From Mugil cephalus (taxonomy: Eukaryota > Chordata > Actinopteri > Mugiliformes > Mugilidae): a DNA stretch of 64,000 bases. Below, piece by piece: positions 1 through 64,000 of this stretch. Numbering within the stretch: position 1 is the stretch's first letter; each line of letters opens with the position of its first letter. The notes beneath the pieces were generated by a model. That model saw only the letters and a list, made by a program, of their open reading frames with translations, made no database searches and was not told where the DNA came from. The position numbers and the translations under genes were made by a program. The stretch lies in assembly GCF_022458985.1 (NCBI RefSeq), contig NC_061772.1, positions 30,681,006-30,745,005 of the forward strand, written 5' to 3'.

Positions 1-1014
1 TCTGCATCTCACATGGTCACCATCAGGGTCAAACGCTGTCAGATTGAATGATCGGGGGCAGTTTCTTGGAACTCTGTAACATGACAGTCAGCTGCATCAG
101 AAATAATCAGGGTCTTTAACAATAATCCATGCGGAACATTAATCACATCAAGTAGAAAAAGCTGCATGCATATTTGGTCTAATGGTAAGTTTAGCTTTGG
201 AAAAGTAAAAATAAATAAATAAAAAAATATGGAGTTAATTACCTGAGGAGGGGCAGCGTGGTAATGAGGGGAGATCTGTTGGATTCACCGGTGTCAGATC
301 GTGTTCCCAGGTCCACATGTGCCATCATTCTCCAGTAAGACATAGAGCTTCTGATGTTTGGTATCCAGTAACCATCGCCATAGTAGGAATTAAAATTAGT
401 AGGATATCTGTTTGGAGAAAAAAAAAAAAAAACATCAGTGTCTATCTTTAATTGTGTTAATTATCTGTTAAATGGAAAGAAAAAAAAGAATTTAATGTGA
501 ATACAGTTTGTGATTTTTTCATTGATTTTTATTCTTCACCTGATCTCAAAGGGGAGGTTGCTGGGGAGTTTTCTTTTTGTCGTCCTCTCATACTGGCACC
601 ATCTCAAACCATAGGAGTTCCTGGGAACTAGTCCACTGGTAGACTGGGTCTGGGTCCCACAGTTGCCACTTAGGCAAGTGTAGTAATTCTGTCTGCAGTA
701 GTATGTAGTTTGCTTGTCACGAATTTCCAGCTGAAAAGAATCACAAGATACACTCAGAAGAAAGTTTATTTTCATTAGCGTGTAGCAGTGGCCTGATGTA
801 ACCGTGAAATCGATCATCAAATTAAAACTAAAATTATCAATTTACTAAAATAAAACTGAATGTAAAGGGTTTAATTTACCTCATAGGTTCCGTCTGAATT
901 CCTTCCTTTCGGTGTGAAGTTCAGAGATCCACCAAAGAACCTGTAGATGATGGACCATGCAGATGCAGCTGTGACCATGAGCAGCAGATGCAGCAACAGC
1001 GTGAGAGAAGCCAT
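1..1014 (-). CDS. ZP-cluster gene A, 5' exons only (partial at window edge)
   Basis: Four exons of a secreted or membrane protein of the teleost ZP-domain family run off the left edge: 1014-880, 730-540, 407-243 and 73-1. The start is ATG at 1014-1012. It opens a 45-codon first exon with a signal peptide ([19 protein letters not shown]) followed by the [14 protein letters not shown] motif that begins the N-terminal module of this family. Exon 2 is cysteine-rich ([21 protein letters not shown]), exon 3 carries [13 protein letters not shown], and exon 4 carries [19 protein letters not shown]. All frames stay open across the junctions, with phases equal to those of gene B. DNA identity to gene B exons 1-4 is very high, including introns. 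Unlike gene B, exon 3 has an Arg codon where B has TGA. The ZP domain itself is outside the window, so it is inferred from B and C. Confidence 0.85.
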
Positions 1015-3169
1015 CCTGACGAGTGCTGCGTCCTCAGCATTAACGGTCCATCTTAAATAATCTGCTGCAAGGAAATGAAAAAATCACATACATCATTTAC
1101 TGCAATCTCATAAAGAAGAACAGGTTTTACTGGCTTGTTATCCATCACAATGGAAACTCCTCTTCAGCCTGCAGCTAATTCTGGAGCTGTTCTCCACTGT
1201 TATTTTATGAAGCATTTTGACAACTTTTGAGAACAGGTGCAATTATTGTTTGAAGACAGTTGGTTACAATGCAGTACTGACAGCTTCAAATGCTTTCACT
1301 TTGCTTCACAAAGCTACCAGCTTATCTTTTAAAAATGTCCATAAAATAAGCCATTAGTATCAGTATGATAGAAGATATCGCTGAAACCAAAATTAAAATG
1401 CATTAATTCAATCAAAAACGTAAGAAAAACTACTTGAAAGAAGCAGGGCAGATGAAAATAAAATAAAATCACATTATCAAAGTATCACAATCATTTTCCA
1501 TGCTGTAAATTGTATTTGCATGTGTAAATCTTGATTCAAAAATAGAACGTAGGAGCACAAATCTGTTTTATTTTATTTTTATTATTTATTATTTCATAGC
1601 CCTGTAGGGGCTGGGAAATGCCTCTATGAAGTGCCTCTTCTTATTTTTTATTTTTATCTTTTTATTTTTCATCTTCCTCCTTTTTTTCATCCCTTAACTT
1701 ATATATCAAAACATGCGGTTTGATCAGGATTGGTATCCTATTAGTTTTCTCTAGAAAATACAAATTTCTGTAAAAAGTTTTCAAATGTCTTCTACTCAGG
1801 CATACTTAACTAGAGACTTCATTTAAACTTCAAACTGCAGACACGAGCCTTGTGTATTGGTGTATTAATCCAGGTTTTGATAGGTCTTAAAGTTTTTGAT
1901 CCATCACTGTTCAATGACCATGATCATTTTGAGAGACATTTTGAGATTTGATGTGATCATGTCACAAACACACACGTAACGTTATCTTGTTACAGTTACA
2001 GAAACACACACACTCATAAGGTGACTTATGCAATTACAACTATAACAGTGCTCAGTGACCATATGTCTGATTGACTCTGGTCATGGGTTTGATTCCCATG
2101 ATGACAGAGACGGTACCCCCATCGGTAGCCCCCCAGTGGCACTTTCAAAATTTCCCAGAGGGAATTTTGTAGTTGTGAGCTTCTGTTGCTTGTTAATATT
2201 GAGCGTCTCTGGCCTGGAGTTGTGTGTTTCTGACCTTCAGAACTGTTGTTCTGGTCTCATCAACCTGCCCAGTCTTCGTGGTTACAGTTACCCACTCCTC
2301 CATGAATGCATCCTTGCCTTCATGCTTGCTCTGAGTTCATGCTAGGTTTCAGACTGGACTTATTGTGCATATTACAATCTTGAGTGTTAGAGTATCACTG
2401 CTAGCTGTTCTAAAGTGCAGCAGAGGGAATGGGTCAAGAGGGAAAGGTGATAAAAAGTAAGAAAACTAGCCTTTGAAATCTATGTCAGCAGAGATTTTCA
2501 TGCACATAATGTGACGGGTTAAAATCTGTCACTTGGCATTAGGTTTAGTGATGATCCCATCACTGGTGAATTCTGCAGTGTTCTCTGACATAAACATTTA
2601 AACAAATATGTTGACAAAAAAATGTACCCTGTTGCCTTGGAGTGCAGCCAAGCTATAAAAATTCTCTTGTTCATTTATGATGAACCACTCCTTCTGTTCA
2701 CCTGCCATGTTTAGTTAAACGTCATAGAGCAATAATTTCCCACTGCGCAAAGAGACCCATCATTGTTTCTGGAGAGTTAATAATTTATATTCTTATATGA
2801 TCTTCTATTATATGTCTGACAATAAAACAAAGCAAACTCTGTGTATTTTCCATTTGCAGTGCATTCCATTATGCTTTGTCTATGCTAAGGGAACATCTAC
2901 AACTGCATTTGTAGATGTACTCAGATGTGAAATAAAACCACAGAATGGTTGGAGTGTTCTTTATTTAATTTCTTCAGAAATTTCCACCACCAAAAAAATT
3001 TTAAAAATATAACATCCTGATCACAATGTACCAATGTACAACTGGCATATTGTATCTGGAATTTAGTGTCACACCTGACATCTATTTATGAGAGTTATAT
3101 ATATATTGCACGTCATACAGTATACAATCACTGGAGAACAAACTGTCAGTGAGAGGACAGAATTTATTT
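1015..3169. other. Intergenic DNA between genes A and B
   Basis: This stretch separates the first exon of gene A from the 3' end of gene B. It is AT-rich with short T-rich runs (about 1560-1690). No ORF in it has homology I recognise, and no clear mobile-element ends are visible. The gene A promoter should lie just above 1014, but no confident core element stands out. Confidence 0.5.
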
Positions 3170-3191
3170 TTTTATTTTTATTTTTATTTAT
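3170..3191 (-). promoter_or_regulatory. Candidate poly(A) signals of gene B
   Basis: TTTATT strings on the + strand (AATAAA on the coding strand) occur about 150 bases past the gene B stop codon in a T-rich stretch. They are placed as expected for a short 3' UTR, but the region is low complexity so the exact signal is uncertain. Confidence 0.35.
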
Positions 3192-3335
3192 TCGGTGTGT
3201 GTTTGGGGAATACACCGCAAGTAACTGTTTGAACTGTGTAGATTTTAATCATTCACCATGGATTTCTTTTGGAACAGCTGACAGGATCATTTTTAGCATT
3301 TCAAAGTTCAAACAACCAAAGAACCTTTTTGGTCT

Positions 3336-6300
3336 TTAGTCTTCCTCAGAGGTAGGCAGGGCCTGGTATTTAGCTCTGGACCTCTTTGCTCTGCAGACCA
3401 CCACCGCACATACCAGGAGGCAGCCGATGATGAAGACCAGGTTCACACCCAGATTCATGCTCAGGCCAGATGCTGAAAGAAGAAGAAAAGGCTGATTTAA
3501 ATTACTCTGTACACTGATTTAGTTATCTTTAATATATATATCATGTATTTGTTTAAATAATCTGTGTCTGCAAAGAAACTTCAGGCTGACGTTTATTGTG
3601 CAGCTGAACTGTGCTGCCTTTAACTGAGTCATTTTTTGACATGAAAGAAGAAGAATTGATGGAAGGACTCACATTGGCTGTCAGAAGTCTTGACCAGGTG
3701 CAAAGGTCCCTGGGAAATGGAGTGTCTTCCAGTCTCAGCTGCAGCTTCCCTTTTTCTTCGATGCGTCCCTGAGTTGGAGCTGATGCATCCCTGAGAACAC
3801 CGGGTTCCAGAGGCGCCGCTCTCACACAGGAGAACGGAGCATGTGATGTAGACCTGCACATAAAATCATTAATAACCATTTCCTTATTCTGCACAATGTA
3901 AAAGTAACAGCAAAATCTTTCACCTCATCATGAGCACCGATGAACTCAAAAGCCTCCATTCCAAATCTGAACTGAGACTTGGAGCTGGGGTAGATTTGCA
4001 CAGTTTTGTCCTTCACACACCTGTGACAGAGCAGTTCAAATGTTTTAGAAATAAAAGGCTCATCATTTATCATAACCACCAACCACCACACAGAAGCATT
4101 TTTCGTACCCATTTTCGATGATGGTGTAGCTGATGCGGGAGTTGGGGTTGTCATAGGGAGTTGCCTTGCAGGACTCCACAAACAGCTCAGTGTTGGGGAT
4201 GTTGGTGGTCGCCTCAATCTGCATGAAGATCATCTGCTTCAGGTATACCTCCACTGGGTAGGTGCTGCCATCCACTTGTTTCCTAAAGCGTTGGCTCTCA
4301 AAGAACTCAAACTGAAAGGTGAAAGCACCGAAGCCTTTCTCTGTGAAGGCGTATGGGTTTTTGTGTCGGAAGCCCAGGGTCAGGTTGGTTCTCTTTGGAT
4401 AAGAGCAGGAAAAGGCGATCTCAACGTCGTGCCGCCTGGAGATGATTTCATCTGGGTCAGCAGATGAGATCTCGTTTAAAAAGATGATGTTGTCTTCATC
4501 CTCCTGAAAGTGACATGAAGTGTAAATAAAAATAAAATGTACAGTGGTGAAAAATGCTGTAAACTAAGAATGCTTTCAAAAGTTTACATAATGATTGTGT
4601 ACTGTTATCAGTTTACAAAAAGCAAAGTGAGCAAACAAAAGAAAAATCTAAGTCTAATTAATATTTAGTGCCACAAGCCATCAGCTCAGAACTGTCAAAA
4701 ACCAGTGGGACCCAGGTTCACCCATCTACTCTCTGGAGTCTGGCCACAGGTGGTCATCATGGAAGAGTTACAGCCAAAAATCCATCCCTCTGACATGGAA
4801 ACAAGGCAAAGAGACTCAACTATCCACAAAAATATAAAACTGGGCTCAAAACAATGGTAGCAGGTGATATGGACTGATGGGTCAACATGTGAAATATTTG
4901 TCTGTAGCAGAAGGCAGTTTGTTTACTAAAGGGTTGGAGAGAGCTACAATAATGAGTGTCTGCAGACAACAGTGAAGCATGGTGGAGGCTCCTCGTAAGT
5001 TTGGAGCCACATTTCTGCAAATGGAGTTGTGGTTTGGTCAGGATTAATGGTCCTCAATCCTGAGAAATACTAGAAGATACTTATCCATCATTAATACCAT
5101 CAGTGAGGAGGAGGACTGGCCCCAGATTTATTCTGCAGCAGGACAAAGACTCCAAACATCCAGCTAAGGTCATAAAGAACTATCTTCAGAGTGAAGAAGA
5201 ACAAGAAGTCCTGGAAGTGGTGGCATGGCCCACCCAGAGTCTGGGATTACTGCCTAAAACGTATGCACAGTCCTGCTACAGTACAACTTAGACAGGTTGA
5301 CTGCACAGGTTGAAGACAGGTTAACTTAAACTAGGAAATGAAAAGGTATACTGAAACTATCAAGAAATCCTATGAAATGCCTTTTGGGTCGATCGAGAAG
5401 ATCAGTTTCACTAAATGTTGAACACTCTGGAGATGAACTCTGCAGAAGAAAATATGACTAGCTGAAAAGCTAATTAATGCTAATTGATCAATAAATTGTA
5501 CTTATTCTCTTCTCAAAACAGCTAGAATTGTAACCAATGGAGAATGTTTTGGGAAACATTTGAAATGAGGCAAATTTAGAAATGTGTGTTGTTTGATTGT
5601 CTTAACCAGTAGCAGCACCTGAATGATTACATTGATAGCAGCTTTTTTTGCTTAAAGTGGACAGTGATCAAAGGCATGGAAGTGCTACTGTGATCTGAAC
5701 TATACCTCCACTTGAGTCCCACAGGCATTCAGTGACATGACAGCCACCAGGTGGGTCTCATTGGAGTGAGTTGTCAGGTTGCAGGAAGAATCTGCAACGT
5801 TGTTCAGATGCAGGTTGTCCAAGTTGCGTCTGATGAGGTACGATTTCTCCACTTCCACGGTTAATGTAGTTTCATTACACGTCACAGTGGCCTCTAAACA
5901 GATATATAAAAATGATCTGATACTGTGCTGATTTGAAATTTAAAAGCAGAAATGTTAAGACAAACTTTTGCTTCAACTAACCTTGGTGTCCAACATCAGC
6001 GGTCACACAACGAAGCTCTGACTGATAGACTCGGTTGTATCTTGACAAAGACAAATATAACAAGAACAGTTTTACTTAGAAAGGTAGTAGGTATGATAGG
6101 CATATAGGTAATTTTAAATCATAGTTAATTTAGAATTCACCTGTCTCTTGCTTCAGAAATGAAGCAGATTGGAAAGTGATCGTTGACATCCTGTTCAGTT
6201 GGCGTCCATTGTATTGTATATAGTTCTGTGGAGACTTTCTGCTTCGTAATGCCTCTTGGTCCTGTCACAATCAGGTCATAAATCCTGCAAGAGAAGCAAT

Positions 6301-9300
6301 GTTTGCATTGGTGACTCTTAATGTTGGTACTGCAAAATAAGACCCTTGGACAAAATATCTACATTAATAAAGAATTGTACAAAATAATGACAATAATTTT
6401 AGTCTAAAACCTTCTTACGTGGGGAACTGAGCTGTGGATCTGACTGTGATTTCGAGGGTGTGGTTGACAAATGCTGGAAGATTTACTCCATTTGCAGGAG
6501 TTGGTGACAAGAAAATGGGAAAATAATCACCATCAAGACATGAGGGGGCGTTGTGGTAGTCCACTGGAAGTCAGATGACAAGAAAAACAGATACTTGAGA
6601 AACTGGGGGGAAAAAAATCAAAAACAAAAAAACTTAGAATAAAAATCATTGACATACCATAAACTGTAAATTGCAGAGGAATCTTGCTGAGTGGAGCAAT
6701 GGTTGTTCGGAAATATGGTGTGGTTGTTGTTGGAGAAGTTGTGGTTGTTGTTGTTGTTGTTGGAGTAGTTGTGGTTGTTGTTGTTGTTGGAATACTTATT
6801 GTGGTGGTTGTTGGAGAAGTTGTTGTTGTTGTTGGAGTAGTTGTGGTTGTTGTTGAAGAAGTTGTGGTATTTGGAGCAGTTGTGGTGTTGGTTGCGGTTG
6901 GAGCTATTGTGGTGGTTGTTGGAGTAGTTGTGGTTGTTGGAGTAGTTGTGGTTGTTGTTGGAGAAGTTGTGGTATTTGGAGCAGTTGATGTGTTGGTTGT
7001 GTTTGTTGGAGGAATCATGGTAGTGGTTTGAGGAGTTGTGGTGGGTGAAGAAGTTGTGGTAGTGGTTTGAGGAGTTGTGGTTGTTTGAAGAGTTGTGGTA
7101 GTGGTTTGAAGTGTTGTGGTAGTGGTTTGAGGAGTGGTGGTAGTGGTTTGAGGAGTTGTGGTAGTAGTTTGAGGCGTTGTGGTAGTGGTTTGAGGAGTTG
7201 TCGTTGTGGTTTGAGGTGTTGTGGTAGTGGTTTGAGGAGTGGTGGTAATTGGAGGAGTTGTGGTAGTGGTTTGAGGAGTTGTGGTTGTTTGAAGAGTTGT
7301 GGTGGTGGTTTGAGGTGTTGTGGTGGGTAGAGGAGTTGTAGTAGTGGTTTGAGGAGTTGTGGCGGGTAGAGGAGTTGTGTTGATGATTTGAGGAGTTGTG
7401 GTTGTTGGAGGAGCTGTGGTGGTGGTTTGAGGAGTTGTTGTCGATGGAGGAGTTGTGGTGGTGGTTTGAGGAGTTGTTGTCGATGGAGGAGTGGTGGTTA
7501 TTGGAGAAGTCGTTGTTGTTGTTGGAGGAGTTGTGGTTGGAAGAACAGATGTGGTGGAAAATGCCACTTGACGTTTACGCCTTCCTCCTGAAAGTGGTTC
7601 CTTCAATGTGTAGGTTCCATCAGAGTAAGACAGAGTGATCGGTCTGTTGGGGAAATCCTCCACCACAAGCTCAATGGGATGGTATCCAGTTGGACCACTG
7701 GAGGTGTATGTTAGGGAGCAGGAAGTCTGACAAGAAACAAGTACTGGACATTAAATAAAAGTTACAGAATTTAGTTTAGGATTTTGCAGCTTTGAACACC
7801 ACTTGGTCCTCCTTGGACCATTGCCCTATTGTGGTGGAGGTGTTTGAGTGACCTAATAACCCAATTGACTATGCTGCCCAGGACATTTTGCCCCTGGTAA
7901 GTTCTCCAAAGGCAGAATGGTCCTAGCCGAAGAGTCAGACAAAGAAGGGTTCACAAGACCGCAAAGGCAGAATAACAACAAAAGTTTGTGTACCCGGGCT
8001 GGAGGTTTCATTGTGGACCCACAGTGGAGTCAGGCCTGGGGCCTTCACCCAAACTGGAGACATGGGCTTGTCTCCCTATGGACCCATCACCAGCAGGAGG
8101 ACCATGAAGGGTCCAGTGCTCTGTGGATTGGGCAGCAGACCAAGGTGGGGGGTATTTGTGGTCGACAGTGTTACTTCCCTGCGCCTTCTGGTTATGGGTG
8201 AGCAGCAATTCAGAGTACCCACCCTTTTTGGAGGCCCTAGAATGGACTCTGGACTGCGTCCCAACTGGCGACTCCATTGTCCTGCTGCGGGACTTCAAGT
8301 TTCACATGGCCAATGACAGCATGACGTGGAGGGTCGTGATTGGGAAGAATGGTCTGCCTGATCTGGACCCAGGGTTCAGTTATTGGACTTTTGTGGACTT
8401 CAGTCACAGTTTGGCCATAACTAACACCATGTTCGAGCATAAGGTTGTTCATCTGTGCTCTTGGCACCCAAGGTCGCAAGTCGATGATTGATTTTATAGT
8501 CAGCTGTGTGTTTTGGACACTCGGGTGAAGAGAGGATCAGAGCTGTCAACTGATCACCACCTCGTGATGAGTTGGATCAGACGGCAGACCTGGTAGGCCC
8601 AAATTAATAGTGATGGTCTGTAGGCAACGCCTGTTTAAAGAATTTCTCAAGATGGTCTTCAACTACCACCTCAGGCAGAGGTTCAACTGCGCCTGGGGGC
8701 ATGGGGGAAATTGAGTCCGAAAAGAGGGTTCAATCAATAATTGAACCTCAGATTGTGGAGGAACAATGTGGGTTTTTTTAGTCCCGGGCGTGGGACCATG
8801 AACTAGGGTGTGTGAGGGCCATGGCCACATCCAGAAAGACATGTGGACTGGTTGGGCAAACTTCCATTTCCCATACCCACCCTGGCATCACCTGGTTCTG
8901 AAATGCTTAGCAGCTGGAACTGAGGACAAACGAGCATTAGTAAATTCCTCATCTGCTAGAAAGTAGAATCAGCATATTATGTGTACAGGAGGGAAAAAAG
9001 GCCAGACCATTGAGGATCAGGCATAGCACAGGGCAGCTAAGAGTAGGAGGAGCCTGGAAGCTGAGGGACGATTTAAACGGGTAGCTGATTATCCCAGCAC
9101 AGACAGTGAGCACTAGGGCCAGACCTGCTGTTGTGATCAGAACCAGAGAAGGTACTGTATTTTATTGAGCTTACTGTCCCATGAACTTAACGAAAAATCT
9201 GTAAAGGGAGGTGCGCACTTGAAAACTAGCTAGTTGTAGTAGCTAGTAACTGACTGCTTGTCAGATTTCTGTGTATTGAATGCAGGAAATGATCAAGCTA

Positions 9301-12300
9301 AATTGGGCAGCATTCATTCAAATGGAATATTACTATGTTCTTCTCTCTTCTGCTCGTCGTGCCACATGTTTAGCTACTCCTCTGCCTCCTTTAGTGTTAA
9401 TGGTACCTGTAATAAATGTAGTTTATTTGTAGCTTTGGAGGCAAGGCTCTCTGAATTGCACCATGCAAAACCCCATACCCAGCCAGAGTGGGCCGACCAA
9501 GCGCAGCTCCCATTAGCATAGCTCCTACTAGCTGTCCGCCTGCAGCTCCCGAGCAGCCGGGAAACCAGGGCGGCTGGGTGACGGTACGAAGGAAGCATAG
9601 TCTTACCCGGCCCACGGAGCACCACCAACCACTTCATGTTTCTAACAGATTTTCCCCACTCGGCGACACACCCACTGAGAAGCCAACTCTGGTATGTGGC
9701 GACTCTATTTTGTGGAAAGTGATGTTAGAGAAACCAGCGACCATAGTTAGATGCATTCCAGGGGCCAGAGCGGGCGACACCAAATCTTATCTGAAACTGC
9801 TGGCTAAGGCTAATGCTAAGTATGGTACGATTGTTATTCACGTCGGCAGTAATGACCAACGGTTACGCCAATCAGAGGTCACTAAACTTAATATTGAATC
9901 GGTGTGCAAGTTTGCTAAAACTATGTCGGACTCCATAGTTTTCTCTGGTCCCCTGCCCAGTCTGACAAGTGACGATATGTATAGTCGCATGTCATCATTC
10001 CACCGCTGGTTATCTCGGTGGTGTCCAGCCAACGACGTGGCCTTGATAATTGGAACTCTTTCTGGGGAAAGCCTGGTCTGACTAGATTAGATGGAGTTCA
10101 TCCCACCTTGGCGGCTGCTTCTCTTATCTGTAGGAATTTGTCCGATTTTATTAACACCCCGAAACCATGACAACCCAGAGTTCAGCCCAGGAGGCAGAGC
10201 TGCAGTCTTACACGTCTCTCTGCCGCTTCTCTAGTACTGTCTCACACCCATAACTCCCCAAACTCCATAGATGTGCTGTGTGCTCCCAGATTTTTTTAAA
10301 TGGAAAAATAACAATAGAGGAGTTATTCATAGGAACCTTATCCAAATCAACACAAATTCACTAGTACAACAGAGCAATAAGAAAATTAAATGTGGTCTTT
10401 TAAATGTCAGGTCTCTCTCATCTAAATCTCTTCTAGTGACCGATTTGATAACTGATCATCAGATTGATCTATTTAGTTTGACTGAAACGTGGCTGCAGGA
10501 TGATGAGTATGTCAGTTTAAATGAGTCCACGCCACCCAGTCATAGTAACTATCACATTCCTGGAGGCACAGGCCGAGGAAGAGGAGTGGCAGCAATCTTC
10601 CACTCTGATTTATGTATTAATCCTAGACCTAAGCAATGCTTTAATTTGTTTGTTCATCCAGACTGAAAAACACAAAAAAACAGTTCTTTTTGTTGTGGTG
10701 TGTCGCCCACCTGCTCCTTACTCTGAATTTTTAGCTGAATTCTCTGAGTTTCTATGTGATTTAGTGCTTAGAACAGATAAAGTCATTATAGTAGGTGACT
10801 TTAACATCCATGTTGATGTTGGCAGTGACAGTCTTAGCTCTTCATTTATGTCATTATTAGACTCAATTGGCTTTTCTCAGAGTGTAAATGGTTCAACTCA
10901 CTGTTTCAATCACACCTTAGATCTTGTACTAACTTATGGCATAGAAGGTCCAACCGTATATTCTCACAACCCCCTATTGTCCGATCACTTTCTTGTAACA
11001 TTTGAATTTACTATGAGAGATTCCACAGAAATTGTAAAGACATTCTATGGTAGACACTTATCTGATGATGCTATAACTAGATATAAGGAATTAATGCCTT
11101 CCTGGTTGGTCTTCAGCAGATGGTTCCTCCATATGAGCTGGTTCTGCTCAAGGTTTCTTCCTGTTAAAGGAAGTTTTTCCTTCAGGCTGCTCTGGAGGTT
11201 TTTGTAAAGCGTCTTAGGATAATTTGTATTGGTATTGGTGCTATATAGACTAAAAACAGAATAAAAAGTAGCCACCTCAATCAGAAAAGACAGAAACATG
11301 GAGGTAACATTACAACCAGTTAAAACAAGCGATAGGGTTAGGGGCCCAAACATGTTCGTCTTCTGTATTTTCCAGCAGCAGTCAATGTTCTACAGCTCTT
11401 TCTCAAAAAAGTTCTGTTTCAAAGTTTATTTAAATTTAAAAAAATACATTTGCTTTGTGGATTCTTACCTGGTCTACAGAGAAACCACTGGTGACACCGC
11501 ATAAACCACACTCATAGGTGTTTGAGCTGGATGGTGTTCTGCATCTCACATGGTCACCATCAGGGTCAAACGCTGTCAGATTGAATGATCGGGGGCAGTT
11601 TCTTGGAACTCTGTAACATGACAGTCAGCTGTTTAGCTTTGGAAAAGTAAAAATAAGTAAATATAAAGTTAATTACCTGAGGACGGGCAGCGTGGTAATG
11701 AGGGGAGATCTGTTTGATTCACCGGTGTCAGATCGTGTTCCCAGGTCCACATGTGCCATCATTCTCCAGTAAGACATAGAGCTTCAGACGTTTGATATCC
11801 AGTAACCATCGCCATAGTAGGAACTTAGGTAAGTAGGATATCTGTTGGGAGAAAAAAATATCAAGTTCTATCTTTAATCGTTCGTTAAATAGAAAGTAAA
11901 AAGTTAACGTACTGCAAATACAGTTTGTGATCTTTTCATTGATTTTTATTCTTCACCTGATCTCAAAGGGGAGGTTGCTGGGGAGATTTGTTTTTGTCGT
12001 CCTTTCATACTGGCACCAGCTCAAACCATAGGAGTTCCTGGCAACTAGTCCATTGGTAGACTGGGTCTGGGTCCCACAGTTGCCACTTAGGCAAGTGTAG
12101 TAATTCTGTCTGCAGTAGTATGTAGTTTGCTTGTCACGAATTTCCAGCTGAAAAGAATCACAAGATACACTCAGAAGAAAGTTTATTTTTATTAGCATGT
12201 AGCAGTGGCCTGATGTCACCATCATGAATATGAGGTACGTTTTTCATGCATCAAATTAGAAAGAAAATTATTAATCTACTAAAATAAAACTGGATGTAGT

Positions 12301-12455
12301 GGTGGGTTTAATACCTCATAGGTTCCGTTTGAATTCCTTCCTTTAGGTGTGAAGTTCAGAGATCCACCTAAGAACCTGTACCTGTTTCTGTAGTGCCATG
12401 CAGATGCAGCTGTGACCATGAGCAGCAGATGCAGCAACAGCGTGAGAGAAGCCAT
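3336..12455 (-). CDS. ZP-cluster gene B: mucin-stalked ZP-domain membrane protein with an in-frame stop
   Basis: Thirteen exons: 12455-12315, 12147-11957, 11841-11677, 11610-11469, 7726-6658, 6563-6419, 6284-6141, 6040-5982, 5893-5706, 4503-4109, 4020-3924, 3853-3673 and 3472-3336. They total 3054 nt, exactly 1018 codons with the stop. Order of parts: signal peptide (1-19); cysteine-rich N-terminal module (about 25-255, motifs [11 protein letters not shown] and DLGTRSDTG); furin-like RRKR (262-265); Thr/Pro mucin-like stalk (about 270-550); ZP-N and ZP-C domains (about 687-930, including [10 protein letters not shown]); cleavage site RRKR (944-947); one membrane helix (about 979-1000) and a short basic tail. 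ZP domains polymerise extracellular matrices, and release at the dibasic site is the family rule. Codon 130 (11784-11786 on +) is TGA in frame, so this allele would be truncated unless it is a sequencing error or polymorphism. Exon phases match gene C. No specific orthologue is named. Confidence 0.85.
4540..5290 (+). mobile_element. Tc1-like DNA transposon remnant in gene B intron 9
   Basis: The copy lies directly upstream (in gene sense) of exon 10. On the + strand 5103-5260 reads [20 protein letters not shown] and then a stretch ending [13 protein letters not shown]. This matches the last part of Tc1-family transposases, where QQDxDxKHxxK precedes the final catalytic region WPxQSPDLNP; here the catalytic D/N residues are degraded to LGLL. 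It ends near 5285 in an imperfect terminal repeat (AAACGTATGCACAGTCCTG). A copy in the opposite orientation is at 18930-19570. Confidence 0.7.
6658..7726 (-). other. Giant exon 5 of gene B with Thr/Pro mucin-like repeat
   Basis: This single 1069-nt exon begins with the end of the N-terminal module ([20 protein letters not shown]), then RRKRQ, then about 280 residues of Thr/Pro-rich repeats such as [11 protein letters not shown] with scattered Ala, Ser, Ile and Asn. It ends in [20 protein letters not shown] before the next exon. Dense Thr next to Pro predicts heavy O-glycosylation and an extended stalk. The homologous exon of gene C is only 181 nt. The difference of 888 nt is a whole number of codons, so the stalk grew inside the exon without changing phase. 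On the + strand the tract reads as Val-, Cys- or Gly-rich open frames, which are shadows. Confidence 0.9.
7800..8990 (+). mobile_element. APE-type LINE fragment (endonuclease region)
   Basis: Located in gene B intron 4. The frame at 8200-8600 contains [28 protein letters not shown], the degraded form of the endonuclease signature GDFNAHVGxDxxTWxGVIGxNG, followed by [12 protein letters not shown] and, after a break, [19 protein letters not shown], the SDH-type motif that closes the domain. Stops and frame changes show it is dead, and no reverse transcriptase follows. The clade is not assigned. Confidence 0.7.
9010..11262 (+). mobile_element. L2-like LINE, internally deleted, with SGNH-type ORF1
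   Basis: Located in gene B intron 4, opposite to the gene. First frame (9488-10081): [23 protein letters not shown] and [10 protein letters not shown] follow the GDS and GxND blocks of SGNH/GDSL esterase-like domains carried by some fish L2 and CR1 LINEs. Second frame (about 10390-11060, broken near 10666) is an APE endonuclease: [54 protein letters not shown] and [12 protein letters not shown]. At about 11095 it jumps straight to the 3' tail ([15 protein letters not shown], then a GTGCTATATAGA tail). The reverse transcriptase is missing, so the copy could only move with help. Confidence 0.8.
11784..11786 (-). pseudogene. Premature TGA in gene B exon 3 (codon 130)
   Basis: The minus-strand frame set by exon 2 (ending in two bases AG, completed by A of exon 3) reads [18 protein letters not shown] and then TGA. 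Gene A has AGA at the same place. The remaining exons of gene B stay open for another 888 codons with canonical splice sites, so the lesion is either very recent, polymorphic, read through, or a base error. Confidence 0.85.
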
Positions 12456-12664
12456 CCTGACGAGTGCTGCGTCCTCAGCATTAACGGTCCAGCTTAAGTA
12501 CTTTTCTAGGAGGAAATAAGGACAAAGAGCTACTCTGATCTGCCTGTGTTTTTACAGATGACCTGAATGCACACACCTCATCCAAACATGCCAATCTTGT
12601 GGCTTGTCTCTATGGTTCTTGGATTTAAACAGTGTGACCGCATTTGAGAACACACATGTTAAAA
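12456..12664. promoter_or_regulatory. Upstream region of gene B
   Basis: This is the short interval between the gene B start codon and the palindromic element. The first 50 bases are nearly identical to the sequence upstream of gene A (1015-1065), which fits a duplicated proximal promoter. No TATA box or other motif is certain. Confidence 0.35.
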
Positions 12665-12672
12665 GATAATAG
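12665..12672. repeat. Left target-site duplication GATAATAG
   Basis: Exact copy of the eight bases at 15766-15773; it borders the outer end of the left arm of the palindromic element. Confidence 0.88.
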
Positions 12673-15600
12673 GGTAACACTTTCTATGAAGGTTGTATTT
12701 ATAATGCCCTATGAATGCACTCATAATGTTTTATAAGGTGTCTATAAAGCATTATAATGGTCATTATTACCATCTATACATATTCGCAAGTCGTTATAAC
12801 CAACTTCATGATGCATTATGACAACTGGTTATGAATGATTACAATTTTAATCTGAATAGTGCATTATAAATATGTCAATATCTGCCTAGTCACTTGTTAG
12901 TTTTATAATGCATCATAACTACTTTGCTTTGCTAAATGTGCATAGTGATGCATAATGACTTTTGACTTCTCCTATAGTGCTTTATATCTGTAGTTATAAG
13001 TCTATGTAATAAAGTTATAATAATGTATACATCTCCCTACAGCACACTGTTATAAACAGCTATGCAGTATCATAAGTGCTATTTGTCAGCGCTAAGTAAA
13101 GTGACAAGAATATGACACTATTATTAACAGATATAAGTTACTATGAGTAATTAAAAGGTGCAATGAACTAAGTCCTGAGTCTGGCATCTTTACCCCATAT
13201 GCACAATGTTAATATCATAGGTGTTATTTGTCAGCTTTAGGTAAATTAGAGCAAATGAAATGCCTGGACAGTAAAGACAAAAGAAATGCATTTAGTTCAC
13301 TTTATTTTCATTTAAACCAACACACATAATCAGAATGATTATCAACGCTCTGAGCACATTACACAAACACATGAATCAGGCCACAAAAGTGGCACGGCGT
13401 GGTCCTAGAGATGTGACTCTTAAAAGTGCCTTTGGGTTGGTGAGGTGATTCAGGGTCAGAGGTCAGGAGATGGTTTGACAGCAACTACAAGAAGAACAGA
13501 GGCAAATCTTTAGTGCTCTAGCTGGGTTTGTTTTTATGCAGAAAGGTTTGAATGAAAACACATAAGCAGATCACGTTTTTTGTTTAAAGCAGCCTAATGA
13601 GACATTATGTTACCGCATAACATGCAGACACCGTAGATTACCCGTAGGTGGCTTAAGCTAGCTAGAGGAAAGTTACCAGACACGGCTAGTTTTAACTCAC
13701 AAATTAGATCGTTTTCATATTCTTGCGTTTAATGATTGAAACCATTCGAAATCATTGCTTTAATATGTAAACGATGTGCTTCATGTAAGCAAAGTAAGGC
13801 ATTAGCTCACAAAACACTAGCAGGACAGAGAGACGACCTACCTGTCCTGGAGAGGACTCAGCGGAGAAAGGAAAGAAAAGCCGCTTTACGACTAGTACAT
13901 ACAGTTAATGCTTTACGACAGTGGGTGGAGCTGTGGGTCAGAGGTCAGGGGTCATGGACTAAGGAATGACACTTCTACAATAATAATAATAACGATATCA
14001 AAATAATATCTGACGGCATTCAATAAAGGCGGACATTTCTAGCGATCCTGTATAAGAGACCAATATAACAAATAACCATTAATTTTTTTTCGAATCTCAA
14101 AGTGCCGAATCCTGCAGCAAAATTGACGTTACATTAAAAACCGAAATAAGACTATTACAAATCTAGTCTAAATGAAATTAAATCAAACCTCTTCATTGCG
14201 CAGTGTCACATTGACAGTCGTCCTCACAAAATAACTTCCAATTGAAATACATCAGTTTGAAATTCGCTTCGAGCGGCATGAAAATTTGAGGAAAATCGGC
14301 AGGCACCAAACAATAGATTAATTTTCGTGACAGTTTCACATCCACTGTGACACCGGGTTGGCATTTAAGCGCTTCTTTATACAGGATCACTAGAAAAGTC
14401 CGCATTTATTGAATGCCGTCAGATATTATTTTGATATCGTTTTTATTTATATTATTATTATTGTAGAAATGTCATTCTTTAGTCCATGACCCCTGACCTC
14501 TGACCCCACCCACCTCCCTCCTCAGCTCCTCCCACTGTCGTAAAGCATTGACTGCGGGTTTTCCGCTCTTTCTCCGCTGAGTCCTCTCCAGGACAGGTAG
14601 GACGTGTCTCTGTCCTGCTAGTGTTTTGTGAGCTAATGCCTTACTTTGCTTACATGAAACACATCGTTTACGTATTAAAGCAATGATTTCGAATGGTTTC
14701 AATCATTAAACGCAAGAATATGAAAACGATCTAATTTGTGAGTTAAAACTAGCCGTGTCTGGTAACTTTCGTCTAGCTAGCTTAAGCCACCTACGGGTAA
14801 TCTGCGCTGCCTGCACGATATGCGGTAACACAATGTTTCATTAGGCTGCTTTAAACAAAAAACGTGATCTGCTTATGTGTTTTCATTCAAACCTTTCTGC
14901 ATAAAAACAAACCCAGCTAGAGCACTAAAGATTTGCCTCTGTTCTTCTTGTAGTTGCTGTCAAACCATCTCCTGACCTCTGACCCTGAATCACCTCACCA
15001 ACCCAAAGGCACTTTTAAGAGTCACATCTCTAGGACCACGCCGTGCCACTTTTGTGGCCTGTTTCATGTGTTTGTGTAATGTGCTCAGAGCGTTGATAAT
15101 CATTCTGATTATGTGTGTTGGTTTAAATGAAAATAAAGTGAACTAAATGCATTTCTTTTGTCTTTACTGTCCAGGCATTTCATTTGCTCTAATTTACCTA
15201 AAGCTGACAAATAACACCTATGATATTAACATTGTGCATATGGGGTAAAGATGCCAGACTCAGGACTTAGTTCATTGCACCTTTTAATTACTCATAGTAA
15301 CTTATATCTGTTAATAATAGTGTCATATTCTTGTCACTTTACTTAGCGCTGACAAATAGCACTTATGATATTGCATAGCTGTTTATAACAGTGTGCTGTA
15401 GGGAGATGTATTCATTATTATAACTTTATTACATAGACTTATAACTACAGATATAAAGCACTATAGGCGAAGTCAAAAGTCATTATGCATCATTATACAC
15501 ATTTAGCAAAGCAAAGTAGTTATGATGCATTATAAAACTAACGAGTGACTAGGCAGATATTGACATATTTATAAAGCACTATTCAGATTAAAATTATAAT

Positions 15601-15765
15601 CATTCATAACCAGTTGTCATAATGCATCATGAAGTTGGTTATAACGACTTGTGAATATGTATAGATGGTAATAATTACCATTATAATGCTTTATAGACAC
15701 CTTATAAAACATTATGAGTGCATTCATAGGGCATTATAAATACAACCTTCATAGAAAGTGTTACC
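12673..15765. mobile_element. DNA transposon made of two 1.4 kb inverted arms (foldback)
   Basis: The left arm (12673 to about 14054) and right arm (about 14376-15765) are reverse complements over almost their full length, with scattered substitutions and a few indels (for example near 13880-13950 against 14490-14570). The ends read GGTAACACTTTCTATGAAGG on both strands. The element is flanked by an exact 8-bp duplication, GATAATAG, at 12665-12672 and 15766-15773, proving insertion as a unit. Eight-base duplications are typical of hAT elements but also of some other superfamilies, and these ends are not the classic hAT form, so the superfamily is left open. No transposase is visible: the open frames in the arms (13736-13969 and its mirror 14702-14472) have no motif I know. 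It would form a huge hairpin if transcribed. Confidence 0.88.
14055..14375. other. Unique centre of the palindromic element
   Basis: About 320 bases separate the two arms. On the minus strand a 70-codon frame (14405-14193) reads through it, with MRTFLVILYKEALKCQPGV near its start and CEDDCQCDTAQ at its end. It matches no family I know. It could be a relic of a captured exon or chance. There are no transposase motifs. Confidence 0.4.
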
Positions 15766-15773
15766 GATAATAG
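15766..15773. repeat. Right target-site duplication GATAATAG
   Basis: Exact copy of 12665-12672; it borders the outer end of the right arm of the palindromic element. Confidence 0.88.
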
Positions 15774-16436
15774 CTACAGATAATAGGTGCAAATGAACAA
15801 AGGAGACCTTCATATGCTTTCATACTATTTTACTATTGGCTGATTTTCACACAGCTATCGCCAAATCTACTGGAGGCACCCACAAAGAAACTGAGTATCA
15901 CAGTCATTATCAGATCTTACAGAAAAAAAATGCATGTGAAAAGATTTGTAAAAGTTAGAGATAATATTATGAAGTTTACCTATTAGTTCAACCATTAGTA
16001 TCCAATTTATTGTTGCATGTGTCACCTTTTTCTAGTTGATTTAAGGTCAGTCATTTAATTGGAGCATCTTTACATTTAATTGGAGCATCTTTAGTACGAA
16101 AATACATCATTCAGAGATTCAGAATAAAGTTGCACTTTTTCAGGTTTCTAAATGTTTTTTCCTTACAGGCAGCATTTACAAGATATCTGGAAAACATTTT
16201 TAAAACTGAGACTCTAATATGAAAATGCACCATAAAAGCACAGCTGCAGCTTTGAGGAGACAAACATGAAATGTCTGTCTGACTTTCAAAACAGTAACTT
16301 TCAGACTGGTAAAGATTTTTTAAATAATAATTATAATAATTTGATTTCAACGTTTTTTGACTTTCAACATTTCTGAGGATATTTTTGAAATTTCAAATTA
16401 TGATCTTAAAGATAGTGAAGTTTCTACACATAGAAT
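15774..16436. other. Intergenic, nothing recognised
   Basis: AT-rich sequence between the palindromic element and the nested transposons. A 15-base string (TTTAATTGGAGCATC) is repeated once at about 16050-16092. No coding homology is seen. Confidence 0.4.
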
Positions 16437-18380
16437 ACATACCGACCAGGCGTAACATTATGACCACCTTCCTAATACTGTGTAGGTCTCCTTTGTGGTG
16501 AGGGAGGGGCCTCACAGATACAGTTCCCCACAGTTTGGGATCTAGTGAATTTGGAGGCATTGGTGGTTTTACACAGGGGCCATCAGGGGCCAGTGCCCCT
16601 GTAAAATTGCTTCTGACAGCTGTTGTGGCCCCTGTGCTGAATGGATAACAGGTTTATTAATTTCTTACGGTGACATGCGCTTGCTTGAAGATCGGAACTG
16701 TGAAGCGAACAGCCACCAGCCCTGCATGGACGACTGCAAAGAGGAGGAGATTGGAAAACAATTCAATTTCGATGTCACATATACGTGTTTTACTATTGTT
16801 CACTACAATGATAAAATCCATTTTTATTGCACTTAATCACGGCTTGGTCTAGTTATGTTTGTGAAAATTAGTCTTACTATTTTTCCTCCTTACTGTATAA
16901 AGAGTGTGTGATTTAGATAAAGATAGTGTGATTGTACATTCAAGTCTCTTGTTGTAAAAAATAACTGTGTGTAGCTAAATGTTTACATAAAAAAAGTTTT
17001 ATTGTGCAGATAAAAGTTTTATTTTATGCAGAAAGAGAAATCTTATTTTACAAAAAAGACAAACATGGTTTCAAGGTTTACTGAGCACTAGGGCTAGGTA
17101 TCGTTTGAAAAATTTTGATACCAGTACCGATACCAGTATCCTTAAAACGATACCGACACCAGTTGAGTACTTCATTCGAGACTTTTTTGACTTCATTCAA
17201 TATTAATCATGTGAAAAGAAAGCAATCAGTTGTGTAGAGGCCAGGTCCTCCTCAGCGAACAGCTCCCCCAGTGCAGAGTCAGGCACGGAGTGGCTCGTAG
17301 TCACAGCGATCTTTAAAGAGAGAAAAAACGAGTGAGACTAAACCAGAGGAAAGCACTGAAGATCATTTTAATGCAAAGTGCTTAGGTTTGTCTATTTAAG
17401 AGATGAGTAAGTAATAGATGGTAAGTATTATGGAAAGCTTACATGTGTTGTATTTTCCATAGATGAAGACTCTTCATCCTCTTCTTCCTCCTTCATCCCC
17501 TCATCCAGTTGATCCTCTTCATCTTCATCGATTTCCAGCACATGCTATGTTAACATTTTAACACACATAGGGTGAGTACTGTTAACCTAGTATTAACCTA
17601 ATATAGTAGTAACCACATAGTAGCACCGTGTCCTGTTGAAATGAAGATGACGATGCTGGTGTCAGAAGCCGACTTCTTAAACACAGTACAATTCTCCACC
17701 CTGAAGTTTATTCCGTGCCTGATGAGGTGCGTCATCGTGTTGCTAGTGTTCTCCCCAAAATTATCTTGCATTTTAAGCACCTATTTGTACCCGGCCCCAC
17801 AGGCGTGTAGCACAGCCATACTTTCGAACGGCCTCCCGCCTTACCGCCATACAAACTATTGTTGCGGTCATTCCTTCCTTGATCTGGGCACAAAATGAAC
17901 CGATTCCAGGTATCGTTTGAAAGGCGCAGTTTCGATACTACTTGGTATTATGTTGTTTTTTATGTTGTTTTTTAATTTTATGTTTATTTTATATTTTAAG
18001 TTTCCTGTATTAATACTTAATGTATCTTGTTTTGGTTTTAAATAAACTAAACATTTTGAACGCCCGTTTTGTCCTTATATGTGCCCCCCTGAAAAAACAC
18101 TCACCCACTGGTAATTTTGATCAAGAGCCGCCACTGTTCGGAGGTCAGGTCAACACCTTGCGCTGATCTTCATGTTTTTTTGAGTTGTTGCTAAAGTGTT
18201 TTGTGTGTGTGTGTCTGTGTCAGGCTGCATCCTGCTGCTATCAAGGAGTGTCATCTATTCTACACCACTGAATGCCGGGTCCAAACGTTTACCAGCAGGA
18301 CACTGAATTGTCACAAGATGGTTTAAAAGTTATTTACCTCTCCTGTCAGTGGTTCTAATGTTGTGGCTGATCACTGTTAT
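16437..18380. mobile_element. Nested DNA-transposon complex
   Basis: The outer ends are imperfect inverted repeats: ACCGACCAGGCGTAACATTA at 16441 and, at 18352-18380, the complement of a related string (TCTAATGTTGTGGCTGATCA). This terminal sequence is very common in fish genomes. Inside are sequences of a second element (GGGGCCATCAGGGGCCAGTG near 16580; GTGCCCCCCTGAAAAAACAC near 18080) and of a third with repeated GGTATCGTTTGAAA near 17098 and 17909. The third holds a degraded BED-finger-like piece on the minus strand (17830-17700: KCKI, then after a frameshift NTSNTMTHLIRHG), the zinc finger usual in hAT transposases. No intact transposase remains. Confidence 0.55.
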
Positions 18381-18929
18381 TGTTCATACTTATGGCACAG
18401 TTGTGACTTTCAGAGCTTGCACTGTGATCACAAAACATACCACGCTGTCATCAGACCACGATGGATGTTTGTCTTATTCTTTTTCCCACCATTTAAATGT
18501 TTGTAATAATCTTAACTCTTCATGTGTTCAGTCTTTATAGGCATCTACACCGGTCTGTTTTTCTAACTTTTTGATTTCATTAAAAGCTGCAAAACTGATC
18601 AGGATTATTTGGAAACGTGATTAGTGTCTGTGAGTGAGCAGGTCAGGGGGACATTTCTACTTCTACTGAATAACATCCTCATGACATTCAGTTTTCAGCT
18701 TTAACTGACTCATCTGGTTTTAATCTGGTTTTATCTGGTTTTAAAACACAAACTGTCGCCATTTTGTGAAGGTTTGCGTGGCATGCTCAGTGGAGGTCAT
18801 CGAGTTCAAATGGGACTAAAATGGCTGCAGAATTGTTGCTGCAGCAGATTTGATTCCAACACAAGACTCTGATCAGCCAATTTCCTGTAAGAAGATGCTG
18901 GTTCACCTGCTATAATCACAAGATATGTG

Positions 18930-19570
18930 TGTGGACAACTGTGCAAACGCTTTAGGCAGGTGTGGAAAAAATGCTGTAAACTCAGAATGCTTTCAAAAGT
19001 GTTAATAGTTTATTTTCCTCAATTAAAAAAAATGCAGTGAATGAACCAAAGAGAATTTTGCCCCCCATTGCCAGACAGCATCAGTTCTTGTAGATCTTGA
19101 TCTTGGAGAACTAACCACAGATCTTCCTCTCAAATTCTTCTGTCTCTTCTTGTAATCCCAGACTCACTCCATGAAGTTGAGATCAGGGCTCTGTGGGGGC
19201 CATGCCATCACCTCCGAGACTTCTTGTTCTTCTTTCCTCTGCAGATAGCTCTTTATGACCTTGGCTGGATGTTTGGAGTCTTTGTCCTGCTGCAGAATAA
19301 ATTTGGGGCCAGTCCTCCTCCTCACTGATGGTATCAATGATGGATAAGTATCTTCTAGTATTTCTCAACATCGAGGATCATTAATCCTGACCCGAATCCA
19401 CAACTCCATTTGCAGAAATGTGGCCGCAAACTGTCCAGGAGCCTCCACCATGCTTCACTGTTGTCTGCAGACCCTTCTGCAACCCTTCAGTGAACAAACT
19501 GCCTTCTGCTACAGACAAATACTTCACATGTTGACTCATCAGTACAGATGACCTAAAGTGTCAGGAGGAA
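18930..19570 (-). mobile_element. Second Tc1-like copy, opposite orientation
   Basis: It starts with an imperfect terminal repeat (ACTGTGCAAACGCTTTAGGC) and on the minus strand reads [20 protein letters not shown] and then [20 protein letters not shown], a shifted-frame version of the block at 5050-5200. DNA similarity to 4840-5210 in inverted orientation is obvious (for example the GAAGCATGGTGGAGGCTCC string). It is decayed and has no open transposase. It lies about 300 bases from the ZP exon relic at 19852-20175. Confidence 0.65.
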
Positions 19571-19851
19571 ATTGCTTTGCTTAATAAATGTGACCATGAC
19601 TTTAGCAAGTGGGACATATTAACCTCATTGAAAATATAGTATTAACAATTTTTATATTTACCAAAACATCCCAATTTTTTTTTAAAAAAAGAACGTTCTT
19701 TAAAACACTGGATTAAACTATTATTTCCTTTATATGGGGGAACATGGCTAGTCATACTAGTAAAACTGTTCTCCACGAACAAGGCGCTTGGGTGGACTGA
19801 CTTTTTTATGACTGGGCATGTAGTTAATTAAACCAATTGCAAGAAAGGCAG

Positions 19852-20835
19852 AATGGGTGCTTTGCAGGACTCCACAAACAGCTCAGTGTTGGTGATGTTG
19901 GTGGTCGCCTCAATCTGCATGAAGATCATCTGCTTCAGGTACACCTCCACTGGGTAGGTGCTGCCGTCCACTTGTTTCCTAGCGTTGGCGTTGGCTCTCA
20001 AAGAACTCAAACTGAAAGGTGAAAGCACCGAAACCTTTCTCCATGAAGGCATATGGGTTTTTGTGCCTGAAGGTCAAGCTGGTTCACTTTGGATAAGAGC
20101 AGGAAAAGAAAATCTCAACGTTGTGCCACCTGGAGATGATTTCATCTGGGTCAGCAGATGAAATCTCATTCATTCAAGTCAGCAGAGACATTGGGGCATG
20201 TATAATAATGCAAACAGTCATCAGACCAGAAGAGAGGATGGCATCTGTTTGGAGAAAAATGAGCAGTTCTATTTCACACATAGTTTCATATTTTACATTT
20301 TACAAATATAAAGTGTGTGTTTTTAAGCAAATGTTGTTTATAACATGTTTTTGTTGTTTTCACTCCTCACCTGATCTCAAGCGGGAGGTTGGTGGGGAGT
20401 CATCACTTCATACAGGCACCAGTAAAAACCTATAAGAGTCCTTGGCAACTACACCATTCATGTTCTGGATTTGGGGTCCACATTCACAATTCAGGCAAGT
20501 GTAGTAATTCAGTTTGCAGTAGTTTTTAGTTTGCTTGGCACAACATTCAAGCTGAAAAGAAATATGAGAAACACAAATTGTTGGATTATAAAGATTTAAA
20601 GATGTGTGAAGAAGATGGCAGTCTTTGATTCAATCATAATCGTGGTCATTTTGCACAGATTTCCATGGAAGTAGGACTAAAATAAATTATTCAATCAAAA
20701 TAAAATAAAAGAGTCTACCCATCCTTCACACCGGTGCCGTCTGGTTGTAAATACAGATTCTTGGCCTGGAAAAGGTTACGTTGTGGCAGGAGTTTTGTAG
20801 CCTCTGCCATAGCGCTGCTAAACAAATACCCTGCT
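19852..20835 (-). pseudogene. Decayed ZP-cluster paralogue
   Basis: Two pieces are certain. 20551-20371 is a relic of exon 2: LECCAKQTKNYCKLNYYTCL is readable, the exon ends in LPLEIR at a GT donor, and it has frameshifts in the middle. 20175-19852 is a relic of exon 10, the ZP-C start, nearly identical in DNA to 4160-4480 but with indels and a missing 3' end. A third piece at 20825-20715 may be exon 1, reading MAEATKLLPQRNLF, but resemblance is weak. Exons 3-9 and 11-13 are absent and frames are broken, so this is a dead copy left by duplication and internal deletion. Order and strand match the living genes. Confidence 0.75.
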
Positions 20836-23800
20836 AACTGTACATGGCTGTATATAGGTGTGTGTGTATGTTGTGAGTGATCTCCGTATATATGGATTCT
20901 TACACAAAGACTACGCCTTAATTGATGCTAATAAGTTTAGTGGTAGATATGTTTTGAGAGTAATGGATGAGGGTGTGAGATGGAAGAGTTGGGGTGAAAT
21001 TCAGCAGATGATGTTTAGTGTTCTCTGCAAAAAGAATAATGTCACAAGAGGAAAAGCTAAGAAATATGAAGAAGATGGCTGTTTATGAGTCAGTCATAAA
21101 CTTGGACATTTTGCAGTCATCACAGAAATAATCCACTACAAGTACATAAACACACAAACATAACACAGACATAAATCAGTTTGACTGGCTTGTTAAAATA
21201 AATCAACTGATGTCTATTGTTCTTTAGTTTGTAACACAATGCCAAACATTTGAGAACAAGTGGCACTCTGTTTTAAAGACAACAGTGTTGCTGGCAGTGC
21301 TGTTTCACCTGTTTTTCCACATGGTTATGATCGCATGAAACTACATACAGCATCTTCCTTCACCACCAGTTTGACAACACGGGCTAATCTGACCTGTATG
21401 CGGCGATTCCTTAATTGTCTTTAACTGTACCTCTGACGCTCAAGCTCTTTGGCTACAAAATCCTCACAACCCACCTCCACTGTATATATCTACACCTTCC
21501 AGGTCTGGGTGCTGGTTAGCGACTACAGTTTCATCGGAGAAGTGAGTCTTGAGTTCAGTTGACATGCATAAACTCAGTGTGCAGCCCTGACAATTACGTG
21601 ATGTGACGAGGGTGTTTCCAACCAAGCACCCCCTCTTTCATGTTCGACTTGTCCCATGTCCTGGTGTCTGAGGGGTGCCTTTGCTTCCTGTACTGTGAGG
21701 CTGGGTCACATTGTCTCCCTGTTTGCAGGGATGGTGTGGCCTCTCTTATGAATGAGTTCAAAATCCTTTTTCTGAGCAAAAGATAAAAGAAAAGAATTAC
21801 AGTTCATCGTCCAAGAAAGTGAATTCAATCACCTCTGACTTCAGTCAGTTCTTCATGTTCATATATATATAATACAAGACAAAAACAGCACCTCTTCTGA
21901 ACATTTTTTTTGCCAATCAATCAAATGGACCAGTCGCTGGATAAATAGATATTCTGGCTTCCTGGGATTTCCTGGTACACTGATCTCTAAGATCAAAATG
22001 TACTACAAGTGATGCTGGTTAGTCAAGTCCTGAACGTGTTTTTCTTTCAAGCTGAGCCTCATTACGGGAAATGTTCATTGTTACTCCTCCTTCTTTTCAC
22101 CAGCAGGTTCATATGTCATCTGTCACATGTCAAAACGTCATATCTCAGTAATGGAGTTAAAAAAAATCAGTTTCATGAGTCTGTGTCTTAGACAGACTTT
22201 AATGATCCATGACAATGACTTTGTCACCATAGCATTGTTGCAAATAAAAGTAAACACTCATAAAACCACAAGAACTATAAATAAAAAAGATGGAATAAAA
22301 TGAGATTAAATTAAAGTAAAATAAAAATGAGCAGTGCAATCAAAAATTGTACAGAATTAGCATCATGAAAATATACAAAAGTAGTTGTTAAAACAGTGTC
22401 CAAGGTGATGTGGATGTTTAGTCAGTTGCATAGCAACAGTGGTGTGGATCGTGTCATCATGGTGTTTCTTGTCAATAGTGTTTCCTTATTGGCATCGAAC
22501 ATGAAATAAGAAAAAATCTCACTGAAGTTTTGCTCTTATTGATTAAATTGAACGTGTTGTCATGAGATAAGAAGCTGACTGATTCAAATTCAACTGCTTG
22601 ACTATTTTGCTGCAGTTTTGGCATTGATTTGCAGCTCAGGGTATTTGACCTTCGATCTCCACAAACAAAGGCCAAAAGGGAACTTCCTTGCTGAAGATGA
22701 TTATCTGGTTTGAGTGATTTACTGATCAGTGCATTAAGTAATTACAGATGCAGAAATATACACAACACAACACAAAAATGTTCTGGAGGCAATCCAACAT
22801 CCCTTTGTCTGATTGTCAGTAGCTTTGTTTAAGAGTGGTTGCATGTGCATACTGCTGTCAGTTTGATGGTTTGATAATGAACAATTGACGGGAAGCGAAA
22901 AACTAACCATGGGCGATTTGGCAACAAACACACATGCACATGGAACTGAAAACATGTCCTGTGCCAGATAGTAATTGTCTTGACAAAAGGCCAGCTATTT
23001 TTAATTTCTGTACGTTCTGTACTTTGTCTTAACATAATGTCCCACACAAAAACACTAATGGTCATTTTAAACTGATCTGTGATGTAGCCTTCATTGTGTT
23101 TGCAGGTAAAGCATGCAGAAAAGGACACACAAATACAAACATGCAAACAAAAGAAATGAAGTCCAGAGCTTTATGGGATGCATTAGTAAAAATATGTCTA
23201 CGACTATATGTTGATGACAAAGGCCTTTATACACACTTGCTCACGTTTTTGTCTCTGTAGAGGAGCCCTGCTGTTAACCACAAAACATAACACATCGTGT
23301 TCCAGAGAACATTAATGTATCAGTGTCTTTAAACACAGACACTGAGGGAAACTGCCTTCATGATTTTATCTTCTGTATTTGACAATAACTGGAAATATTG
23401 CTGGAAAAGTGACACATTTAAAGAATGGCACACACTTCTTTGTGACTTCAGACTTTGTGTATTTCTGCTCAAAAATTAAATCAAAATTTAAATGAATTAG
23501 GACTATTGATTAAAAAGGCCAAAAATAATTGCATTTTATGTGGCAATAATTTTATGAAGGCAGAAAAAAAAATGGAACTTTCCACAACAGATGAGACAAA
23601 CAGAACGTGTTAAATATTTCTCCATGTCACAGATATCTTTTGTGACAAGCGTAGGTGTGTTGAAGGAATCCTTGGTATGCATCAGATGTTCACGAGGACT
23701 TCCCATCACTTATCTGCAGCCGTGTGTATTTTTGCTCAGTAAATAAATTAGGTGGAGTGAATAAATACACTTGACTTGGTGGATCATTCTGTCACATGAA

Positions 23801-24985
23801 GTTGCAATAGAACGCCCTTTGTTGTCATTACACAGTGTACGACGAGATTGGAGAGCTTCTCCTTTTCAGTGCAAAAAATGAACACAAGTATTTACAAAAA
23901 AAGTATTTACGCCTCACGTGGTGCTCTCCTACAGGGAGTGGGGGCTGGCTGGAACCTGGTGGGGGTGACGGGGCAGGGCTCCACTTGCAAAGGTGGTAGG
24001 ATAATCAAAAAACTACTCAAGAACAGGAAACGACCAAAACCAAAACGAGAACTTGGGAACACAAGGAGCTATGTGAGACAAAGGAGGGTAACATCACAGA
24101 CGACTGGGGAAAAAAGGAAAGGCAGTGTTTTATGTGCACAAATACACAACGGCTGATGGAATAACATGAGACAGGTGAGGACAACGAGGGGAGGAGCATG
24201 CAGACAAAAGACAGAAGGCGAGACAGGTGAGAGAAATTCCACGGACGGGAACAGGCACACACGATGAAACACTTGAATCCAACAAGAAAACTGACTAAAA
24301 AATAAAACCAAAAAGGAAAACTGAATGCACAAAACATTCGAAATTTAAAACCATTACACATTTTGTATTTCATGCTTAATAAAAGGTTAAACCAGACTGG
24401 GCAGAAGTCCGTATGAAGGTTACACATGTGATGCACATTCTCACGACACCAGCAAATACACAGAGAAGCTGCAAGAAGCACAACAGAGATGTTTCCAGGG
24501 AGACTCCAGGAGTTGATGGACAGGTTCAGAATGAACGCTTAGACATAATTCACATCATCAGATAACTCGAACTGACTGAGATAATACAAAACAAAGGGCT
24601 TATGAGGAATCGTGCAGTTAGTATGTTAATATAAAAAAGTAGCAAAGTCAACAGGTTCATTTGCTATTATTGTAGGAAAAAGTGTTGCCTTTGATCCAGT
24701 GCCGATTTTTGAATCTCTGCCAGGGTCGTGCCAGCACCATGAGAAATGTTTCTTGCTGATCCAGAGCAGTGTTTACGGTGTGTGGATGCAGCCACTGTGA
24801 ACGCCCTTTTTCTGTAAACTGATGTGAGTGGGTTACGGTCAGATTCCTCCTCACTGAGTTTAGATCATCACCATCATCTGTCACATTCTTATGTTTTGAA
24901 AAGCCTCTGTGGTAAGATGTTATCAGGAAATATCAGCCATGAATGTCATGAGGTCATGAATGTAAACTTGTCTTGTTTTAATTAT

Positions 24986-24990
<5 letters not shown>
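20836..24990. other. Long gene-poor intergenic stretch
   Basis: No exon with recognisable homology. A sequence at 20980-21120 resembles the one at 20590-20670 (the GAAGATGGC...TCATAA block), so a short local duplication is likely. 22185-22400 looks like the 3' tail of a LINE in minus orientation (TTTAATGATCC start, then A-rich). 23790-23880 shares the GCCCTTTRTTGTCATTAYAC block with 36611-36690. 23920-24300 has the look of a dispersed repeat (ACAGACGACTGGGGAAAAAA) with no coding capacity. Confidence 0.4.
21594..21779 (-). other. Orphan open frame with a strong 3' splice-site sequence
   Basis: A 61-codon minus-strand frame (start MLRKRILNSFIREATPSLQT, end KHPRHIT then stop) follows a very good polypyrimidine tract and CAG at about 21780-21805. 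It could be a terminal exon of an unknown gene or chance. No family is recognised and no partner exon was found nearby. Confidence 0.15.

Positions 24991-25046
<56 letters not shown>
24991..25046. repeat. (GT)n microsatellite
   Basis: 28 uninterrupted GT units. Confidence 0.97.
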
Positions 25047-25050
<4 letters not shown>

Positions 25051-25286
25051 TTGTGATTTATTTTATTTCTGCCTGGAACATTTTGTCCTGTTTTATTCGG
25101 CGCTCTTGACTATTCCATGACAGATAAGACAAACAGAAAGCGTTGAATATTTCTCCTTGTCAGATCTTTTGTGGTATTTGGTTTTGACAAGAGTGTTGCA
25201 AGAACACTTGGCATGTTTATGCAGAGTTCCCGTCACTTGTCTGCTGAAAAAAATGTGATTTATGATTCTCTGCAAAACAGACTTCT

Positions 25287-25682
25287 TTGGGTCCTGGTTC
25301 CTGGCAGTAAGTCTCCGTGGTCCAGTTCTGAGCTTCCATCAAAGGTCAGGGGTCAGCATGGACCCCAGGACTCTATCAGAACCCTGACAGCTTCTTCAGC
25401 AAAACCCCGCATCTAAGACAGTCCTCAAACATCCTCGGCCCCTGACCCTGACCCGCGGTCTGGACCACTTTTCTTGGAACTGACCATTGCAGACCAAGAG
25501 CATGCAGATGTTCTGACCCAGATGTTCTGACCCAGATATTCTGGCCATCACAGTTTAGTGCTTGTCTAAAAATGAATTGGGGATTAACTGGGATACATCC
25601 CACCCACCGACAGGAGCCCTGATAGCCACATAATCGGTTTTATTCACTTCAGCTATCAGTGGTCATAATGTTATGGCATACA
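25287..25682. mobile_element. Short non-autonomous DNA element
   Basis: It ends at 25651-25678 in AGCTATCAGTGGTCATAATG, the same family of terminal repeat as the nested complex at 16.4 kb. The body (AGATGTTCTGACCCAGATAT block) has a relative in arfgap2 intron 4 at about 47180-47290. No protein-coding content. Confidence 0.5.
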
Positions 25683-26359
25683 TTACATTAGCAGGAAAAC
25701 ATCCATGAAGCATTACCGCAGTCACACACAGACTCCCACGCAGAAATACTGTGTTGTTAAGTTTGGCATCATGACATAAAAACAAAACAACAATTTACCT
25801 TTGTGTATAAATATTAAAATGCTTTTCTATTTCTATTCTGATTTGTGGAGAAATATTAATAAAAGTATAAGTTCAGTTATTAAAGCAGTAATCAACCTCA
25901 TCGTATCTATAATTAACCACATGATGAATAAACTACAGCCTCCCCATATTCAGTACTTTCCTGAGTTTTTTCAGTTTGAAGAATCTTTGCTTTATCTCAC
26001 CTATTGTCCCAAATTAATCTTCATCCAACATAAAATCTAAGACATGAGCAAATACAACATGCATGGCCTTTGACTGACTCACTGTGGCCGCGTTGCTTCG
26101 TGTTAGACATTGTGACATTTCTGACATTCTGACATGTGTCCCGGAATCTAACAGGATATTCTTTTTCCTGCTCCGTTGCCCTTTGGCTGACTCCTGCGTT
26201 ACTCTAAATTATTTCCTCCTTATGTGAAATGACTGGTGCCACGGGAGGCGGATGAAATGAATCATAACCTGTCAGAGATCATAACACCAGGTTTGAAATA
26301 TGCCAGGAAGAAGACAAACACTTTCTTATTACACGGTGATCTGAAGTTAATTTGTCACT

Positions 26360-27374
26360 TTTCAAAGTCAAATCATTTCTGAACACGGAGCAGCAGTGTA
26401 CTTGATGTTGCCTGTGAAATGCATTGTGGGATGCCTGGCTGCATGTCCCATGTTAGCACACGTAGCTCTTCCTAGCTTCATATCCTCCCAGTGGATAGCA
26501 GCTCTTCCTAGCATAGCATCCATGTCCTGTCTGTTGTGGTGGTGAATGGTGTGGGGGCCCCACAGGGGACCGTTCCTGTTCACCTCATACACCACTGACT
26601 TTCAGCACAACTCAGACTCATGTCACATCCAGACGTTTCCTGATGACTCTGTGGTTGTGGGGAGGAGGAGGAGGAGGAGGAGGAGGACGAGGAGGAGGAG
26701 GGAGGAGTATAAAGGACTGTGGACAGATTTGTGGGGTGGGCTGGAAGGAATCACCTGCTGCTTAATGTGGACAAGACCAACGAGATGGTGACTGACTTCA
26801 GGAGGAAGGGAACAGATCCTCAGCCCCTCGGCATCCTGGGCATCCTTCATCGTGTGCTGTAAGATGCTGGAGATCTTCCACCAGTCTGTCGTGGCCAGAA
26901 CCCTTTTCTCTGCTGTGGTCTGCTGGAAAAACAGCAACAAACTGAATAACCTGATCAGGAAGGCTGGTCTGTCATTGGCTGGGAGAGGAGGACACTTAAC
27001 AGACTGATGGATCATCCTGACCTCCCTCTCCACCCGACGATCCTTCTCCAAGAGACTCAGACAAAGAACGCTACAGGAAATCTGTCCTGCCTCAGTCCAT
27101 GCATCTGTTCAACACATAACACTCTGGACATTATTTATTTTCCCTCCTTGTGTTCACTTTTTTTCCCCAATTCACTTATTTTTATAATTCTAATAACCTG
27201 TATATAGTGGATTGTGTTTTATATATAGTAGTTATATATATAGTATGTATGGTGTTGAGTGACTGTACATTGCTGCTGCAATGGTGAAATTTCCCAGTTT
27301 GGGATTAATAAAGAATCCATCCATCCATCCATCCATCCATCCATCCATCCATCCATCCATCCATCCATCCATCC
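26360..27374 (+). mobile_element. LINE fragment: reverse-transcriptase centre to 3' tail
   Basis: At 26546-26670 the frame reads GPHRGPFLFTSYTTDF and then CHIQTFPDDSVVVG. This is the block around the reverse-transcriptase catalytic motif, with PDDS in place of the usual (Y/S)xDD. Further on, WTRPTRW then VTDFRRKG in another frame and LMDHPDLPLHPTILLQ match the conserved region that follows in several fish LINEs. A GGA microsatellite (26662-26700) has expanded just after the catalytic block. The 3' end is GGGATTAATAAAGA followed by a (CCAT)n tail. Frameshifts show it is dead. Confidence 0.75.
27315..27374. repeat. (ATCC)n microsatellite at the LINE 3' end
   Basis: About 15 tetranucleotide units directly abut the LINE tail, as expected if the element primes on or seeds a tetranucleotide tail. 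Confidence 0.95.
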
Positions 27375-29939
27375 GTCCTCTCTAGCTTCAATCCAATCCA
27401 GTTCAATTTACTCATAAAGAGCAATTTTAAATAAACACAAATATTTCCTAGTTGATGTACAGTAAAATAGACACAATAAAAACATAATTACAATACTAAA
27501 TAATAAAATACTAAAGATAAAACATAATGGATGAATAGAGAGTACATCCCAGATGAATTATTCATGAAAAAGTCAAGGATAACAAATGGGTTTTAAGAAG
27601 AGCTTAGTAGCTCCTAGAAGCTTCCTAGCTAATTCTAGGTAGTTCTCCCTGTTTCTCCTTTTGAATGATGATGACAGACTACTGCCATCTGCTGGTATGA
27701 AGAGTTCCTTCCTCTTAGTTGTGTTGTGTCTTTCCTTCTCCATAATAAATCAGAATTACTTTATTGATCCCAGGGGAAATTACTGTAAGACATTAGTCAT
27801 TTTAGCTTCACCAGCAATAATTTGTTTTTACTAATAGAAAGTGTTGTACGCTGATTTATCTTCATGACGACAAGAAAACAATGTGCTTTATGTAAAGAAT
27901 ATTTAAATGAAAAAAACTTTTCTGCTGAGCATAGTGAAAATATCTGACTTGTAGTTCAAGATAACAATCGGAAACAATCATTCACTATTATTATCTGATC
28001 TTATTATTAATCAGTGACTGATAATCTGAGATCTACCTTCTTGTTGTATGTTCAAATAATCCAATTAATGACCATTTAAAAGTGAAACACACACAAAACA
28101 GAACACACCACCACACAATATTGTGTTTATTGTGATTATGCATAATTTAAATATAATGCTCACCGTCCCTTTTATTTATTATTATTATTGTAAGTCCCAT
28201 ATAAATGTATTTAATAGTTCACCATTACAGATAATGATCTACTGATTGGTTGCACCATTATAAAATATTTTGATTCCAGTTTCGTTCAAAACATGAGCTC
28301 TGAAGCTTCCAGGTCTCTGCTTCATATGTACCAGTAATACTTGTAGATACAGGGATTAAATGAGAAATAATAATCTAGATTAAATGCATCCATCTATTAG
28401 TCTGTTCCTTCATATGAGTATAAATCTTTTCCACAAAATCAAAACCAGAGCATTAACAAGCATTGGATGTCGGAAGAACACTTGAAGTTAAATGCGTGCA
28501 CAACTACAGTAGTAGTTTTAAATATTCTATAAAGTGCACAAATGTGGAATTTTTAGAATATGTGCATTAAAACTTTTGTAGAATATGTGAGCTTTGTGGT
28601 ATTTCTACAAACTTGTGGTCTTGTTCTCGTTGATGAGTGAGTTCTCTGATGATATCATTGCTATCGCTGTATTTTCTAACGTCTAATCTAGAAGATATTT
28701 TAAATTTCCACTTTAGTTTATCACAAATGAATCAGATACAGTCAAAGCTGCAATATTACTGACACTGGATTCCATTCTCTGAAGTCTTGCCTGTTCATAG
28801 AGGCCACGTGAACATGGACCTGATAGTTCTGGATCTATTTCTGATTCATTTTGTCTTTTCAGATGAGCTTCACCTTTCAAAGTCCAAGGGCTTAAAAGGT
28901 TAAACTCTCTATGAACGGGGAAGGTGGACTGACGTATTTTCTGCCATCATTTTAGAAAATGGTCTCAACATCTATCCCCAAAAAGATTCATCTCTCATTC
29001 AAACCATGAGAAGGAAAACGGGATCTAAAGGTTTTTTCCTGTAATTACAAGTGAGTATGTGGTCATTAACAAACCTAATCATGTTGACCACACCCACAGA
29101 TGTTCATCTAAAATGTTTTGAAGAAACCCAACTAATTGACTTGACCACATTTCAAAAAAAGATTGACAATATAAAGGCGGCAGTAAGAACAAGAATCTAG
29201 CCAAACCAGTCCAAATGGAATTTTGTTTTGGAGCGCCTCTTTTGTAAACCAGTTGGGTGAAGTATGATGACACGCAATGTTTGTTAAAACTAATCTGGAA
29301 ACGCCACAGCGATTAATGACACTCTTTCATGGCCCTGTCATAAACGTTACAATCAGCCACCAAATAGAAGATCTCTAAAGGTTCATTTTGCAGTTTTGAG
29401 TCTTTCTGAGAACAAAAAGTCAGGAAATTAAATTTTAAACTGGTCCACGTCCAGTTCATTCTTACAACCAGCTCACACCTTCTTTGCAGACGTTCTCCAA
29501 CACTCTCCACCGACCTTTGATCCCACCCTCCATGCAGCACCACACACAGGACCACAGGGGTAGTAGAGCTTTCTCTATTTCTGCCCCAACTACTAAAACA
29601 TGAAAAAAAAAAAAAAAAAAATCATTCTGGCTCTGCCATATTAAAAAAATAACTCTCCAAATCACCTGTTAAGCACTGCTATTAATGTCTGATCAATATC
29701 CCTATGAATAAAATGCATAATAATGATAATAGTTGTTAAACTTTCTGTTTCTGTCCCTCCTGTTCACACAGATAAAAGATTCCTTAGAGTCAATTTTTTT
29801 CAAAGACATTCTTTTTTTTTTTTTTTTGCAGAAATTTTCCTCTTTGTGTTACTATCGTTGCTTATATCAGTGTGTAAAGGGTGCTGACTTTGGAGCTACT
29901 CAATTAAACTTTTAAAGCCTCATATAAAATTTAGATCTC
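27375..29939. other. Gene-poor intergenic stretch
   Basis: AT-rich, with no coding homology. 27740-27790 (ACTTTATTGATCCCAGGGGA) is a common fish retroelement 3'-end sequence. Homopolymer runs occur at 29602-29621 (A) and 29812-29827 (T). A short imperfect inverted pair (GTTCATAGAG near 28794, CTCTATGAAC near 28908) is present. Confidence 0.4.
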
Positions 29940-29944
29940 ATCTT

Positions 29945-30175
29945 CTACTACCTCTCATCCCTCACTAGGGTACATAGACGAACAACCATTCACACTCACA
30001 CTCATTGTATGGTCACCAATCAGCCTAACGAGCATGTCTTTGGAGGTGGGAGGAAACCGGAGAAACCTGGAGAGAACCCACGCAGACACAGAGAGATCAT
30101 GCAAACTCCACCCTGGACTTAAACCCGGACCTTCTCACTGGGAGGCATTAGTGCTAACCACCGAGCTGCTGTTGG
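29945..30175. repeat. Fish interspersed repeat (GGAGGTGGGAGGAAACCGGA type)
   Basis: The run from CACACTCACACTCATTG through AGCATGTCTTTGGAGGTGGG, ACCCACGCAGACACAGAGAG and CATGCAAACTCCACCC to GTGCTAACCACCGAGCTGCT is a very widespread vertebrate interspersed repeat, seen here just downstream of gene C. No coding content; the class is not assigned. Confidence 0.75.
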
Positions 30176-30177
30176 AA

Positions 30178-30183
30178 TTTATT
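30178..30183 (-). promoter_or_regulatory. Candidate poly(A) signal of gene C
   Basis: TTTATT on + (AATAAA on the coding strand) lies 177 bases past the stop codon and is the nearest canonical signal. Confidence 0.45.
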
Positions 30184-30359
30184 TTTTGCAAATAGATGTC
30201 AACTAAAAGGAATCACTTGCCGTTAAGTTTGAGCAGAAAGGAGGAAGGATGAATTAGTGTGTACACTGCATGTATGACTATTGTTTGAAGGAAGACTTTC
30301 AGAGGAGGGAACTTTCAGAAAACAAAACACACAAAAAAAGATCAGGTTTAAAATCATGA

Positions 30360-33300
30360 TTAGTTGGGTTCCCATTGTGAATCTATGAGAACTTTGCAGT
30401 CGTCGGCTTTCCTCTTTCTGCTGTAGTGACGAACGATCAAACCCAGCATCACCAACAACACTAAGAAGGCGCTGGCAAAGACCACGGTGGTGATGTTGGA
30501 GCAGAGGAAGTCTACAACTCCCCAGTCCTCTTTATTTGTGGATTTGGGTTGTGGAGTCAGACTGGTCAGAGGATGAGAGCTGGAGAGGATATCTGAAAGA
30601 CAACAATAGGAAGGTTTAGCTTTAGATTGGTTGGTGGGTTGGTGGGTGATCAGTAGATGGAGGTTGGTAGTAGGTAAGTGAATAGTAGCTTAGTAGATTG
30701 GTAGTTGAGTTGGTGAACAGGTAGGTTGGTAGGTAGGTAGATAATTAGATTGGAAAATGTGTAGGTAGGTAGATGAGCAGTTAGATTGGTAATTTGGTCG
30801 ATGAGTAGGTAGTTGGGTAGGTAGATGAATATATAGATAGGTAGCTGGTAGGTAAATATGTGAGTATTTGGATAGGTAGGGAGGTAGGTGAGTTGTTAAA
30901 TTAATAGTAGACTGGTAGGTAGGAGAACAACAGGCTGATGATGCTTGGTCGGTTGGTAGTTGAGTTGGTAAGTAGATAGGTAGATAATTAAATTGGTAAA
31001 TGTGCAGCTAGATGAGCAGTCAGATTGGTCATTTGGTTGGTAAGTAGGTAGTTGAAGACATAGACAAGTAGACTAGTTGGTAGGTGAGTCGGTAGATAAG
31101 TACATCAGCTGGTGAGTAGATAGGTTAGCAGGTGAGTGGGTAGCAAACTGTTAATGGCTGTTTTCAGATTTGTTTAGTATCGTGTTTGTCACTGAGCTGA
31201 AAGAAATTGCAGTTGAGAGTTGAGTCATTCTTAATGGAAAATTTCACAAATGCATGTGGTGTGGTGTAGATAAGTGAGTAATTATATGTAGAACTAATTA
31301 GATTAGTAAAAGTGCATGTAGGTATATGACCAGTTAGATTGGTAATTCAGTAAGTTAGCAGGTGAGTGGGTAGCTTGGTCCGCTAGTTCAGTGGGTAGGT
31401 GAGTAGATCAGTTGGTGAGTAGGTGGATAGGTAATTATCATAGTATTGGTCGTTGAGTTGATTGGTAGGTTATTGGGTTGGTAGGTGAGTCAGTGGGTGG
31501 ATCGTTAGGGGAGCAAATCCATAGACAAGTCGTGGATAGATGAGTGGGTAGGTAGGTTGGTTGGTCAGATACTAACCATCAGCAGATTCGACTTTGTTCC
31601 TCAGCAACACTTGCTCCTCAGACTCAGCTTCATCGGTAACAGACGGCCCAACAAACTGCAGGGGACCCTGGGTAATGTAGTGCCCACCGGTCTCCTTGGC
31701 CAGATCTCGCCTTCGTCTGCGGTATGAGTCCTTCAAACAGCCCTGCGCACATCTGGAAAATGGACTGCCAGGCTCGCAAAGGATGACGGAGCAGGTGATG
31801 TAGACCTGAAGCAAAGTGGCCGGTAAGATTTCCAGAAACACTGAAACTGTAGATTTGACCATGAGCGCTGTGGTTCGTGTTCAGTTAAATTTAGGAGTCA
31901 CCTGGTCGTAGTTTCCGGTAAACTTGAAGGCTTGAACCTCAAAGTTGAATTCAGTTTGGGCAGATGAGTGAACGGTGAGTGTTTCATCTTCCAGGCACCT
32001 GCAGGGAGAAGAGTTGTAAAATACACTGTGATTGATGGTTATTATTATATACTGTGAGTCCAGGAAGCATCAGCACTATGGAGACTTGTAGGGTTTCCTG
32101 AAGATGTTCATCCATGTAGCTTCTTCAGTTCTAAAAGACTTGTGGGGAGTTGGGTTTTAAGAGGAACATCTGTTGGTAGACACTACATCAGATACTCAGC
32201 TGTAAATGTATCCCCATTAAGTCTTTTAGAACTGAATAAAACATCTTCCCTTGTTCCATCTGGTTATTTAATTTTCTGGGTATACTGTGACCTGGATGGC
32301 TGAGAAGCGTCAGTACTAACCCATTCTTGATGAGGTCGTAGGAGAGGCTGTTTTCAGGGTTGTCGTCTGGAGTGGCTTTGCATGATTCGACAAACAGAGT
32401 CACATTTGGCAGTTCTGAGTTAGCCTGGATGCCCATGTAAATCTTCTGCAGCAGCTTGACCTCCACTGGGTAGGCACTGGGCTCCACCTTCTCGGAGAAG
32501 TTGCTATTGCGGAAAATTTCAAAGGAGTAGCCGAAGCTGCCGAAGCTTGACTCTGTGAAAATGTAGTCAGACTTGTGGACACTGTAGTAACTGGAGATGC
32601 TGATGGTTTTGGGAAACTGGCAGGAGAAATCAATCTTAACCGTCTTCCTTCTGACTATAACCTCGGTGGGAAGCTCGAAGGAGTTGATCTCATTCTTGAA
32701 AACAATAAAGTCACCTTTATCCTGCAGGTAAACCACAGAGAACCAATTAGTGTTTGTGCACACACCAAGAATTTCAAATTTAACAGTTCGATTATTTAAA
32801 AATGATTTTCCACACCTCAACTTTTGTGCCACAGGTGGTAAAGGACATGGTTCCCGTGATGTGGGTGCCGTTGGAGGTAAGAGAGCACGAGGGATCCCTC
32901 AGTTTCAGGAAGTTCACGTCGATGTCCGGCATGGAGGCTTTGTCCAGGGCCACCGTCATCTTGTTGGGTGAGCAGTGGACCGTGGCCTTGCCTGTGAAGA
33001 ATGGCATTGTTTCAGAATATTTCCAAACTCATGCAAACGTTGTTGTGTCTTAAAACAACTCTAAAATGTAGTCCACCACCACATGCATAAGTTGCAAATG
33101 TAATCATCACTGCCTCCAGGTTTTCTGGTCTGATCTGTGTTGCTGGAGGCTTGTGAACATGTGAACACTAGAACTACTCGAAAGACTTGTCGGCAAAGAA
33201 CTAGTTTCTCTGCTGGAACATTAACTGTCCTCTGGCTTTTTGAATCCTCCACAAGATTTAACATCTTTTCACTCACTTCGAAACAGATTAGTAATATATC

Positions 33301-36300
33301 AATAAATGATGTGAAGACAGACCGCTCTCCAATGACCAATCAGCCAATCAGAAAGTAGTATTTATCGCTGCCAAATGAAATAGAAGCGCTGTAATCAGGC
33401 ACAATATTGCAATCATGTAATCACTTCATCACTTATTTATTTAATCTTTTTTACAATAGCTGTTTACTACAGTTTAGGAACTATGCAGGATAGTTACTTT
33501 ATGCATCATGGTTCACTTTAGTTAAACAGTTTTGGACTGTTGTGATTAGATGAGCATGAATGGAACATTTACTGTTACTATTTAAGATGTCAGGGGAAAA
33601 GAGAAAAAGGTATTCGGTCATTCTGAACGAAGACTAAAAGGCTGCTAGTTGACAACTGAGGAGACATCAAAATAAAAGGTCTTAAGTGGTGCTGCCACCT
33701 ATAGGTGCATCTTTACATGAGTGCTGTTAAACAAGACCAGAGCTATTTAAAAATAGCAACAAACCTTGGACGATGGATGCCTGGGTCACCATGACAACAA
33801 CACACCTCATCTCTGATTGGCTTTAATGACAAAAAGAGACAAAAACAACTAGTTTATATGCAGAAATAACAAAGATGAAAACACAAATGTCACCACAAAG
33901 TAAAGGATATCAGAAGATGAAAACCTAAATCTAAATTCTCTGTTTAAGGCCACAGCCCAACGAGTGCAGGGAAAACAAACAAATCGTCTTTTACTTTCTG
34001 TTTTGTCTCATTTTATTTTAGGTTGACCACAAAATCATGAAAAAAAAGATTTTTAGACACAGGAAAATTTGTATGAATTAGCTTTAGCTAAAGCTAGCAT
34101 TTAGCTTAATTGGAAGCTGATTGGTTATAGTGGATTCAGAGGTAATTAAAAGTGTGTTTAAGTCTAATTAAATGTGTTTGCTTTCTTATTTTGCACAGTT
34201 TAAAAATGACAAAAAGCAAAAATGACATAATCTACCGGAAGAAGAATGTAAAGATTTGTCAGGAATAAAGCGTAAAAAGAGTAAAAAAAGCAAAACATGC
34301 ATCTGTTAAGGATGCAAATTAAACATGAACGTATGAAGAAGTTAGAAAAGAGCAGAAAATTTAGCTAAAGCTAGCATCTAGCATCAAGCAACCGACACTG
34401 AAAGATGTCTGAGGCCTTAACTAGAAGCTCGAAGCTGGTGGTCATTTCTGATTGGTTGGAGGACTATCCAGTGGCTGCAGAGGTAATTAAGACTCTAGAT
34501 ACGTAATAAAATGCGTTTGCTTTCTTTAGCTGAAGTTGGCATGTAGCCGGGTGGTGTTAAGCTCTGTGAGTTGAGTGTAGCTCATGTGTTGATTAATAAC
34601 TTGACACTCACGCTTCATTGGTCTCTGCAGTGAAGCAGACGGGGATGAATCTGTACAGGTCGCTGTGCTGTGGCGTCCAGCTCAGAGTGACCTCTGCTTT
34701 CCCTAATTCGTCGTCCCTGAAGGTTTTGTTCATGTTGCGAGGGCCGCTGACCTGGAAGTCATGGATGCTTCAGAGGAAGAATCATTGTTTAGTTGTTATC
34801 GTCTTCTTTGAGTCAGGAGCTGGAGCTCTGATAAACAGCAGGAAGTACCTGGCGTGGTGAGCTTGTGCTTGAGCGAAGAGGTGGAACGTCTGTCCCACGG
34901 TGGCGTGAAGAACGTCTCCGTGTGAAGGAGTCCTGGACAGGAACACGGGCAGGACGTGTCCAGCTTCACAGTTTGGGATCGGAGACAGAACTAAGACACA
35001 AACACAGAATGTTTAGTTTACTTCTGAAGTTGTAATAAATCCACCCATGGAATCAATAAAACCCATCCTGTCCTGTAAGAATGTCGTGTCCGGTCCGTCT
35101 TGTCCCGTCCTTACTTACTCTCCAGTGAGAACTGAAGCTTCACTCTGCAGAGTGGACTCGTGTCGGAGGACGTCCTGAAAACCGTCGTCCCATCGGCGTA
35201 GGTCACCGTGATGTTCTGGGTGGAGAAGTCCTCCAGCATCAGCTCGAAGACGTGGACTCCAGTTTGGACTTCTCCTGTCCGTATCAGCGTGCATGCAGTC
35301 TGAGAAGACACAAGGAGGTCCACACTAGTCCTTAAACCAGTATCTAAACCATGTTCACCATGGACTACTTCCTGGACCAGAGAGATCCGGACCAGTCACC
35401 ATAGAGGAGACTACTTCCTGGACCAGACAAGGACAAGAAACCACCTCAGGAGGAAGAACATTAAGACTAACATAATTAACTTTATCTTTAGTTTTATTTT
35501 ATTTTTATTTTTTTTTAGATTCAAATTAAAAATCAAGTGGGAAAAAAAAAATCCAAAACCAATTTAAAACAAAGCAAAACTGGAAAGATGTGTTTTTTAC
35601 TTTTAATTCCAGAAACATTTTTATGTTTTTATCTTGAACAAAAAAAAGAGAAATTAAATTAATCTTCTTCGTCTTCGCCCATAAAAACCTTTAATTTATA
35701 TGAACCAAATAAAAACATCAAAAGATGAAAGGTGAATTTTCTTTTTAAGCAAAATTTTTTTTCTTTTTAAACCGTTAATTTAAATAAACTCTTTAACTCT
35801 TTTAACTCTCTATTTTTTTTTTATTTTAGATCCCAAAACTGAAACCAAATACCAAAAAGTCCCCAGAGCGTTATTTATTTAATTCCCAGGCTTGTGAACC
35901 TATTGTTCGCGTTAATCTGTTTCTGTTGTTACTGTCTGACTCACGCCTTAAAATTCTTTAACTGAACCGTGACGTGCTGCGGTGATAAAGCTGATAACCT
36001 TTCGTTTTCACGGTCTCTCGTGAGAAGAAACTGTTAAATATTGATTGCTGCGTTGGTTAAATTACCTTGTCCAGAGTGAAGTTTGCAGGCGCTGCAGCGT
36101 CCGCAGCGAAGCGACATCTCACTTTATCCCCGTCTGAGTCGTGAGCCAGAAGACGAACCCGTGTGAAGCAGTTCTGAGGCACCCTGCACCAACACACATT
36201 ACACTTAGTTATTTAGTTATGTTATTTAGTTATACACTCCCTTTGGAAACATTTGGATTCAGTAGTTCAGCTGACTTGATTATTTTAAATGGAGCTGAAT

Positions 36301-39300
36301 GCAGAAGAAGTTCAAGGTGATCTTGAGCAGCTCCAGGCTGGTGGTCATCTCTGATTGGCTGGAGGATTACCCAGGTGATCAAATGTGTGTTTAAGACTCT
36401 GGATAGGTCTAATAAATGATTTGCAATTATTTTGCACATTTTAAAATAACAAAAGGAAAAGATAACAAAGCATCAGCATAAACAACAAGACTTAGTAGTG
36501 CCAGGAGTAAAGTCTTTCTTTTTTTTTTTTTTTTGGCCAAATAGGAAAAGCTATTTCATGAATAGAATAGAATAGAATAGAATAGAATAGAATAGAATAG
36601 AATAGAATAGAATGCCCTTTATTGTCATTATACAGTGCATAACAAGATTGGGCAGCGTCTCCTTTTTAGTGCACACACATATACAAAATAGTGGACAGTT
36701 AAAATACTTAATACATTACTAAAAACATAATAGGTGAAGATAAACATATGTGACAAATACTGACATCCTAAACATTAAGAATCTGGAGTTTGTTTTATCC
36801 AGCTTTAAATTACAGATGATGTTATTTCCCATCCACACCCAACTGAACTGTTTAGAGAACTGAGATACATGGTGATGTATATTACAGATGTATATTACAT
36901 ATATATATATTATAAGTTTACCTCCGTTTATCTCCTGAGAGAATTCTTTCTTTAAAATGTAACACTACAAGTTTTTCCACCGTGTGATGAATCTGATCTC
37001 ATGATCATTATCGTATCGTACCTCTCATCTCGTCTCATTTCTTGTTGTGGACTCCACCTGTTTGTAAATGCATTTTGAATTTCCTCCTCAGAAATAACAA
37101 CACGAGCTCATTTACTGACGAACTTACACCTTTTCTGGGTGTTTGCGGTTTTTTAATCAGATACTGTATAAAGATGGACGGTGGAATGGCTACAAAAAGT
37201 GAAGCCAAGGCTATTAGAGCTCTGGTGGCTGCAGTATAGATAGATGGTATACATAAGCCCCACCCACTCGATGTTACTAAAACCCTAAAATACACGTCAA
37301 ATAAATTTTATTTTGAGACTGGTTTCTGTCATTTTAGGTAGTTAATATAATGTTGATGAATGTTCAAGTGTCAATATTTTGGTTAAGTTTTAGTTCACTA
37401 TTCGATGGAGGAGACGTGTTTAGTCCATATTTATATACAGTCTATGGAGACGTGTTTAGTCCATATTTATATACAGTCTATGGAGACGTGTTTAGTCCAT
37501 ATTTATATACGGTCTATGGAGGAGACGTGTTTAGTCCATATTTATATACAGTCTATGGAGACGTGTTTAGTCCATATTTATATACGGTCTATGGAGGAGA
37601 CGTGTTTAGTCCATATTTATATACGGTCTATGGAGGAGACGTGTTTAGTCCATATTTATATACGGTCTATGGAGAGACGTGTTTAGTCCATATTTATATA
37701 CGGTCTATGGAGGAGACGTGTTTAGTCCATATTTATATACGGTCTATGGAGACGTGTTTAGTCCATATTTATATACAGTCTATGGAGGAGACGTGTTTAG
37801 TCCATATTTATATACAGTCTATGGAGGAGACGTGTTTAGTCCATATTTATATACCGAAAAACATTGTGTACCTTAGAGAAGACACTGTGGTTGTTACAGG
37901 GCAGCTGTTGAGGGCGTGAGTGTCGGATCGAGTTCCCAGGTCCAGCTCTGCGTGGGTCGTCCAGTTGGTTTTTCCCTCCACGTTTGAGGCCCAGCAGCAG
38001 CCGGAGTCCCTGCAATGATAAAAATACACTGATGTAACACAAAAACAACAACAACTGCATCATTTCACACAACGACAACATGAACTGGGCCATTAAAATA
38101 AGACACGGTGAGCTGGGTCTGCAAGTTTTTAACTCCTCAGGCCTCTAAAAAAATCCATCCATGACAAAAAATATAAGCAAACACCTGAAATCCATATAAT
38201 CACAACAAATCTCCACGTATGCTCCAGTTCAGGAAGTTATTCTACTTCATTTAGACCTGTTGTCTCCTCTGTGGCTGCTTTCCTCTACTGTCTAGTCGTA
38301 GACATTTTCTGGTTGAACCTTGTTTATTTATACTTATTAACTTTTCATGCAAATTCTATCAATAGAAACGAGCTACAATGTCGCTAATTAGCAAGTACTC
38401 ATTTGGGGACAGTTGGACTTCATTGTTTCTAACTGTGTCTTTGCACAGTCATGATCAGTTATTAAAAATACTTTTATATTTTGACTTTATTGTAATATAC
38501 AGTGAAATAATCCCTTAAGTCCACATATGACGACATCGTCCTGTTCAATGATGCTTAGTTTTTATTTTATACTTCTTAGGTCCCACTAATCCCAAATACC
38601 TTAGAGAAATTAAAAATGCAAAGCAAATAAAAGCTCAGGTGTAACAGGGTTAAAGAATATATATTTAGAGAATAAATAAAGTTTAGTTTTACTCGTCTGA
38701 GTGCGAAACACAGCACTGAAACCAAGAAAAAGGAAATATTAAAATATTTTTAAAAATGAAACACTTATATTTTCTACTTTATGTTATAATAAAAGTTAAA
38801 AGAGTTTCAAGTTTGTCTCTCAAAAATAGAAACTGACCAGAAAGATAAAGCTACTATTTGCATGTTTACCCAGTGTGAGCCAATAGTTGGTAGTTTTATT
38901 TGTCACCAGGACATCGAATGATGCCCTGATCTGGGCTTCCATGGTTTTAGTTGGTATCTCCTCAGGTTGTTGTGGTAAACTGGTATTGATGATATTCATG
39001 GAAATAAAAGATGAAATTTCAATATTGTGTTAGAAATGTGCACATGATAATATGGTGCAAATGATCCAGTGCCACTTGTTTGTCATCTGTTTTCTTCTAC
39101 TTTTATGTTTGAGTCTAATTCTTCTCCCAAAAGAGACAAAACAACGTAAATAAAGTTAAAGATGCATTTCCTGGATTTTGTCGTTACGTACATTTTTCCT
39201 GGATATCGTGATAATATCGTTAATGAGTCCATGATAACCGTGAAGCCCTGGTGTCGCCATAACAATGAGGAAGTGATGTTAAACATTTATTGTTTTTCAT

Positions 39301-40745
39301 TGTGTTTTCAGGAACCTGAAACTGAAGCAGCTGAATATCAGAACGAGCTGAGAGGATTTTAAAATGATCATATCAATAACAGATACGTCTGAAATAAGTA
39401 GTTTGTGAATATTTCATTTATAAATGATAAAGTGATCAATAGTAAAGAATGAAAATAGCATTTTTAAACATTTACTAGAGATACATAACATGAAGCATTT
39501 ATTACTTATTATTAGTGTTTATAGATGATGAATTTATGTATTTACTCGTGCTTCATACTGTGTAATGTGTTTACACTGTGTGCGTCAGTGACACCGGTCA
39601 TATTTAATCTTTACAGGGATTTTTTAAAAATACAAAAAACTAAACCAAACACAACAACACAGAGCTTTTAGTTGAGTCTCCTTAATCTCTTTAAACCTTT
39701 TTCTGTGTCTGTGCAGCCTCCAGGTTTCACGTTGCAGTAAAAGTAAAATCAAACACAATCATTCTTCATAGAAACTAAACTGATCGGCTTAAGAAATAAA
39801 AGCTGTGCCGGTAAATTGCTTGTCTCTCGTTTCAGTGAAAACGAAGAGCGTGATGTTTAATTGTCATTTTTTTTTGTTTGTACGAATGAGAAACTCAAAA
39901 CTCGACTGTGCTTGTGAACGTTTTGTGGTTCAGTCGTGCTCGTTAATGATCCTCAGCGACTCCTCTGCAGTTTTCTTATTTAGTGTACGAGGGAGGTCCA
40001 AGCTGCGTTCAGGTTACACCCTAAATACCAACCGTGCACCATGAACAATTAGACAAAGACGCGTCCGGAGAGAGTTGAGTTACTTCGACCTGGACTCACC
40101 TCAGAGAAAAGGAGGTTTTATTGGTGGAGAAAGTGGCCGTTGTGTGTCCTTCAGACTGACACCAGCGTCCCTGGCCTGTGCCGTCGCTGTCCGTCTGCAG
40201 GACACTCGACTGATCCAAGCCTGTGCACACTCCGCCCTCACACCCCAGAGAGGAGTTGCTGTTACAGCTGCTTCGGCCGTTCTGTCGGTGGTAGAATGTC
40301 ACCTGCACAGGTCCGGGAAAAGTCAGCTTCTTTTTTCAACTAACTGTTGTTGTTGTAATAATTCTTAGAACTCTTGAAGACACAAGTCATCAAACAGGTG
40401 TGGTGAGGTATGACCGACATGTGAGTGTTTCATCATCTCTAACACTTTTTAGCTACGTGGCTACGAGTCCTCTTCAAAAACAACATCAGCAGCCGTCTGC
40501 TCATCATAAACAGTCCTGAATTCCCTCCAGTGTTTTGACCCCCTTCCCCCCATTTAAGTGTGTTTAGTGAGACTGAAAGTGACGTAAAGTTAAGGTTGTG
40601 CGATGAAATTTCTGACCTTAAAGCTCCCGTCCTTTTCCCTCCGTGGAGGCATCACACTGAGGCTGTCTCCATAGAAGCCGAGGGTCGAATCGAACCCCAC
40701 CAGGGCCACGAGAAGCAGCAGCAGCAGAGGAGCACCCGCCTCCAT
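30360..40745 (-). CDS. ZP-cluster gene C: intact ZP-domain membrane protein without mucin stalk
   Basis: Thirteen exons: 40745-40617, 40302-40100, 38009-37872, 36183-36066, 35299-35119, 34990-34849, 34767-34612, 33820-33765, 32991-32816, 32721-32321, 31998-31902, 31805-31577 and 30592-30360. They total 2259 nt, 752 residues plus stop, all GT-AG. Order: signal peptide (1-22, Leu-rich); cysteine-rich N-terminal module (about 23-256, with [10 protein letters not shown] and VPQNCF); linker domain (about 257-370); ZP domain (about 376-625; [35 protein letters not shown]); cleavage site RRRRR (628-632); membrane helix (about 711-729); cytoplasmic tail ending DSQWEPN. The protein is predicted to be secreted to the cell surface, cut and assembled as a matrix or filament; expression site is unknown. 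Exon count and phases equal gene B, but exon 5 is short. Family assignment is sure, orthology is not. Confidence 0.9.
30625..31565. repeat. Degenerate GTAG/TTGG tetranucleotide field filling gene C intron 12
   Basis: Almost the whole intron consists of drifting runs of TAGGTAGG, TTGGTAGG, GTGAGTAG and the like, interrupted by short unique pieces (about 31150-31260). It ends only a dozen bases from the exon 12 donor. It contains dozens of GTAGGT and GTGAGT strings, mostly on the antisense strand. Confidence 0.85.
32050..32300. repeat. Dispersed repeat in gene C intron 10
   Basis: The block CTATGGAGACTTGTAGGGTT, then TTCATCCATGTAGCTTCTTC, resembles a widespread fish repeat end. AGTTCTAAAAGACTT near 32126 recurs inverted as GTCTTTTAGAACTGAA near 32220. 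Non-coding. Confidence 0.4.
34090..36440. repeat. Three copies of one dispersed sequence in gene C introns
   Basis: A block containing GGTGGTCATTTCTGATTGGT, GGAGGA and then AATTAAGACTCTAGAT occurs at about 34430-34530 (intron 7). A diverged copy lies at about 34090-34190 (intron 7), and another at about 36320-36430 (intron 3). It is probably a short non-autonomous element; its ends are not defined. Confidence 0.5.
36561..36790. repeat. (AATAG)n plus retroelement tail in gene C intron 3
   Basis: About 10 AATAG units (36561-36612) precede ATGCCCTTTATTGTCATTAT, a sequence also present at about 23810-23880. The pentamer run joined to this block is the usual fish retroelement end arrangement. Confidence 0.7.
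37404..37855. repeat. 36-39 bp minisatellite next to gene C exon 3
   Basis: About twelve units of the form TATGGAGGAGACGTGTTTAG, then TCCATATTTATATACRGTC, alternate between 39-, 38- and 36-base lengths (loss of one or more bases in GGAGGA). The array ends 16 bases from the exon 3 splice donor (exon starts at 37872). Its core, TTTATATACAGTCTATGGAG, resembles the common fish repeat sequence that also seems present at 37158-37260. The open frames across it are artefacts of the unit length being a multiple of three. Confidence 0.95.
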
Positions 40746-42780
40746 GATGTCCTCCTGAGTCTGTCTGTGCAGCAGCTCGCTCTCTCACTTCCAGTGTCAG
40801 AGCTGTAAGAAGGCGGCTCCCTCGGAATTCACCCGACAGGACGAACCTGATCTGGGATGACGTGTCGCTGTGCGCAATGCATTTTTTGGAGCATTGCTGA
40901 GCTCTTAAAGTCATAAAGGATGGAAACTGACTCTGTGAGTTGTGTGTTGTCGACGTGCAGCCTGCACGAAATTTAATCCCTGAGCTGAGAGTGGGTTTAG
41001 ACCTAGAGAGAGCACATCCCAGGGGCAAAATACTGCAGATAAAATGAAAGAAGAAGGAACAGAGTGACAGACACAAAGTGACGGATGATCAGCAAAATAA
41101 ATAAATAAATAAATTGCACGTACAGGACCAGAAAATGTCTCTAACTGTGGAAGGAACAAGAAAAAAGAAGCAAAACAAAAGATGAGCCACAATCAAATGA
41201 TTCAGACTGGATGGAAGCTGTTCCTGTTATTGTTTTGGGTTTTTCACTGTTTGTGAAGTTACTAGTGGTGGATGTGGAATAGGTTACCTGCACATTAAAA
41301 TGCCTAGAAAGAATGAAGCATTAAGGTTCAACTCCCTTACAACAGTCCAAATTCCCATCCTTAACTGGTACATAACTGGACAGCTAATTATCTCGGGTCA
41401 TGAGGGTGAAGTAAACACTCGTGAAAGTGGATGTGAAAATGTGGAAAATCTGTTAAGAAACAGAAAAACAAGGTCTATAATTTAAAGAGGAACCAGAGGT
41501 GGTTCTAGTCTGTTTAGTGCCAAACTTCTCCCCAATAATAAAGTATTAGACAAATATCAGGTAGATATATGCACACGCGTAGAAAGGAGGTTTATAGATG
41601 CACATAATGTAAAGAGTGATGTAACTCAGTTGGAGGAGGTGGATGTCTCCTCATCCTGACTAGAAGGTGCTACGTAGCATTCAGATGTGACCCTATTCTG
41701 TATTAAATAACAATATGATTATTAATGTAATATACAAGTCACAAAGCATACATGCACTTTTGTAAAATTTAATACACAACATACACATTATGAACAATTT
41801 ATCAAACGTGCTGAAGCAGAATCAGATTAAATTCCACATATGTTTATTCATACAAGAGTTAGTGTATGATGAGGTAGACTGATATAGAGCTCTTTATGTT
41901 TAAATCAGGAACAATACAACATCCTGGACTAATGTCTGATACCAGGAGATCCACAAAATACTCAACATGTCACAAAAGATAAAAGAAGTACGTGTATAGC
42001 GTCTTCTAAGTTGGCTTAATGAACTCGGGATCTAATCAACAGCATGGAAAACCTTCATATCAGGAGCTCAAAAATAAATGATGTATTGTGAAACAGACAA
42101 GTGAAAATGGAGAAAATTTGTTTTAGAAAACAAGGTCTATATTTCAAGAAAAATAAGGAACCGTGACTAGTTCTCTGAAAAGAATGGACTCCCTACAAAG
42201 AGTCTAAAGCCACATCTTTAATTGGCATTTAACTGGGCAGAGAATTATATTGTATCATAATAATTAATTGGAAATGCTATGTAAATGAAACCTGAGAAAA
42301 TAATTTTGGAAAACAAAGGCCTATAAAGATCTTTCAATATAGAAAAGAATGGAAACAAAATATCCTCCCAAAAATGGAGCACTACTTTAAACGAGTCCAG
42401 ATTTCCATCCTTAATTAACTGTGTTGCTAATTAACTAGCTTAAAACAGCTGTGTTTTATTTCAACTGTTGTCTCAACATTATATTTCAAAAACTCCTCTA
42501 TTCTTTTCTGTACAAGAATAATGCACTGATTGTTATAGTCTCGAAATGATGACTTTTTTCTCAACAACAATGTAATATTTTTACTTTTTTCTTGACATTT
42601 AGATTTTTTCCCGTAGTGCATAATGAAAAAATATCTACCTCCTGTCATTTTTTTCTGTACTCGAATAATTTAAAAATCGTGTCATTTTAAAACCAAACAA
42701 TCAGGTAACTTTTCGTTTCCTCTTTTTACGCTTTCGCTTTCTTTACATTTTTTTCTTCATTTGGGACTCACGGGATACCA
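40746..42780. other. Intergenic DNA between gene C and arfgap2
   Basis: This divergent intergenic region must hold the gene C promoter near its left end and the arfgap2 promoter at its right end. 41330-41480, 42190-42330 and 42385-42440 are diverged copies of one sequence (core ATCCTTAACTGG or ATCTTTAATTGG then CAGAGAATTAT or CAGCTAATTAT), an unnamed local repeat. A short (AAAT)n run lies near 41096-41114. No coding homology. Confidence 0.45.
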
Positions 42781-42783
42781 TAG

Positions 42784-42818
42784 TGACGTAATCGTGTGGA
42801 AATTGTCAGAGTGGCAAA

Positions 42819-42825
<7 letters not shown>
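42784..42825 (+). promoter_or_regulatory. arfgap2 promoter elements (CRE-like and YY1-like)
   Basis: TGACGTAA at 42784-42791 is a CRE/ATF-type site 28 bases before the start codon. The start codon itself lies in CAAAATGGCGACGG, close to the YY1 consensus CAAGATGGCGGC that often overlaps housekeeping start codons. No TATA box. Inferred from motif match only. Confidence 0.5.
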
Positions 42826-52516
<9,691 letters not shown>

Positions 52517-53369
52517 CGTCCCACGGCAGCGACGCCGCCTCACGCCGACCCGACGCCTGGGGACCGAGGACACGACGAGAGACAGAAGACGGTTGCATGG
52601 AGACAAGAAACTCTCCCTCGTCCTCCACTTCAGAGACACTTTTCCAGGAGTGACACAGTATTTTCTTCTCTCATCCTCATTAGTAGACTTTTATTTTCGT
52701 AAATGAAACCATCAGATTCTGGCGGGACGGACGGACGGACGGTGGTTTGGTCTTTTTTTTTTCTAAAACGAGTTTTCTTTGTAATTTTTTTTTTTCTGTG
52801 CAAAAGATTTTTGGTCTTAGATTTTCACAATGATGTCGAGAGTTAATTCTTCTATATTTTATTCCTTATTCTCAGATCAGAGTGTTGATTTGTTTGATTC
52901 ATATTATCTGATACGTTTGTTTTACTGTGATATTAAAAAAAAAAGAAGAAAAAAGTTATTTTTAGTGTTAATTTGAACGAGATTCCAGTAAAGTTTAACT
53001 CACTGCTGCTTCATCACAGGTTTTATTTTAGAGGTTATTATTTTTCTGTTTAAATAATCAGTTCAAACTAAAACCAGAAGGTGGCGCTGCGTCCAGCAGG
53101 CGTTTTAGAGTTTACGTCCCGCTCTGACTATGCATCTCACACCAGAACCTCTTTCATTCTGAGTCGGTTCCACAAACTCAATCATTTCTCTGAACGTCAT
53201 CTCTGTGCTGAACACGAATGAATCTTAATTTTCCGGTTTGTTCTCGTCCTAGAAAGCGGTTTGTCATTTGTCGTATGTTTGTCAGTAACACCCCCCTCCC
53301 TCCTCCTCCCGCCTCCAAACAAACGAGTAAGAAACGTGTGGACTGAAAAGGATGAAATGTTCAAAATTA

Positions 53370-53375
53370 TTTATT
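53370..53375 (-). promoter_or_regulatory. pex16: Candidate poly(A) signal of pex16
   Basis: TTTATT on + (AATAAA on the coding strand) lies about 340 bases beyond the pex16 stop codon. It is inside the predicted arfgap2 3' UTR. Confidence 0.45.
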
Positions 53376-53417
53376 TGTAGGCTACAAAAAAAAAAGAAGA
53401 AACTTATTCAGTATGTT

Positions 53418-53423
53418 AATAAA
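53418..53423 (+). promoter_or_regulatory. arfgap2: Candidate poly(A) signal of arfgap2
   Basis: AATAAA followed within about 25 bases by a T/G-rich stretch (TCTGCTGTGTTAAACTCTTT), about 900 bases beyond the stop codon. Confidence 0.55.
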
Positions 53424-53714
53424 GATGAAGAAACGTCTGCTGTGTTAAACTCTTTCTTGTCGCCTGCTGGTGAGAATCCGATTACTTTTTCTCTGCTAAG
53501 GATGAAATGAAACCGTGAATCAATCACAACGAAAGTCTCTGAAAGCAGGAAAACGTTTCCTTGAACGAACTAAGATTAGAAACTGTTGAGTAGGAAAAGC
53601 TGTGATGATGATTTCTGAGGAGAACAAAGTTCCTCATAGTGTCGGTTTCCTTTCTGATTTCTGGGGAAGTGTCTTTTGTCTCTGACGGGTCCTTTCTCCT
53701 GGACCCGAGGCTTT

Positions 53715-59648
<5,934 letters not shown>

Positions 59649-59909
59649 TTCAGCCTTAACTAGAAAATAAACTCTTCATTTAGCCACTGCCTCCAGATTC
59701 CACCAACTGTTATTTAGTTTTTTAAACCCTGAACTCTAGCTGCAGCTCTTTAAGACTTAACAAACTTCCGTGTTGATGGTCCGTCCTTTATTAGTGTCCC
59801 CCCACCTCGCCCCGAGGCCTGGACGCTTTAGTTCCGGGCCGCTAGCATTTTGTGCTCGGCTTCTTCTTCCGGTCACGTTATTGTTGCATCAGCATCCGAC
59901 TCTGCTGCA
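59649..59909. promoter_or_regulatory. Shared bidirectional promoter of pex16 and cars1
   Basis: The two start codons are only 261 bases apart and point away from each other. There is no TATA box. CTTCCGGT at 59866-59873 is an ETS-family site (ACCGGAAG on minus), followed directly by TCACGTTA, a CRE/E-box-like string. Such TATA-less, ETS-bearing intervals are the usual form of vertebrate bidirectional housekeeping promoters. Function is inferred from arrangement and motifs. Confidence 0.65.
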
Positions 59910-61975
<2,066 letters not shown>

Positions 61976-63240
61976 CATTGACCACGATGCTAATAGCAGC
62001 TGTAAACAGAAGGAAGGAAGGAAGGAGAGAGAGTGAAGGAGTGAAGGAATGAATGAATGACGGAGTCAGTGCATTTACATGCACATGTAAAAAAACTAAT
62101 TATTGCCTTAATCGACTCTAACAGGAGAACTTAAGTTCATGTAAACACGTTGCTCTGATTAAAGTTCTCATGAACCGATTGAGACGCTCAGATAATACGA
62201 CTGGAATTTGATTTTCTCCATCATGTCAACGCCTTAATCGCAGTAATGTGTGTGTTTATGCTCCACAATCACTGCGCCTGCAACAAAAAGCCATCACATA
62301 AGAAAAGAAAGTAAACAGAGCTGGTAGAAGAACCGTCTGAGGGACAGCGCCACCTACCTGCAGCACAAGTAACGCGAACGTTACGTACGAGATTAAAAAT
62401 GTTCTATTGTCCCTGTGGTTGTTGTTTAAATGCTGGTTCTGCCGGTTTATTATATCACGTCAGTAACGTGGTATTAACCCACTGAAAAGACACGTATCGC
62501 CCCCTAGTGTGGAGGAGGAGAACAGTTATTTTGTCCCATGTAAACTGGGACCAGGACGTAGTCAGGAAGTAGAATTAAACTGTGCATGTAAACGCTCTGA
62601 CTGAGTGTGAGCAGCTGCTCTGGGACTTTATCGCTGTTTAAACAGAATAAACAAACATTCGCTGTTTGTTGATCTCGTTGCTGCAAAGAAACTCAAACAT
62701 GTGAAGGATGAAGTGGCTCAGACGTGATGATCTGAGTAAAAGATAAATAAGAAGAAGAGAATAAACAGTATACAATTATGGCTTATATACAAAAGGAAGT
62801 AATTGGATTGTGACTCCAGGTTTTACATGACAGAGTGAAAGTGTTGAATTGCACAACAGAAAACTACTGCAGAATATGACACAGCGCTTAAGTAATGAAA
62901 CGCAACAACAAGTAACAGGATTGTAACAAAAAGTGTTGTACGACAAACTTAAAGTAAGAAAAGGCAACAAAAAGTATTGATTTAAAAACTGATCTGACAG
63001 ATATAAGAGATGTTACAGATATTACACTCAGGTTTGTAGACAGAGCTGTGAGACGATGAGAGTATTTAAACCTCGAGGAGTAATAATATTACACGAATCA
63101 TGAGTGGAAGGAAGGAAGGAAGGACAGAGGAAGGGAAGGAAGCAAGGAAAGAAGGAAGGAATGTATCTGATCTTGTTCTCGTGTCATAAATGCGTCGCTG
63201 TTCTTTCTCTCAAACGTCCATGAACGAGGCTTTTATTTTA
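61976..63240. other. cars1 intron 2, non-repetitive part
   Basis: No exon recognised. GGAA-type runs occur at 62010-62060 and 63105-63160. Confidence 0.45.
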
Positions 63241-63244
63241 TTCT

Positions 63245-64000
63245 GACCAAATATCTCCTCCTGCTCCTCCTCCTCCTCCTCCTCCTCCTCCTCCTCCTCC
63301 TCCTCCTCCTGCTCCTCCTGCTCCTCCTCTTCCTTCTCCTCCTCCTCCTCCACCTGCTCCTCCTCCTCCTCTTCCTTCTCCTCCTCCTCCTGATCCTCAT
63401 CCTCCTCCTCCTCCTCCTCCTCTTCCTTCTCCTCCTCCTCCTGATCCTCATCCTCCTCCTCCTCCTCCTCCTCTTCTCCCTCCTCCTCCTCTCCTCTCCT
63501 CCTCCTCTCCTCCTCTCTCCTTCTCCTCCTCTCCTGCTCCTCCTCTCGCACCTGCTCCTCTCCTCCTCTTCCTCTCCTCCTCCCTCCTCCTCCTCTTCCT
63601 TCTCCTCCTCCCGCTCCTCCTCTCCTCCTCTTCCTCTCTCCTCCTCCTGCTCCTCCTCCTCCTGCCTCTCCTCCTCCTCTCCTTTCTCTCCTCCTCCTCC
63701 CCTCCTCCTCTCCTCCCTTCCTCCTCCTCCTCCCCTCTGTCCTCCTCTCCTCCTCTTCCTTCTCCTCCTCCTCTCCTTCCTCTCCTCTCCTCCTCTCCTC
63801 TCCTCCTCCTCCTCCTCTCCTCCTCTCCTCCTCCTCCTCTCCTCCTCCTCCTCCTCCTCTCCTCCTCCTCCTGCCCTCCTCCTCCTCCTCCTGCTCCTCC
63901 TGCTACCTCCTCCTCCTCCTCCTCCTGCTCCTGCTCCTCCTCCTCCTCCTCCTCCTCTTCCTTCTCCTCCTCCTCCTGCTCCTCCTCCTCCTGCACCTGC
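63245..64000. repeat. TCC/GGA polypyrimidine tract running off the window
   Basis: About 750 bases are almost pure C and T on the + strand, mostly CTC/TCC triplets with occasional CTGCTCC. The reverse strand gives Glu- and Arg-rich open frames without meaning. It continues beyond the window end. Confidence 0.97.

Follow-up and report, generated by a model that had tools for sequence, protein, structure and literature searches.

Architecture of the palindromic element

The window analyzed here, the whole stretch of 64,000 nucleotides of Mugil cephalus DNA, contains a palindromic transposon of 3,093 bp, which alignment of its two arms within the window places at 12673-15765. The left arm, a 1,383-bp terminal inverted repeat on the plus strand (12673-14055) whose first bases are GGTAACACTTTCTATGAAGG, aligns with the reverse complement of a 1,389-bp right arm on the minus strand (14377-15765). 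The arms are 94.5% identical with gaps counted over 1,407 columns (36 mismatches and 42 gap columns) and enclose a central spacer of 321 bp (14056-14376). Both ends of the element read GGTAACACTTT, with a terminal GG. Exact 8-bp target-site duplications, GATAATAG, flank it at 12665-12672 and 15766-15773; the chance that two random 8-mers of this base composition match is about 2 × 10^-5 for one such pair. A third GATAATAG (15779-15786), downstream of the right copy and offset from it by 13 bp, is read as target rather than element and indicates that the target held GATAATAG twice, 13 bp apart, before insertion. An earlier note had proposed a palindromic transposon with arms of about 1.4 kb, about 320 unique central bases, and an intact 8-bp duplication, all of which agrees with these measurements. 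Its span of 12665-15773 does hold the transposon but takes in both duplications along with the element proper. That note had named low arm identity, an absence of other copies, and an assembly artifact as grounds against its claim, and the arm alignment that it proposed removes the first of these.

Over its outermost 420 bp (12673-13092), the left arm is rich in GCATTATAA, with 23 matches at up to two mismatches, compared with 1 in the rest of that arm and with an expectation of 5.2 from 500 first-order simulations (standard deviation of 2.4, largest value of 15). This outer region is possibly a transposase-binding region. Tandem Repeats Finder reported no array inside the element, and searches of the whole window with Rfam (gathering thresholds) and ARAGORN gave no matches. 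The spacer has a CpG observed/expected ratio of 1.25 at 36% GC; the ratio is 0.53 in the left arm and 0.49 in the window.

The mirrored open frames that the earlier note had pointed out in the arms do exist, at 77 and 76 amino acids, but they look noncoding: a Pfam search of 10 of the 22 frames of at least 38 amino acids overlapping the element, these two included, yielded no match above a cut-off. The same ten frames gave no detectable DDE_Tnp_IS1595 transposase, and the element is not an autonomous Merlin. The longest spacer frame (14193-14405, minus strand, 70 amino acids) extends from the spacer into the inner right arm. We rejected it as a gene, which it probably is not, because it is intact under a strict test in only 13 of the 35 copies where it was found. 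Two others (L131 and L146) are open across a slightly shorter alignment and fall outside the 13 strict passes; in the remaining copies, a stop or a frameshift interrupts the frame or its alignment is truncated. A JGI contig of 1,643 bases carries a 70-amino-acid frame that is 90% identical to the spacer frame, which suggests that the family is probably also present in another sample.

Several other features lie in the window. A local direct duplication links 1-1076 with 11538-12517 (identical across 94 bases and about 87% identical across a further 890 or so), and the two segments carry similar minus-strand open frames at 536-841 and 11953-12243. The copy near the element stops about 150 bp before the insertion, so the window holds no empty site. 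ZP-domain exons on the minus strand at 4063-4563 (7.1e-16) and 32188-32898 (5.1e-15) suggest repeated ZP genes. Just upstream of the element, on the plus strand at 9455-11207, an endonuclease domain (1.5e-5) follows a GDSL-like match (0.0067), each scoring below its Pfam cut-off; this may be the remnant of a LINE-like non-LTR retrotransposon.

Copies of the element in the genome

A search of the 635-Mb genome (24 contigs) with a 35-base terminal pattern, allowing up to three mismatches, returned 643 matches (314 forward and 329 reverse), while the reversed-pattern control returned none. Other copies are therefore abundant, and with 643 such ends in a genome of this size an assembly artifact is unlikely. 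Assemblers struggle with long palindromes, and reads used for polishing, when short, can map to either arm, by which route an assembler or polishing step might create a palindrome or inflate the identity of its arms. The window element nevertheless has 36 arm mismatches and an indel-rich block, differences exceeding those of a simple fold-back read artifact, together with an exact target duplication and a plan found in many other copies. Polishing would also be expected to homogenize sequence across copies and not just between arms. We regard an artifactual origin as highly improbable, and neither of the two remaining objections anticipated by the earlier note materialized.

To describe the family, we examined 42 two-ended copies, the window copy included, which form a nonrandom sample. 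An arm query gave 709 first-look genome candidates and a spacer query gave 232, of which 40 were scored in each case. Twenty of the 42 copies were picked for varied length among the listed arm and terminal-pattern matches. The other 22, the window copy among them, came from 30 spacer-match loci, 25 of which were two-ended and 3 of which were dropped as places already in the set. The 8-bp duplications were exact in 26 copies, differed by one mismatch in 8, and had at least two mismatches in 8, whereas flanks paired across different copies gave no exact and four one-mismatch duplications among 1,722 pairs. Among the eight copies with at least two mismatches, we found six cross matches with at most one mismatch, about the control rate. 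The first base of the duplication in the 26 exact copies was G in 13, A in 10, C in 3, and T in none, and the absence of T possibly reflects a weak target preference.

The standard plan was present in 28 of the 42 copies, with lengths of 3,093 to 3,280 bp and arms of 1,364 to 1,478 bp; the spacer matched end to end in 23 of these and nearly so in 5. The other 14 copies were deleted or rearranged and were excluded from the arm analysis. One copy (L127), with an exact duplication, is reduced to a single arm and the final 35 bp. We did not accept it as proof that a 35-bp end is enough, as the deletion may have followed the insertion. Another copy, L120 (G000:C19:15597126-15601105), is a re-palindromized derivative of 3,980 bp. 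Its 1.8-kb arms share 99.4% identity, it holds the spacer twice in inverted arrangement, and its 8-bp target duplication is exact. A copy on contig C7 (L185), considered for its intermediate terminus, proved to be a shorter derivative of 2,044 bp with an exact duplication, and a 50-kb inversion considered between two copies on contig C16 was unsupported by the flanks compared (three of four).

With its mostly long terminal inverted repeats, undetected coding capacity, target duplication, and many copies, the window element belongs to a numerous non-autonomous family of foldback-type cut-and-paste transposons. MITEs are a few hundred bases in size, and both the window element and the other standard copies are well above that range. 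Beyond this genome, the exact 20-base terminus had no matches in either viral or bacterial contigs. Looser terminus patterns recovered 75 and 28 viral stretches, against which blastn with the element gave nothing better than an E value of 0.001.

The terminus and a Merlin-type element with similar ends

The earlier note, which assigned the element to no superfamily, had proposed searching the terminus for an autonomous relative. A terminus pattern barring the twelfth base of the family matched 10 places in the genome (controls, 1 forward and 0 reverse), two of which are the paired ends of a 4,492-bp element on contig C13. This element, L182, carries inverted repeats of roughly 635 bp; its ends, GGTAACACTTTATATTAAGG, are identical on both sides to the terminus of the window family at 18 of 20 positions. 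Its flanks, AAAATTTT and AAATTTTT, lie in an AT-rich stretch and agree at 7 of 8 bases. It carries a frame that matches DDE_Tnp_IS1595 (PF12762) at 7.9e-17, above the cut-off, and the NCBIfam IS1595 model at 1.1e-15, below the cut-off. A stop codon directly precedes this frame, so the copy looks broken or intron-split. The frame has 39 database protein matches, those named being from Engraulis, Coilia, Megalobrama, Serrasalmus, Gouania, and Arctogadus. The search thus turned up a Merlin-type element in the same genome but not a proven helper, and the similarity between L182 and the window family is limited to a terminus of about 21 bp.

On the strand opposite its transposase, L182 (G000:C13:26161860-26166550) also carries a CCDC106-like frame (positions 903-1301 of the locus, minus strand; PF15794, 2.1e-26), possibly an accessory or captured gene. 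The same 20-base terminus as that of L182 occurs at two further loci, L184 (G000:C15:296705) and L186 (G000:C21:3479849). L186 holds a shorter relative of L182, and a blastn comparison of L184 with L182 gave no match at 1e-10; several families may therefore share this terminus.

As quoted in the account that we draw on in part, Merlin elements have a terminal GG, duplications of 8 to 9 bp, and inverted repeats of 24 to 462 bp (PMC8101967). The window element shares with this superfamily its GG ends, its 8-bp duplications, and long inverted repeats, in addition to the terminus in common with L182. It differs in that no transposase was found inside it, in that inverted repeat makes up almost all of its length, and in that its arms, at 1,383 bp, are about three times the upper limit of the quoted range. 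The repeats of L182 suggest that this range, as quoted, may be too narrow.

These ends might instead come from a different superfamily that makes 8-bp duplications (hAT, P, Zisupton/KDZ, or MULE), the resemblance to the terminus of L182 being convergent or coincidental. Duplications of 8 bp are common to several superfamilies, namely, Zisupton, P, and hAT in the sources drawn on here, and the genome does contain KDZ (4 hits) and P-type (6 hits) transposase sequence. One KDZ hit (L175) and several P-type hits (L176, L178, and L180/L181) have weak look-alikes of the terminus nearby, each with 6 mismatches in 20. However, among sites with at most two mismatches in the first 11 to 12 bases, no end at the KDZ and P-type loci, which spanned 1.5 kb on either side of the hits (9.5-kb stretches for 2 of the 4 KDZ hits), had fewer than 6 mismatches in 20. 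L182, by comparison, combines 2 mismatches in 20 at each end with an IS1595-type frame, and we consider another superfamily unlikely. The family ends and inserts like Merlin. The shared terminus, the GG, and the 8-bp duplication point to a non-autonomous foldback element that is probably moved, as a passenger, by a Merlin-type transposase and is a candidate rather than an established member of the superfamily.

Variant sharing between arms and comparison with known systems

If the arms had diverged independently after a single origin of the palindrome, left arms should resemble the left arms of other copies. Among the 28 standard copies, mean divergence between elements was nearly the same for arms on the same side (0.0428) and on opposite sides (0.0437). 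Across the 378 pairs of these copies, 6,670 informative sites supported within-element sharing, compared with 987 for same-side and 555 for crossed sharing, and within-element sharing prevailed in 354 pairs; the pairs are non-independent through shared ancestry, and these site counts are not probabilities. Divergence within elements averaged 0.0315, compared with 0.0433 for shuffled pairings, none of 20,000 of which was as low. The pattern held for transversions alone (2,777 within-element, 458 same-side, and 226 crossed sites) and for six standard copies drawn from the position-ordered listing (378, 51, and 29 sites, respectively, with 13 of 15 pairs favoring within-element sharing). Of 119 minor alleles present in two arms and no others, 35 were in both arms of one element, where the share expected by chance is 1.8%. 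Simulations without exchange but with strong rate variation (60 runs over 6 settings) produced at most 1,580 within-element sites.

The signal depends on position. In 100-bp bins, the within-element share was 0.76 to 0.98 over the outer 1.1 kb and 0.50 to 0.66 beyond it, towards the spacer; the arm block beside the spacer had 405 same-side, 589 within-element, and 134 crossed sites. Some counts weigh against so simple a picture: 424 minor alleles were confined to one arm, the mate arm was the nearest relative over the full length for only 12 of 56 arms, and clear conversion-like tracts were seen in a minority of elements. In 6 of 27, an uninterrupted run of identity reached at least the 95th percentile for matched pairs of different elements, the window element lying at the 94th. 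In the window copy, mismatches numbered 2 in the 534 alignment columns from 395 to 928, 9 in the 394 further out, 12 in the 270 further in, and 13 in the 167 beside the spacer. In a scan test over its first 1,198 columns (23 mismatches), the longest stretch with one mismatch had a P value of 0.00044 and the longest run a P value of 0.024, although the result was weak when neighboring mismatches were merged (P = 0.023 and P = 0.18). The arms of one element evolve together, a point absent from the earlier note, and gene conversion from arm to arm fits these data best.

Similarity within elements would likewise result if the palindrome were remade from one arm by snap-back copying during transposition or repair, the arms then starting out identical with no later conversion, and L120 suggests that re-duplication of an arm can occur. 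Against such copying, the spacer is retained end to end in most standard copies, and the spacer side of the arm keeps some side-specific signal, which copying of the whole arm in every cycle would erase. We judge this account to be quite improbable.

Our preferred reading, which we hold to be likely, is that of a non-autonomous foldback family that uses a Merlin-type transposase and whose arms are homogenized by gene conversion. A Merlin-type (IS1595-like DDE) transposase encoded elsewhere in the genome would recognize the GGTAACACTTT ends, excise the element, and insert it through an 8-bp staggered cut. Because they are long and nearly identical, the arms would recombine with one another through gene conversion, perhaps during double-strand break repair. 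Changes in one arm would often be erased or copied to the other, so that the ends stay matched, and sequence adjacent to the spacer would be converted less. A bolder and rather doubtful extension is that homogenization is integral to the life cycle, with each move or repair templating one arm on the other, so that the ends proofread themselves and mobility persists well past the point at which one end of an ordinary non-autonomous element would be lost; the less converted block by the spacer would then be the part adjoining the hairpin loop.

Hundreds of ends in one genome offer a replicated natural system in which gene conversion between inverted repeats of a vertebrate can be measured with respect to position. 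If Merlin-type enzymes do move the family, the known range of inverted-repeat length in the superfamily widens. A literature search on the terminal word found no fish transposon by title or abstract opening, and no Merlin-ended palindromic family was described among the matches listed, by title or abstract opening, in a literature drawn mostly from nonsubscription journals. Repeat databases such as Repbase may already list the family. The apparent novelty lies in a Merlin-ended family of such shape with hundreds of ends, together with the positional profile of its homogenization.

Among known systems, Angel and other zebrafish palindromic MITEs are likewise noncoding palindromic elements of fish, but they measure a few hundred bases, compared with 3.1 kb here. 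Tetris of Drosophila virilis is described as a foldback transposon whose terminal inverted repeats are likewise long (PMC4079207); the present element has no internal array by Tandem Repeats Finder. A precedent is Galileo of Drosophila, a Foldback-like member of the P superfamily, with its derivative GalileoN. In the part of the Galileo study drawn on here, two GalileoN copies have repeats of about 575 bp around a middle of about 350 bp, with more than 99% identity within copies and about 7% divergence between them, whereas GalileoN copies 4 and 5 show the reverse, about 6% divergence within and more than 99% identity between, which was read as ectopic recombination (PMC2775673). The pattern of arms alike within a copy is thus known in principle. 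No partner of the type of copies 4 and 5 was present among the unmatched-flank copies of our 42-copy sample. The same part of that study names long-repeat Galileo copies as a source of inversions in flies (PMC2775673), which makes the copies with unmatched flanks found here candidate rearrangement breakpoints. As far as that account goes, Galileo and the window family both place long repeats around a short middle and have arms that are alike within a copy; Galileo makes 7-bp duplications and has a P-type transposase, while the family described here makes 8-bp duplications and has Merlin-like ends and longer arms.
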